Source: Alphaproteobacteria bacterium | GTDB taxonomy: Bacteria; Pseudomonadota; Alphaproteobacteria; Sphingomonadales; Sphingomonadaceae | Length of the DNA: 64,000 nucleotides | Assembly: GCA_018970445.1 (NCBI GenBank) | Contig: JAGWWF010000002.1 | Span: 124,001 to 188,000, forward strand | Reading direction: 5' to 3' | Shown here: piece after piece, positions 1 through 64,000 of the stretch | Numbering within the stretch: position 1 is the stretch's first letter | How the letters are laid out: each line of letters starts with the position of its first letter | Notes under the pieces: generated by a model | Database searches by the model: none | What the model was told of the DNA's origin: nothing | Seen by the model: the letters and a program-made list of their open reading frames with translations, nothing else | Made by a program: the position numbers and the translations under genes

Positions 1-1
1 C

Positions 2-1159
2 ATGGAGTTTTTCGAAGCCAAGCTGGTCGATGGCATGGTGGCGCGCGGTTATGAGGACGAGTTCGCCCGGCGCTGCTTCAACCAGATCAAGGGCTTTGGC
101 AGTTACGGTTTCCCGGAAAGCCATGCCATCGCCTTTGCCCGGCTGGTGTGGGTGTCGGCCTATCTGAAATGCCGATACCCGGCGGTGTTTGCCGCCGCCC
201 TGCTCAATGCCCAGCCGATGGGATTTTACGCCCCGGCCCAGATCGTGCGCGATGCGGCGGAACATGGGGTGGCGGTGCGCTGCGTGGATGTGAATTTCAG
301 CGGGTGGGATTGCACGTTGGAAGGCGACGCGCCGGCCCTCGCCCTGCGTCTCGGCCTGCGCCAGATCAGCGGCTTTCGCGAGGAGTGGGCGACGCTTGTC
401 GCCGCCGCCCGGCCGATCCGCAGCCTGGAACATCTCGCCCGCGCCGGCCTGCCCGCCCGCGCACTGAAACTGCTCGCCGATGCCGATGCCTGCGCCAGCC
501 TTGATCTCAATCGCCGTGATGCCGGCTGGCAGGCGCTGCGCACCCCCACTGAAAGCCTGCCGCTGTTCGCCGCCGCCGAAGCCAGCGATCTGGGCGCGGA
601 GGACGACCATGATCTGCCGCTGATGGCGCCGGGCGAGGAGGTTGCCGCCGATTATCAGGTGCTGCGCCTGTCCCTGCGTGCCCACCCGCTGGCGCTGCTG
701 CGGCGCTGGTTCCCCAGCGTGCTCAACGCCGCCCAGTTCAATGCAGCGAAGAACGGCCGGCGCGCCAGCGTGGCCGGCGTGGTGCTGGTGCGCCAGCGGC
801 CGGGCGGCGGCAACGCCATCTTCATCACGCTGGAGGATGAAACCGGCGTCGTGAACGTGGTGGTGTGGGCGCGCCTGTTCGAACGCTTCCGGCGCGCCAT
901 CATGGCCAGCCGCCTGATGCAGGTGGAGGGCGAGGTGCAAAGAAGCCCCGAAGGCGTGATGCACCTGATGGCAACGCGCATCACCGATATGAGCGCCGTG
1001 CTCGATCGCCTGTCAGACGCGCACGATGCCACCCCGGCCCTGGCCCGCGCCAGCGAGGATCTGGTGCACGGGCCACAGGGGCGCAAGCCGCCGCCGCCCG
1101 CGCGTGGCCGCCACCCTCGCGACGTCCGCGTGATCCCGCGCAGCCGGGATTTTCATTGA
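2..1159 (+). CDS. dnaE2: Error-prone DNA polymerase DnaE2 (ImuC), C-terminal part, truncated by window start
   Basis: ORF begins at window edge; GYEDEFARRCFNQIKGFGSYGFPESHAIAFARLVWVSAYLKCRYPAVFAAALLNAQPMGFY and C-terminal OB-fold (ASVAGVVLVRQRPGG..FITLEDETGVVNVVVW) typical of DnaE2. Confidence 0.93.
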   Translation: MEFFEAKLVDGMVARGYEDEFARRCFNQIKGFGSYGFPESHAIAFARLVWVSAYLKCRYPAVFAAALLNAQPMGFYAPAQIVRDAAEHGVAVRCVDVNFSGWDCTLEGDAPALALRLGLRQISGFREEWATLVAAARPIRSLEHLARAGLPARALKLLADADACASLDLNRRDAGWQALRTPTESLPLFAAAEASDLGAEDDHDLPLMAPGEEVAADYQVLRLSLRAHPLALLRRWFPSVLNAAQFNAAKNGRRASVAGVVLVRQRPGGGNAIFITLEDETGVVNVVVWARLFERFRRAIMASRLMQVEGEVQRSPEGVMHLMATRITDMSAVLDRLSDAHDATPALARASEDLVHGPQGRKPPPPARGRHPRDVRVIPRSRDFH

Positions 1160-1190
1160 TGGCCAGGCCCCAAGGCGGCAAGCTGCACCA

Positions 1191-1691
1191 ATGACCATGG
1201 CAACCCTGTTTGAAACCGCCGCCCGCGTGGGCGCGCAACTGAAGGCCCGCCGCGAAACCGTGGCCGTGGCCGAATCCGCCGCCGGCGGCCTGATCTCGGC
1301 GGCGCTGCTCAGTGTGCCGGGGGCTTCGGCCTTCTATCTTGGCGGTGCCGTCGTCTACACGCCGCGCGCCCGCCACCGGCTGCTCGGCCTGAAGCGCGAA
1401 GATGTGCGGGGTTTCATGTCCGCCACCGAGCCGTTCGCGCTCTTGATGGCGCAAACCATCCGCAAGCAGCACAGCGTCACCTGGGGCATTGGCGAAACCG
1501 GCGCCGCCGGGCCGAACGGCAACCCCTATGGCCACGCCGCCGGGCACGATGTGGTGGCGGTGAGCGGCCCGGTGCAGGCGGCGCGCACCATCGCGACCGG
1601 ATCAAGCGACCGGCAGGCGAACATGGTGGCGTTTGCGGTGGCGGCGCTGGAATTGCTTGGGGAGCAGTTGGACACAGACCAGGGCGAATAG
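1191..1691 (+). CDS. CinA C-terminal-domain family protein (nicotinamide-nucleotide amidase-like)
   Basis: VAVAESAAGGLISAALLSVPGASAFYLGGAVVYT...GIGETGAAGPNGNPYG motifs of the CinA amidase domain. Confidence 0.85.
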   Translation: MTMATLFETAARVGAQLKARRETVAVAESAAGGLISAALLSVPGASAFYLGGAVVYTPRARHRLLGLKREDVRGFMSATEPFALLMAQTIRKQHSVTWGIGETGAAGPNGNPYGHAAGHDVVAVSGPVQAARTIATGSSDRQANMVAFAVAALELLGEQLDTDQGE

Positions 1692-1823
1692 GCGCCCCGG
1701 CGCTGGCACATCAGCCCGGTCAGGACGCGGGGCGCAGGCCGACCTGTCGACATCAACATCATTGACTGAACCGCCCAGCGTCTTATGGCAGCAACACGCC
1801 CCGAATTCCCCTGGAGTCTCCGC

Positions 1824-3626
1824 ATGCGCATGTCCCCCCTGCTGGTTGCCGCCAGCCTGTTCGCCATCACGCCGGCGCTGGCCCAGAGCCCGGCCCCCGT
1901 GGCAGCGGCGCAGAGTCCGTCGGTCCGGCTGGCGGCGCTGTTCGCCCAGAGCGATGCCGACAATCTGAAGCGCAATCCGCTTGGGCGGCTGTTCCGGGGG
2001 GACACGTCGACGGCGGACCAGCTGGGGGAGGTGATCACCGATGCCGCCTATGCCACCGAGAAGCGCGCGGCCGAGGCCGAGCTGAAGGCGCTGGCGGCAA
2101 TTGACCGGGCGGCGCTCAGCCCGTCGGAACAGGTGAGTTACGACACGTTCAAGTGGCAGCGCGAAACCGATCTGGCCGGCGTTTCCCCCGCGCTGATCGC
2201 TGCCACCGCGCCGCGCCCGATCGATCATTTCTTCGGCTTCCACAATTTCGTCGCCGAATTGCAATCGGGCACCAGCGCCGCGCCGTTCAGGACGGTGAAG
2301 GATTATGAGGATGCGCTGAAACGGCACGAGCAGTTCGCCCTGCTGCTCGATCTGGCCATCCTGCGCTTTCGCCAGGGCATGCAGACCGGCGTGGTGCAGC
2401 CCCGGCTGGTGGTGAACAACATCATCGATCAGCTCGACACGCTCACCGCCGGCGGGACCGACGGCTCCATCATGATGAAGCCGGTGCAGAGCTTCCCCGA
2501 CGGCATCGGCGCCGCCGATCAGGCCCGGCTGAAGGCGGCCTATGCAACGATGGTCGGCGGCCGGGTCAACCCGGCGCTGATCCGCCTGCGCGATTTCCTG
2601 AAGGCGGACTATCTGCCGGTGGCGCGCGACAGCGTTGGCCTGGCCGCCATGCCGGGCGGCCCCGAACTCTATCGCTATCTGGTGGCCAGCAACACCACCA
2701 CGGCGCTGACGCCGGACGAGATCCACGCCATCGGCCTGGCCGAAGTCGCCCGCATCCTCACCGGCATGGACGCGGTGAAGGCCCGCGTCGGCTTCCAGGG
2801 CGATCGGGCCGCCTTCTTCGCCTTTCTGCGCAGCGATGCCCGCTTCAAATTTGCCACGGCGCAGGCGATGGGCGATGCCTTCCGCGCCACCGGCAAGCGG
2901 GTGGATCAGTTGGTGGGCACGCTGTTCGACACCATCCCCAAGTCGCCGCTGGAGATCCGCCCCGTGCCGCCGAATCGGGAAAAGACCGATGCCGCCGGCA
3001 GTTACCAGGGCGGAACGCCCGATGGCAGCCGGCCGGGCATCTTCTATTACAACGCCTATGATCTGCCCTCCCGCAGCAATTATGGCGTGGAGACGCTCTA
3101 TCTGCACGAAGCCGTGCCGGGCCATCATTTCCAGATCAGCCTGGCGCAGGAAAATGACAGGCTGCCGGCCTTCCAGCGCTTTGGCGGCAACACCGCCTTT
3201 GCCGAAGGCTGGGCGCTCTATGCCGAAAGCCTGGGCCCGGAACTGGGCATGTTCAAGGATCCGTACCAGCTGCAGGGCCGGTATGAGGATGAAATGCTGC
3301 GCGCCATGCGGCTGGTGGTGGATACCGGCATCCACGCCAAGGGCTGGGGCCGCGATCAGTCCATCGCCTACATGCTGGCCAACAGCAGCATGAGCCGCAC
3401 CGATGCGGTGGCCGAAGTGGAACGCTATATCGCCATCCCCGGCCAGGCGCTGGCCTACAAGATCGGCCAGCTCACCATCAGCCGGCTGCGCGCCCGGGCA
3501 CAAGCGGCGCTGGGGCCGAAATTCGACATCAAGGCCTTCCACCGCGAAGTGCTGATGACCGGCGCGCTGCCGATGGCGGTGCTGGAAGCCAAGATTGATC
3601 GGTGGGTGGCGGGCGGGGGCCGATAA
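1824..3626 (+). CDS. DUF885 family protein (putative secreted metallohydrolase)
   Basis: Signal peptide MRMSPLLVAASLFAITPALAQ; HEAVPGHHFQ and FAEGWALYAESLGPELGMFKDPYQ motifs of DUF885. Confidence 0.88.
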   Translation: MRMSPLLVAASLFAITPALAQSPAPVAAAQSPSVRLAALFAQSDADNLKRNPLGRLFRGDTSTADQLGEVITDAAYATEKRAAEAELKALAAIDRAALSPSEQVSYDTFKWQRETDLAGVSPALIAATAPRPIDHFFGFHNFVAELQSGTSAAPFRTVKDYEDALKRHEQFALLLDLAILRFRQGMQTGVVQPRLVVNNIIDQLDTLTAGGTDGSIMMKPVQSFPDGIGAADQARLKAAYATMVGGRVNPALIRLRDFLKADYLPVARDSVGLAAMPGGPELYRYLVASNTTTALTPDEIHAIGLAEVARILTGMDAVKARVGFQGDRAAFFAFLRSDARFKFATAQAMGDAFRATGKRVDQLVGTLFDTIPKSPLEIRPVPPNREKTDAAGSYQGGTPDGSRPGIFYYNAYDLPSRSNYGVETLYLHEAVPGHHFQISLAQENDRLPAFQRFGGNTAFAEGWALYAESLGPELGMFKDPYQLQGRYEDEMLRAMRLVVDTGIHAKGWGRDQSIAYMLANSSMSRTDAVAEVERYIAIPGQALAYKIGQLTISRLRARAQAALGPKFDIKAFHREVLMTGALPMAVLEAKIDRWVAGGGR

Positions 3627-3629
3627 CAC

Positions 3630-4649
3630 CTAGCCTTTCACCAGCCCCTGTTCGATCAGGCTGCGGGCGCAATCGAGGATGGTCGTCGCCTCGTCGCGCG
3701 TCTGCCAGCCCAACCGCTCGGCCGCGTGGGCGGCGCTGGCCTCGCGCCGGCGGCCCAGTTCGGGCACCACCATCTTCACGGTGGCATCGAAATTGGCGAG
3801 CAGCTTGAGCAGCCAGTCCGGCAGGCCGCGCGTGGGCACGCGCCGCGCCTGCCGGCCCAGGCCGGCCTTCAGCACCTCGGCCACCTCGCGCATCCACAGG
3901 AACCGCCCTTGCGCGATGAAGCGTTCGCCATCCAGCCCCGGCGTGGTCATCGCCAGCACATGCAGGGCCGCCACATCGCGCACATCCACCACGCCAAAGC
4001 CCAGATTGGGCAGGCCGGGCAGGGCGCCGTCCAGCAGCTTCTTCACCACTTCCAGACTGGTGGAAAAATCGGCGCCCAGCACCGGGCCGAGCACGGCGGC
4101 GGGATTGACGGAGACATAGTCCATGCCCGCCCCATGGGCCGCCATCCAGTCCCGCGCGGCGCGTTCGGCCAGCGTCTTGGACTTGATATAGGCATAGGCA
4201 TCCAGGCTGTTGACGTTGGACCAATCGGCCTCGGTGAACGGGGTTGAGCGCGCGCCATGGCCATAGGCGATGGCGGCCATGCTGCTGGTCATCACCACGC
4301 GCTGCACGCCGGCGGCCCGGGCAAAGCGCAGCGCCCGCAGCGCGCCGTCGCGGGCCGGCACGATCAGTTCATCAGGGTCCTTCGGCTCGCCGGCCGGAAT
4401 CGGCGAGGCGATGTGCTGCACATGGGTGATGCCAGCCATTGCCTCGGCCCAGCCATCGTCGCGCATCAGATCGCAGGCCACCAGCTCCAGATCGGGCAGG
4501 CCCAGCGTGGCCCGCACCTGTTCGGCCCGCGCCAGAGTGCGGATGGTGCCGCGCACCGGCCAGCCTTCGGCCACCAGCGCCTTGATGACGAAACCGGCGA
4601 TATAGCCCGATGCGCCGGTGACCAGCACCTTGCCCTGTGGTGACGTCAT
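3630..4649 (-). CDS. NAD-dependent epimerase/dehydratase (dihydroflavonol-4-reductase-like SDR)
   Basis: MTSPQGKVLVTGASGYIAGFVIKALVAEGWPVRGTIR Rossmann start; Y-x3-K in DAYAYIKSKTLAE; start codon assigned at 4649. Confidence 0.88.
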   Translation of the reverse strand: MTSPQGKVLVTGASGYIAGFVIKALVAEGWPVRGTIRTLARAEQVRATLGLPDLELVACDLMRDDGWAEAMAGITHVQHIASPIPAGEPKDPDELIVPARDGALRALRFARAAGVQRVVMTSSMAAIAYGHGARSTPFTEADWSNVNSLDAYAYIKSKTLAERAARDWMAAHGAGMDYVSVNPAAVLGPVLGADFSTSLEVVKKLLDGALPGLPNLGFGVVDVRDVAALHVLAMTTPGLDGERFIAQGRFLWMREVAEVLKAGLGRQARRVPTRGLPDWLLKLLANFDATVKMVVPELGRRREASAAHAAERLGWQTRDEATTILDCARSLIEQGLVKG

Positions 4650-4673
4650 GGCGGCCTTCTCCCTGTTGTTGCA

Positions 4674-6065
4674 ATGCTGAAACCTTACTGGCGGCTTGGC
4701 AAGCGCGCTGATGCAGCCCAAAAGGGCCAGGTGCAACCGCCCAATCCCTCTGCCGGCCTGAAGGCCGCCTCCCTGCCGCGGGGGCAGTTTGCCGTGCTGT
4801 TCGCCGCCATGCTCACGGTGGCGGCCGGCAACACCGCGTTGCAGACGGTGCTGCCGGCCATCGCCCGCGTGATTCACCTGCCCGACATGCTGGTGGCGGT
4901 CATCTTCTCCTTCTCGGCCCTGTTGTGGACGTTCAGTGCGCCCTATTGGGCCCGCCAGTCCGACATCAGGGGGCGGCGGCGGCTGATGCTGGTGGGCACG
5001 CTGGGCTTCATGGTGTCGATGACCGGCTGCGGCGTCGCCATCTATGCCGGCCTCAACGGCTGGCTGGTGCCGATTGCCACCTTTGCGGTGTTTGCCACGC
5101 TGCGCAGCCTGTTCGGCATCTTCGGTTCGGCATCCAACCCGGCGGCGCAGGCCTATGTCGCGGCGCGCACCAGCGAGGCTGATCGCACCGCCGCCCTGTC
5201 CAGCCTGGCCTCTGCCTTTGGCCTGGGCACCATCATCGGGCCGGCGGTGGCGCCGCTGTTCATCCTGGCCCCGTTCGGCCTGTCGGGGCCGATGTTCGCC
5301 TTTGCCCTGATCGCCGCCATCGTCACCATTGCCGTGGCCCGCGTGCTGCCCGATGATGATCCCACCCACCATCGCGCCAATGGTGGCAGCGGCGCGCCCT
5401 CTTCGGAACCCAGCGTGGCCGGCAGCACCACCGGCGCCAGCATCAGCGCCGCTGCCGCCGGCCGGCCACAGCGGCTCAGCTTCCGGGATGGCCGCATCCT
5501 GCCGTTCATGATCTTCGGCTTTGCCTCCGGATCGATCCAGGCCGCCACCGGCCAGGCGCTGGGCTTTCTGGTGATCGACACGCTGGGGGGCAGCGCGCTC
5601 GATTCGCAGCAGGAAATCGCGGTCATCTTCATGGCCGGGGCCTTTGCCACGCTGCTGGCGCAATGGGGGCTGATCCCGCAGCTGCGGCTCACCCCGCCGG
5701 CGCTGATGCGCTGGGGCACGCTGATCGCCGCGCTTGGCACCGCCGGCATTGCGCTGGCGCATGATCTGCACACGCTGGTGATCGCCTTTGCGCTGATGAG
5801 CCTGGGCTATGGCCTGGCCCGCCCCGGCTTCACCGCCGGTGCCAGCCTGGCCGTCTCGCGCGCCGAACAGGGCGGCGTGGCCGGCGCGGTCACCTCGGTC
5901 AACGGCAGCTGCTTCGTCTTTGCGCCGGCGGTGGGTATCGGCCTGTATCAGCTTGGCCCCACCCTGCCCTATTGGCTGGGGGCGGCGGCGCTGGTGGCGC
6001 TGGCCGTCTATGCCTTTGCCAAACCCGAACTGGGCCGCGAACCCGGCGAACGGCTGGAGGATTGA
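4674..6065 (+). CDS. MFS transporter (TetA-like/sugar efflux type)
   Basis: Hydrophobic multi-TM protein with ARQSDIRGRRRLMLVG MFS loop motif; exact start uncertain (GTG at 4731 possible). Confidence 0.82.
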   Translation: MLKPYWRLGKRADAAQKGQVQPPNPSAGLKAASLPRGQFAVLFAAMLTVAAGNTALQTVLPAIARVIHLPDMLVAVIFSFSALLWTFSAPYWARQSDIRGRRRLMLVGTLGFMVSMTGCGVAIYAGLNGWLVPIATFAVFATLRSLFGIFGSASNPAAQAYVAARTSEADRTAALSSLASAFGLGTIIGPAVAPLFILAPFGLSGPMFAFALIAAIVTIAVARVLPDDDPTHHRANGGSGAPSSEPSVAGSTTGASISAAAAGRPQRLSFRDGRILPFMIFGFASGSIQAATGQALGFLVIDTLGGSALDSQQEIAVIFMAGAFATLLAQWGLIPQLRLTPPALMRWGTLIAALGTAGIALAHDLHTLVIAFALMSLGYGLARPGFTAGASLAVSRAEQGGVAGAVTSVNGSCFVFAPAVGIGLYQLGPTLPYWLGAAALVALAVYAFAKPELGREPGERLED

Positions 6066-6157
6066 CCGGGCCGCGCTGGCCGCCAACCCCTGCGACCACA
6101 GCCCCCTTGACGCCCGGCGCGATGGCCCCCCACCCTCGCGCGCACATGTGAGGACCC

Positions 6158-8758
6158 ATGCAACTCGTCATCGTTGAATCGCCGGCCAAGGCGAAGACCA
6201 TCAACAAATATCTCGGCAGCGACTATGAAGTGCTGGCCAGTTTCGGGCATGTGCGCGATCTGCCGCCGCGCGATGGCAGCGTGAACCCGGATGCCGATTT
6301 CGCCATGGAGTGGGAGGTTTCGGCCGACCGCAGCCGCCAGTTGACCGCCATCCGCGAGGCCGCCAAGCGCGCCACCCAGGTGATATTGGCGACCGACCCT
6401 GACCGCGAGGGCGAAGCCATCAGCTGGCACCTGCTGGAAGTGCTGAAGGCCAAGAAGGCGCTGCCCCCCGGCGGCGCGCGGCGGGTGACGTTCAACGAGA
6501 TCACCAAGGCCGCCGTCACTCGCGCCATGGCCGCCCCACGCGATCTCGATCAGCCGCTGATCGATGCCTATCTGGCACGGCGCGCGCTGGATTATCTGGT
6601 GGGCTTCACCCTGTCGCCGGTGCTGTGGCGCAAGCTGCCGGGGGCGAAATCGGCCGGCCGTGTGCAATCGGTGGCGCTGCGGCTGGTGGTGGAGCGCGAG
6701 CGCGCCATCGAGGCCCATGTGCCGCGCGAATATTGGCGTGTGGACGCCGAGATGATCGCTCCCAACGGCGCGACGTTCAAGGCGCGTCTGGCCGTGCTGG
6801 ACGGCACGAAGCTGGCGCAGTTCGATCTTAACGATGCTGCGGCCAATGCTGCGCGGGAAGCCATTGAAAAAAATGGCTTTACGGTGCGAACGGTGGAAAC
6901 GAAGCCGGTCAGCCGCTCGCCCGCCCCGCCCTTCACCACATCCACCTTGCAACAGGAAGCCGCCCGCCGTCTGGGCTTCACCGCCAGCCACACGATGCGG
7001 GTGGCGCAGAGCCTGTATGAGGATGGCCACATCACCTACATGCGCACCGATGGCGTGCAGATTGCCGGCGAAGCCATGGCCGCGGTGCGCGATCTGATCG
7101 CGCGGGATTTTGGCGACAAGCCCGACGTGCTGCCGGAAAAGCCGCGCTTCTATGCCACCAGGGCCAAGAACGCCCAGGAAGCCCACGAGGCGATCCGCCC
7201 CACCGATTTCACGCGCCGCCCCGGCCGCGCCGATTCCGATGCCGAACGCCTCTATGCGCTGATCTGGAACCGCACAGTGGCCAGCCAGATGGCCAGCGCC
7301 CGGCTGGAACGCACCACGATCGATCTGTTCGATGATGATGGCCGCCACGGCCTGCGGGCCACCGGCCAGGTGGTGATCACGCCCGGCTTTCTGGCGCTCT
7401 ATACCGAGGCCCGCGACGAGCCGGCCGATGATGACGAGGATGGGGCCCGGCTGCCGCGTCTGGCCGGTGGCGATCGCTGTGCGGCAAAGGCGGCGCAGGC
7501 GATCCAGAGCTTCACCGAACCGCCCGCGCGCTTTTCCGAAGCCACGCTGGTCAAGCGACTGGAGGAACTGGGCATCGGCCGGCCCTCCACCTATGCCTCC
7601 ATCCTGCAGACGCTGCGCGATCGCGCCTATGTGCGGGTGGAAAAGAACCGCTTCTTCGCCGAAGAAAAGGGCCGGCTCGTCACCGCCTTCCTGGAACGCT
7701 TCTTTGCGCGTTATGTCGAGTATGATTTCACCGCCGGGCTGGAAACCCAGCTGGACGATGTGTCGGCCGGCGATGCCAGCTATCTGGAATTGCTGCGCGC
7801 CTTCTGGGCCGATTTCAAGCCGAAGACCGCCGAGATCATGGAACAGCGCCCGTCCGACGTGACGGCCGCGCTGGACGACTATCTTTCGCCCTTCCTGTTC
7901 CCCGACAAGGGCGACGGCGCCGATCCCCGCCTGTGCCCGCGCTGTTCGGCCGGGCGGCTGAGCTTGAAGACCGGCCGCTTCGGGGCCTTTGTCGCCTGTT
8001 CCAACTATCCCGATTGCAAATACACAAGGCCCTTTGCCAGCGACGGCGGTGCCCAGGCCAATGACGGCCCGCTGGAACTGGGCAATGATCCCGACACCGG
8101 CGAGATGGTGACGCTGCGTTCGGGGCGCTTTGGCCGCTTCGTGCAGCGCGGCGAGGGCGAGAAGCCGGCGCGGGCCTCCATCCCCAAGGATGTGGAGATT
8201 GCCGGGCCCGACGATCTGGGCTGGGCGCTGAAGCTGCTGAACCTGCCGCGCGCCATCGGCCCCCACCCGGAAACCGGTGAACCGATCACCGCCAGCATCG
8301 GCCGTTATGGCCCGTATCTGGCGCACAGCGGCAAATATGCAAGGCTGTCGTCAACCGCAGAGGTGTTCGAAACCGGCATGAACGCCGCCGTGGTCAAGCT
8401 GGCCGAAGCCGCCGCCGCCAAGGCCAGCGGTGGCCGGCCCGCCCGCGGCACCGCCACCGCGCTGGCCGAACTGGGCGCCCACCCCGAAAGCGGCGCGGCG
8501 GTGCGGGTGCTGGCCGGCCGCTATGGCCCCTATGTCAGCGATGGCGCCACCAACGCCACCCTGCCCAAGGGGGCCGAGCCGACGGCCGTCACACTGGACG
8601 AAGCCGTGGCCCTGCTGGCCGCGCGCGCGGCGGCGGCCCCGGCCAAGAAGGGCAAGAAGGCCGCAGCCAAGAAGCCTGCCGCCAGGAAACCGGCCGCCAA
8701 GACGGCCGCCGCAAAAAAGCCGGCCGCCAAGAAGAAACCGGCGGCGAAAAAGGCCTGA
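6158..8758 (+). CDS. topA: DNA topoisomerase I
   Basis: MQLVIVESPAKAKTINKYLGSDYEVLASFGHVRDLPP; DPDREGEAISWHL; ITYMRTDG; C4 zinc-ribbon CPRCSAGRLSLKTGRFGAFVACSNYPDC. Confidence 0.97.
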   Translation: MQLVIVESPAKAKTINKYLGSDYEVLASFGHVRDLPPRDGSVNPDADFAMEWEVSADRSRQLTAIREAAKRATQVILATDPDREGEAISWHLLEVLKAKKALPPGGARRVTFNEITKAAVTRAMAAPRDLDQPLIDAYLARRALDYLVGFTLSPVLWRKLPGAKSAGRVQSVALRLVVERERAIEAHVPREYWRVDAEMIAPNGATFKARLAVLDGTKLAQFDLNDAAANAAREAIEKNGFTVRTVETKPVSRSPAPPFTTSTLQQEAARRLGFTASHTMRVAQSLYEDGHITYMRTDGVQIAGEAMAAVRDLIARDFGDKPDVLPEKPRFYATRAKNAQEAHEAIRPTDFTRRPGRADSDAERLYALIWNRTVASQMASARLERTTIDLFDDDGRHGLRATGQVVITPGFLALYTEARDEPADDDEDGARLPRLAGGDRCAAKAAQAIQSFTEPPARFSEATLVKRLEELGIGRPSTYASILQTLRDRAYVRVEKNRFFAEEKGRLVTAFLERFFARYVEYDFTAGLETQLDDVSAGDASYLELLRAFWADFKPKTAEIMEQRPSDVTAALDDYLSPFLFPDKGDGADPRLCPRCSAGRLSLKTGRFGAFVACSNYPDCKYTRPFASDGGAQANDGPLELGNDPDTGEMVTLRSGRFGRFVQRGEGEKPARASIPKDVEIAGPDDLGWALKLLNLPRAIGPHPETGEPITASIGRYGPYLAHSGKYARLSSTAEVFETGMNAAVVKLAEAAAAKASGGRPARGTATALAELGAHPESGAAVRVLAGRYGPYVSDGATNATLPKGAEPTAVTLDEAVALLAARAAAAPAKKGKKAAAKKPAARKPAAKTAAAKKPAAKKKPAAKKA

Positions 8759-8813
8759 CGCTTGCCTTTGCCGCCATGGCCGGCTTTGATGGGCGCAGCC
8801 AAGGGGGATCATC

Positions 8814-10220
8814 ATGCGCCATCTCATCGCCGGCCTGCTCGCCGCCAGCCTTGCCATTCCAGCCGCTGCGCAGGCGTTGCGCCCAGACCAACAGGCCTTT
8901 CGCGCGCTCTACAAGGAACTGGTGGAAACCAACACCAGCGTTTCCACCGGCAGCTGCAATCTGGCCGCCGAACGGATGGCGGCGCGGCTGAAGGCTGCCG
9001 GTTACACAGATGCCGATATCCGGCTGTTCCCCGGTTCCATCGAACGCCCGCAGGATGGCGGGCTGGTGGCGGTGCTGAAGGGCAGTGACCCGAAGGCCAG
9101 GGCGATATTGCTGCTGTCGCACCTGGATGTGGTGGAAGCCAAGCGGGCCGATTGGGAGCGTGACCCGTTCACGTTCATCGAGGAAGGCGGTTTCTTCTAT
9201 GGCCGCGGCGTGAGCGACGACAAGGCGCACGGCGCGATCTTCACCGATGCGATGATCCGCCTGAAACAGGCCGGCAAGCCGCCCAAACGCACCATCAAGC
9301 TGGCATTGACCTGCGGCGAGGAGGGCGGCCCGTTCAACAGCGCCAAATGGCTGGTCGACAATCACCGCGACTGGATCGAGGCGGAGTTCGCGCTGAACGA
9401 AGGCGGCAGCGGCAAGGCGGATGCGACCGGCAAGCCGATCAGCCTCGCCTTCCAGGCCGGCGAGAAGGTCTATCAGGATTTCACCCTGGAAACCCGCAAC
9501 CCCGGCGGCCATTCGAGCCGCCCGCGGCCGGACAATGCAATTTACGAACTCGCCGCCGGCCTGGTGCGCCTGTCGCGCAACGATTTCCCGGTGATATTGT
9601 CCGACACGACGCGCGCCTATTTCGCCGAAATGGCCAAGATCGCCGATGCCGGCACCGCCCAGGCCATCACCGCCCTGCTGGCCAACCCCGCCGATGCCCA
9701 CGCCGAAAGCATCGTGTCGCGCGATCCGGGCTGGCATTCCACCCTGCGCACCACCTGCGTGGCGACCATGCTGGATGCCGGCCATGCCCGCAACGCCCTG
9801 CCGCAGCGGGCGCAGGCGAACGTGAACTGCCGCATGTTCCCCGGCGAAAGCGTCGAAAAGGTGCGTGGGCAAATCGTGGAGCGGCTGGGCGATCCCAGCA
9901 TCAGCGTGACGGCGCGCGCATCGGAAAACCCACCGACCGCCGCGCCGCCACCGCCGCTCAGCCCGCTGGTCTATGGCACCGCCGTGACGCTGGCGGCGAA
10001 GCATTTCCCCGGCATCCCGATCATCCCCACCATGTCCACCGGTGCCACCGACGGCCGCTACCTCAACGCCGCCGGCATCGCCACCTACGGCATGCCCGGC
10101 CGCTTCGGCATGCCCGACGGCAACGGCGTCCACGGCCTCAACGAACGCATCTCCGTGGCCGGCGTGATGAAGGAACGCGATTATCTGTTCGACCTGATCA
10201 ACGCCTATGCCAGCAAATAA
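8814..10220 (+). CDS. M20/M25/M40 family metallopeptidase (secreted), paralogue 1
   Basis: LLLSHLDVVEAKRADW, YGRGVSDDKAHGA, CGEEGG motifs; signal peptide MRHLIAGLLAASLAIPAAAQA. Confidence 0.9.
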   Translation: MRHLIAGLLAASLAIPAAAQALRPDQQAFRALYKELVETNTSVSTGSCNLAAERMAARLKAAGYTDADIRLFPGSIERPQDGGLVAVLKGSDPKARAILLLSHLDVVEAKRADWERDPFTFIEEGGFFYGRGVSDDKAHGAIFTDAMIRLKQAGKPPKRTIKLALTCGEEGGPFNSAKWLVDNHRDWIEAEFALNEGGSGKADATGKPISLAFQAGEKVYQDFTLETRNPGGHSSRPRPDNAIYELAAGLVRLSRNDFPVILSDTTRAYFAEMAKIADAGTAQAITALLANPADAHAESIVSRDPGWHSTLRTTCVATMLDAGHARNALPQRAQANVNCRMFPGESVEKVRGQIVERLGDPSISVTARASENPPTAAPPPPLSPLVYGTAVTLAAKHFPGIPIIPTMSTGATDGRYLNAAGIATYGMPGRFGMPDGNGVHGLNERISVAGVMKERDYLFDLINAYASK

Positions 10221-10223
10221 GGA

Positions 10224-11633
10224 ATGATGATGCGCGCCCTTTTCCTCGCCACCGCCCTGTTCGCCAGCACCGCAGCTTCAGCCCAATATGTCAGCCGGCA
10301 GCCCGGCGAGGCGCAGTTCCGCGCCTTGTTCAAGGAGATGGTGGAGACTGACACCAGCCTGACCACCGGCAGTTGCACGGCGGCGGCCGACAAATTGGCC
10401 GTGCGCTTCAAGGCGGCGGGCTACACCGATGCCGATATCACCCAGTTCAGCGTGCCGGAATTCCCCAGGGAGGGCGGCATCGTTGTCCAGCTGAAGGGCA
10501 GCGACGCGAAAGCCAAACCCATGCTGCTGCTCGGCCACCTCGACGTGGTCGCCGCCAAGCCGGAGGACTGGACGCGCAGCCCGTTCACGCTGATCGAGGA
10601 GGACGGCTATTTCTATGGCCGCGGCACGTTTGACGACAAGGCGCAGGCCAGCATCTGGGCCGATCTGCTGATCCGCATGAAGGCCGGCAAGCCGCCCAAG
10701 CGCACCATCAAGCTGGCGCTGACCTGCGGCGAGGAGACCACCTATGCCTTCAACGGGGCTGATTGGCTGGCGAAGAACCGCCCCGATCTGATCATGGCCG
10801 AATTCGGCCTGAACGAAGGCGGTGGCGGCCAATATGATGCCAGGGGCAATCCGATGGGCCTGGCGGTGCAGGTGGGCGAAAAGACGGTGCAGAATTTCTG
10901 GATCGAGGCGACCAACCCCGGCGGCCATTCATCCGTGCCGCGGCCGGACAACGCCATCACCGATCTGGCCCGCGCCATGGTGGCGGTGAACACGCATGAA
11001 TTCCCGGTGCAGTTCAACGATACCACCCGCGCCTATTTCACCACACTTTCCAAGGTGTTGCCCGATCCGGTCGGCCCCGCCATCACCCGCCTGCTTGCCG
11101 ATCCGCAGGATGTGGAGGCCAATCGCATCGTCAGCCTTGACCCCACCAACCACAGCGTGCTGCGCACCACCTGCGTCGCCACCCTGCTGGAGGCCGGCCA
11201 CGCCGAAAACGCCCTGGCCCAGCGCGCCCGCGCCAATGTGAATTGCCGCATGTTCCCCGGCACCGATCCCGAAGCGTTGAAGGCCGATCTGGCCAGGGTG
11301 ATCGGCAATGCCAGGGTGGCCATCGCCCTGAAGCCGCCGATCCGCCCGGTGGCCCGGCCAACGCCGATGAACCCGGCCATCATCGGGCCGATGCAGGCGG
11401 TGGCAGCCCGGCATTTCCCCGGCGTGCCGATGCTGCCGATGATGAGCACCGGCGCCACCGATGCCATCTATGTCGCGCCGATCGGCATCCCCATCTATGG
11501 CGCGCCCGGCACCTTCATCGATCCCGATGGCAACGGCATCCATGGCCTGAACGAACGCATCCGCGTGCGCAGCCTGTTGCAGGGCCGGGATTATCTGTCG
11601 GATCTGGTGTTCGTGCTGGCAAATCCCAAATAG
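10224..11633 (+). CDS. M20/M25/M40 family metallopeptidase (secreted), paralogue 2
   Basis: LLLGHLDVVAAKPEDW, YGRGTFDDKAQ, CGEETTYAF; highly similar to preceding ORF; signal peptide. Confidence 0.9.
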   Translation: MMMRALFLATALFASTAASAQYVSRQPGEAQFRALFKEMVETDTSLTTGSCTAAADKLAVRFKAAGYTDADITQFSVPEFPREGGIVVQLKGSDAKAKPMLLLGHLDVVAAKPEDWTRSPFTLIEEDGYFYGRGTFDDKAQASIWADLLIRMKAGKPPKRTIKLALTCGEETTYAFNGADWLAKNRPDLIMAEFGLNEGGGGQYDARGNPMGLAVQVGEKTVQNFWIEATNPGGHSSVPRPDNAITDLARAMVAVNTHEFPVQFNDTTRAYFTTLSKVLPDPVGPAITRLLADPQDVEANRIVSLDPTNHSVLRTTCVATLLEAGHAENALAQRARANVNCRMFPGTDPEALKADLARVIGNARVAIALKPPIRPVARPTPMNPAIIGPMQAVAARHFPGVPMLPMMSTGATDAIYVAPIGIPIYGAPGTFIDPDGNGIHGLNERIRVRSLLQGRDYLSDLVFVLANPK

Positions 11634-11664
11634 GCTTCTGGCATAATCGGCCGTCTGCCCCTAC

Positions 11665-12327
11665 ATGCAGGCCATGGATTTCGCCCACTTCCTCACCCCC
11701 GAAGCGCTGTCGGCCTTTGGCCAGGTGGTGCTGATCGATGTCGTGCTGGCCGGTGACAATGCCATTGTTGTCGGCGCGCTGGCCGCCGGGCTGCCGGCCG
11801 ATCAGCGCAAGAAGGTGATCCTGATCGGCATCCTGGCCGCCCTGGTATTGCGCATCGGCTTTGCGCTCGCCGTGTCGCAATTGCTGCAGATTGTCGGCCT
11901 GATTCTGGCCGGCGGCCTGCTGCTGATGTGGGTGGCGTGGCGCATGTGGCGCGAGCTTCACCCGCGCAATGCCTATATCGATGCCCCCGGCGATGGTGAC
12001 GAGTTCATCGCCAGCAACAGCCCCGCCCCGGCGAAAAGCTTTGCCGCCGCCGCTTGGTCCGTCGCACTGGCCGACGTGTCGATGAGCCTTGACAATGTGC
12101 TGGCCGTGGCCGGCGCCGCGCGCGAACACCCCGACATATTGGTGATCGGGCTGGTGCTGTCGGTCGCGCTGATGGGCATCGCGGCCAACATCATCGCGCA
12201 ATATATCGAACGCTATCGCTGGATCGCCTATGTCGGGCTGGCCGTCATTGTCTATGTCGCCGTCAAGATGATCTGGGAGGGCTGGACCGAGGTGATGCCA
12301 ATGGTCGCCCCCGCCGTTGGCCTGTAA
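11665..12327 (+). CDS. TerC/YjbE family integral membrane protein (candidate metal ion exporter)
   Basis: VVLIDVVLAGDNAIVVGALAAGLP and DVSMSLDNVLAVAGAA duplicated TerC motifs. Confidence 0.88.
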   Translation: MQAMDFAHFLTPEALSAFGQVVLIDVVLAGDNAIVVGALAAGLPADQRKKVILIGILAALVLRIGFALAVSQLLQIVGLILAGGLLLMWVAWRMWRELHPRNAYIDAPGDGDEFIASNSPAPAKSFAAAAWSVALADVSMSLDNVLAVAGAAREHPDILVIGLVLSVALMGIAANIIAQYIERYRWIAYVGLAVIVYVAVKMIWEGWTEVMPMVAPAVGL

Positions 12328-13293
12328 TCAGGGGATCAGCACGGTCGATCCTGTCGTGCGCCGCGCCGCCAGATCGGCGTGGGCGCGGGCCACATCGGCC
12401 AGCGCATAGCGCTGGTTCACCGCCAGTTTCAGCGCGCCGGATGCCATCATCGCCAGCACGCGCCCGCCAAATTCGGCCCGGTCCTCCGGCTTGGCATAAT
12501 AATCGAACAGCGTTGGCCGGGTGGCAAACAGCGACCCTTTGCGCGCCAATATGCCCAGATCAACGCCCGACACCGGGCCGGACGCATTGCCGAAACTGAT
12601 CATCAGCCCGCGCCGCTTCAAACTGTCCAGGCTCGATTCCCAGCTCGCCTTGCCCACCCCGTCAAACACCACATCCACGCCGCGACCGCCGGTCAGGCCG
12701 CGCACCTGCGCCGCCACATCGGTACCATCCAGCAGGCCATGATCGGCCCCGATCGCCGCCGCCAGTGCCAGCTTTTCCGCTGTGCCGGCCACCGCAATCA
12801 CGCTGACGCCGCGCGCCTTGAGCCATTGCACCAGCAGCAGGCCGACGCCGCCCGCGGCCGCCGGCACCAGCGCCCAGTCACCCGCCTGCACCGCAGCGCA
12901 GCGATCGACCAGAAACTCCGTCGTGCAGCCCTTCAGCAGCCCGGCCGCGGCCATTTCGTCCGACACGCCATCGGGGAGCACCACCAATTGCGCCGCCGCG
13001 ATGTTGCGGTGGGTGGCATAGGCACCGATCGGCCCCCAGCAAGTGCCGACCCGCGTGCCGACAGGCAGGCTCACGCCCGCGCCCACCGCCTCCACCACGC
13101 CGGCCGCCTCCAGCCCCAGCCCCGATGGCAGCGGCAGCGGATAGAGGCCGGAGCGGTGATAGGTATCGATGAAGTTCAGCCCGATGGCGGTGTGGCGGAT
13201 GCGCACCTCGCCGGGGCCGGGATCGGGCAGCGACACATCGGCAAACTGCATCACCTCCGGCCCGCCCGCCGCCTCGATACGGATTGCCTTCAT
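12328..13293 (-). CDS. Quinone oxidoreductase (zinc-independent MDR family)
   Basis: MKAIRIEAAGGPEVMQFADVSLPDPGPGEVRIRHTAIGLNFIDTYHRSGLYPLPLPSGLGLEAAGVVEAVG; AAGGVGLLLVQW. Confidence 0.92.
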   Translation of the reverse strand: MKAIRIEAAGGPEVMQFADVSLPDPGPGEVRIRHTAIGLNFIDTYHRSGLYPLPLPSGLGLEAAGVVEAVGAGVSLPVGTRVGTCWGPIGAYATHRNIAAAQLVVLPDGVSDEMAAAGLLKGCTTEFLVDRCAAVQAGDWALVPAAAGGVGLLLVQWLKARGVSVIAVAGTAEKLALAAAIGADHGLLDGTDVAAQVRGLTGGRGVDVVFDGVGKASWESSLDSLKRRGLMISFGNASGPVSGVDLGILARKGSLFATRPTLFDYYAKPEDRAEFGGRVLAMMASGALKLAVNQRYALADVARAHADLAARRTTGSTVLIP

Positions 13294-13419
13294 CCCGCTT
13301 CTCCTGCCATGTTTGCAGCAACTATTTGATTTTGCTGGCCTGGTGCGGCCACTTGCCGATCCGGCCGCTCGCCCGCTACACTAAGCACTTGTGAGGCCAA
13401 GAAAAGAGGCAATGCGCGC

Positions 13420-13674
13420 ATGAAGATCAGCTTCGACATCGACTGCACGCCCCAGGAAGCGCGCGCCTTTTTCGGCCTGCCCGATCTGCAACCGCTGCAC
13501 GATGTCTATCTGGATCGCATGAAGCTGGCGATGACCGAAGGCATCACCCCGGCCGATTGGGAAAAGCTGATGCGCACCTGGGCACCCGGCATCGCCGGCG
13601 GTTTTGAACAATGGCAGAAACTGTTCATGGCCGGCATGAACGCCGCCACCGGTGCCGGCAAGGCCAAGGGCTGA
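13420..13674 (+). CDS. Small DUF6489-like protein upstream of mnmE
   Basis: [38 protein letters not shown]...; recognised as short conserved sphingomonad/alphaproteobacterial family. Confidence 0.65.
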
Positions 13675-13684
13675 TCCGGCCATC

Positions 13685-14974
13685 ATGATCGATACCATCG
13701 CGGCGCTGGCCAGCGGCCGCCCGCCGGCCGCGCTGGCCATCATCCGCATCTCCGGCCCGGCCGCCTTTGCCGTGGTGCGCGGCCTGGCCGGCCGGCTGCC
13801 GCCGCCACGCCGGCTCAGCCTGTGCCGGCTCTGCCACGACGGCGAACTGCTCGACGAAGCGCTGGTGGCGATCTTCCCCGGCCCGGCCAGCGCCAGCGGC
13901 GAGGATCTGGCCGAACTGCATCTCCATGGTGGCCCGGCGGTGGTCAGCGGCGTGCTGGCCGCCGTGACCGCCCACCCCGGTGTGCGCCTGGCCGAACCCG
14001 GCGAATATACCCGCCGGGCCTTTGCCAATGGCCGCATGGATCTGGCCCAGGTCGAAGGCCTGGCCGATCTGGTGCAGGCCGAAACCGCCAGCCAGCGCGA
14101 TCAGGCCCTGGCCCTGGCCGGTGGCGCGCTTGGCCGGCTGGCCGATGGCTGGCGGGAACGCTGCCTGATGGTGCTGGCCGAGGCCGAAGCCGGGCTGGAT
14201 TTTGCCGAAGACGAAGCCGATGTCGCCGAACGGCTGGACGAGGCCGCCCGCGAACAATTGACAAGGATGGCCGATGAACTGGCCGGCCTGATCGCCGATT
14301 CGGCCCGCGCGATGCGCATCCGTGACGGGCTGACCATCGCCGTCACCGGTCCGCCGAACGTCGGAAAATCCAGCTTGGTCAATGCCTTGGCCATGCGCGA
14401 TGTGGCGATCGTCACCGCCATTCCCGGCACCACGCGTGATGCCATCGAAGTGCCCATTGATCTGGGCGGGGTTGCGGCCGTGCTGATCGACACCGCCGGC
14501 CTGCGCGACACCGACGATCCGGTGGAAGCCATCGGAATTGCCCGCGCCCGGATGCGGGCCGCGGGCGCCGATCTGGTGATCAGCGTTGCCAGCCCGGACA
14601 CACTGGGTTGGCCCGGCGATGCCGGTCTGCACCTGCTCAACAAATGCGATCTGGGCTATCCGCAGATTCCGGCCGACGTTCTGCCAGTGTCGGCCACGAC
14701 CGGCCGTGGACTTCCGGCACTGCGCGACTGGCTGGCGGCATGGGCGCGCGCCATCACCCGCCCCGGCGAACCCGCCCTCCTGGCCCACGCCCGCCACCGC
14801 GCCGCCTTCGCCGATGCCGAAGCCGCCCTGCGCGATGCGGCCGACGCCACTGAAGCAGTGCTGCGCGCCGAAGCGCTGCGCACGGCGGCCCACGCCTTTG
14901 GCCGCATTGCCGGGCGGGTGGGCGTGGACGACGTGCTGGACCGGATTTTCAGTCGATTCTGCATCGGGAAATAG
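13685..14974 (+). CDS. mnmE: tRNA uridine-5-carboxymethylaminomethyl(34) synthesis GTPase MnmE
   Basis: [25 protein letters not shown]; GTPase P-loop [25 protein letters not shown]-terminal CIGK. Confidence 0.96.
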
Positions 14975-14993
14975 CCGCGCCGGGTGCCGGCAA

Positions 14994-15009
14994 TGTTTCA
15001 CGTGAAACA
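14994..15009. promoter_or_regulatory. parS centromere-like site 1 (TGTTTCACGTGAAACA)
   Basis: Exact palindromic 16-bp parS consensus in mnmE-mnmG intergenic region. Confidence 0.95.
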
Positions 15010-15037
15010 TCGGCAGCGAATCGCTATGGGACGTCCC

Positions 15038-16885
15038 ATGCAGGAGTTTGATGTCATAACTGTCGGTGCCGGCCATGCCGGTTGCGAGGCGGCGGCGGCC
15101 GCCGCCCGCCGCGGCGCGCGGGTGGCACTGGTGACTCTGCGTGCCGATGATCCCGGCACATTGAGCTGCAACCCCGCCGTCGGCGGCATCGGCAAGGGAC
15201 ATCTTGTCACCGAGATTGATGCGCTGGGCGGCATCATGGGCCGCGTCACCGATGCCGCCCGCCTGCAATCGCGCCTGCTCAACCGGTCCAAGGGGCCGGC
15301 GGTACACGGCCCGCGCGCGCAGGTGGATCGCGCGCTTTATCGCGCCGCCATGGCCGATGTGCTGGCCGAATTCCCAGGCCTGTCCATCGTCCCTGCCGCT
15401 GCCGAGGGCCTGGTGCTGAAGCAGGGCCGGATCGTCGGCGTCCAAACCAGCGCCGGACGCCTGACGGCCCCCGCGGTCGTGCTGACCACCGGCACGTTCC
15501 TTGGCGGGGTGATGCACATCGGCAGCCAGCGTGAGGCCGGTGGCCGGGTGGGCGCACAGGCCTCAGATCTGGGCGCCGCACTGCGCGCCATGGGCCTGGC
15601 GGTCAGCCGGCTGAAGACCGGCACGCCCGCCCGGCTTGACGGGCGCAGCATCGATTGGTCGGTGCTGGAATGGCAGCATGGCGATGGCGATGATCCTCGC
15701 CTCAGCCGCCATGGCCGCGGCAACGGGCGGCCGCCCATCCCTTGCGCCATCACCCGCACCAACACAGAAACCCATCGCATCATCCGCGACCACCTCGGCG
15801 AATCGGCGCTTTATGGCGGCCATATCGATTCGGTCGGCCCGCGCTATTGTCCGTCGATTGAAGACAAGGTGGTGCGCTTTGGTGACCGCGACGGCCACCA
15901 GATCTTCCTGGAGCCGGAGGGCTATGATGATATCACCGTCTATCCCAATGGCCTGTCCACATCCCTGCCCGCGCCGGTGCAGGAAAGGTTCATCCGGTCG
16001 ATCAGGGGCCTGGAACAGGCCAGCATCCTGCGGCCCGGCTATGCCATCGAATATGATCATGTCGACCCGCGCGCGTTGACCGCTGGCCTCGCCGCCCGCG
16101 CGGTGCCCGGCCTGTTCCTGGCCGGGCAGATCAACGGCACCACCGGCTATGAAGAGGCGGCAGCACAGGGGCTGGTGGCCGGGGCCAATGCCGCAGCGCT
16201 GGCGCTGGGGCTGCCCGAACTGAACATCGATCGCACCCAGGCCTATATCGGCGTGATGATCGATGATCTCACCCTGCATGGCGTGGCCGAACCCTATCGC
16301 ATGTTCACCAGCCGGGCCGAATATCGCCTGCGCCTGCGCGCCGACAATGCCGATCAGCGCCTGACACCACTGGGTGAAGCACTGGGGCTGGTGCCGCCCG
16401 CCCAGGCCGCTGCCTTTGCTGCAGATCAGGCCGAACGCACCCGCGCCCGCGCCATGCTCGACAGGCTGATCGCCACGCCCCACCAACTGGCCAGCCATGG
16501 CATCGACGTGCGGCAGGACGGGCAGGCCCGCAGCCTGTTCGACTGGCTGCGCTTCCCGGCCGTCACGCGCGCCGCCGCCCGCCGTGTCTGGCCCGAACTG
16601 GCCGGGATCAGCGACGATCTGCTCGCCAGCCTGGCGGTCGATGCCAATTATGCCGCCTATATCGCCCGGCAGGAGGCCGAGGTCGCCGCCCTGCGCCGCG
16701 ACGAAGCGCTGGCACTGCCGGCCGACCTGGATTTCGCCAGCGTCGCCGGCCTGTCGAAGGAGATGATCGAGCGGCTCGCGCGGGCACGGCCACTCACCTT
16801 GGGTGCGGCCAGTCGCGTTGCTGGCATCACACCGGCCGCCCTGATTGCCCTGCTGCCACACACCCAGCGCCGCCGGGCCGCCTGA
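15038..16885 (+). CDS. mnmG: tRNA uridine-5-carboxymethylaminomethyl(34) synthesis enzyme MnmG (GidA)
   Basis: [73 protein letters not shown]. Confidence 0.97.
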
Positions 16886-16886
16886 C

Positions 16887-17518
16887 ATGGGCGAAGACGC
16901 GCGCAGCGCCTTTGCGGCCGAGTTTGATGTTTCACGTGAAACATTGGCCCGGCTTGACCGCTATGCCGAACTGCTGGCCGAATGGCAGCAACGCATGAAC
17001 CTCGTGGCGCCGTCCACCCTGCCGCACATCTGGGATCGCCATTTTCGCGACTCGGCCCAGCTGCTGGCCATAGCCGGCCCAGGCCAACGCTGGCTCGATA
17101 TCGGCGCCGGCGGCGGCTTTCCGGGCCTGGTGCTGGCCATTCTCGATCCCACCGCCCGCTTCACGCTGGTCGAATCCATCGCCAAGAAATGCCGCTTCCT
17201 CGCCGAGGTCGCCGGCGAAACCGGCACGATTGACCGGGTCACCATCGCCAATCAGCGCGTCGAGACGCTGCGTCCTATCCCCTTCGACATCATCACCGCC
17301 CGCGCTGCGGCCGCACTGGAGGTGCTGTTCGACTGGAGCCTGCGCCTTGGCCGGCCCGGCACCCGCTGGATCCTGCCCAAGGGCCGCAATGTGCAGGAAG
17401 AGCTTGCCACGGCGGCCAAGCGATTCCACTTTGATCACCAGCTGATTCCCAGCCGCACCGATTCTGATGCCCGCATCGTGCTGGTCACACATCTCAGGTC
17501 TGTCGAGGTCAAACGCCG

Positions 17519-17522
<4 letters not shown>
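16887..17522 (+). CDS. rsmG: 16S rRNA (guanine527-N7)-methyltransferase RsmG (GidB)
   Basis: AEWQQRMNLVAPSTLPHIWDRHFRDSAQL; DIGAGGGFPGLVLAI. Confidence 0.96.
16928..16943. promoter_or_regulatory. parS centromere-like site 2 (TGTTTCACGTGAAACA), inside rsmG
   Basis: Exact 16-bp parS consensus, read through as DVSRET in RsmG. Confidence 0.95.
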
Positions 17523-18295
<773 letters not shown>

Positions 18296-18311
18296 TCGCA
18301 GGAAACTCCAA

Positions 18312-19178
18312 ATGGCTGAAATGAAAAGGAAATCAGGCTTGGGCCGTGGCCTGTCAGCGCTGCTGGAGGATATTGCCTCGCCGCCGGCCGCCGATGCGCC
18401 TGGGGTTGCCCGGCTGGCGGTGAGCGCCATCGCCCCCAATCCCGATCAGCCACGCCGGCAGTTTGATGCCGATGCCATGGCCGAACTGGTGGCATCGGTG
18501 AAGGCGCATGGCATATTGCAGCCCATCCTGGTGCGCGCCCATGGCGGCGGCCACCAGATCATCGCCGGCGAGCGCCGCTGGCGCGCGGCGCAGGCCGCCG
18601 GGCTGCACGACATGCCGGTGATCATCCGGGCGCTGGATGATCGCCAGGTCGCCGAGATCGCCATCATCGAGAATATCCAGCGCAGCGACCTGAACGCCAT
18701 CGAAGAGGCACGCGGTTACCACCGGCTGATTGCCGATTATGGCCACACCCAGGCGGCACTGGCCGACATCGTCGGCAAATCACGCAGCCATGTCACCAAT
18801 CTGCTGCGCCTGCTCGATCTGCCGCCGGCGGTGCAGGCGCTGGTGGAGCAGGGCCAGATCAGCATGGGCCACGCCCGGGCGCTGGCCGGCAGCAGCGATC
18901 CCGAAGGCCTGGCGCAGCGCGTGGTGAAGAACGGCCTGTCGGTGCGGGCGCTGGAAGCGCTGCTGGCCGGCAACAAACCGGCGCGGCCGCGCATGCCGCC
19001 GGCGCCGGCCGCCAATGATCCCAACAGCGAAGCACTGGAAGAACAATTGGCCGAAGCGCTGGGCATGCCGGTGGCGCTGCAGGTGGCCCCCGGCGCCAGC
19101 AGCGGCAGCCTGACCATCCGCTTTGCCGATCTGGATCAGCTCGACCTGCTGTGCGCCCGGCTGGGGGCCAGCGCCTGA
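18312..19178 (+). CDS. parB: Chromosome partitioning protein ParB
   Basis: KRKSGLGRGLSALLEDI; GERRWRAAQAAGL; ENIQRSDLNAIEEARGY; HTH IVGKSRSHVTNLLRLLDLP. Confidence 0.96.
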   Translation: MAEMKRKSGLGRGLSALLEDIASPPAADAPGVARLAVSAIAPNPDQPRRQFDADAMAELVASVKAHGILQPILVRAHGGGHQIIAGERRWRAAQAAGLHDMPVIIRALDDRQVAEIAIIENIQRSDLNAIEEARGYHRLIADYGHTQAALADIVGKSRSHVTNLLRLLDLPPAVQALVEQGQISMGHARALAGSSDPEGLAQRVVKNGLSVRALEALLAGNKPARPRMPPAPAANDPNSEALEEQLAEALGMPVALQVAPGASSGSLTIRFADLDQLDLLCARLGASA

Positions 19179-20204
19179 TCAGCGCCGACGGGCAGCCATC
19201 GCCCGCCGGGTGATCGCCAGCAAGCGGGCATGGGCACCCAGATCGGCCAGCCCGCCGCTGGCCTTCACCGCCCGTTCGGCGGCGAGCACATCGGCCTGCG
19301 CAGCGACCAGACGCGGCTGATCCCAAAAGGCCAGCGCGGCGGTCAGCACCGGCTTTTCCTTCCAGAACACCGCCTTGCCCTGGGCCTCGATCACATCGGC
19401 CGGGCTGCGGCCGGCATCCACCTCGGGGCGCAGCAAGGCCAGCTGTGCCAGCCGCCGTTCCAGCGCCCGCAGAAGCGGGATGGCGGTGCCATCGGGCAGG
19501 CGGGCCAACAGATCGGTGGCAGCGGCCGCATCGCCCGTGGTGATGGCGGCAATCGGCGCAAACAGTTCCGCATCGCCGGCGACGATGCCCAGCGCCGCCA
19601 GATCGTCCAGCGTCAGCCGCTGCGGGCGGTCTGGCGCGGCATCCTTGTAGAGCGCGAACTTCTCCAGCTCGCGCCGCATGATCATGCGGTCACCATCGGC
19701 CAGGGTGAACAGCGCCTCGGCAACGTCGCGATCCAGCCGCAGGCCCAGCGGTGTCGCCATGTCGGCCAGCAGGCGACCGGCCTCGCGCAGGCTGGCCTCA
19801 TACTGCACGCAGGCGGCAATCGCCGGGTGTTTTTCGGCCAGGGCGAGCAATTTGCTGCCTTTCTTCAGCGCGGCCGCCACCGCCAGCACCGGGTAGCCCG
19901 GCGGGCCGGCGAGCAGCGCCTCCACCGCGGCCAGGCCATCATCATCCAGCCCGTCGATGCGCAACAGTTCGGAATCGCCAAACATCGACAGGCTGGTGGC
20001 AGCCGCCAGCAGGGCCTGCGGATCGTCCTTCAGACCGGCCCCGATCAGCTCGGTCACGCCGGTGCCAGCGGCAATCTGGCCGGCGCTGATCTGGCCGGCC
20101 AGATCACGCGATGCTGATTGATCGGCACCATGCAGCAGCAGCAGGCGGCATTCGGCGGGCCAGGCGCGGGCAAAGCCGGCGGCGCGGGCCGCATCGATCT
20201 TCAC
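19179..20204 (-). CDS. holA: DNA polymerase III subunit delta
   Basis: MKIDAARAAGFARAWPAECRLLLLHGADQSASRDLAGQI...; conserved position next to lptE/leuS. Confidence 0.88.
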   Translation of the reverse strand: MKIDAARAAGFARAWPAECRLLLLHGADQSASRDLAGQISAGQIAAGTGVTELIGAGLKDDPQALLAAATSLSMFGDSELLRIDGLDDDGLAAVEALLAGPPGYPVLAVAAALKKGSKLLALAEKHPAIAACVQYEASLREAGRLLADMATPLGLRLDRDVAEALFTLADGDRMIMRRELEKFALYKDAAPDRPQRLTLDDLAALGIVAGDAELFAPIAAITTGDAAAATDLLARLPDGTAIPLLRALERRLAQLALLRPEVDAGRSPADVIEAQGKAVFWKEKPVLTAALAFWDQPRLVAAQADVLAAERAVKASGGLADLGAHARLLAITRRAMAARRR

Positions 20205-20213
20205 CGGCCGGGC

Positions 20214-20702
20214 TCAGCGCCGGGCATAGCGGGCCAGGCGCGCGCTGATCTGGCGGGCGATATCCACGCTCAACCGTTCCAGCGCGGTGGTTTCGGCCGC
20301 CACCACGGCAAAGTTGGAGCTGACCCGGTCGATGCCGGCATCCGCGGCGGCGCTGTCGTCCACCAGCACCACGCCGCTGGCAGCATCGACCAGCCGGAAG
20401 CGGGCGCGCAGCGTGCGGCGTTCGCGCGCCGCCGATGAATCGCCGCGCACGCCAAAGGCGATGATCTGATCGTCCAGCACCACCTCCAGCCGATAACGCG
20501 GCGCATCCGCCGTCTTGCCAAACTGTTCCACCAGCGCCTGGCGCAGCATGAAGCCGGCGCGTTCGGGAATCGGCGCGATGGCGATATCGGCCATCAGCGT
20601 GGCGGGCGCCGATCTTGCCCCGCCGCCATAGACCGGCTGCAACTGGCAGCCTGCCAGCAGCAGCGCCAGGGCGGCGCAGGCGAGGCGGGCCCGTTCACGC
20701 AA
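20214..20702 (-). CDS. lptE: LPS assembly lipoprotein LptE
   Basis: Lipobox [14 protein letters not shown]; between leuS and holA. Confidence 0.87.
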
Positions 20703-23250
20703 CGATGTTCACCAGCCGGTCGGGCACGACGATGATCTTCTTCGGGCTGGCGCCGTCCAACGTGCGCACCACGCCGGGCAGGGCCAGCGCGGCGGCTTCC
20801 AGCGCCGCCTTGTCACCGCCCCTGGCGGCGGTGAAATCGCCCTTCAGCTTGCCGTTCACCTGCACCGCGATGGTCACTTCATCATCCACCAGCCAGGCCG
20901 GATCGGCCACCGGCCAGGCGGCATCGCACACCAGGCCCGGCTGGCCCAGCAGTGCCCACGCCTCTTCGGCCAGGTGCGGCACCATCGGCGCCACCAGCTG
21001 CACCAGGGCGATCACCGCCTGCGCCCGCGCCAGCCCGGCCGGGGCGCGCTCCAGTGCGCCCACCAGCTCATACAGGCGGGCGACGGCCTTGTTGAACTGC
21101 AACCGGTCGATATCGTCGGTCACTGCCGCGATGGTGCGGTGCAACAGGCGCGTGACCTTGCGATCCTGCGCCTCGCCGCTGGCACCCACATTGTCCTGCG
21201 CCAGCCGCCACACGCGCTGCACGAACCGCCAGGCCCCATCGATGCCGGCTTCGGACCAGACCAGATCGCGTTCGGGCGGGCTGTCCGACAGCACGAACCA
21301 GCGCACCGCATCGGCGCCATAACGGCCCAATATCGCATCGGGATCGATGACATTCTTCTTGGACTTGGACATCTTGATGACCCGGCCCACATCCACGGCC
21401 TGGCCATCGGCCTTCAGCGTGGCGCCGTTGCCATCGCGCTCCACTTCATCCGGCCCATACCAGATCGGCGGCAGGCCTTCGCCCTGCGTGCGGCTATAGG
21501 TTTCGTGTGTCACCATGCCTTGCGTGAACAGGCCGGCGAACGGTTCGGCCACATCCAGCTGGCCGATGCGGTGCAGGGCGCGTGTCCAGAAGCGGGCATA
21601 GAGGAGGTGCAGAATGGCGTGCTCCACCCCGCCGATATATTGCCCCACCGGCAGCCATTTCGCCGCCACCGCCGAATCGAAGGGGCGGTCGTGCGGCGCG
21701 CTGGCGAAGCGGATGAAATACCAGCTGGAATCAACGAACGTGTCCAGCGTGTCGGTCTCGCGCCGGGCCGGCTGGCCGCAGCCGGGGCAGGCGACATGCC
21801 TCCAGGTCGGGTGGCGTTCCAGCGGGTTGCCGGGCACATCGAAGCTGACATCTTCGGGCAGGACCACCGGCAGCTGGTCGCGCGGCACCGGCACCACGCC
21901 GCAGCCATCGCAATGGATGATCGGAATCGGCGTGCCCCAGTAACGCTGGCGGCTCACGCCCCAATCGCGCAGGCGATATTGCGTCACGCCCTGGCCCCAG
22001 CCATTGGCCTCCGCCTGGGCAATCACGGCGGCGCGCGCGTCCTCGGCCGTCATCCCGTCCAGCCAGCGCGAATTCACCATGCGGCCCGGCCCGGTATAGG
22101 CCTCGGCATGGATCGGCGCGGCCGCGTCACCGTCGGCCGCCACCACGCGGATCACCGGCAGCTGATATTTGCGGGCGAAATCCAGATCGCGCTGATCATG
22201 GCCGGGGCAGCCAAACAGCGCGCCGGTGCCATAATCCATCAGCACGAAATTGGCAACAAACACCGGCAGCCGGATGGCGGGGTCAAGCGGGTGGATCACG
22301 CTCAGGCCCGTGTCGAACCCCTTTTTTTCCTGCGTTTCGATATCGGCGGCCGCGGTGCCGCCGGCACGACATTCGGCGATGAAATCGGCCAGCGCCGGAT
22401 TGGTGCGCGCGCACTGGGCGGCCAACGGGTGATCGGCGGCAATGGCGGCAAAGCTGGCGCCGAACAGCGTGTCGGGCCGGGTGGTGAACACGTCAAATTC
22501 GCCCAGGTCCTTGCTGGCCTCTCCGGCAAGCGAAGCGGAGGCTTCCACCTGGAAGGTGAAGCGGAGGCCCGTCGACCGGCCGATCCAGTTTTCCTGCATC
22601 AGCCGCACCTTTTCCGGCCACTGGTCCAGCCCGGACAGGCCCTCCACCAGCTCGTCGGCGAAATCGGTGATCCTCAGGAACCACTGGTTCAGCTTGCGCC
22701 GCTCCACCAGCGCGCCCGAACGCCAGCCGCGGCCATCGATCACCTGCTCGTTGGCCAGCACGGTCATGTCGACCGGGTCCCAGTTGACCGCGCTTTCCTT
22801 GCGATAGACCAGGCCGGCGGCGAGCAGATCGAGGAACAGCGCCTGTTCCTGGCCATAATAGTCCGGCTCGCAGGTGGCCAGCTCGCGGCTCCAGTCCAGC
22901 GCAAAGCCCAGCCGCTTGAGCTGGGCGCGCATCGCCGCAATATTGGCGCGCGTCCAGCTGCCGGGGTGCACCTTCTTTTCCATGGCGGCGTTTTCGGCCG
23001 GCATGCCAAAGGCATCCCAGCCCATCGGGTGCAGCACTTCAAAGCCGCGCATCCGCTTCGATCGCGCCACCACATCGCCCATCGTGTAATTGCGCACATG
23101 GCCAACATGGATGCGCCCCGATGGATAGGGAAACATTTCAAGCACATAGGCACGCGGACGCGGGCTGTCATCGCGCGCGGCAAAGCTTTGCCGTTCATCC
23201 CAAACGGCCTGCCACCGCGCATCGGCGGCACTATGGTCAAAACGGGCCAT
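20695..23250 (-). CDS. leuS: Leucyl-tRNA synthetase
   Basis: [45 protein letters not shown]. Confidence 0.97.
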
Positions 23251-23279
23251 GGTCTCTCAAGTCAGGAAAGGGAACGGGT

Positions 23280-23723
23280 TCAACGATCGGGCAGCACGGC
23301 AGCGCGGCGCAAATCACGCGCCTTTGAAAGGATGGTCTCCTCCAGCCGCTGCACGGTGCCGGCGCGCACGCTGGCTTCGGTCCAGCCGGTGGCAGCCAGC
23401 GTCTGGCGCTGCACATTCACCTTCACGGCATCGGCGGTCAGCTGGGTGTCCAGCACCGTCACCGTCACCTTCACCCGCTCGTTGGGTGTCTGCGGGGAAA
23501 CATACCAGTCGCTCAGGATCACGCCGCCATTGCTGTCCACCTGGGCCAGCGGCATGAAACCGATGGTGTCCAGCGCGGCGCGCCACAGATAGGCGTTGAT
23601 GCCCAGCGTGGTGATCCGCGCCGGGGCTTCGGCCGAAAGCTTGGCCTTCTTGCCGCCACAGGCCGGCGCCATCACCGCCAGCGCAGACAGCAAGACCAGA
23701 GTTGCAAGACGCCGCATCAGCAT
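23280..23723 (-). CDS. DUF3576 domain-containing putative lipoprotein
   Basis: MLMRRLATLVLLSALAVMAPACGGKKA; LGINAYLWRAALDTIGFMPLAQVDSNGGVILSDWY. Confidence 0.8.
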   Translation of the reverse strand: MLMRRLATLVLLSALAVMAPACGGKKAKLSAEAPARITTLGINAYLWRAALDTIGFMPLAQVDSNGGVILSDWYVSPQTPNERVKVTVTVLDTQLTADAVKVNVQRQTLAATGWTEASVRAGTVQRLEETILSKARDLRRAAVLPDR

Positions 23724-23938
23724 GTTCCCTGCCGCCGCCCCCCTGATCGGGGCCGGCCACGGCCTGCCTTTTGGCATGTTGCACCCGCCGCGCCAAGCCC
23801 GGCCAGCCGCCCGGCGCGGCCCAGATGTGTGGGCTTGCCGCCACACCGGCTGCAAAAACAGGGAACCAGGCCGTTCATGCACCAGATACGTCCAAAGTCA
23901 TATGGGCTTGGCCACATGCTGTTGTTACGAGTCTGCTG

Positions 23939-24706
23939 ATGATGAACGGGGCTGATTCGCGCGCGCATCGTCGCGCCATTGCCCGCCCGGCCCTGCTGGC
24001 CGTGGTGGCCGGCCTGTTGTGCCTGCCGCACGCCGCCCAGGCCGCCCGGCCCAGCCGCACCGCCAAAGCCCGCGTCACGCTGGAACAGGCCCCGGCGCTG
24101 CCGCTGTCGGCCTATGCCCCGCAGCCGGCCGATGCCAGCCGTTTCAGCTTCACCGCCCCCGGCACCGCGCCGGGCACCATCACCCAGGCCCAATCGCTCA
24201 GCAGCGGCTTCCGATTCACCCCGTCGGGCCAGGCCGAAAGCCGTCGCGCCCTGTCGCTGGGCGTCGCCACCCGCGTCACCACCGCGGCGGTCGATCGCTC
24301 GCGCGCTGCCGCCCCGGTGGATCAGTTCGTCATTCCGCAAACCTATGGCGTTGCCCTCTCGCTGGGCTGGCAGGGCTTCGCCGTCAGCGGCGGTTACAGC
24401 CACAGCCAGCCGGCGCTGGCCACCCCGCTCACCAGCCGCGCCCTGGATCAGGTCAATCTGGGCCTGTCCTATGGCGGCACCCGCTGGCGCACCACGCTGG
24501 AAGGCACGGCGGAACACGCGCAAACCCTGGCGCTGTCGCCGCTGTCGCGCCGCTATTCGCTGGAACTGGGCGGGCAATATCGCCTGGCGCCGCGCTTCTC
24601 CGTCACCGGCGGCGTGCGTTACCGCATCGCACCCGAACCGCCCAGCCTGATCTTCCCCAACCGCGACGATCAGGCCGTCTATCTCGGCACCAGCCTCGCC
24701 TTCTGA
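23939..24706 (+). CDS. Hypothetical exported, possibly outer-membrane beta-barrel protein
   Basis: Signal peptide ARPALLAVVAGLLCLPHAAQA; repeated alternating-hydrophobicity strands (GVALSLGWQGFAVSGGYSHS, LGLSYGGTRWRTTLEGTAEH), ends ...LGTSLAF with terminal Phe. Confidence 0.6.
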   Translation: MMNGADSRAHRRAIARPALLAVVAGLLCLPHAAQAARPSRTAKARVTLEQAPALPLSAYAPQPADASRFSFTAPGTAPGTITQAQSLSSGFRFTPSGQAESRRALSLGVATRVTTAAVDRSRAAAPVDQFVIPQTYGVALSLGWQGFAVSGGYSHSQPALATPLTSRALDQVNLGLSYGGTRWRTTLEGTAEHAQTLALSPLSRRYSLELGGQYRLAPRFSVTGGVRYRIAPEPPSLIFPNRDDQAVYLGTSLAF

Positions 24707-24710
24707 TCGC

Positions 24711-25364
24711 GTGAACAGCGCCGAACGTCTCGCCGCCATCCAGGCCGGCATGGCCCGCGCCGCACGCGATGCCGGCCGCCGCGACACGCCCCAGCTCGTC
24801 GCCATCTCCAAAACCTTCGATGCCGATGCCATCCGCCCGCTGATCGCCGCCGGCCAACGCCACTTCGGCGAAAACCGCGTGGCTGAAGCGCAAGGCAAAT
24901 GGCCGGCCCTGCTGGCCGAAACGCCGGACATCACGCTGCACCTCGTCGGCCAGCTGCAATCCAACAAGGCCGCCGACGCCGTCGCCCTGTTTGACGTGAT
25001 CCACAGCGTCGACCGCCCGTCGCTGGTCACCGCGCTGGCCAAAGCCCAGACCGCCGCCGGCAAGCGCCCCGCCTGCTACCTGCAGGTCAACATCGGCGAC
25101 GAAGAACAGAAGGGCGGCTGCGCCATTGCCGATCTGCCCGCCCTGCTCGATCAGGCCCGCAGCGCCGGCCTGACCATCGCCGGCCTGATGTGCGTTCCCC
25201 CAGCCGCGGTGGAGCCCGCCCCCTATTTCGCCCTGCTGGCCGAACACGCCAAACGCCTGGCGCTGCCCGGCCTGTCGATGGGGATGAGCAGCGATTATGA
25301 AACCGCGACCCTGCTGGGCGCCACCGTGGTGCGGGTGGGCAGCGCGCTGTTCGGCAACAGGTAA
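24711..25364 (+). CDS. YggS family pyridoxal phosphate homeostasis protein
   Basis: LVAISKTFDADAIRPLIAAGQRHFGENRVAEAQGKW; LHLVGQLQSNKA; LSMGMSSDYETA; GTG start. Confidence 0.93.
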   Translation: MNSAERLAAIQAGMARAARDAGRRDTPQLVAISKTFDADAIRPLIAAGQRHFGENRVAEAQGKWPALLAETPDITLHLVGQLQSNKAADAVALFDVIHSVDRPSLVTALAKAQTAAGKRPACYLQVNIGDEEQKGGCAIADLPALLDQARSAGLTIAGLMCVPPAAVEPAPYFALLAEHAKRLALPGLSMGMSSDYETATLLGATVVRVGSALFGNR

Positions 25365-25405
25365 GAGGGCCTGCGCCCCGGATCAGCTCAGGGGCGGCGG
25401 CCCCC

Positions 25406-26332
25406 TTATGCTTCCAACCCCGCCCCGCGCCCGATGGCCAGGCGTTTCACCATGCGCGGATCGCCGTCGATCACGGTGAAGGTGAAGCCGGCGGGGTGGA
25501 CCACGGTTTCGCCCAGGGCCGGCACGCGGCCGGCGAGCATGAAGACCAGGCCGCCCAGCGTGTCCACCTCTTCCAGCGTTTCGGCATCGGCGAGCGGTTC
25601 GCCCAGGGTGGTTTCCAGTTCGGCGATGGCAAGCCGGGCATCGGCATCCCAGCTGTGGGGGCCGGTGGCGGTGATCAGCGCGGCTTCGGCTTCGTCATGC
25701 TCATCCTCGATGTCGCCAACGATTTCCTCCATCAGGTCCTCGATGGTGGCCAGGCCATCCACGCCGCCATGTTCATCGATGATGATCGCCATGTGGGTGC
25801 GGGCGCTGCGCATCTGGGTGAGCAGGTTGACCAGCCGCATGGAGGCCGGCACGAACAGCACCTTCCTGAGCAGTGGTTCGATCGGCAGATCGTGCAGCGG
25901 GGCCGAGGAGACGGCATCGCTGAACGTATCGGCGATGCGGGCATAGACATCCTTCACATGCACCATGCCGATGATCTCATCGCGATCGCCGCGCCACACC
26001 GGCATGCGGCTGTGGCCGGCATCGCGAAAGCGGGCGACCAGGGCGGGGAAGCCGGCATCGATGTCGAACATCACCATGTCGGCCCGCGGCACCGCCACAT
26101 CGCCGGCGCGCTGTTCGCCCAGGTGCAGCATGTTGCGCAGCATGTCGCGTTCGTCGGGGCCCAGATCGTCGCCACCGCTGCCGGGGCTGCGGGCGTCTTC
26201 GGCCTCGTCGATGGCCTCTTCCAGGCTTTCGCGCAGCGTGGGTTCATGATCGCGGCCCACCAGCGATTTCAGCTGCCGCCACCAGCGGTTGCTGCGCAAT
26301 CGGCTGTCGCCGCTACTGTCGCCCTCGGGCAT
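25406..26332 (-). CDS. Hemolysin-family/CorC-type CBS domain protein
   Basis: VAVPRADMVMFDID, GHSRMPVWRGDRDEIIGMVHVKDVY, IIDEHGGVDGLATIEDLMEEIVGDIEDEHD. Confidence 0.92.
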   Translation of the reverse strand: MPEGDSSGDSRLRSNRWWRQLKSLVGRDHEPTLRESLEEAIDEAEDARSPGSGGDDLGPDERDMLRNMLHLGEQRAGDVAVPRADMVMFDIDAGFPALVARFRDAGHSRMPVWRGDRDEIIGMVHVKDVYARIADTFSDAVSSAPLHDLPIEPLLRKVLFVPASMRLVNLLTQMRSARTHMAIIIDEHGGVDGLATIEDLMEEIVGDIEDEHDEAEAALITATGPHSWDADARLAIAELETTLGEPLADAETLEEVDTLGGLVFMLAGRVPALGETVVHPAGFTFTVIDGDPRMVKRLAIGRGAGLEA

Positions 26333-26341
26333 GGTCAGTCG

Positions 26342-26851
26342 TCATCCTTCATAGGGATCGGGCAGGCCCAGCGCGGCGCAGGCGGCGCGTTCCAGCGCCT
26401 CCATGTGATCGGCCTCGGCCTCCCCCTCCTCATGGTCATAGCCTAGCAGGTGCAGGGTGCCGTGGACAATGAGGTGCTGGCAATAGGCGGTGAGCGGCCA
26501 GGCCTTTTCCACTGACTCGCGCGCCACGGTCTGCGCCGCCAGCACTAGATCGCCCAGCAGCACCTCGCCATCATCGCCGTTGGAAAGGGCCACCAGCATG
26601 TCGGGCGCCAGCATGGGAAAGCTTAGGATGTTGGTGGGCTTGTCCTTGTGGCGATACTGGCGGTTCAGGCTGTGCACCTCGGCATCGTCGGTGAAGCGCA
26701 CGGCGATTTCCACGGCCATCGGCGCATCGGCCAGATCGGCATGCGGCGTCTGCGCCAGCGCGGCGGCGACGGCGGCGCGGGCCAGTGCCGGCCAGCCCGC
26801 CGCATTCGGCCACGGGCCGGCGGCGATATCGGCTTCAACCAGCAGCATCAC
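26342..26851 (-). CDS. ybeY: Endoribonuclease YbeY (rRNA maturation)
   Basis: NRQYRHKDKPTNILSFP; HLIVHGTLHLLGYDHEEGEAEADHMEALE. Confidence 0.95.
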   Translation of the reverse strand: MMLLVEADIAAGPWPNAAGWPALARAAVAAALAQTPHADLADAPMAVEIAVRFTDDAEVHSLNRQYRHKDKPTNILSFPMLAPDMLVALSNGDDGEVLLGDLVLAAQTVARESVEKAWPLTAYCQHLIVHGTLHLLGYDHEEGEAEADHMEALERAACAALGLPDPYEG

Positions 26852-27855
26852 CCATCCTGCGCGGGGCCCTCATAGGCCTCCACGATGCGGCCGACGATCG
26901 GGTGACGCACCACTTCGCGGGCCGAAAAGCGCAGGGTGGCGATGCCTTCCACCCCATCCAGCCGCTTGACGGCATCGGCCAGGCCCGACGATCCGGCCAC
27001 CGGCAGATCGACCTGGTTGGGATCGCCGCAGATCACCATGCGGCTCTTCTCGCCAAAGCGGGTGAGGAACATCTTCATCTGCAACGGGGTGGTGTTCTGG
27101 GCTTCATCCAGGATGATGAAGGCATTGGCCAGGGTGCGGCCGCGCATGAAGGCCAGCGGTGCAATCTCGATCTCGCCCGATGCCAGCCGCCGTTCCACCT
27201 GTTCGGCCGGCAGCATGTCGTACAATGCATCATAAAGCGGCCGCAGATAGGGATCGACCTTTTCCTTCATGTCGCCGGGCAGGAAACCCAGCCGCTCGCC
27301 CGCCTCCACGGCGGGGCGGGACAGGATCAGCCGATCGACACTGCCGGCGATGAGCTGGCTGACGGCCTGGGCCACGGCCAGATAGGTCTTGCCGGTGCCG
27401 GCCGGGCCAAGGGCAAAGATCACGTCGCTGCTGCCCAGCGCCTCGATATAGCGGACCTGGGTAGGGCTGCGCGCCACGATCGTCTTGCGGCGGGTGCGGA
27501 TGGCGGCGGTGTGGGGCGGTGCGGCATTGGCCGGCACCAGGCCCTCCAGCATCGGTTCGGCGATCAGGGCGATGGCACCCAGCACGTCGCCGGTCTCGAT
27601 CTGGTCGCCATGCAGCAGGCGCTGATACAGGCTGGTCAGCACATCACGGGCGCGGGCGGCGGCATCGGCCTCGCCCTCCACCACCACGCGGTTGCCGCGG
27701 GCGCTGATATACACGCCCAGCTGCCGTTCCAGCTCGATCAGATTCTGGTCATACTGGCCGAACAACGGTCCCAGCAACTGCACCTTGTCGAACAATATCT
27801 CCAGCTTCACCCGGTCCGTCGCCGTGACCATTCCCCGCTGGTGCTTCTTCGACAT
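26848..27855 (-). CDS. PhoH family ATPase
   Basis: FALGPAGTGKTYLAVAQAV; ILDEAQNTTPLQMKMFLTRFGEKSRMVICGDPNQVDLP. Confidence 0.95.
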   Translation of the reverse strand: MSKKHQRGMVTATDRVKLEILFDKVQLLGPLFGQYDQNLIELERQLGVYISARGNRVVVEGEADAAARARDVLTSLYQRLLHGDQIETGDVLGAIALIAEPMLEGLVPANAAPPHTAAIRTRRKTIVARSPTQVRYIEALGSSDVIFALGPAGTGKTYLAVAQAVSQLIAGSVDRLILSRPAVEAGERLGFLPGDMKEKVDPYLRPLYDALYDMLPAEQVERRLASGEIEIAPLAFMRGRTLANAFIILDEAQNTTPLQMKMFLTRFGEKSRMVICGDPNQVDLPVAGSSGLADAVKRLDGVEGIATLRFSAREVVRHPIVGRIVEAYEGPAQDG

Positions 27856-29231
27856 CAGGCTGCTGCGCTTTCCTCAGATGAAACCGGAACCGTCTCCACA
27901 CTGTTGGGCATCGCGCCCACAATGTCCACCTCCACCAGATCGCCGATGGCGGCGCCGGGCACCGAAACAATGGCCGATTGCAGCCAGGGCGTCTTGCCGA
28001 TCAACTGCCCCGGCTTGCGGCCCGGCCGTTCCAGCAGCACGGTGCAGCGCCGGCCGACGGTGGCGCGGTTGAAGGCCAGGGCCGCCTCGCCAATCGCGGC
28101 CTGCAGGCGTTGCAGGCGCTCGTCCTTCACATCCTCTGGCACCTGATCGGCCATGGTGGCGGCCGGCGTGCCGGGGCGAACGCTGTATTTGAAGCTGAAG
28201 GCGGCGGCATAGCCCACCTCGCGCACGATGCGCAGCGTGTCTTCGAAATCGGCTTGCGTCTCGCCCGGAAAGCCCACGATGAAATCGCCCGACAGCGCGA
28301 TATCGGGCCGGGCGGCGCGCAGCTGCGCCAGCGTGGCCAGATAGGATTCGCGCGTGTGCGCCCGGTTCATCGCCTTCAGGATGCGGCTTGATCCCGATTG
28401 CACCGGCAGGTGCAGATAGGGCATCAGCTTGTCCACCTCGGCATGGGCGCGGATCAGCGCCGCATCCATGTCGCGCGGGTGGCTGGTGGTATAGCGAATG
28501 CGGGCCAGGCCATCGATGGCGGCCAGTTCGCGGATCAGACCGGCCAGAGTGGTGCCGCCGTGATAGGCGTTCACATTCTGGCCCAGCAGGGTGATTTCCT
28601 TGACGCCGCGCGCCACCAGCGCCCGCGCTTCGGCCAGCAGATCGGCCAGCGGCCGGCTGGTTTCCGGCCCGCGCGTATAGGGCACCACGCAGAAGGTGCA
28701 GAATTTGTCACAGCCTTCCTGCACCGTCAGGAAGGCGCTGGCCTGGGTGATGCGCCGCGCCGGCAGCGCATCGAATTTCGGCACCGGCGGCATGTCGATA
28801 TCGATCGCCCGCTGCTGGCGCGCCTGTTCCAGCAAGTGCGGCAGCCGGTGATAGGCCAGCGGGCCAACGATCACATCCACATCGGGCGCCCGCGCCGCGA
28901 TTTCCGCGCCTTCGGCCTGGGCCACGCAGCCGGCGGCCACGATGATGCGGCGCTGGCCATCGGCACGCGGCTTGCGCAGCCGGCCGATATCGGAATACAG
29001 CTTCTCCGAAGCCTTTTCGCGGATATGGCAGGTGTTGAGCACCACCACATCGGCCAGATCGGGGCTGTCCACCGCCACCATGCCATCGGCGCTCAGCAGA
29101 TCGCCCATGCGCTCGCTGTCATACACGTTCATCTGGCAGCCAAAGCTCTTCACATGGAAGCGCCTGGGCGAAGGGGTCGGGTCGTTGGTGCTCACCCGCG
29201 CTGCCATAGCCGGTTTGGCGGCACGGGTCAT
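27855..29231 (-). CDS. miaB: tRNA-2-methylthio-N6-dimethylallyladenosine synthase MiaB
   Basis: [18 protein letters not shown]; radical [24 protein letters not shown]. Confidence 0.96.
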
Positions 29232-30025
29232 CAGGCTTCACCGCGCATCAGCCGGCGATAACGCTGGCTGATCACCGTGTGGCAATGCCGGGCCAGCGCC
29301 TTGCGATCGGCAAAATCGGCCGGATCCAGCACATCGTGGAACCAGATATCGGCCCGCACATTGCCCAGTTTCATGAAGGCCAGCGCGTGCGGCCCCAGTT
29401 CGGTATCACCCACCCAGGCCAGATCGGGCAGCTGCCGCCGTGTCACCGGCAGGCCGTTCACGCGCGTATAGGCCAGGGTCACCGGCTGGATGCGCAGGCC
29501 CGGCACATCGGCCACCACGGCAAACAGCGATGATTTGAACGGCCACACGCTCTGCCCGTCGCTGTTGGTGCCTTCGGGAAACAGGATGATGCTGCCGCCG
29601 GCGCGCAGCCGCTCGGCCAGCTCGTCCTTTTGCGCGGCCGTGCTCTGCCGGCGTTCGCGCGCCACATAGACGGTGTGGGCAAAGCTGGCCAGCCAGCCCA
29701 CCGGGCCCCAGCCGCGCACTTCGGATTTGGCAACAAAACTGGCCTTGATGCGCGCGCCCAGCACCGGAATATCCACCCAGCTCAAATGGTTGGCGACAAA
29801 CAGCACCGGGCCCGGCGCGGCCGGTCGGCCATGGGTGTGGATCACCAGCCCCAGCGATCGCGACAGGCCGCGGTGGAACAGCCAGGGGATATAGGGCCGG
29901 TTGCGCAGCGTCAGGGTGCGCAGCAGCATCTCCAGCGGCACGGTGGCCGCCACGGTGGCCACCGCCCCCACGGCCGAACGCAGCGGGCCCAGCCGGCGTT
30001 GCGGGATCGGCCGGCGCGGTGGCAT
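29231..30025 (-). CDS. 1-acyl-sn-glycerol-3-phosphate acyltransferase (PlsC family)
   Basis: [58 protein letters not shown]. Confidence 0.92.
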
Positions 30026-30038
30026 CAGGCCATAGCGC

Positions 30039-30461
30039 TCAGGCCGGTTTCTTGATGGCCTGGGCATAAAGCTCCATGCGGTGATCGACCAGCCGATAAC
30101 CCAGCCGCTCGGCAATGCGGCGTTGCAATTCCTCGATTTCGGGATCGTGAAATTCGATCACGTCGCCGGTGTCGATATCGATCAGATGGTCGTGATGCTC
30201 GTCGCTCACCGTTTCATAACGCGAACGGCCGCCCTGGAATTCGTGCCGTTCCAATATGCCCGATTCCTCGAACAGCTTCACGGTGCGATAGACGGTGGCG
30301 ATGGAAATGCGCGGGTCCACCTCCGCTACGCGGCGGTGCAGCGATTCCACGTCGGGATGATCGGTCACTTCGCCCAGCACGCGGGCGATCACCCGGCGCT
30401 GTTCGGTGATGCGCAGGCCCTTTTTCAGGCACAGCGCCTCGATATCGATGGCAACGCCCAT
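30039..30461 (-). CDS. Fur family transcriptional regulator
   Basis: KKGLRITEQRRVIARVL; ISIATVYRTVKLFEESGILERHEFQGGRSRYE; HHDHLIDIDTGDVIEF. Confidence 0.93.
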   Translation of the reverse strand: MGVAIDIEALCLKKGLRITEQRRVIARVLGEVTDHPDVESLHRRVAEVDPRISIATVYRTVKLFEESGILERHEFQGGRSRYETVSDEHHDHLIDIDTGDVIEFHDPEIEELQRRIAERLGYRLVDHRMELYAQAIKKPA

Positions 30462-30656
30462 CCTTGCCTCTTTCGCTTCGCCAGTTGCCGCCTGCCCGCC
30501 CCCTTCAAATAGGCTGCATCCCCGGCCGGGGCAAGCGCCCGCGCTGGGCGCGACCGCCCGAAACGACAATGCCGCCCCCAGGCGACCAAACCGGGGACGG
30601 CAATGCGGGCAGCGTCATCGCGCCGGCCGGCCGATGCCGGGCCAGCGCGTGACGGA

Positions 30657-31100
30657 TCAGGCCGGGTTCTTGCGCGGGCGACCGCGCGGCTTTGAGGTAT
30701 TCTTGGTGCCCAGGCCGATCGATTTGGCCAGCGTGCGGCGCTGTTCGGCATAGTTGGGCGCCACCATCGGATAATCGGCCGGCAGGCCCCACTTGGCGCG
30801 ATAATCATCGGGCGTCATGCCATAATGCGTCATCAGATGGCGCTTGAGCATCTTCAGCTTCTTGCCATCTTCCAAACACACGATGAAATCGGGCTTGATC
30901 GACGACCGGATCGATACCGCCGGTTCCTGCTTGGGCAGTTCAGGCACAACCGGTGTGCCCAGCCGCGCCAGCGTGGCATACACGGTTTCAATGACACCCG
31001 ACACATCTTCCGGCGCCACCGTGTTATTGGCGAAATGCGACGCGACAATATCGGCCGTCAACGCCAGCAATTCGGGGTGATTTCCTGCATTTTCCGTCAT
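30657..31100 (-). CDS. MucR/Ros family transcriptional regulator
   Basis: SIKPDFIVCLEDGKKLKMLKRHLMTHYGMTPDDYRAKWGLPADYPMVAPNYAEQRR; basic tail KPRGRPRKNPA. Confidence 0.94.
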   Translation of the reverse strand: MTENAGNHPELLALTADIVASHFANNTVAPEDVSGVIETVYATLARLGTPVVPELPKQEPAVSIRSSIKPDFIVCLEDGKKLKMLKRHLMTHYGMTPDDYRAKWGLPADYPMVAPNYAEQRRTLAKSIGLGTKNTSKPRGRPRKNPA

Positions 31101-31200
31101 GACTAATCCTCGACCCTTGGTAACACATACGCAGCGACCATCACTGCGCCGGTCATTCCTGAACTTCGCTTCAACAATATGCAATCAAAATTTGATCCAT

Positions 31201-31701
31201 TTACTTGTGCAGTGCAACACGCATGGTAATTGCTGCCCGCTTGCTGCCATCTTTGCCATTATAATAATCACGGCGACGGCCAACCTGGGCAAAGCCGGCA
31301 CTGCCATACAGATGCAGGGCTGCCACATTGTCTTCGCGCACTTCCAGAAACAGCGCCTCTGCTCCGCGCGCCGATGCCTCGTCTTGGGCATGGGCCAGCA
31401 GGCGGGCGGCAATGCCGCGCCGGCGCTGGGCAGGGTCCACCGCGATCAGCAGCAGCTCCACCTCCGGCCCCAGCGATCGGCACAGGCTGAACCCGGTCGC
31501 CACCGCCCCGGCCAGCGCCAGCCGCGCCCACACGCCCGGCATCACCAGCGTGCCCGCCAGCTGCGCTGTCGACCAGCCTTCGCCATACATGGGATCAAAA
31601 CCGACGTGCATCACCGCCATCATCGCATCCAGGTGGCGCAGATCGGCCGCCACGATTGCACAAATGGGGGGGGCACAGGCGGGGGGAGTCAACTTGTCCA
31701 C
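31201..31701 (-). CDS. rimI: Ribosomal protein alanine N-acetyltransferase (RimI-like GNAT)
   Basis: VELLLIAVDPAQRRRGIAARLLAHAQDEASARGAEALFLEVREDNVAALHLYGSAGFAQVGRRRDYY; adjacent to tsaB. Confidence 0.9.
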   Translation of the reverse strand: MDKLTPPACAPPICAIVAADLRHLDAMMAVMHVGFDPMYGEGWSTAQLAGTLVMPGVWARLALAGAVATGFSLCRSLGPEVELLLIAVDPAQRRRGIAARLLAHAQDEASARGAEALFLEVREDNVAALHLYGSAGFAQVGRRRDYYNGKDGSKRAAITMRVALHK

Positions 31702-31719
31702 GGCGGATGATTATTCGGC

Positions 31720-32283
31720 TCAATCCCCGGCGTAAAGCGCCTGCGGCGGCAGCAGCGCCGCGGCCGGCACCCGCCCGGCCATGGCCGCATCGGGATGATC
31801 GCCATGCAGCGCGGCGCGGCCCCACAGCGCCGCACCGGCACCGGCCAGCGCCACGCCATCATCGGCCGGCCCCGCCACCAGGCCATGGCCACCGGCCAGC
31901 AGATCAGGGCCCAGCCGCGCGCCCGCCACCTGGCCGCGCCCGGCATCGATCAGCGCCCACACGCATGCCAGCGCCGGATCGCTGGCAAAGGCCTGGGCCG
32001 CCACCAGCGCCAGCGCCGACAGGCCGTGCACCGGCACGCCCCAGGCCAGCCCCAGCGCACGCGCCGCCGCAATGCCGATGCGGATGCCGGTGTAACTGCC
32101 CGGCCCGACATCCACCAGGATGCGATCGGGCCGCCGCCCGGCCAGCAGCGCCGCCACGCGCGGCACCAGCGCTTCGGCATGGCCGCGCCCGATCACGTCA
32201 TGATGGCGGGCCAGCACCTTTGGCCCGTCCACCAGCGCGATGGACAGGGCGGGCGAGGATGTGGAGATAGCCAGCGTCGTCAC
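31720..32283 (-). CDS. tsaB: tRNA threonylcarbamoyladenosine biosynthesis protein TsaB
   Basis: MTTLAISTSSPALSIAL; ILVDVGPGSYTGIRIGIAAARALGLAWGVPVHGLSAL. Confidence 0.93.
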   Translation of the reverse strand: MTTLAISTSSPALSIALVDGPKVLARHHDVIGRGHAEALVPRVAALLAGRRPDRILVDVGPGSYTGIRIGIAAARALGLAWGVPVHGLSALALVAAQAFASDPALACVWALIDAGRGQVAGARLGPDLLAGGHGLVAGPADDGVALAGAGAALWGRAALHGDHPDAAMAGRVPAAALLPPQALYAGD

Positions 32284-32873
32284 AGGATGCGCGCGGCATC
32301 CTCGAACGACAGCCGCGGCAGGCGCGGGAACAGGCCTTCGCCCGTGCCCTTGCCGATGGAACAGATGAAGTTGGTTTCAACGCCGCTGTCGCCCCAGAAG
32401 GCGGCATCCACCCCGGCCTTGTCAAAGCCCGACATCGGCCCGGTATCCCAACCCAGCGCGCGCGCCGCCATGATCAGCCAGGCCCCCTGCAGCGCGCTAT
32501 TGCGAAAGGCTGTCTCGCGGGCCAGATCGGCGTTGCCGCTGAACCACGGCCGCGCATCGACATGCGGGAACAGTTCGGGCAGCCGGTCGTAAAACCTGGG
32601 ATCAAAACCGATGATCACGGTGACAGGGGCGGCCCGCACCTTGGGCGCATTGGCGGCACTGACCAGCCCGGCGAGTTTCTCGCGGGCATCGACCGAATGG
32701 CAGAAGATGAAGCGCGCCGGCGACCCATTGGCCGATGTGGGGCCCAGTTTCACCAGATCATAAAGCTGGCGCAGATCGGCTGGCGAAACCGGCGTGTCGT
32801 CCCAGCCATAATGGGTGCGGGCAGCGGTGAACAGCTGCGCCAACGCTTCATCATCCAGCGGCAGGCCGGCCAT
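32280..32873 (-). CDS. Malonic semialdehyde reductase/nitroreductase family (RutE/HadB-like)
   Basis: LRQLYDLVKLGPTSANGSPARFIF; ARALGWDTGPMSGFDKAGVD. Confidence 0.87.
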   Translation of the reverse strand: MAGLPLDDEALAQLFTAARTHYGWDDTPVSPADLRQLYDLVKLGPTSANGSPARFIFCHSVDAREKLAGLVSAANAPKVRAAPVTVIIGFDPRFYDRLPELFPHVDARPWFSGNADLARETAFRNSALQGAWLIMAARALGWDTGPMSGFDKAGVDAAFWGDSGVETNFICSIGKGTGEGLFPRLPRLSFEDAARIL

Positions 32874-32875
32874 GA

Positions 32876-33430
32876 TCAGATCGACCGCACTTCGGTGACT
32901 TCGGGCACATAATATTTCAGCAGCGATTCAATGCCCATCTTCAGCGTCATCGTGCTCGACGGGCAGCCGGAACAGGCACCCTGCATTTCCAGGAACACCG
33001 TGCCCTGGCGAAAGCCGCGATACACGATGTCGCCGCCGTCTTCGGCCACTTGCGGGCGCACGCGGGTTTCGATCAACTCGCGGATCTGCAGCACGATTTC
33101 GGCATCGGCGGGATCATCATCGGTGGCGGCTTCGGCCACCGTGCCGGTGAACAGCGGCGCGCCGCTGGTGAAATGATCGACCAGCACACCCAGAATCTGC
33201 GGCTTGAGTTCCGGCCAGTCGCTGCCGGCCGGATCGCGGGTGACCGAGACGAAATCATAACCGAAGAACACCCGCGTGACATCGCCCAGCGCAAACAGCG
33301 CCGCCCCCAGCGGAGAGGCTTCGGCCACCTCGGCCGTGGCCAGATCAACACCGTCGCCGCCGGTCACTTTCTGGCCGGGGCGGAACATCAGGGTCAGCGG
33401 GTTGGGGGTCTGTTCGGTTTCGATGAACAT
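32876..33430 (-). CDS. NifU family Fe-S biogenesis protein (NfuA-like)
   Basis: MFIETEQTPNPLTLMFRPG; C-x2-C in LEMQGACSGCPSSTMTLKMGIE. Confidence 0.94.
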   Translation of the reverse strand: MFIETEQTPNPLTLMFRPGQKVTGGDGVDLATAEVAEASPLGAALFALGDVTRVFFGYDFVSVTRDPAGSDWPELKPQILGVLVDHFTSGAPLFTGTVAEAATDDDPADAEIVLQIRELIETRVRPQVAEDGGDIVYRGFRQGTVFLEMQGACSGCPSSTMTLKMGIESLLKYYVPEVTEVRSI

Positions 33431-33520
33431 GGCGGCATCCTCGCGATTTGCGCTGCCGCTATGGCGCAGCCGCGCCGCCGCTTCAAGCCAAATCAGACAA
33501 TTTCCATCCTGTTTGCGCGG

Positions 33521-33985
33521 TCAGGCGATCGTCGCCAGCCGCTCCGGCTCCAGCCCGCCCGGCACCAGCATCAGCACGCACGGCAGGCCGCCGGCACGTT
33601 CACCGGCAAAGAAACTCACCAGCGGGCCCGGCGTGCCGCGACTGGCGGTGCCCAGCACCAGGGCGCGGATGCCGGGATTGTCCTTCACATGCGCCAGGAT
33701 CACCGCGGCCGGCTCGCCTTCCAGCACGGTGATCGCCGGGCGGCTGCCGGCCGCGGCCGCCGCCTCCCCGGCCAGCTGTTCCAGCAGCGCCTGGGCCTCG
33801 TCCCGCGCTTCGGCGGCCATCACGCTTTGCAGCGCACCGAAATGCATGAATTCGGTGGGGCGCACCACGCTGATCAGCCGCACATCGGCACCCACATGCG
33901 CCGCGCGCAGCACGGCAAAGCGCATCGCCACCCGGCTTTCCGGGCTGTCGTCGATGACAACCAGATAGGTGGCGGCTTCGTGCAT
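33521..33985 (-). CDS. Universal stress protein family
   Basis: YLVVIDDSPESRVAMRFAVLRAAHVGADVRLI; ALVLGTASRGTPGPLVSFFAGERAGGLPCVLMLV. Confidence 0.82.
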   Translation of the reverse strand: MHEAATYLVVIDDSPESRVAMRFAVLRAAHVGADVRLISVVRPTEFMHFGALQSVMAAEARDEAQALLEQLAGEAAAAAGSRPAITVLEGEPAAVILAHVKDNPGIRALVLGTASRGTPGPLVSFFAGERAGGLPCVLMLVPGGLEPERLATIA

Positions 33986-34001
33986 GATGAAAGCCTAGGC
34001 C

Positions 34002-34820
34002 TCACAATTTGCGCGTCAAGGCCGCCGCCAGGCTGGTGGTGGCGCTGCCCGGCGCCTTGGGCGTCGGCTGGCCGGGGCCGGGGGCCCAGCCGGCAACATG
34101 GATGATCTCCACCGTCACCGCCGTCTTGCCATCCTGGGCCATGGCGGCAAAGCGGCGGGCCGCATCCATCAGCACATCGCGGCGCAGCGGCCGGCGCGTG
34201 CGCAGCACCGATCGGGCGCCCATCGCGGAGAGATCGTCCAGCAGGCCGAACAGGCTGGCATAGCGCAGCTGCACCCGCTCCACATCGGCCACCGGCATGG
34301 CAAAGCCGGCGCGGCCCAGCAGGCCGGCGGCCGCGCTGGCCTCCACCATCGGGGCCGTGTGGCTGCCGGCGCCGCCGCAGATCGCGGCTTCGGCCTCCAG
34401 CAGACAGGCGCGCAGTTCCACCAGGCTCAGGCCGCCCACGAAGCTGGCGACGAACAGGCCATCGGGGCGCAGCACGCGGCGGATGCCGGCCAGCGCGCCG
34501 GGCAGATCATTGACTGTGGTGAGCGCCGCCGCCGACACGACCAGATCAAAACTGGCATCGGCAAAGGGCAGGGCGGCTTCATCGGCCACGATCATGGTTC
34601 CGGCCACCGGCGACAGGGATGCCGCCACCGCGCCCGGCCAGGCGGGCACAGGGCCGCCCAGATCGAGCACGGAATCGAACGATCTTGCCACCAGGGCCAC
34701 GCGTTCGCGCAGCTCCTCCACCATCGCTGCATGCAGGAAATCCACCGCGGCAAAGCCCGGCGCCGCGCGGGCATGGCGACGGCGGCGCAGCGCCGCGTCA
34801 AAGGGCAGGGCATCGACCAT
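34002..34820 (-). CDS. SAM-dependent methyltransferase (BioC/NDUFAF5-like)
   Basis: SFDSVLDLGGPVPAW..SFDLVVSAAALTTVNDLPGALAGIRRVLRPDGLFVASFVGG. Confidence 0.85.
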   Translation of the reverse strand: MVDALPFDAALRRRRHARAAPGFAAVDFLHAAMVEELRERVALVARSFDSVLDLGGPVPAWPGAVAASLSPVAGTMIVADEAALPFADASFDLVVSAAALTTVNDLPGALAGIRRVLRPDGLFVASFVGGLSLVELRACLLEAEAAICGGAGSHTAPMVEASAAAGLLGRAGFAMPVADVERVQLRYASLFGLLDDLSAMGARSVLRTRRPLRRDVLMDAARRFAAMAQDGKTAVTVEIIHVAGWAPGPGQPTPKAPGSATTSLAAALTRKL

Positions 34821-34862
34821 GGCCCCCTTTACGGCAGCCGCCTGCGGGCGCAAGCTTGTGCG

Positions 34863-35612
34863 ATGGCCATCGCACTCCTTGCGCCGTTGTCAGGGCTGGT
34901 CGATCTGGTGCTGCCACCGCGCTGCCCCGGCTGCGGAGAGATCGTGGACGGGGATGATCGCTTTTGCGCCAACTGTTTCAATCAACTGGCCTTTCTGGGG
35001 CCGCCGCAATGCGCCTGCTGCGGCCTGCCGCTGCCGCACGAAGGCGATGCCGCCGCCCGCTGCGGTGCCTGCCTGGCCGAACCGCCGGCCTATGCCCGCG
35101 CCCGCGCGCCCTTTGCCTATGGTGGCCCGGCCCGCACCGTGGTGCTGGCGCTGAAACACGGCCGTCGCCTGCACCTGGCCCGGTTGATGGCCCGCGCCAT
35201 GCTGCGCAGCAATGGCCCGCTGCCCGATGATGCGGTGATCGTGCCGGTGCCATCCCACGCCTGGCGACTGTGGCAACGTGGTTTCAATCAGGCCGTTGAA
35301 ATCGCACGACAAATATCGCGCCAATCCGGCCGGCCGCTGGCCGTGGACGCGCTTGACCGCATCAAGCCGACGCCCAGCACCAAGGGCCTGACCCGCAAGG
35401 CGCGCATCAGGAATGTGCAAGGCGCCTTCAAGGTTGCCCGCCCCGAGGCCATCGCCGGGCGGACGGTCGTGCTGGTCGACGATGTGATGACCACCGGCGC
35501 AACCGTATCAGCCTGCGCTGCGAAACTGGCAAAAGCCGGAGCGCGACATGTGGAGGTCTTGACCTATGCCCGCACCTTGCGCGAGGGGCAGGGGAATTTT
35601 GCATTTTCGTGA
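34863..35612 (+). CDS. ComF family protein (double zinc ribbon + phosphoribosyltransferase)
   Basis: LPPRCPGCGEIVDGDDRFCANCF; CACCGLPLP; VVLVDDVMTTGATVSACAAKL. Confidence 0.93.
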   Translation: MAIALLAPLSGLVDLVLPPRCPGCGEIVDGDDRFCANCFNQLAFLGPPQCACCGLPLPHEGDAAARCGACLAEPPAYARARAPFAYGGPARTVVLALKHGRRLHLARLMARAMLRSNGPLPDDAVIVPVPSHAWRLWQRGFNQAVEIARQISRQSGRPLAVDALDRIKPTPSTKGLTRKARIRNVQGAFKVARPEAIAGRTVVLVDDVMTTGATVSACAAKLAKAGARHVEVLTYARTLREGQGNFAFS

Positions 35613-35627
35613 ACGATGGTGGGACAT

Positions 35628-35885
35628 ATGGCCAGGGTCGAAATCTACACAAAATTCCTCTGCCCCTATTGCACGCGGGCCAAGGCGCTGCTGAACGGCA
35701 AGGGCGTTGCCTTTGAAGAGATTGACATTTCCACCGGCGGCCCGCGCCGCGCCGAAATGCTGGAGCGGACGGGCGGCCGTCAGACCGTGCCGCAAATCTT
35801 CATCAACGGCCAGCATGTCGGCGGCTGCGACGACGTGCACGCGCTTGATCGCGCCGGCAGGCTGGACCCGCTGCTCGCCGCATGA
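35628..35885 (+). CDS. grxC: Glutaredoxin 3
   Basis: MARVEIYTKFLCPYCTRAKALLNGKGV; TVPQIFINGQHVGGCDDVHALDRAG. Confidence 0.95.
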   Translation: MARVEIYTKFLCPYCTRAKALLNGKGVAFEEIDISTGGPRRAEMLERTGGRQTVPQIFINGQHVGGCDDVHALDRAGRLDPLLAA

Positions 35886-36703
35886 CGCTGACCATCGGCC
35901 TTGTTCAGACCACAACCGGCATCGATCCGGCGGTCGAGGCCGGGGCGCTGTCTGCCCGCATCGCCGATGCGGCTGCGCAGGGCGCCAGGTTGATTTTCAC
36001 CCCGGAAATGAGCGGCTTGCTTGATCGCGACCGTGCCCGTGCGGCCGGCCGCATCTGCGCCGAAGCGGATGATCCAGTGCTCGCCGCGGTGCGCAATGCC
36101 GCGGCCAGGGCGGGCGTCTGGGTGCAGCTGGGCAGCCTGGCGCTCAAAGGGCCGCGCGAAAAATTCGTCAATCGCGGCTTTCTCATCAGCCCGAACGGCG
36201 ACATCGCTGCCCGCTATGCGAAGATCCACCTGTTCGACGTCGCCCTGGGCAGTGAAAGCTGGCGTGAATCAGCGGCTTACGAGGCCGGTACAGACGCCGT
36301 GGTCGCCGCCACGCCGTGGGGCGGCCTGGGCCTGACCATCTGTTATGATCTGCGCTTTCCAGCGCTGCACCGCGCGCTGGCCACGGCGGGAGCGGCAATC
36401 CTTTCGGTGCCGGCTGCCTTCACCCGCCCCACCGGGCAGGCGCACTGGCATGTGCTGCTGCGCGCCCGTGCCATCGAAACCGGCTGCTTCGTCGTCGCCG
36501 CCGCCCAAACCGGTGCGCATCAGGACGGCCGTGCCACCTACGGCCACAGCCTGGTGGTGGCGCCCTGGGGCGAGGTGCTGCTCGACATGGGCGAAGAGCC
36601 CGGCATCGGCCTTGCCACCCTCGATCTCGACCAGGTGGCCATCGCCCGATCGAAGGTGCCGGCGCTTGAACATGCCCGGCCATTCCGGATCGTGGCACCA
36701 TGA
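35882..36703 (+). CDS. Carbon-nitrogen hydrolase (nitrilase superfamily)
   Basis: FTPEMSGLLDRD; YAKIHLFDVAL; GLTICYDLRFPALHRAL catalytic E-K-C. Confidence 0.92.
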   Translation: MTLTIGLVQTTTGIDPAVEAGALSARIADAAAQGARLIFTPEMSGLLDRDRARAAGRICAEADDPVLAAVRNAAARAGVWVQLGSLALKGPREKFVNRGFLISPNGDIAARYAKIHLFDVALGSESWRESAAYEAGTDAVVAATPWGGLGLTICYDLRFPALHRALATAGAAILSVPAAFTRPTGQAHWHVLLRARAIETGCFVVAAAQTGAHQDGRATYGHSLVVAPWGEVLLDMGEEPGIGLATLDLDQVAIARSKVPALEHARPFRIVAP

Positions 36704-37122
36704 TCGTCTATGATCTGCTGTGCGACCGCGCCCACCGTTTCGAAGCCTGGTTCGGTTCGGCGAGCGACTATGATGATCAACAGGCGCGCGGACTGCTGGA
36801 ATGTCCGCTGTGCGCCTCGAAATCCATCGGCAAGGCGGTGATGGCGCCCGCCGTTCCGGCCAAATCCAACCAGAAGACCAGCAGCCACAGCCTGGCCAAT
36901 GATGATCCGCTGGCGCGCCTGTTGCAGTTGCAACGCCAGTTCGAAGCGCAAAGCGACTATGTCGGTGATCGCTTTGCGCAAGAGGCCCGCGCCATCCACG
37001 AAAGCGGTGTTGCCCGCAGCGTGCATGGTGAGGCCAGCGCCGAGGAGGTGAAGTCCCTGCGCGAAGACGGCGTGCCCCTGCTGCCCCTGCCTTTCCGCCC
37101 GCGCGCCCGATCGGACGCCTGA
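36700..37122 (+). CDS. DUF1178 family protein
   Basis: MIVYDLLCDRAHRFEAWFGSASDYDDQQARGLLECPLCAS. Confidence 0.92.
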   Translation: MIVYDLLCDRAHRFEAWFGSASDYDDQQARGLLECPLCASKSIGKAVMAPAVPAKSNQKTSSHSLANDDPLARLLQLQRQFEAQSDYVGDRFAQEARAIHESGVARSVHGEASAEEVKSLREDGVPLLPLPFRPRARSDA

Positions 37123-37200
37123 CTGTCCGAAATCTACAAAACCCCGGCCAGAGCGATACCTAGACTTTGCGTCTTGTCATGTACTCCGGGGGGATTCTTC

Positions 37201-37986
37201 ATGCGCCTGCTCACATTTGCCTTTGCTTCATTGGCCCTGGCCGCGCCCGCTTCAGCGGCAGTGGTGGCCTCCAGCCTGCCGTTCAACGGGACAACAGCCT
37301 GGAGCACCGTCATTTTTGGCGGCACCAACATGAGCAACAATGGTGTCACCACCACCATGACCACCACCAACGGCCAAGGCATCTGGTTTGGCTGGCGCTC
37401 GGCAGCGCCGCCCTCCTGGTCTCCGGCCGGCAATGCCCAAGGCAATTATTTCAGCATGACCTTCTCGCTGTCGGCCACGGCGCGGGACTGGTCGGCCTAT
37501 TTCTACGACGGCACTCGCTATGCCGTGATGATCTTCAATCCCACCTTTGGCTGCAACGGAAACTTCAGTGAATGCAGCGGTGCACCCTACAACAATGGGG
37601 TCTCGCTCTATCGCGCCGATGGCTTGAATTAGCTGGTTGAAACCTTCGTTCCATTGAATCTCACGCAGCACACCACGGTGGAATTCCTGCTGAAGGGCAG
37701 CAACGTCGATTATCGCATCAACGGCACACGTTATGCCGGCACCGCCCAGCAGGCGGGGTTTGGGCCGTTGCTGGTGGTGGGGGATGGCAGCGCCACCACC
37801 CGCACTGGCAGCGGCAGCATGTTTGTCCACGATGTGCTGTTCGAAACGGCGCCCGCTGCCACCAGTCTGCCACCACTGGGCGGCGTGCCGGAACCGGCCA
37901 GTTGGGCGATGCTGCTCACCGGCTTCGGCCTGATCGGTGCGATCAGACGCCATCGCCGCCAGCGCTGGACCCAAGTTTCCGCTTGA
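37201..37986 (+). pseudogene. PEP-CTERM sorting-domain protein interrupted by in-frame TAG at 37630-37632
   Basis: Signal peptide MRLLTFAFASLALAAPASAA; ORF 37201-37632 and ORF 37654-37986 are in the same frame; downstream part ends VPEPASWAMLLTGFGLIGAIRRHRRQR (PEP-CTERM). Confidence 0.75.
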
Positions 37987-38020
37987 ATCTCGCCGCCGGC
38001 CATGGCTGTGAGGGCCCTGC

Positions 38021-38097
38021 GCACCCGTAGCTCAGCAGGATAGAGCGACGGTTTCCTAAACCGCAGGCCGCAGGTTCGAATCCTGCCGGGTGCACCA
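38021..38097 (+). tRNA. tRNA-Arg (anticodon CCT), CCA encoded
   Basis: GCACCCG...CGGGTGC acceptor pairing, GCTCAGCAGGATAGAGC D-arm, TTCCTAA anticodon loop, CAGGTTCGAATCCTG T-arm, ACCA end. Confidence 0.96.
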
Positions 38098-38105
38098 TCA
38101 ATCTG

Positions 38106-38486
38106 TCAGCGTCTGGCCAGTGCCGCCAACAAGGGTGCCGCGGCGGCCGTGTCGACATATTCGCGCACCAGCACCACCTGCCCTGCCGCAATCTCGCCCA
38201 CCACACAGGCGAACAGCTGCAACGGGGTGCCGTCAGCCAATGTCCCGCGGACCACATGCTCTTCCACAAAGCCCGATGGTGTCGCTGCGCACACCACCGC
38301 TTCATAACGGAACTCGTTCACAACGGCGTGCACCTGGCGGTTGAATCGCAGCAGCAGCGCCACGTCCATGGCCGGGCCGCCGTTCTGGTGCAGGCTGAAC
38401 CGGGGCGCACACAAGGCCCGCACCGCCGCGTCATCCTCCACGGCCAGGGCATCGAACAGCCGGCGCGCCACAGCGACATTGTCCAT
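38106..38486 (-). CDS. SnoaL-like/NTF2-fold protein
   Basis: MDNVAVARRLFDALAVEDDAAVRALCAPRFSLHQNGG...FVEEHVVRGTLADGTPLQLFACVVGEIAAGQVVLVREYVDTAAA. Confidence 0.75.
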   Translation of the reverse strand: MDNVAVARRLFDALAVEDDAAVRALCAPRFSLHQNGGPAMDVALLLRFNRQVHAVVNEFRYEAVVCAATPSGFVEEHVVRGTLADGTPLQLFACVVGEIAAGQVVLVREYVDTAAAAPLLAALARR

Positions 38487-38497
38487 CGTCCCATCCC

Positions 38498-40936
38498 TCA
38501 TCCCGGCTGCCCCGGTCGTTTTGCCCACAAGGTCGGCGCTGCGTCCAGCGGGTTTTCCGGCCAGGGATGCTTGGGGTATCGCCCCTTGAGTTCCTTGCGC
38601 ACCTCGGCCCAGCTGCCAGCCCAGAATCCCGGCAGATCCCGTGTCACCTGGATCGGCCGGCCCGCCGGCGAGGTGAGCCGCAAGGTGATCGGCACGTGGC
38701 CATCGCCCACCAGCGGGTGCCGCGCCAGGCCAAACAGCGCCTGCACCCGCACATCCACCGCCGGGCCGCCGTCGGCCGCATAATCAATGGCATGGCTGCT
38801 GCCCGCCGGAGTCTCCAGCCTGGATGGCGCGAACCGATCCAGCGCCTGGCGCTGCTGCCAATCCAGCCGGTTCAGCAGCGCATCCAGGAGTTGGCCATCA
38901 GACAGGTCAGACAGCCGCCGGCCCAGCAGTGGCGCCAGCCAATCGCCGAGACTGGCCAGCAGTGCGGCATCGTCACTGGCGGGCAATACCAGCCCATGCT
39001 TCGCGGCAAACGCCAGCCGGGCGCGCAGCATCAAGGCGGCATCGCCCCACGGCAACAGCGCAAGCCCGCGTTCGGACACGGCCGCCAACAGCACCTGTTT
39101 TACCCGCGCCGCATCCGGGCGCTCCACCGGCTGGCGGGCCAGGACGATGGCGCCCAGCCGGCGTTGCGTTTCTGCCATCACCCCGCTGGTGGCCGGATCA
39201 AAAGCGAACAGCGGCTGGCTCATGATGCGATCGGCCAGCTGCCGCTCCACATCGCCATGCAGGCTGGCCCCCAGCAGCAATCGCGCCCCGGCAGCGCTGC
39301 CACTGGCATCGGCCACGACGATCCATTCCTCCCGCGCCAATGGCGATTCCGCCGGCACGCTCACCGCGCGGCCACTGGCCATCAGAAAGGCCTCGCCCCG
39401 GCGCTTTGCCACGCGATCGGGATAGCCCAGGGCCAGCACTTCACCCGCGCGATCGGCCGGTGCATCGGTTTCGCTGGCCCCCACCGCCCTGGCCCAACGC
39501 AGCGCCAGTCGGCGTGCCGCCTCGGCGCGCTGCCCGCCCTCCCGCGCCCAGCCGCGCAGGCGCTGCTCCACATCGTCGCTCCGCCCGCCCAACCCGCGTT
39601 CGCCCAGCAACACGGCAATGCGTGCTGCCAGCAGGCCCAGGCCAGCCTTGCCAGCCGCAATCAGCATATGGGCCTGTGCCGGCGGCAGCGGCAGCGCTGC
39701 CATGGCTTCACCATGGGCCGTTACCCGGCCATCGGCGCCGATCGCCCCCAGTGCCAGCAGCCGCGCCCGCGCATCTGCCACGGCCACCGCCGGCGGCGGG
39801 TCGCGCCATTTCAGTTCAGCCGGATCGGGCACGCCCCAACGAGCACATTCCAGCACCAGCCCGGCAAGATCAGCCTCAAGGATTTCCGGTGGATCGAAGG
39901 GCGCGCGGCCGGCGGTTTCGGCCGCTTCCCACAGCCGGATCGCGACGCCCGGTGCCGTGCGGCCGGCACGACCGGCGCGCTGCGTCAACGCAGCCTGGCT
40001 GGCGCGCACCGTCACCAGCCGCTGCAACCCCACAGCACGATCCAGTTGTGGCCGGCGGGCAAGGCCGCTGTCCACCACCACCCGCACGCCGTCGATGGTG
40101 ATGCTGGTCTCGGCAATACTGGTCGCCAGCACGATCTTGCGGGCGCCGGGTGGCGGCGGGGCAATGGCGGCGCGCTGATCGGCCCCTTCACGCGCACCAT
40201 GCAGGCGAAACAGCGTCACATCAGCCGGCAATCGCTGTTCCAGCCGCTCCGCCGTGCGCTCGATCTCGGCCACGCCGGGCAAAAAGGCCAGAATCGAGCC
40301 GTCCTCCTCCATCACAGCCCGGCGGATCGCGCTGGCCATGGCGTCTTCCAGCCGCTGCGCCGGATCGCGGCCGATGTGGCGATGTTCCACCGGGAACATG
40401 CGCCCGGCCGATTCCACCACGGCCAGATCAGGGATGATTCCGGCAATACCGCCGCCGTCCAGCGTGGCCGACATCAGGGCCAGGCGCAGATCAGGCCGCA
40501 ATGCCTCGCGCGCTTCCAGCGTGAGCGCCAGCGCGAAATCGCTTTCCAGGCTGCGTTCATGCACTTCGTCGAACAACACGCCGGCCACCCCCGGCAGATA
40601 AGGATCAGCGACCAGCATCCGGGTAAAAATGCCTTCGGTCACCACCTCGATGCGCGTCGCTGCCGATGTGCGGCTGTCCAGCCGGGTGCGATAACCGATG
40701 GTGCGCCCGACCGGCTCGCCCATCTGTTCCGCCATGCGCTCGGCTGCCGCCCGCGCTGCCAGCCGACGCGGCGACAGCAGAATGATCTTGCCCTCGTTCG
40801 CCCAGGCCTGATCCAGCAGGGCGGGCGGCAGCGCTGTCGTCTTGCCGGCGCCGGGCGGGGCAATCAACGCCAGCGGGCGGTTGGCGGCCAGGGCGGCCTT
40901 CACTTCGGCCAGAACGGCCAGGACCGGCAGCATCAA
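38498..40936 (-). CDS. hrpB: ATP-dependent helicase HrpB
   Basis: LIAPPGAGKTTALPPALL; DEVHERSLESDFAL; ATSIAETSITIDGVRVVVDSG; TQRAGRAGRTAPG. Confidence 0.95.
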   Translation of the reverse strand: MMLPVLAVLAEVKAALAANRPLALIAPPGAGKTTALPPALLDQAWANEGKIILLSPRRLAARAAAERMAEQMGEPVGRTIGYRTRLDSRTSAATRIEVVTEGIFTRMLVADPYLPGVAGVLFDEVHERSLESDFALALTLEAREALRPDLRLALMSATLDGGGIAGIIPDLAVVESAGRMFPVEHRHIGRDPAQRLEDAMASAIRRAVMEEDGSILAFLPGVAEIERTAERLEQRLPADVTLFRLHGAREGADQRAAIAPPPPGARKIVLATSIAETSITIDGVRVVVDSGLARRPQLDRAVGLQRLVTVRASQAALTQRAGRAGRTAPGVAIRLWEAAETAGRAPFDPPEILEADLAGLVLECARWGVPDPAELKWRDPPPAVAVADARARLLALGAIGADGRVTAHGEAMAALPLPPAQAHMLIAAGKAGLGLLAARIAVLLGERGLGGRSDDVEQRLRGWAREGGQRAEAARRLALRWARAVGASETDAPADRAGEVLALGYPDRVAKRRGEAFLMASGRAVSVPAESPLAREEWIVVADASGSAAGARLLLGASLHGDVERQLADRIMSQPLFAFDPATSGVMAETQRRLGAIVLARQPVERPDAARVKQVLLAAVSERGLALLPWGDAALMLRARLAFAAKHGLVLPASDDAALLASLGDWLAPLLGRRLSDLSDGQLLDALLNRLDWQQRQALDRFAPSRLETPAGSSHAIDYAADGGPAVDVRVQALFGLARHPLVGDGHVPITLRLTSPAGRPIQVTRDLPGFWAGSWAEVRKELKGRYPKHPWPENPLDAAPTLWAKRPGQPG

Positions 40937-41382
40937 AACGGCTTGACGATCACCAGCACGACCACGGCAAGGGTGACCAGCGAGGGGATTTCATTGGCCA
41001 AGCGCAGGCCCTTCTCGCTCACCGGCCGGTCGCCGGCGGCAAAGCGCTTCACCATGCCCACCGTCCAGTGGTGGAACCAGGTCAGGCCCACCACGAACAA
41101 GAACTTGGCCACCAGCCACAAGGGCCAGCCCAGATGAAAGCCCAGGCTCAAGCCAGCCAGCCAGCTGACGATCATGGCCGGGGACAGGATGATGCGGCGC
41201 AGGCGGCGGCAACGTTCATCCCACAACAGGGCTTCCGGCACGCCGGGGGCAACCGGATGCCAATAGACCAGGAAGCGCGGGATCATGAACAGGCCCGCCA
41301 TCCAGAAGATCACGAAGGCGACATGCAGCGCCTTCACCCATGGATAGGCCTCACCCAGCCAGTCGACGCCCCATTCAATCAC
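40933..41382 (-). CDS. hemJ: Protoporphyrinogen oxidase HemJ (CopD-like membrane protein)
   Basis: WVKALHVAFVIFWMAGLFMIPRFLVYW; FHHWTVGMVKRFAAGDRPVSEKGLRLANEIPSLVTL; adjacent to hemE. Confidence 0.92.
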   Translation of the reverse strand: MIEWGVDWLGEAYPWVKALHVAFVIFWMAGLFMIPRFLVYWHPVAPGVPEALLWDERCRRLRRIILSPAMIVSWLAGLSLGFHLGWPLWLVAKFLFVVGLTWFHHWTVGMVKRFAAGDRPVSEKGLRLANEIPSLVTLAVVVLVIVKPF

Positions 41383-42423
41383 TTACAACGGCTTTCGCAG
41401 CAGGTCGAACAGCCGTTCGACATGGGCGATCGGCGTGTCCTGCAGGATGCCGTGGCCCAAGTTGAACACATGCGGACGACCCGACAGTGCATGACGGATG
41501 CGGGTGACGGCCTGTTCCAGCGCTTCGCCGCCGGTGATCAGCGCCAGCGGATCAAGATTGCCCTGCACCGGCATGCCCGGCGGCAGCATGGCATCGCCCC
41601 AGGCCGGATCGACCGTTTCATCGAGGCCCACCGCATCCACGCCTGTTTCCGCCGCATAAGCGGCCAGCTTGGCGCCGGCACCCTTGGGGAAACCGATGAT
41701 CGGCACATCGGGATGGCGCACCATCAGGCGGCCAACAATATCGGCATTGGGGGCAATCACCCAGCGTTCGAACTGGGCTGGCGACAACGTGCCGGCCCAG
41801 CTGTCAAACAGCTGGATGGCCTGGGCGCCCGCCTCGATCTGGCCCGACAGATAGTCAACCGTGACGGCCACGATCTTGTCGATCAGTGCCTGGAACCGGC
41901 CGGAGTCCTTATAGGCCAGATGGCGGGTTTCGGCCTGGTCCTTGCTACCATGACCGGCCACCATGTAGGTGGCAATCGTCCAGGGGCTGCCGGCAAAGCC
42001 CAGCATCGTCACCTTGGGATCGATGGCCTTGCGCACCTTGGCGACCGTCTCATAGATCTTGGCGAAGTGGAGCGGATTGGGCGCCAACATCGAAAAATCG
42101 CCATCGTGCAGCGGCGGGGTCAACTGTGGGCCTTCACCCGGGCCGAAGCTGAGCCCCTGGCCCATGGCATGCGGCACGATCAATATGTCGGAAAACAGGA
42201 TCGCCCCGTCCATGCCGAACCGGCGCAGCGGCTGGATGGTGATCTCGGCGGCGGCATCGCTGTCATAGACCAGTTCCAGAAACCCACCCTTTTCGGCGCG
42301 CAGGGCGCGATATTCGGGCAGATAGCGGCCAGCCTGCCGCATCAGCCAGACCGGCGGCGGGTCACGGCGCTCCCCCTTCAGAACGGCGAGTAGCGGCGGG
42401 TCAATGTGGGTCTCTTCGGCCAT
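41383..42423 (-). CDS. hemE: Uroporphyrinogen decarboxylase
   Basis: PPVWLMRQAGRYLPEYRALRAEKGGFLELVYDSDAAAEITIQPLRRFGMDGAILFSDIL; start at 42423 (MAEETHIDPP). Confidence 0.97.
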   Translation of the reverse strand: MAEETHIDPPLLAVLKGERRDPPPVWLMRQAGRYLPEYRALRAEKGGFLELVYDSDAAAEITIQPLRRFGMDGAILFSDILIVPHAMGQGLSFGPGEGPQLTPPLHDGDFSMLAPNPLHFAKIYETVAKVRKAIDPKVTMLGFAGSPWTIATYMVAGHGSKDQAETRHLAYKDSGRFQALIDKIVAVTVDYLSGQIEAGAQAIQLFDSWAGTLSPAQFERWVIAPNADIVGRLMVRHPDVPIIGFPKGAGAKLAAYAAETGVDAVGLDETVDPAWGDAMLPPGMPVQGNLDPLALITGGEALEQAVTRIRHALSGRPHVFNLGHGILQDTPIAHVERLFDLLRKPL

Positions 42424-42617
42424 GATGTCCCTTGGCGGCAAGCCATATCGCCGGTCAAGAGCAGAGCCACACAGCCATAAACGAAAAGACATGAAAGAAG
42501 GTTGTGACTGGTAGTGGCGCGGTGAATCCTGGGGATCAAAGCTGGTGCGCACATCCATCCACAGCCAGATGCGGCAGGATCTTGCCGGATTCCGGCGAGT
42601 CGCTGCCCTTGTCCCCG

Positions 42618-42626
42618 TTATCCACA
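42618..42626 (+). promoter_or_regulatory. DnaA box TTATCCACA
   Basis: Exact consensus match. Confidence 0.85.
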
Positions 42627-42641
42627 GGCCTGCCTGTGGAT
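42620..42641. repeat. Perfect inverted repeat ATCCACAGGC-CT-GCCTGTGGAT embedding a DnaA box
   Basis: 10-bp arms with 2-nt spacer read directly. Confidence 0.9.
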
Positions 42642-42742
42642 TCTTCCGCCTGATGATGCTTCTGATCGCGCTCGGTGGCCGGAAGATGTGAAAAGCCGCT
42701 TGCTCCGATGTCCACACCGGCACTAACGCTTTGCCCTGATGC

Positions 42743-42751
42743 TTATCCACA
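42743..42751 (+). promoter_or_regulatory. DnaA box TTATCCACA
   Basis: Exact consensus match. Confidence 0.85.
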
Positions 42752-42794
42752 GAGTCATCCGCCGCGAAATTGCCATCGAGCCGGGCTGCTGAGC

Positions 42795-43619
42795 GTGCCG
42801 GACTCGCTGCATCTGCATCTGATCAGTGATTCCACCGGCGAAACGCTGGAATCGGTCGCCAAGGCCAGTCTGGCGCGATTCGAAGGCGCAGAGGCGGTGA
42901 AGCATTTCTGGCCGATGGTGCGCAGCGAGGGCCATCTCGATCGCATCATCACCGAAGTGGCGAAAAAACCTGGTCTGGTGATCTACACGCTCGTCGATGG
43001 GGCGGTGCGCGATCGGCTGGAGCAGCGCTGTGCCACGCTGGGCCTGCCGATGGTCTCCCCACTGGATCCAACCATTTCGGCCCTGTCCGAACTGCTGGGG
43101 CAGGCCGCCACCCGCCGGCCCGGCCGCCAGCATGTGATGGACGAAGCCTATTTCCGCCGCGTCGATGCCATCAACTACACGATGGTGCATGACGATGGCG
43201 CCCAGGCCTCCGCCGAGGATCTGCAGGAGGCCGACATCGTGCTGCTCGGTGTCTCGCGCACCTCCAAGACGCCGACCTCAATCTATCTGGCCAATCGCGG
43301 TTACAAGACGGCCAACATCCCGCTGGTTCCGCAATCACCGCCGCCACCCCATGTCTGGCAGGTCCAGGGCCCGTTGCTGGTCGGGCTGACCACCGCCACC
43401 GAACGGCTGGTCCAGATCCGTCGCAACCGCCTGCTGTCGCTGGGCCAGACCCCTGATACCGATTATGTCGATGCCGAACGCATCGATGCCGAAGTGGCCT
43501 TTGCCCGCCGGCTGTTTGCCGATCACGACATAGCGGTGATCGATGTTTCGCGCCGCAGCATCGAGGAGACCGCGGCTGCCATCATCAACCTGCACCAGGC
43601 CAGGGTCGACAGGGCCTGA
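42795..43619 (+). CDS. ppsR: Pyruvate, water dikinase regulatory protein (DUF299 kinase/pyrophosphorylase)
   Basis: SLHLHLISDSTGETLESVAKASLARF; LLGVSRTSKTPTSIYLANRGYKTANIPLVP; GTG start proposed. Confidence 0.93.
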   Translation: MPDSLHLHLISDSTGETLESVAKASLARFEGAEAVKHFWPMVRSEGHLDRIITEVAKKPGLVIYTLVDGAVRDRLEQRCATLGLPMVSPLDPTISALSELLGQAATRRPGRQHVMDEAYFRRVDAINYTMVHDDGAQASAEDLQEADIVLLGVSRTSKTPTSIYLANRGYKTANIPLVPQSPPPPHVWQVQGPLLVGLTTATERLVQIRRNRLLSLGQTPDTDYVDAERIDAEVAFARRLFADHDIAVIDVSRRSIEETAAAIINLHQARVDRA

Positions 43620-44215
43620 TGATGCTGGTGCTCGCCAGTCAATCCGCCGCGCGCCGGGCCATGCTTGGCGCAGCCGGGGTGCCGCACGAAGCCTTGCCGG
43701 CCCATGTGGACGAGGCGGCAATCACGGCTGGACTGGTCGCCCAGGCCGCCAGCCCTGAACAGATTGCCGATGCACTGGCCGAAGTGAAGGCCCTGAAGAT
43801 CAGTCGCCAGCACCCCGGTGCGCTGGTGCTTGGGGCGGATTCAGTGGTGGTGACGGCCGATGGCACGCTGATCGCCAAGCCGGAAACCCGGTCCCGGGCC
43901 GAAGAACAGCTGAGGCAGCTGGCCGGCACCACGCACCAGCTGGTTTCGGCCGCGGTGATCTGCGAAGCCGGCAAGCCGGTGTGGCGGCAGGCTGGCGCTG
44001 CGCGGCTGACGATGCGGCCCCTGACGGATGGGTTCATCGCCCGCTATCTTGATGTCGAAGGCGATGCCGTTCTGGCCTGTGTCGGCTGCTACCGCATCGA
44101 AGGGCTGGGCGCGCAACTCTTCACCCGCATCGATGGCGATCAGTTCGTCATCCGCGGCCTGCCGCTGTTGGCAGTGCTGGCGTATCTGCGTCAGCGTGGA
44201 GTGGTGCCGGCATGA
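43619..44215 (+). CDS. Maf family nucleotide pyrophosphatase
   Basis: LVLASQSAARRAMLGAAGV; VLGADSVVVTADGTLIAKPETRSRAEEQLRQLAGTTHQLVSA. Confidence 0.93.
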   Translation: MMLVLASQSAARRAMLGAAGVPHEALPAHVDEAAITAGLVAQAASPEQIADALAEVKALKISRQHPGALVLGADSVVVTADGTLIAKPETRSRAEEQLRQLAGTTHQLVSAAVICEAGKPVWRQAGAARLTMRPLTDGFIARYLDVEGDAVLACVGCYRIEGLGAQLFTRIDGDQFVIRGLPLLAVLAYLRQRGVVPA

Positions 44216-45024
44216 TCGAGCCTGCGGTCGCCGGCGTGATCGGCTGGCCGATCAATCACAGCAAATCGCCGCGCATCCACCGGTTCTGGCTGGATCGGCT
44301 GGGCATGGACGGCGATTTCTGCCGCTTTCCGGTGGCACCCGCCTTGTTGCCGCAGTTTCTGGCTGCCATGCCGGCCATCGGGCTGCGCGGCGTCAATGTC
44401 ACCGTGCCGCACAAGCTGGATTGCATTGCGCAGCTTGACGCGCTGGCACCGTCCGCACGCTCGGTCGGTGCCGTCAACACCATCGTCGTGGGAAATGATG
44501 GCCAGTTGACTGGCCACAACACCGATGTGCTGGGCATTGCCGGCCCGGCACATGCCGCCATTGCCGGGCGCACGATGGTGGTGATCGGCAGCGGTGGCGC
44601 CGCCCGCGCGGCAGCCTTCGCCGCCCGCAGCAGCGGCGCTGTGGCCCTGTGGATCCAGGCCCGCAACCAGACGGACGCTGGCGCCATCCTGGCGCAAACC
44701 GGCCTGCCCGGTGGCCTGCTGCCGTGGGGCGGCAGACTGCCAGCGCACACTGGCCTGCTGTTCAACGCCACCCAGCTCGGCATGACGGGTCAGCCGCCAT
44801 TGCTTGCCGATCTGTCCACCCTGCCCGATGATGCAGTGGTGTTCGATGCCGTCTACGCCCCGCTGGACACAGCATTGCTGGCCGCCGCCCGCCACCGTGG
44901 CCTGGCCACCATCGACGGACTGGCCATGCTGATCGGCCAGGCGGCGGAGGCGTTCCGGCTGTTCTATGGTGCGCAGGCCCCGCGCCAGCATGACGATGAA
45001 CTGCGGGAGCGCTTGCTGCGATGA
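44212..45024 (+). CDS. aroE: Shikimate dehydrogenase
   Basis: GVIGWPINHSKSPRIHRFWLDRLGM; GVNVTVPHKLD; GAVNTIV; GHNTDVLGI. Confidence 0.95.
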   Translation: MIEPAVAGVIGWPINHSKSPRIHRFWLDRLGMDGDFCRFPVAPALLPQFLAAMPAIGLRGVNVTVPHKLDCIAQLDALAPSARSVGAVNTIVVGNDGQLTGHNTDVLGIAGPAHAAIAGRTMVVIGSGGAARAAAFAARSSGAVALWIQARNQTDAGAILAQTGLPGGLLPWGGRLPAHTGLLFNATQLGMTGQPPLLADLSTLPDDAVVFDAVYAPLDTALLAAARHRGLATIDGLAMLIGQAAEAFRLFYGAQAPRQHDDELRERLLR

Positions 45025-45605
45025 GCCGTACCACCATCATCGGCCTGACCGGTTCCATCGGCATGGGCAAATCCACCGTGGCGGCGATGTTCCGGCGGCT
45101 GGGCATACCGGTCTTCGATGCCGATGCCGAGGTGCGCCGCCTGCAAGGACCGGGCGGCCGTGCGCTTGCTGCCATCGAGCAGCTGTTCCCCGGCACCACC
45201 CACCCTGGCGGGCTGCACCGCGACCGGCTGGGGGCAGCGGTCTTTGGCGATCATGCCAAGCTGCGCGCCCTGGAACGCCTGCTGCATCCGCTGGTGGCCG
45301 AAGCGCAGAGTGCGTTTCTTGGCGCTCACCGCCTGAAGCCGGCCATCGTGCTGGATGTGCCATTGCTGTTCGAGAAGGATGGTTGGCGCCGTTGCCATTT
45401 CACCGTGGTGGTATCGGCACCGTTTCGCGTGCAGCGCGCCCGCGTGCTGGCGCGGCCGGGCATGACACCCGAAAAATTTGCCGGGATCCTGAAAGGCCAG
45501 ATGCCCGATCGGGAGAAGCGCCAGCGGGCGGATGTGGTGATTGAAACCGGGCGCGGCCGGCGGCACACATGGCTTGCAGTGAAATCGCTGGTTGCAGCCC
45601 TGTAG
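45021..45605 (+). CDS. coaE: Dephospho-CoA kinase
   Basis: IIGLTGSIGMGKSTVAAMFRRLGIPVFDADAEV; LDVPLLFEKDGW. Confidence 0.95.
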   Translation: MSRTTIIGLTGSIGMGKSTVAAMFRRLGIPVFDADAEVRRLQGPGGRALAAIEQLFPGTTHPGGLHRDRLGAAVFGDHAKLRALERLLHPLVAEAQSAFLGAHRLKPAIVLDVPLLFEKDGWRRCHFTVVVSAPFRVQRARVLARPGMTPEKFAGILKGQMPDREKRQRADVVIETGRGRRHTWLAVKSLVAAL

Positions 45606-45642
45606 CGCTTGCCCTTCGCGCCGACTGCACTACATGGGTGCC

Positions 45643-46308
45643 ATGCGCGAAATCGTCTGGGACACCGAAACCACCGGCATCATGCCGGGTGATGGCCATC
45701 GCATCGTGGAAATCGGTGCGGTGGAAATGATCAACCGCACCATCACCGGGCGGACGTTCCACACCTATATCGATCCGCAACGGCCAATGCCCAAGGATGC
45801 GGAACGCGTGCACGGCCTGTCGAGCGATTTCCTGACCGGCCAGCCCATTTTCGAACAGGTTGTCGATGATTTCCTTGCCTTCATCGGCGATGCGCCGCTG
45901 GTGGCCCACAACGCCGCGTTCGACATGGAGTTTCTGAACTGGGAACTGAAACGTGCCGGGATGCCGATCGTGCCGATCAGCCGGGCCATCGACACGCTGG
46001 AGATCAGCCGCAAGGCCAACCCGGGCACCAAGCACACGCTGGACGCGCTGTGCACCCGTTATGGCATTGATCTTTCAGCCCGCACCAAACATGGGGCCCT
46101 GCTCGATGCCGAGCTGCTGGCCCGTGTCTATATCGAGTTGACCGGAGGGCGGCAGATCGGATTCGACCTTGCCAGCGATGCTGGGCAGGTGGAAACTGCG
46201 TACGAGCGGGTGAGTCTGACGCCACGTGCTCACCATGCCAGCGCGGAGGAGCTGGCAGCGCACGCCAATTTTGTGGCCGGCCTGAAGGACCCGCTCTGGC
46301 TGTCGTGA
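45643..46308 (+). CDS. dnaQ: DNA polymerase III subunit epsilon
   Basis: REIVWDTETTGIMPGDGHRIVEIGAVEM; VAHNAAFDMEFLNWEL; HGALLDAELLARVYIELTGG. Confidence 0.96.
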   Translation: MREIVWDTETTGIMPGDGHRIVEIGAVEMINRTITGRTFHTYIDPQRPMPKDAERVHGLSSDFLTGQPIFEQVVDDFLAFIGDAPLVAHNAAFDMEFLNWELKRAGMPIVPISRAIDTLEISRKANPGTKHTLDALCTRYGIDLSARTKHGALLDAELLARVYIELTGGRQIGFDLASDAGQVETAYERVSLTPRAHHASAEELAAHANFVAGLKDPLWLS

Positions 46309-46352
46309 CTGGCAGTTGTCGCCCGTCAGCAGTCTTTAGGGAGTAGCAAGGC

Positions 46353-46982
46353 ATGGATATCCGCATTTCAGGGCACCAGGTCGACACCGGGGCGGCTTTT
46401 GGCGAACATGTTCACGATCGTCTGGGCGCAATGGTGACGAAATATTTCCCCCGCGCGCTGTCGGCGCATGTCACGCTGGGACCGGCCCCCTATGGCCATT
46501 TCGGCTGCGATATCGTCATGCATGTGATGGCCGATCTGATCCTGAAGGGTTCAGCGCGCGCGGCCGATGCGCATATCGCCTTTGATGCCGCCTCTGAACG
46601 GATCGACAAGCAGTTGCGGCGGTACATGCGTCGGCTGAAGGATCGCCATTCGCCGGCCGCGGCGCGCGGCACGCCGGACGTGGCCGAACTGCCGCCGCTC
46701 GACAATGCCGAATACAAGATTTTCGCCGCCGCCCCCGACGACGCTGAACCGGTGGGCGAGGCGCCGCTGATCATCGCCGAAACCCGGGTCGACATCCCCA
46801 CCGCCAGCGTTGGCGATGCGGTGATGATGCTGGACCTGCGCAACACGACGGCGCTGCTGTTCGTCAACAGTGCCACCGGCGATCACAACATGGTCTATCG
46901 CCGCGAAGACGGCAGCATCGGCTGGGTAGAGCCGCGTGCGCTTGTCAGCGGTGCGCCGCGGCGCGCGGTCATGGCCGGCTGA
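46353..46982 (+). CDS. hpf: Ribosome hibernation-promoting factor, long form
   Basis: MDIRISGHQVDTGAAFGEHVHDRLGAMVTKYFPRALSAHVTLG; C-terminal domain VMMLDLRNTTALLFVNSATGDHNMVYRREDGSIGWVEP. Confidence 0.93.
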   Translation: MDIRISGHQVDTGAAFGEHVHDRLGAMVTKYFPRALSAHVTLGPAPYGHFGCDIVMHVMADLILKGSARAADAHIAFDAASERIDKQLRRYMRRLKDRHSPAAARGTPDVAELPPLDNAEYKIFAAAPDDAEPVGEAPLIIAETRVDIPTASVGDAVMMLDLRNTTALLFVNSATGDHNMVYRREDGSIGWVEPRALVSGAPRRAVMAG

Positions 46983-46993
46983 CCGCACCCGTC

Positions 46994-47476
46994 ATGACAT
47001 CGCTTGCCCAGAGTGCCGGCTTTGCTGGCCTGCTGCTGCCGAACGGGGTAATCCCCTTGCTGGCGGCCTTTTCGCGAGACGCCGTGCTGATGGCGCTGGC
47101 GCGTCACGCGGCGACAGAACTGGGCTTGCCGGACATGCTGGTCAAGGAGGCGCTGCGCACCCGCGAAGCCCTGGGATCGACCAGCTTTGGCGCCGGTGTC
47201 GCCATTCCGCACGCGCGTCTGGCCGGGCTTGATCGCTGCCATGCGGTCATTGCCCGGCTGCCGCAGCCGATTGATTGGCAATCCAGCGATGGCCAGCCCG
47301 TGGATGTCGCCGTGCTGCTGCTCTCGCCCGATGGGCCTGGTACCGATCATCTGAAGGCTCTGGCCCGGATCAGCCGTTGTCTGCGCGATCCGGCAACGCT
47401 GCCGGGCATCCGGGCCGCTGCTGATGCGGCAGCCATTCGTGGCGTTATCAGCGGCGATGTCCGTGTGACGGCGTGA
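46994..47476 (+). CDS. ptsN: PTS IIA-like nitrogen regulatory protein PtsN
   Basis: LVKEALRTREALGSTSFGAGVAIPHARLAGLDRCHAVIARLPQPIDWQSSDGQPVDVAVLLLSPD. Confidence 0.93.
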   Translation: MTSLAQSAGFAGLLLPNGVIPLLAAFSRDAVLMALARHAATELGLPDMLVKEALRTREALGSTSFGAGVAIPHARLAGLDRCHAVIARLPQPIDWQSSDGQPVDVAVLLLSPDGPGTDHLKALARISRCLRDPATLPGIRAAADAAAIRGVISGDVRVTA

Positions 47477-47805
47477 CCGATCCGGCCTTGCCCCGGCTCG
47501 TCAGCCGGTTCCGCGTGGATTGGCTGCTGCGGCAGGTTGCAGCCCAGGGTGGCTTTGGCGCCGTGCTGGCCCGCGGCGACAGTGAAGCCGGCGCCATTGC
47601 CGTGGTGACGCGCAGTGGCGGCAGCGAAACGCTGCTGGCGCCGGTGCTGGGTGTGGCCGGTTACGAAATGGCGCAGATGGCCAGCGGTGAGGCTGTTGCC
47701 GGCTGGATCGCGCGGGCCCGCCAGCGGGATCCGGATCTGTGGGTGATCGAACTGGATATCCCGCAGGCGGCTCAACTCGTCGCGCAAATCCTGTCGCCCG
47801 GTTGA
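47473..47805 (+). CDS. DUF1491 family protein
   Basis: LVSRFRVDWLLRQVAAQGGFGAVLARGDSEAGAIAVVTR...RDPDLWVIELDI. Confidence 0.85.
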   Translation: MTDPALPRLVSRFRVDWLLRQVAAQGGFGAVLARGDSEAGAIAVVTRSGGSETLLAPVLGVAGYEMAQMASGEAVAGWIARARQRDPDLWVIELDIPQAAQLVAQILSPG

Positions 47806-47838
47806 TTGCCAGCGCAAAGTTACGCTGTAACTCTTGGC

Positions 47839-48414
47839 ATGGTTGCAAAGGCGATCCGGACCATCACACAGCAGGCCGCGCGGCTGATCGCGGCCGCCAT
47901 GCTGCTGGCGGTCGCTTCGCCCGCCCTTGCCGAAACCAGCCTGCCGATCCTGCCCGGTGAAGATGACCGGGTGGTTGCCACCATCAGCGGCCAGCCGGCA
48001 CCTGCCACTGCATCGGGGCTTGCCAACCTGGTGCAGATGGTTGCCGCCGCTCCGGCCGCGGCCGATGCCGATCTGGATTGTCTGGCCACCGCCGTGTGGT
48101 TCGAAAGCCGCGGTGAGGCGCTGGAAGGCCAGCTCGCGGTGGCCCAGGCCGTCGTCAACCGCGCCCAGTCCGGCCGTTGGGGCAAAGGCGTCTGCGGCGT
48201 GATCAAGGCTCCGCGCCAGTTCAATTTCGTCGCGGCCCGGGTGCAGCGCGGCACCGCGACCTTCACCATCGCGATGGCTGTTGCCCGTATCGCCATGCAG
48301 GGCCTGTGGCACGACATTGCCGAAGGCGCCCACAGCTTTCATGCTGCCCGGCTCAACCCGCGCTGGCGGCTGACGCGGGTGGCCAGGGTGGGCAATCACG
48401 TTTTCTACCGTTGA
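47839..48414 (+). CDS. Cell wall hydrolase (SleB-like)
   Basis: LDCLATAVWFESRGEALEGQLAVAQAVVNRAQSGRWGKGVCGVIKAPRQFNFV. Confidence 0.9.
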   Translation: MVAKAIRTITQQAARLIAAAMLLAVASPALAETSLPILPGEDDRVVATISGQPAPATASGLANLVQMVAAAPAAADADLDCLATAVWFESRGEALEGQLAVAQAVVNRAQSGRWGKGVCGVIKAPRQFNFVAARVQRGTATFTIAMAVARIAMQGLWHDIAEGAHSFHAARLNPRWRLTRVARVGNHVFYR

Positions 48415-48447
48415 TGTCTGCCCGCCGCGTGGCGGTGCAATCCCCTC

Positions 48448-48912
48448 ATGACGTCTGATCTCACCGCCGCCGATGTGCTGCGGGGCACCTGCCGCTGGCT
48501 GCTGCGCGCTGGCGTCAGCCCGCTGGCCGAAGTGCCACTGGCCGGTGGCCGCCGGGCCGATATCCTGGGTGTCGATGCTGCCGGCCGGCTGACGCTTGTG
48601 GAAATCAAGGTGAGCCTTGCCGATCTGCGCGGCGATCGCAAATGGATCGACTATCTCGATCATTGCGATCGCTATTTCTGGGCGGTCCCCGCCGGCCTGC
48701 CGCTCGATGATCTGTACGGCCCGGCATTTCGCCCGGCTGAAACCGGCCTGCTGGTTGCCGATCGATTTGATGCCGAACAGATGCGTGATGCGCCGTGGCG
48801 TCCGTTGGCCGCCGCCCGCCGCAAGGCGATCACGCTGGTGCTGGCGCAGCGGGCCGCGCGGCGCTGGCTGGCCAGCATCGATCCTGAAAGCGCCAGCGCG
48901 CCCTATGACTGA
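48448..48912 (+). CDS. mmcB: MmcB family DNA repair protein
   Basis: RRADILGVDAAGRLTLVEIKVSLADLRGDRKWIDYLDHCDRYFWAVPAGLPLD. Confidence 0.9.
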   Translation: MTSDLTAADVLRGTCRWLLRAGVSPLAEVPLAGGRRADILGVDAAGRLTLVEIKVSLADLRGDRKWIDYLDHCDRYFWAVPAGLPLDDLYGPAFRPAETGLLVADRFDAEQMRDAPWRPLAAARRKAITLVLAQRAARRWLASIDPESASAPYD

Positions 48913-50687
48913 ACCGGCCGGCCGCCGCCGCTAGCAATCCAGGCCTTCACCTTGGCTTCGAGCACGGCCAGCGGCACGGCGCCGGTATCAAGGCAGACCT
49001 CGTGGAAATCCCGGACGTCAAAGCGGCTACCGAGCGCTGCTGCCGCCTCCCGCCGCAGCCGGGCAAAGGTCAGCTCGCCGATCTTGTAGGCGCAGGCCTG
49101 GCCCGGCTGCGCAATATAGCGATCGATCTCCACCGCCACATCGCGCGGCGCCATGGAGGTGTTGTCCAGCATATAGGCAATCGCCCGATCCCGGCTCCAG
49201 CCCAGCGCGTGGAGGCCGGTATCCACCACCAGCCGCACGGCCCGCAGCATTTCCATGTCGAGATGGCCAAACCATTGCCAAGGATCTGAAAACATTCCCA
49301 GTTCTCGCCCCAGCGATTCGGCATAAAGGCCCCAGCCTTCGGCATAGGCGGTGCTCCTGCCGCGCTTCAGCCCGTCGGGCAGGGTCTTGTCCTCGTTGAC
49401 CAGCGTGATCTGGTAATGATGGCCGGGGATGCCCTCGTGCAGGGTCAGGGTTTCCAGCGTCGGGATCGGCCGGGTGTTCAGCATCGCCATGTTGAAGAAC
49501 AATATCCCCGGCGACACGCCATCGGGCGGCCCGGCGCGATAATAGCCGGTGCCGCGCTGGCCCCCAAGGGCGGGCAATGGTGCCACCTTGAACGGCGCGC
49601 GTGGCCGCCGGTGGAACAGGCGTGGCATGCCTGGCCAGATCCGTGCCTCGATTTCGGCAAAGCGTGCCAGCAATTCGGCCTCGGTCTTGCAATAGAAGCG
49701 CGGATCGCTGCGCACATGGTCAAACAGCGATTTCAGATCGCCGGCCCAGCCGAGCTGTGCCCGTGTCGTCTCGAATTCTGCGCGGATGCGCGCCACTTCG
49801 GCCAGGCCCAGATCATGGATCGCCTGCGCCGCGATCGGCAGCGTGGTGTGTCGCTCCAGCTCGGCGGCATAAAGCCGGTCACCATCCCTGGTGGCCCAGC
49901 GGCCGGGCCCCACCGGCGCGGCCGGACGATAGGTGCCGGCCAGAAATGCCTGCCAGCGCGCATAGGCTGGCAGCACCGTATCGGCGATCATGCCGCGATA
50001 TCGGGCTGGCCAGTCCCCGCCCGCCAGTGCCGCTGGCAGCCGGGTGATCGCGCTGAAGAACGGGGTGTCTTCCGGTTTCAGGGCCAGCATCGCCGCCACC
50101 TGGGCCAGCACATTGTCGACCAGCACGCGTGGCAGCAGGCGGCCGGCGGCCATGCCCTCGCGCAGGCGCAGGATCATCTGGTCGAGATGGCCGCTGAACA
50201 GCCGCAGCCGCTCCAGCCCGTCGGCATAATCTGCGGCCGTTTCAAACAGCGCCCCCGGACCGGCCACAAAATCCGGAAGTTCGACATGCAGGCCGAAACT
50301 GGGGTTCAGCGCCAGCTGCCGCTGGATGGCGAACAGTCCGGTTTCATGGGCGATGATCGTCTGTTGCAGGCTGCGGCCGATCACGTCGCAGGCGATGCGC
50401 TCGGCTGCGGTCAGGCCGGCGCGGTCGATGCCGGCCAGTGCGGCGGCGGCCTGCCGGCGCGTCGCCACGCTGGCCTGCGCCCAGGCATCCGACAGCGGAT
50501 CGACAAACACCGCTTCCCCCGCCGGGCGCCGCCGGCCGGCCGGCCCGGTGGGCGACAGGGCGGCATCGGCGGCCGCCACGCGCGCCAGCAGCGCGGCCAG
50601 CTGTGCCGAGGGGCCGTCCGCAGCCGCCAGCGCCGGTGCGGCCGGCAGCGCGGCGATCATTCCCAGCGCAGCGCGACGGCTCAGCAT
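48903..50687 (-). CDS. DUF885 family protein, second paralogue
   Basis: HEGIPGHHYQ; YAEGWGLYAESLGRELGMFSDPWQWFGHLDMEMLRAVRLVVDTGLHALGWSRDRAI. Confidence 0.88.
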   Translation of the reverse strand: MLSRRAALGMIAALPAAPALAAADGPSAQLAALLARVAAADAALSPTGPAGRRRPAGEAVFVDPLSDAWAQASVATRRQAAAALAGIDRAGLTAAERIACDVIGRSLQQTIIAHETGLFAIQRQLALNPSFGLHVELPDFVAGPGALFETAADYADGLERLRLFSGHLDQMILRLREGMAAGRLLPRVLVDNVLAQVAAMLALKPEDTPFFSAITRLPAALAGGDWPARYRGMIADTVLPAYARWQAFLAGTYRPAAPVGPGRWATRDGDRLYAAELERHTTLPIAAQAIHDLGLAEVARIRAEFETTRAQLGWAGDLKSLFDHVRSDPRFYCKTEAELLARFAEIEARIWPGMPRLFHRRPRAPFKVAPLPALGGQRGTGYYRAGPPDGVSPGILFFNMAMLNTRPIPTLETLTLHEGIPGHHYQITLVNEDKTLPDGLKRGRSTAYAEGWGLYAESLGRELGMFSDPWQWFGHLDMEMLRAVRLVVDTGLHALGWSRDRAIAYMLDNTSMAPRDVAVEIDRYIAQPGQACAYKIGELTFARLRREAAAALGSRFDVRDFHEVCLDTGAVPLAVLEAKVKAWIASGGGRPVQS

Positions 50688-50708
50688 GGCGACCCCCTTG
50701 CGATCGGC

Positions 50709-51260
50709 TTATTTCGGGGAGCGCTTGGCCAAGATGCGCTGCAGGGTGCGGCGGTGCATCTTCAGGCGGCGCGCGGTTTCAGAGACATTGCGCTCGCACA
50801 GTTCATAGACGCGCTGGATATGTTCCCAGCGCACCCGATCGGCCGACATCGGTTCCGGCGGGGCTTCCGGGCGGGCGCTGCCATCGGCCGACAGGGCGCG
50901 CACAATGTCTTCCGGATCGGCCGGCTTGGCCAGATAATCGATGGCGCCGGCCTTCACCGCCGCCACCGCCGTCGCCAGATTGCCATAGCCGGTGAGCATG
51001 ACGATCCGGGCGTCCGGGCTCATCGCCCGCATTTCGGCCACCAGATCCAGGCCGTTGCCGTCTTCCAGCCGCATGTCCACCACGGCATGGCTGGGTTTCA
51101 GGCGGGCGGCTTCCACCCGCGCTTCGGAAATGCTGCCCACGGAGGTGACGGCAAAGCCGCGCCGCGCCAGCAGCACCGACAGGCGCTGGCGAAAGGGCGC
51201 GTCATCATCAACCAGCAACAGCGGGCGGCCTTCGGTTTCGGGCTCGGTTGCCATCGTCAA
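50709..51260 (-). CDS. Response regulator, ActR/RegA/PrrA family
   Basis: LLLVDDDAPFRQRLSVLLARRGF; VDMRLEDGNGLDLV; ERNVSETARRLKMHRRTLQRILAKRSP. Confidence 0.95.
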   Translation of the reverse strand: MTMATEPETEGRPLLLVDDDAPFRQRLSVLLARRGFAVTSVGSISEARVEAARLKPSHAVVDMRLEDGNGLDLVAEMRAMSPDARIVMLTGYGNLATAVAAVKAGAIDYLAKPADPEDIVRALSADGSARPEAPPEPMSADRVRWEHIQRVYELCERNVSETARRLKMHRRTLQRILAKRSPK

Positions 51261-52555
51261 TTCTCCTCTTGCCCCTGATCGGACTCAATAACCTCAAATA
51301 TTTCTCTTGACCAGCGCACGTCCACGCGGGCCCCGCCCTCCGGCCGGGTGGAAAAGGCCAGCCGGCCGCCGGTGCGTTCGATCAGGGTCGTGGCGATGAA
51401 CACCCCCAGCCCGGTGGAATCGGATTTGGATCGCGACGGGCCCAGCATCGGTTCGCCCAGCCGCGGCAGCAGATCGGGCGGAAAGCCAAAGCCATCATCC
51501 AGCACGGCCACGCGGATTTCCGATGGCGTGACGATGCTTTCCATCCGCACTTCGGTGCCGGCGTGGCGCACGGCGTTGGACACCAGATTGTTCAGCGCAT
51601 GCAGCAGTTCCGGTGATCGCTGCACCAGCGGCTGCGGCGGCCCGGCCACCACCTTCACGGGAACGCGGGTCGGCTTCACGCTCTGCGCCACCTCGTGCAG
51701 CAGCAGATCCAGCGTCAGCACCGCAAACGGGTCTTCGGCTTCGGCGCGGGTGGAAAGCTCCTTCATGATCCGCCGGCTGCGCTTGGCCTCTTCGCCCAGC
51801 AGGCGGATATCGTCACCGAAATCCGGATCATCGCCCAATTGCTCCTCAAGGCTGTGGGCGATCAGACTGATCGAACCCAGCGGCCCGCCCAGTTCATGCG
51901 CGGCCGCGGCGGCCAGGCTGCCCAGCGCATTCATCCGCGCTTCGCGCGTCAGCGCCGCTTCGGTGGCCACCAGCGCGCGGGCCCGATCCCGTGCTTCGGC
52001 CGAAACCATCCACAGATAGGCGGCCAGAAAGCCGATCGCCAGCGCATAGGCAATCAGCATGCCAAAGCGATAGACCAGCGGAAATTCCGGCGGCGGCCCC
52101 CGCCAGGGCAGCGGCTGCGCCCACAACCACACCACCATCAGCACGCCGCCGGCCAGCGCCACCAGCGGCCCCATGTCGCGTGCGCGCAGCAGGGTGGCCG
52201 CGATGGTGACCGGCACGATCAGCAGCAGCGCAAAGGGATTGGCCAGCCCGCCGGTGAGGAACAGCAGCACCCCGGCCTGGATCAGATCAAAGGCCAGATG
52301 CAGGCTCAATTCCCGCCCGGTCATCCGGTCGGTGCGTTCATACAGGGTGGACAGGCCGATGTTGAGGATCATCGAGGCGCCCACCGCGGCCAGCAGCGAT
52401 CCCCAAGGCAGCGGAAAGCCGAACCACAGGCCCACCACCAGCAGGGTGACGAACTGCCCGAAGATCGCGATCCAGCGGATGTTGGCCAGCGTGCGAACCC
52501 GCACACTGGGGCGATCAAACGCCGCTGCTGCAATCGATGGCCGTTCCATCACCAT
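51257..52555 (-). CDS. Sensor histidine kinase, ActS/RegB/PrrB family
   Basis: Six TM-like segments, FLTGGLANPFALLL quinone motif, H-box ALGSLAAAAAHELGGPLGSISL, HATPase_c. Confidence 0.94.
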   Translation of the reverse strand: MVMERPSIAAAAFDRPSVRVRTLANIRWIAIFGQFVTLLVVGLWFGFPLPWGSLLAAVGASMILNIGLSTLYERTDRMTGRELSLHLAFDLIQAGVLLFLTGGLANPFALLLIVPVTIAATLLRARDMGPLVALAGGVLMVVWLWAQPLPWRGPPPEFPLVYRFGMLIAYALAIGFLAAYLWMVSAEARDRARALVATEAALTREARMNALGSLAAAAAHELGGPLGSISLIAHSLEEQLGDDPDFGDDIRLLGEEAKRSRRIMKELSTRAEAEDPFAVLTLDLLLHEVAQSVKPTRVPVKVVAGPPQPLVQRSPELLHALNNLVSNAVRHAGTEVRMESIVTPSEIRVAVLDDGFGFPPDLLPRLGEPMLGPSRSKSDSTGLGVFIATTLIERTGGRLAFSTRPEGGARVDVRWSREIFEVIESDQGQEEN

Positions 52556-52606
52556 CGCCTAGACCCTGCGCCCCGCCCTGCCCATGCGGCGCATGGTTCC
52601 AGCCAT

Positions 52607-53194
52607 TCAGAGGGTTGGTCCCTGCATGCGGCTGGGGGCCTTCACCGGAACATCCTTGAACAGCCGGGCAATGGTGGCGGCGCGCGGATCGGATTCGGCA
52701 GCGGCCCGGGCCGAAATCCCGCTGTTGTCGGCAATGTCGGGGTTGGCGCCGCCATCGATCAGCAGCTTGGCCACATCCAGGGCGCGGGCCTGCACCGCCT
52801 TGAGCAGCGCGGTTTCGCCCAGCCGGTTCTGCGCGTTCACCTGCGCCTTCAGCCGCACCAGCGTGGCCACCCCTTCCGACCAGCGGCTGATGCTGGCCAG
52901 GATCAGCGGGGTGTTGCCATCCCGATCCTTGAGGTTGAGATTGGCCCCCTTCTGATACAGCAGGCCCAGCCAGCCCAGATCGGCGCGCTTGGCCACGATG
53001 TGGATCGCCGCTTCGCCGCTGTCGCCATCGCGCACGTTGACGATGGTGGTGCCTGGCTTGTCGGCCAGTTCCACCGCCTTGTTGACATCGCGTTCCTTGA
53101 CCGCCTTCAGGAAATTGTAGCTGTCGGAAAATTGTGCCGCTGCCGGGCTGGCCAGCGCCAGCGCCAGCACGGCGGCCATCAACTGGCTTTTCAT
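52607..53194 (-). CDS. Exported ankyrin-repeat protein
   Basis: Signal peptide MKSQLMAAVLALALASPAAAQ; repeats KDRDGNTPLILASISRW, NAQNRLGETALLKAVQARALDVAKLLIDGGANPDIADNSG. Confidence 0.9.
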   Translation of the reverse strand: MKSQLMAAVLALALASPAAAQFSDSYNFLKAVKERDVNKAVELADKPGTTIVNVRDGDSGEAAIHIVAKRADLGWLGLLYQKGANLNLKDRDGNTPLILASISRWSEGVATLVRLKAQVNAQNRLGETALLKAVQARALDVAKLLIDGGANPDIADNSGISARAAAESDPRAATIARLFKDVPVKAPSRMQGPTL

Positions 53195-53259
53195 CGACAA
53201 ATGCCCGCCTTTCGCCCTAAGCCTGTCTGCATGATTGCAGATAGAATGTTGCACCCGCG

Positions 53260-53877
53260 ATGAACAGAGGCAAGACACTGCGGCTGTGGCTGGTGTTTGC
53301 GCTGGCCGTGGCGGCGGCTGCGGTGCTGGGCTGGATGCGCTTTGCCGCGCCCGCCGGCCCGCCGGGCAATCTGGCCGGGGCCAGCCTGGGCGGGCCGTTC
53401 AGCCTGATCGATCAGGATGGCCGCACGGTGCGCGACAGCGATTTTGCCGGCCGTTATCGCCTGATCTATTTCGGTTATGGCTTTTGCCCCGATGTCTGCC
53501 CCACCGATCTGGCGCTGATCGGCCGGGGCCTGGCCGCGTTCGAAGCCGGCGATGCGGCGCGCGCCGCCCGCGTGGCGCCGATCTTCATCACCATCGATCC
53601 CGGGCGCGACACGCCGGCGGTGCTGAAACCGTTCGTCGCGGCCTTTCACCCCCGGCTGGTCGGGCTGACCGGCACGCCGGGCCAGATTGCCGCCGTGTCG
53701 AGGGCCTATGGTGTCTATGCCCGGCGCATGGAGACCAGCGACCCGGAGAATTATCTGATGGATCACAGCGCCATGGTCTATCTTTATGGGCCCGATGGCC
53801 GGCCGATCGCCTTTCTGCCGCACGAAGGGCTGACGGCCGCTGCCATCACCGGGATGCTTGCCGCTCATGTCCGCTAG
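53260..53877 (+). CDS. SCO1/SenC family copper chaperone/thioredoxin-like protein
   Basis: GGPFSLIDQDGRTVRDSDFAGRYRLIYFGYGFCPDVCPTDLALIG. Confidence 0.94.
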   Translation: MNRGKTLRLWLVFALAVAAAAVLGWMRFAAPAGPPGNLAGASLGGPFSLIDQDGRTVRDSDFAGRYRLIYFGYGFCPDVCPTDLALIGRGLAAFEAGDAARAARVAPIFITIDPGRDTPAVLKPFVAAFHPRLVGLTGTPGQIAAVSRAYGVYARRMETSDPENYLMDHSAMVYLYGPDGRPIAFLPHEGLTAAAITGMLAAHVR

Positions 53878-54304
53878 ACCCTTCTGGGAAACGGTGCCGT
53901 TGCAGCGGATGAACCGCGAGCAGTGGGAAAGCATCTGCGATGGCTGCGGCAAATGCTGCGTGCACAAGCTGGAGGACGAGGAGACCGGGGAGATTTTCCC
54001 CACCAATGTCTGCTGCCGGCTGCTGGATACCGCCACGGCGCGCTGTTCGGATTATCGCAACCGCAAGGCGCTGGTGCCCGATTGCGTGCGGCTGACCCCG
54101 CACCGGCTGGACGAACTGAACTGGCTGCCCGACAGTTGTTCCTATCTGCGCGTGCATCGCGGCCAGGGCCTGGCCCCCTGGCATCATCTGATCAGCGGCG
54201 ATCGCAATGCCATCCACCGCGCCGGCCAGTCCGTTGCCGGCCGGGTGCTGCGCGAGGATCAGGTGGGTGATCTGGAAGACCATATCATCGACAAGCCGCT
54301 GTAG
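53867..54304 (+). CDS. YcgN family cysteine cluster protein
   Basis: ICDGCGKCCVHKLEDEETGEIFPTNVCCRLLDTATARCSDYRNRKALVPDCVRLTP. Confidence 0.93.
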   Translation: MSARPFWETVPLQRMNREQWESICDGCGKCCVHKLEDEETGEIFPTNVCCRLLDTATARCSDYRNRKALVPDCVRLTPHRLDELNWLPDSCSYLRVHRGQGLAPWHHLISGDRNAIHRAGQSVAGRVLREDQVGDLEDHIIDKPL

Positions 54305-54314
54305 GCCGCCCGCC

Positions 54315-55049
54315 GTGCTGCGCCTGCGCCCCGCCCTGCCCGAAGAACTGGCGATTGCCGGCCGCCGTGTGCCGGTGGTGGCCACCCGCCGCGCCAGCGC
54401 CCGCATGGTGCGGTTGAAGGCCAACAGCATCGCGGGCGCCATCGAAATCAGCCTGCCGCCGCGCGGCGGCGAAGCGGCGGCGCTGGCCCTGCTGAAATCC
54501 CATCACGACTGGCTGGCCGCGCGGGTGGCGATCTGGCCGCGCCCGATCCCGTTTGCGCCGGGCTTCATCATCCCGATCGACGGCGCGCCGGTGCTGATCG
54601 ACTGGCAGGCCGGCCACCCGCGTGCGCCGGCCCTGCTGGGCGATCGGCTGCGGCTGGGCGGGCCGGCGCAATCGCTGGCGGCGCGGCTGGAACGCTGGCT
54701 GAAGGCGCGGGCGCGCGCCGATCTGGAAGCAGCCACCCACGGCTTTGCGGCCCGGCTTGGCCGGCCAGTGGCGCGGGTTTCGGTGGGCGATCCCGCCACC
54801 CGCTGGGGCAGCTGCGCCGGCTGGAACCGGCCGGAGGGCGCGCGCATCGCCTATAGCTGGCGGCTGATCCTGGCACCGGCCTTCGTGCGCCACGCCATTG
54901 CCGCGCACGAGGCGGCGCATCTGGTGCACCCCAATCATTCGCCGGCGTTCCATGCGCTGAACCGGGAACTTGATCCGCGCGCTGCCGAGGCGCGGCGCTG
55001 GCTGGCCCGCCACGGCGCGGCCCTGCACTGGGTGGGCCGGCCGCTGTGA
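54315..55049 (+). CDS. M48/YgjP-like (DUF45, WLM-type) metallopeptidase
   Basis: RWGSCAGWNRPEGARIAYSWRLILAPAFVRHAIAAHEAAHLVHPNHSPAF; GTG start. Confidence 0.88.
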   Translation: MLRLRPALPEELAIAGRRVPVVATRRASARMVRLKANSIAGAIEISLPPRGGEAAALALLKSHHDWLAARVAIWPRPIPFAPGFIIPIDGAPVLIDWQAGHPRAPALLGDRLRLGGPAQSLAARLERWLKARARADLEAATHGFAARLGRPVARVSVGDPATRWGSCAGWNRPEGARIAYSWRLILAPAFVRHAIAAHEAAHLVHPNHSPAFHALNRELDPRAAEARRWLARHGAALHWVGRPL

Positions 55050-55053
55050 CCGG

Positions 55054-55800
55054 TTACAGCGGGTGGCCCAGCCAGGCCGCGATGGCGGTGCCGAAATCCG
55101 GCTTGGTGACGGCGCTCATGTGGTTGCCGTCAATCTCCACCAGGGCGGCATTGGGCAGTTCCAGCGCCAGCGCCGGGGCCGAGCCATTGTCCTGATCGTT
55201 GCGCCCGCACAGCACCAGGCAGCGCGTGTCCAGCGCGCGCAGGCGCTCGATCGGGGTGGAAACGAAACTGTCGAGCAGCAGGCCGACGGCGATGCCATCC
55301 ACCCCGTTCTGCTTCATGAAGGCGGCGGCAAAGGCCTGCGGGCTGCCGGCGGGCCAGCCATCGGGCCGCGCCACCACCGCCTTGAAGAATTCGGCCCGCG
55401 CCGTGCCGCCGATCAGCCCTTCCAGCCCCATGCCGGAAATGATCGCCCGGCCGGGCTTCAGGCCGCGCGCCAGCAGCCGCACCAGCGTGCGCGCGCCCAT
55501 CGAATAACCGGCGATGTCGAAATCGGTCAGGCCCAGCTGGGCGATCAGCGCCTCGATATCCAGGGCCAGCACATCGGGCGGATAGGCGGCGGGATCGTGC
55601 GGCGCGGCGCTGTGGCCGTGGGCGCGGAAATCCGGCATGATCACCCGATAACCGGCGCCGGCGATTTCGGCCGCCGCGCCATAACGCCGCCAGTTCATCT
55701 CGCCCGATGAAAACAGGCCGTGCAGCAGGATGATCGGCCGGCCGGTGCCGATTTCGGCCACCGCCAGATCGGCGCCATCAAAACCGGCAAGGCGCTGCAT
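55054..55800 (-). CDS. Alpha/beta hydrolase
   Basis: IILLHGLFSSGEMNWRRYG; DIAGYSMGARTLVRL nucleophile elbow. Confidence 0.9.
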   Translation of the reverse strand: MQRLAGFDGADLAVAEIGTGRPIILLHGLFSSGEMNWRRYGAAAEIAGAGYRVIMPDFRAHGHSAAPHDPAAYPPDVLALDIEALIAQLGLTDFDIAGYSMGARTLVRLLARGLKPGRAIISGMGLEGLIGGTARAEFFKAVVARPDGWPAGSPQAFAAAFMKQNGVDGIAVGLLLDSFVSTPIERLRALDTRCLVLCGRNDQDNGSAPALALELPNAALVEIDGNHMSAVTKPDFGTAIAAWLGHPL

Positions 55801-55803
55801 GGT

Positions 55804-56574
55804 TCAGCGGCCCTTGCCGGCGGCCTGTTCGGCGCGGGCGGCGGCCACGGCGGCCTTCAGCTGATCAAGGCCCACCGCGCCCGACAGGATGCGGTTGCCG
55901 ATGATGTAACTGGGCGTGCCGGTCAGCCCCAGCGCCCGGCCCAGCGCCAGGTTGCGGTCCAGCTCGGCGCGCAGGGCCGGGCTTTTCAGATCGCCGGTCA
56001 CCTTGTCTTCCGACAGGCCAACCCCCTTCACGATGCCCATGGTGCGCGGCAGGCTGACGCGGCCGGGGCTTTCGAACATGGCATTGTGGAATTTGGCATA
56101 GCCGCCCTGGGTGGCGGCCGACAGGCTGGCCATGGCCGCCTCGCTGCTGGCCGGGGAGAGCACCGGGAAATCCTTGTAGACCACCATCAGCCGGCCATCT
56201 TCGGCCACCAGCTTCTGCACATCGGCATGGCCCTGGCGGCAATAGGGGCAGGCATAATCAAAGAACACCACCAGCTTCACATCGCCCTTGGTGTTGCCGG
56301 CCACGGCGCCGGGGAAGGGTGTTTCGATGGCGGTGCGATTGGCGGCCAGCGCCTTGCGGGCTTCGGCCTGTTCCAGCCGGGCGACCGCTTCGGGGATGAT
56401 TTCGGGGTGGTTCAGGATATAGTCGCGCACGATGGCTTCGATCTCGGCGCGGTTGGTCGGCGCGGCGGCCTGGCCGGCGGCGGCCATGGCGGTGCCCGCC
56501 CCCACCCCGGCCCCGGCCAGCGCCAGCGCGATTCCGGTGGCCATGCTCAGCCGGCGGCTCAGGAAACGGGCCAT
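55804..56574 (-). CDS. DsbA family thiol:disulfide interchange protein
   Basis: KLVVFFDYACPYCRQGHADVQKLVAEDGRLMVVYKDFPVL. Confidence 0.93.
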   Translation of the reverse strand: MARFLSRRLSMATGIALALAGAGVGAGTAMAAAGQAAAPTNRAEIEAIVRDYILNHPEIIPEAVARLEQAEARKALAANRTAIETPFPGAVAGNTKGDVKLVVFFDYACPYCRQGHADVQKLVAEDGRLMVVYKDFPVLSPASSEAAMASLSAATQGGYAKFHNAMFESPGRVSLPRTMGIVKGVGLSEDKVTGDLKSPALRAELDRNLALGRALGLTGTPSYIIGNRILSGAVGLDQLKAAVAAARAEQAAGKGR

Positions 56575-56576
56575 TG

Positions 56577-57983
56577 CTACCTCTTCTTGCGTTTGCGCTG
56601 CTGTTCCAGCGCGTCGCCGGCCACCAGCATGATGTCGTCTGCCCGGATATAGTCGGGGGTGCCCGGCCGCAAGCCATCGTGGGCCACCCGTGCGTTCATC
56701 ATCGCGCCCATGGCATTGCCTTCCAGGCTGAAGCGTTCGGCCGCTGCCAGCGCGGCGCGCGGCTTGTCGCCGCGCCGGTCATAGATCACCCCCAGCTGAT
56801 ACCAGGTGAAGGGATTGTCCCGGTCCAGTGTCGCCGCCTTCTTCAGCAGCGGTTCGGCTTCGGCCTGCAACTTCGCGTCCTCGCTGGTCACCAGCGCATG
56901 GCCCAGCAGGGTGAGGATCATCGGCTCGTTCGGGGCAAAGGCCGCCGCGCGGCGCAGCACAGGCAGCGATTCCTCCACCTTGCCCGATTCCAGCAGGATC
57001 TGCCCCTGCAATTCCAGGAAATAGGGATCGTTGGGCGCGGTTGCCACCAGCCGGGCCGCCTCGGCCATGGCCTGATCGGGATAGCCCGACCGGTGCCAGG
57101 CATATGCACGGGCATAGAGCGCCGGGGCGGTGTTTGTGCCTTCGGGATAACGCAGCATGACGATGCGCGGTTCCTCGACAAAGCCGACCAGCTTGCCCTT
57201 GATCCGTTCAAACCGGGCCTGCAACGCCTTGTCAGGCGGGCGGTTCCAGGCCGGATCGCGTTCATACACCGCCAGCAGATTGTTGATGCGCGTGCTCGAC
57301 AATGGGTGGGTGCGGGCATATTCGCTGTCCTGCGGGATGCCCAGCCGATATTCCTGGCCCTGCAGCTTGCGGAAGAATTCGATGCTGCCGCGCCCGGAAA
57401 TGCCGGCCTTCGACAGGAAGATGGCGCCGGCCTGATCGGTGCGGCTTTCCTGATCGCGGGTGAAGGCCAGGAACCGGCCCATCGCCGCCGTCTGGCCCAG
57501 GCCCAGGATCGCCATGCCGGCCTCGCCGGCACCGGCGGCCACGGCCAGCGCCGCGCCCACCAGCGACAGCAGCGAAATGCGGCTGGCCGGGCCGGCGCCT
57601 TCGCCAAAGCGCACATTGTGGCCGGCGGCGATATGGCCCAGTTCGTGGGCGATCACCCCCTGCAATTCATTCACATTGTCGGCCGCGATGATCAGGCCGG
57701 AATGCACGAACACATTCTGGCCGCCGGTGACAAAGGCATTGATGCTGGGATCGCCGATCAGAACCAGCTGCACGCTGCGCGGGTCCAGCCCGGCTGCTTC
57801 GATCAACGGCCGGCTCATGTCGCGGAAAAACGCCTCGGTCTCGGCATCGCGCAGGATCGATTGCGCCGCCGCCGGCCGCGGCAGGGCCAGCAGCAGCAGC
57901 GCCACGAGGGCAAGAACAACACGGGGCAGCATGGCGACGCCCTGTGCCATCATGGTTGAACCCTGGGTGAAGCGGCGGCTCAT
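56577..57983 (-). CDS. M48 family metalloprotease with TPR region (BepA-like)
   Basis: NVNELQGVIAHELGHIAAGHNVRFGEG; SEYARTHPLSSTRINNL; 4-nt overlap with rpoN stop. Confidence 0.92.
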   Translation of the reverse strand: MSRRFTQGSTMMAQGVAMLPRVVLALVALLLLALPRPAAAQSILRDAETEAFFRDMSRPLIEAAGLDPRSVQLVLIGDPSINAFVTGGQNVFVHSGLIIAADNVNELQGVIAHELGHIAAGHNVRFGEGAGPASRISLLSLVGAALAVAAGAGEAGMAILGLGQTAAMGRFLAFTRDQESRTDQAGAIFLSKAGISGRGSIEFFRKLQGQEYRLGIPQDSEYARTHPLSSTRINNLLAVYERDPAWNRPPDKALQARFERIKGKLVGFVEEPRIVMLRYPEGTNTAPALYARAYAWHRSGYPDQAMAEAARLVATAPNDPYFLELQGQILLESGKVEESLPVLRRAAAFAPNEPMILTLLGHALVTSEDAKLQAEAEPLLKKAATLDRDNPFTWYQLGVIYDRRGDKPRAALAAAERFSLEGNAMGAMMNARVAHDGLRPGTPDYIRADDIMLVAGDALEQQRKRKKR

Positions 57984-59482
57984 GCCGCGCGCATCGCCCT
58001 GGCCCGGCGGCGCTGCACCGATGATCCCAGGCCCAGCGCCTCGCGATACTTGGCCACCGTGCGGCGGGCGATGTCAAAGCCTTCGCCCTGCAACAGATCG
58101 ACCAGCCTGTCGTCCGACAGCACATCATCCCCTTCGGCCGCAATCAGCCGGGCGATGCGGTCCTTGACGGCCAGTGCCGATGCCGTCTCGCCATCGCCGC
58201 TCGCCACGCCGGAGGAGAAGAAATATTTCAGCTCGAACTGGCCGCGTTCGCACAGCAGATATTTGTTGCTGGTCACGCGGCTCACGGTCGATTCATGCAT
58301 CTCCACCATATCGGCCACGGTCTTCAGGGTCAGCGGCTTCAGCTGGCTGACGCCATGTTCGAAGAAGCCCTGTTGCAGCTTCACGATTTCGGTGGCCACC
58401 TTCACGATGGTGCGGGCGCGTTGATCCAGGGCCTTCAACAGCCAGTTGGCGCTGGAAACACATTCGTTCAGAAAGCTGTTGGTGGCCTTGTCCGCCCCGC
58501 TGGCCAGTTCGGCCTGATAGGCGCGATCGACGATCAAACGCGGCAGCGTCGCCTGGTTCAGGCTGATCTGCCAGCTGCCATCGCTGCCGCGCGTCACGAA
58601 CACATCGGGCACCACCGGTGCTGCCGTCTCCCCGCCATAGCGCAGGCCCGGCTTGGGATCATAGCTTTTGAGCTCGCGGATCATGTCCACGATATCCTCG
58701 CGCTCCAACCGGGTCAGGCGCATCAGGCCGGCCATGTCGCCGCGGGCGACCAGATCAAGGTTGCTCAACAATTTGTGCATGGCCGGGTCGCAGCGGTCGG
58801 CGGCGCGGGCCTGGGCGATCAGGCATTCCGACAGGCTGCGCGCCGCCACGCCCACCGGATCGAACATCTGCACGATCGCCAGCACCTGTTCCACCCGGGC
58901 CTGCGCGATGCCCAGCCGGTCGGCAATGTCGTCCACCGGTTCCACCAGATAGCCGGCTTCGTCCAGGCCATCGATGATGAAGCGGGCGATGGCCAGGTCC
59001 AGCCCGGCAAAGCGGGCCGCTGCCTGCTGCTCTAATATCTCGGCCAGGGTTGGCCCGGCTCCGGACACACGTTCAAAATCAAAGCCGTCCTCATCGCCGC
59101 CGGCGCCGGGCCGTTCGCTCCAGTCGGCCGGCTGGTCGCTGGCGCAATCATGGTGGAAACGCTCGCCGCTGTAATCGGCCTCCAGCGGCGCGCCGTCACC
59201 CGCCGGCACGCCATCGCGCAGCAATTGTTCCAGGCCCGCACTGCTGGCCTCCACCGGTGCGGGCAGCGGATCGCGATTGTCGTCGATGCTGGCGGCGGCC
59301 GGCGGTTCGGCCGGTTCGGCATCGCCGCCGCTGGCCAGCAAGGGATTGCGTTCCAGCTCCTCGCCAATCCAGCCTTCCAGCTCGACATTGGTGAGGGTGA
59401 GCAGCTTGATCGCCAGCTGCAGCTGGGGTGTCATCACCAGCTGTTGGGACTGCCGGATTTCGAGGCGTGGCCCCAGCGCCAT
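57980..59482 (-). CDS. rpoN: RNA polymerase sigma-54 factor
   Basis: MALGPRLEIRQSQQLVMTPQLQLAIKLL; RpoN box ARRTVAKYREALGL. Confidence 0.96.
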   Translation of the reverse strand: MALGPRLEIRQSQQLVMTPQLQLAIKLLTLTNVELEGWIGEELERNPLLASGGDAEPAEPPAAASIDDNRDPLPAPVEASSAGLEQLLRDGVPAGDGAPLEADYSGERFHHDCASDQPADWSERPGAGGDEDGFDFERVSGAGPTLAEILEQQAAARFAGLDLAIARFIIDGLDEAGYLVEPVDDIADRLGIAQARVEQVLAIVQMFDPVGVAARSLSECLIAQARAADRCDPAMHKLLSNLDLVARGDMAGLMRLTRLEREDIVDMIRELKSYDPKPGLRYGGETAAPVVPDVFVTRGSDGSWQISLNQATLPRLIVDRAYQAELASGADKATNSFLNECVSSANWLLKALDQRARTIVKVATEIVKLQQGFFEHGVSQLKPLTLKTVADMVEMHESTVSRVTSNKYLLCERGQFELKYFFSSGVASGDGETASALAVKDRIARLIAAEGDDVLSDDRLVDLLQGEGFDIARRTVAKYREALGLGSSVQRRRARAMRAA

Positions 59483-59497
59483 GTCAGCCGGCCGTCA

Positions 59498-60265
59498 TCA
59501 CAGGCTGAAATCCTCGCCCAGATAGACGCGGCGCACGGTTTCATCGGCCACCAGCGCCTCGGGCGTGCCTTCAAACAGCACGCGGCCATCATAGATGATG
59601 CAGGCGCGGTTCACGATTTCCAGGGTTTCGCGCACATTGTGATCGGTGATCAGCACGCCGATGTCGCGGGCGCGCAACTGCACCACCAGGGCGCGGATAT
59701 CGGCGATGGAGATGGGATCGATGCCGGCAAAGGGTTCATCCAGCAGCATGATCGACGGGTTGGCGGCCAGCGCCCGGGCAATTTCCACCCGCCGCCGTTC
59801 CCCGCCCGAAAGCGCCATGGCCGGAGCGGCGCGCAGACGGGTGATGTTGAATTCGTTCAGCAGTTCGTCCAGCCGCGCGGCGCGGGCGGCGGCATCGGGT
59901 TCGGCCACTTCCAGCACGGCCATGATATTCTGTTCCACCGTCATGCCGCGAAAGATGCTGGTTTCCTGCGGCAGATAGCCAAGGCCAAGCGCGGCGCGGC
60001 GATACATGGGCAGGCCGGTGATATCATGGCCATCCAGCAGGATGCGGCCCGAATCGGGCATGGCCAGGCCCATGATCGAATAGAAACAGGTCGTCTTGCC
60101 GGCACCATTGGGGCCCAGCAGGCCCACCACTTCGCCGCGCCGGACCGACAGCGACACATCGCGCAGCACCACCCGCTTGTCATAACGCTTGCCGATCCCG
60201 TCCACCGACAGGCCGCGCAGCGGGGCATCGGTGTCGGTGCGGGGCAGGCTTTTGGTCATGCTCAT
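59498..60265 (-). CDS. lptB: LPS export ABC transporter ATP-binding protein LptB
   Basis: GLLGPNGAGKTTCFYSIMGL; LSGGERRRVEIARALAANPSIMLLDEPFAGIDP; upstream of rpoN. Confidence 0.95.
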   Translation of the reverse strand: MSMTKSLPRTDTDAPLRGLSVDGIGKRYDKRVVLRDVSLSVRRGEVVGLLGPNGAGKTTCFYSIMGLAMPDSGRILLDGHDITGLPMYRRAALGLGYLPQETSIFRGMTVEQNIMAVLEVAEPDAAARAARLDELLNEFNITRLRAAPAMALSGGERRRVEIARALAANPSIMLLDEPFAGIDPISIADIRALVVQLRARDIGVLITDHNVRETLEIVNRACIIYDGRVLFEGTPEALVADETVRRVYLGEDFSL

Positions 60266-60427
60266 GATGGGATCACCACTCCGGCAACTGGCGCGATAGT
60301 TGCATGAACCATCTGCTACCCGCAAAACATTGCAGCGCCAAGGCAAGCCACGATGAAAAAGCGTGGAAAATCGTGCCGAAACGGCGCAGTCGGTTGGCCG
60401 CCCTGCTGTTGATGGTGACTGACTGTG

Positions 60428-61183
60428 ATGCAATTTCCCGAACCCGCGATGCTGGCCCTGCTGGCCGGGGCCGGGCTGTGGGCCGGGGCGCAGAATGCCC
60501 TGGCCGGCGGCGGCAGCTTCATCACCCTGCCGGCACTGATCGCTGCCGGGCTGGATCCCAAGCTGGCCAACATCACCTCCACCATGGCGCTGTTTCCCGG
60601 CCAGATCACCACCGGCATCGCGGGCCGCAAACTGGTGGCCGGGGCGCAGCGGCTGGGCTTTCCGGCGCTGGCCGCCATCGCGCTGGTGGGCGGCGTGGCC
60701 GGGGCGATGCTGCTGAATGCCACGCCCACGCGCCTGTTTGCGGCGATGGTGCCGTGGCTGGTGCTGCTGGCCACCATCGTCTTTGCCTGGGGGGCATTCG
60801 GGCCGAAGAGATCCGCCACTCGCCCGCCGCCGCCGGCCTGGGTGACGATCGCCAGCCAGTCGCTGATCGCGCTCTATTCCGGCTTTTTCGGTGGCGGGGC
60901 CGGCATCCTCACGCTGGCCAGCCTCACCATCGCCGGGCTGCCGGTCAGGAACGCCGGCGGCACCAAGAATGTGCTGGTCTCCCTGTCCAACACCACGGCG
61001 GCGCTGGCCTTTGCGCTCACCGGCAATGTGGCGTGGGCGCATGCGCTGGTGGTGGGCATCGGCGCGATGGCGGGCGGTTATGTTGGCGCGCGGGCACTGG
61101 CGGTGGTGCCGGAAAAGGCGCTGAAGATCGCGGTGATCCTGATCGGCCTGGGGCTCACGCTGGGCCTGTTCGCGCAGGGTTAG
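60428..61183 (+). CDS. TSUP (TauE/SafE) family sulfite exporter-like protein
   Basis: AGAGLWAGAQNALAGGGSFITLPALIAAGLDPKLANITSTMALFPGQ; GGGAGILTLASLTIAGLPVRNAGGTKNVLVSLSNTTAAL. Confidence 0.9.
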   Translation: MQFPEPAMLALLAGAGLWAGAQNALAGGGSFITLPALIAAGLDPKLANITSTMALFPGQITTGIAGRKLVAGAQRLGFPALAAIALVGGVAGAMLLNATPTRLFAAMVPWLVLLATIVFAWGAFGPKRSATRPPPPAWVTIASQSLIALYSGFFGGGAGILTLASLTIAGLPVRNAGGTKNVLVSLSNTTAALAFALTGNVAWAHALVVGIGAMAGGYVGARALAVVPEKALKIAVILIGLGLTLGLFAQG

Positions 61184-61186
61184 CCC

Positions 61187-63595
61187 TCAGCGCCGCTGGC
61201 CATGTTCATCCACCAGCACCTCGCGGCGGCCAACATGGTCGGGGCGGCTGACGAACCCATCCTGTTCCATGCGTTCGATCAGGCGCGCCGCGTTGTTGTA
61301 GCCGATGCGCAGATGGCGTTGCAGGAAGCTGGTGCTGGCCTTTTGTGCCTTGGCCACCACATCGATGGCCCTGGCATAGACATCGGCCTCCTCATCGTTG
61401 CGGCCGCCGCCGCCCGACAGGCCGGCCCCGCTCAGATCAAGCTGGCCATCCAGATCGGCCGGTTCCTCGGTGACGGCGTCGACATAATCCGGCTGGCCCT
61501 GTGCGCGCCAGAAATCGGCGACGGCTTCCACCTCCTCGTCCGACACAAAGGGGCCGTGCACGCGCACCAGCTTGCCGCCGGCCATCCACAGCATGTCGCC
61601 CTTGCCCAGCAATTGTTCGGCACCCGGTTCGCCCAGAATCGTGCGGGAATCGATCTTGCTGGTCACCTGAAAGCTGATGCGGGTGGGCAGATTGGCCTTG
61701 ATCACCCCGGTGATCACATCCACCGACGGGCGCTGGGTGGCCATGATCAGGTGGATGCCGGCGGCGCGGGCCTTTTGCGCCAGGCGCTGGATCAGGAATT
61801 CCACCTCCTTGCCGGCCGTCATCATCAGATCGGCCAGTTCGTCGACCACCACCACCACCAGCGGCAGCGGTTCGAAATCGAGCAGCTCCTCCTCGATGAT
61901 CGGCAGTTCGGTTTCCGGGTCCCAGCCGGTCTGCACGCGGCGGATGAACGGCTTGCCGGCGGCCCTGGCGTCCCGCACCTTCTGGTTGAAGCTGGCCAGG
62001 GAGCGCACGTTCAGCTCGCTCATCTTGCGATAGCGATCCTCCATCTGCTCCACCGCCCATTTCAGCGCGCGGATCGCCTTGGGCGGATCGGTGACGACGG
62101 GGGCCAGCAGATGCGGGATCCCGTCATACATCTTCAGCTCCAGCATCTTGGGATCGATCATGATCAGCCGGCATTGCGCCGGGGTCATGCGATACAGGAG
62201 CGAGAGGATCATGGCGTTGAGGCCGACAGACTTGCCCGAACCGGTGGTGCCGGCAATCAGCAGGTGCGGCATGGGGGCCAGATCGGCCACCACCGGTTCG
62301 CCGGCGATATCCTTGCCCAGCACCAGCGGCAGGGTGACACTGCGATTGTCGAACACCGGGCTGGACAGAAGTTCGGACAGCGACACGGTTTCGCGCGTCT
62401 GGTTGGGCAATTCGATGCCGATCACGTTGCGGCCCGGCACCACGGCCACGCGGGCGGACAGCGCCGACATGGAGCGGGCGATATCATCGGCCAGGCCCAC
62501 CACGCGGCTGGCCTTGATGCCCGGCGCCGGTTCCAGTTCATACATGGTGACCACCGGGCCGGGGCGGACATCGCCGATGCGGCCGCGCACGCCGAAATCG
62601 TCCAGCACCCCTTCCAGCAGCCGGGCATTCTGTTCCAGCGCGGCGGCATCGATGCGCGCCTTGGGCGCGGTGGAGGGCGGGCGCAGCAGATCCAGCCCGG
62701 GCAGCAGCGTGGCATCGCCGAAATCCAGCGATTGTTGTCGCGCCTTTTGCACCCGCTTGCCCGTTGCGGCCGGGGCGGCGGCGGGCACCACCACGGTGGG
62801 GCCGGGCAGGATGATGTCGTCCGTGTCCCCCTCCGGCTCTGGCGCGGCGCGGCGCGGGCGCGGGGCCGGCAGCGGCAGGCTGCCATCGTCGGGCGCGGCG
62901 GCCGGGTCGGGCCACAGGCCGCGCAGCCAGATCAGGCCATCATCCAGCCCGTCGCGGCTGATGCCGGTGCCCCAGACGATCAGCGCCAGGCCCAGCGGGC
63001 CCAGCAGCAGCGCCAGCACCAGCCCGGCCGCGATGGTTTCCAGCCCCGGCAGGGTTTCGATGGCGGTGGCCAGCGCGGCAATGCCCTGGCCGGCCAGGCC
63101 GCCCAGCCCGGCGGGTGCGCCCAAGGCCGGCAGATCAAGGCCGCCGGCCGCGCCCGACACGGCCAGCGCCCCGGCCAGCGTGCCGCCGGCCATGCGCAGG
63201 CCCGGCACCGCGGCGGCCGTCGCCACCCGCCAGCCGGCGATCAGCATCGCGGGTGCCAGCAGCAGCATCGGCCAGCCGGCCAGTTGCAGCAGCAGATCGG
63301 CCAGATGGGCACCCAATGGGCCAATCAGATTGCCGGCCGCCCGCGCCGTGGCGGTGTTGAACGACGGATCGCCCGGCGCATAGCTGAGCAGCGCCAGCGC
63401 CAGCGCCACCCCGGCCGCCGCGATCAGCCCGCCCGCCATGATGCGCAGGGCGGCGCGCAGCGCCAGCGCCAGTTGCACGCGCCAGCGGGCCAGCCGCGCC
63501 GCGCCGGCGGCCAGCGGGCCAACGGGCGCGCCGGCCTTGCGGGCAGGCGGGGCGGGGGACGCCCGGGAAGCCATGGGTGCGGTGCCTTTCCCCAA
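61187..63595 (-). CDS. ftsK: DNA translocase FtsK
   Basis: [61 protein letters not shown]; gamma domain [31 protein letters not shown]. Confidence 0.96.
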
Positions 63596-63729
63596 AGGTG
63601 GCGTGAAACCCGGCGAATCTGGCCGGGCAAAGCGAACAAAGTGTGAATCAAGCCGGGGTTCCGGTCAAGCGCGGCCGATGACATCATGTCCCGCTTGGGG
63701 GACGGGCCGGGCTGCGCTAAGGCCCGTTT

Positions 63730-64000
63730 ATGCAGACTCATGACGCGGACGTGATCATCATCGGTGGCGGCCTGGTGGGCGCCACGCTGGCGCTGGCATT
63801 GGCCAGGGCCGAGGTGACGAGCATCGTGGTGGATGCCCAGGATCTGGATTCGACCACGCTGCCGGCCTTTGACGGGCGGGCCAGTGCCATTGCCAGCGCA
63901 TCGGGCCGCATGCTGCGCGCCCTGGGGCTGGGCGACATCATCGATGCGCATGGCTGCCCGATCCGCGAAATCCGCGTGACCGATGGCACCCACCCGCAAT
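63730..64000 (+). CDS. FAD-dependent hydroxylase, UbiH/UbiF/COQ6 family, truncated by window end
   Basis: MQTHDADVIIIGGGLVGATLALALARAEVTSIVVDAQD...FDGRASAIASASGRMLRALGLGD; open to the window edge. Confidence 0.9.
   Translation, partial: MQTHDADVIIIGGGLVGATLALALARAEVTSIVVDAQDLDSTTLPAFDGRASAIASASGRMLRALGLGDIIDAHGCPIREIRVTDGTHPQ

Follow-up and report, generated by a model that had tools for sequence, protein, structure and literature searches.

The hemE-ppsR spacer

The window, a continuous stretch of 64,000 nucleotides, belongs to the draft genome (3.03 Mb, 45 contigs) of a sphingomonad of the genus Sandarakinorhabdus or one very near to it. A 371-bp spacer (42424-42794), considered here as a candidate origin of chromosome replication (oriC), separates the divergent genes hemE and ppsR. 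The left boundary is formed by hemE on the minus strand (41383-42423), which encodes uroporphyrinogen decarboxylase and scores above the cut-off of TIGR01464. The right boundary is formed by ppsR (COG1806/DUF299) on the plus strand (42795-43619), which has a GTG start at 42795. The gene order is hrpB, hemJ, hemE on the minus strand to the left of the spacer and ppsR, maf, aroE, coaE, dnaQ on the plus strand to the right, confirming every gene named in an earlier, sequence-only reading of this DNA as well as their divergent orientation. The AT content of the spacer is 41.8%, compared to 32.5% for the window. No family was matched in an Rfam search of the spacer.

The spacer contains two exact DnaA boxes with the sequence TTATCCACA, both on the plus strand and 125 bp apart. 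Box 1 (42618-42626) is situated within the conserved string TCCCCGTTATCCACAGG, and box 2 (42743-42751) is followed immediately by GAGTC (42752). There are three weaker, box-like sites. The first, CCATCCACA (42555-42563, plus strand), has a CCACA core that is near-invariant in 21 aligned sequences. The second, GAATCCACA (42635-42643, minus strand), is inverted so that it faces box 1 and is overlapped by a GANTC site at 42639-42643. The third, ATGTCCACA (42708-42716, plus strand), is conserved in close relatives, not beyond. The sequence-only reading had placed two exact and three near-consensus boxes at these same positions. A coding N-terminal extension of ppsR across box 2, using the open frame from 42666, was considered and rejected. 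The corresponding frame of locus L003 opens just 72 bases 5' of the conserved LHLISD start, and box 2 therefore lies outside the ppsR frame.

The exact sequence TTATCCACA occurs five times in the 3.03 Mb genome: twice in the spacer and three times as single copies on other contigs. The spacer has five TCCACA sites (13.5/kb, compared to 0.47/kb in the window), more than any other 371 bp of the window. In 5000 dinucleotide shuffles of the spacer the mean number of TCCACA sites was 0.19 and none of the shuffles reached five; the number of exact boxes was likewise unreached in all 5000. One-mismatch boxes number 186 genome-wide, fewer than the 209 found with a reversed-pattern control. Single near-boxes thus carry no weight alone, and the case for an origin rests on the exact pair and its conservation.

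The least stable duplex of the spacer is an A-rich tract situated beside hemE (42476-42516), which is a candidate unwinding element. The tract falls within the weakest 0.04% of the 40-bp duplex stretches of the window, showing that the A-rich tract noted earlier is real. In relatives its place is kept and its sequence is not.

Two perfect parS 16-mers (14994-15009 and 16928-16943, plus strand) have mnmE, mnmG, rsmG, parA and parB as neighbors, in agreement with the earlier estimate that parS lies about 26-28 kb from the spacer. Both are in coding or near-coding DNA, one at the start of mnmG and the other within the open frame of rsmG.

Conservation and strand asymmetry in relatives

The genes hemE and ppsR remain divergent neighbors in Sandarakinorhabdus, Polymorphobacter and unnamed close relatives within the Sphingomonadales. 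Within the genus, a BLAST search matched the spacer in 22 of 24 genomes. Nearly all hemE-ppsR spacers of the nearest relatives have one exact box or more. Upon counting pairs in which both boxes match TTWTNCMCA, a pair with a spacing of 124-125 bp was found in 13 of 32 spacers, extending from Sandarakinorhabdus out to Sphingomonas (including Sphingomonas chungangi). Most of the other close-relative spacers, which do not have the pair, retain one exact box. The near-invariant blocks of the alignment are the CCACA core at 42555, GCGAGTC at 42597 and, at boxes 1 and 2, TCCCCGTTATCCACAG and TTATCC, respectively. The hemE-ppsR spacers of five loci from Croceibacterium, Erythrobacter, Novosphingobium and their relatives (L039, L041, L052, L055 and L059) have no exact DnaA box. 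Since several related clades, such as Novosphingobium and Croceibacterium, lack an exact box in the homologous spacer, an exact box is not by itself what defines the site.

The GC skew was sampled in twenty 20-kb stretches from each of three closed genomes within the family. The largest contrast was obtained with the break at ppsR, amounting to 0.063 in G005, 0.021 in G051 and 0.042 in G045, with permutation p values of 0.00025, 0.0045 and 0.00005, respectively. The strand-biased GGGNAGGG octamers also switch strand at ppsR in the closed relatives; in G045 there are 6 on the plus and 41 on the minus strand to the left, and 31 on the plus and 8 on the minus strand to the right. The distance from dnaA to the skew break is 1.2, 0.43 and 0.94 Mb in the three closed genomes. 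The hemE-ppsR spacer of G051 (locus L088) has no box matching TTWTHCACA, yet the skew break is still there.

In the close relative G151, which is represented by a 0.97-Mb contig, the mean skew is -0.030 to the left of the spacer and +0.012 to the right. The near-closed genome G152, of the same genus, has a noisy skew. Its contrast at the spacer falls short of significance (p 0.17) and its best break is 0.28 Mb away. Breaks placed at the spacer, at dnaA and at an element of the type found on contig C20 (described below) give contrasts of 0.026, 0.023 and -0.013. As the first two values are so close, G152 alone cannot separate dnaA from the spacer. From about -954 kb to -313 kb nearly every octamer of G152 is of the minus type, and beyond +347 kb the plus type predominates. 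The pattern is consistent with an origin close to the spacer, though imprecise.

The sequence-only reading had proposed GC skew as a check. This was borne out in the three closed relatives, where the break is at hemE-ppsR and far from dnaA. The skew of the contig that carries the window (C22) is too noisy to decide. Over some 46 kb to the left of the spacer it has negative values, to the right it is only near zero, and the cumulative minimum is about 19 kb off. In this genome too few GGGNAGGG octamers lie near the candidate origin to be informative. The dnaA gene is on a separate contig, C36, which has none of the five exact boxes.

GANTC, CtrA and IHF sites

The spacer contains five GANTC sites, compared to a mean of 1.7 in shuffled sequences (p 0.018). 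The 371 bp that begin at 42524 and extend into ppsR contain nine, which is the densest such stretch in the 196 kb of C22 examined. The median GANTC density of the 32 homologous spacers is 14.8/kb, compared to 1.5/kb in flanking DNA, and is higher in 32 of 32 (Wilcoxon p 2e-10), although these loci are related and do not represent 32 independent tests, and the enrichment may partly be a general intergenic property because the comparison was made with neighboring, mostly coding DNA. An imperfect palindrome (42579-42603) contains two GANTC sites, at 42588 and at 42597; its form in relatives is GACTCGCCGGAATCnGGCGAGTC, with up to three such sites. All 21 aligned sequences have a GANTC at 42597. 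Two further sites touch DnaA boxes, one overlapping the inverted weak box (42639) and the other abutting box 2 (42752). Among the proteins of the genome is a CcrM-like methylase that has a RAMA domain; it aligns across the full NCBIfam CcrM model with a score below the strict Caulobacter cut-off.

The spacer has no CtrA site by either the strict (TTAA-N7-TTAA) or the loose (TTWW-N7-TTWW) pattern. Across the 32 spacers the strict pattern was found in none and the loose pattern in two. The IHF consensus WATCAN5WTR is absent from the spacer and occurs once in each of 4 of the 32. The absence of IHF sites is not decisive, because it concerns matches to a consensus alone and predicted hemE origins differ in their IHF sites.

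A probable origin and the alternatives

The spacer shows the features of a hemE-type oriC: a position by hemE and COG1806 (ppsR), several DnaA boxes sharing a single intergenic region, unmatched elsewhere in the genome, and a tract of raised AT content and low stability. The Caulobacter crescentus origin, Cori, lies between the same two genes (PMC1914354) and likewise has several DnaA boxes, an AT-rich stretch and GANTC sites. Unlike the present spacer, in which neither CtrA nor IHF sites are found by consensus, Cori combines its five DnaA sites with five CtrA sites and a single IHF site (PMC1914354). The Rickettsia and Wolbachia origins share the hemE boundary gene and DnaA boxes, but belong to AT-rich genomes and have IHF sites, often together with CtrA sites; the second boundary gene is a different one in Wolbachia (PMC1914354). 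The oriC predicted for Sphingopyxis granuli TFA with Ori-Finder/DoriC is also beside hemE and resembles the spacer in its conserved order of genes, in having several DnaA boxes and in a putative unwinding element. It belongs to a different genus, and the spacing of the box pair and the GANTC cluster are quantified here and not in the passages of PMC4741004 consulted. According to that paper, oriC is near hemE in most Sphingomonadaceae in DoriC, in a conserved region (PMC4741004). Since an origin at hemE has thus already been predicted for most of the family, the present one is not new and is an ordinary, though well supported, find.

The spacer is therefore very probably (about 0.93) the DnaA-dependent oriC of the main chromosome in a Sandarakinorhabdus-type sphingomonad and the positional equivalent of Cori, as the box cluster, the order-wide conservation of boxes and spacing, the hemE/ppsR context, the nearby parS-parAB and the skew break in three relatives all agree. 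This supports the origin proposed in the sequence-only reading.

The spacer might instead be merely a region of divergent promoters, with DnaA regulating hemE, ppsR or both, while replication starts elsewhere. Any spacer between divergent genes must contain both promoters, and the alignment shows TTGC and TAAC strings, conserved between the boxes, that could be the promoter of ppsR; a further conserved noncoding element of the genome also has an exact box. However, the Caulobacter origin occupies the same spacer (PMC1914354). The five-site cluster and the conserved 124-125-bp spacing exceed promoter control, and the polarity of skew and octamers flips at the spacer in three closed relatives, making this explanation improbable.

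Many bacteria initiate at dnaA. An origin at dnaA, or at the second conserved element that has an exact DnaA box (C20:39179) and is shared by 22 of 24 genomes in the genus, is less probable still, because the dnaA contig carries no exact box, the distance between dnaA and the skew break is 0.4-1.2 Mb in closed relatives and a break at the C20-type element of G152 gives a negative contrast. That the boxes and the AT tract are chance features of a spacer is already refuted by the conservation of the boxes across genera. Near-consensus boxes alone are at the genome-wide chance level, but 0 of 5000 shuffles reached the observed exact boxes or TCCACA cores.

If the spacer is the oriC, DnaA would bind the strong boxes at 42618 and 42743, and these would probably seed its cooperative binding to the weaker sites (42555, 42635 and 42708). 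Opening of the A-rich tract by hemE (42476-42516) would follow, and after loading of the helicase the forks would depart bidirectionally. The likely origin of the draft genome is thereby fixed and its contigs can be oriented. A box pair 124-125 bp apart, an A-rich tract by hemE and a GANTC palindrome between them provide a minimal layout for finding oriC in sphingomonad drafts.

The GANTC cluster would presumably be methylated by CcrM, which might have some effect on the origin. Because GANTC is about ten times denser in the spacer, at 42524-42756, than in the DNA around it and overlaps or abuts DnaA boxes, it might be speculated that the origin in sphingomonads, without direct CtrA control, is timed instead by CcrM methylation. 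A hemimethylated new origin might then bind DnaA differently, like the GATC/SeqA system of E. coli. This is rather doubtful. Several GANTC sites are known in Caulobacter origins, where loss of CcrM left the control of initiation undisturbed (PMC3973325), and a literature search for GANTC clusters at sphingomonad origins found nothing specific. A GANTC cluster without CtrA sites nevertheless provides a testable case for the timing of initiation in these bacteria.

The noncoding element on contig C20 of the same genome, outside the window, spans C20:39150-39329 (about 5150-5330 of locus L100), has its exact DnaA box within a 9-base repeat array and also carries GANTC sites. The repeats proceed in 9-base steps and share TCCCCGTTATCCACAGG with the candidate origin. 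The core is TCCATCCCCGTTATCCCCGTTATCCACAGG in most relatives, and the present genome has GTTTTCCCC in the middle unit. The repeats are followed by TTTGACGACTCAC and about 100 more conserved bases. Small indels make it unlikely that the element codes for protein. It had no match in Rfam, and its folding is only mildly better than that of shuffled sequences. It is possibly the promoter of a DnaA-regulated small RNA, or a site of DnaA titration or reactivation.
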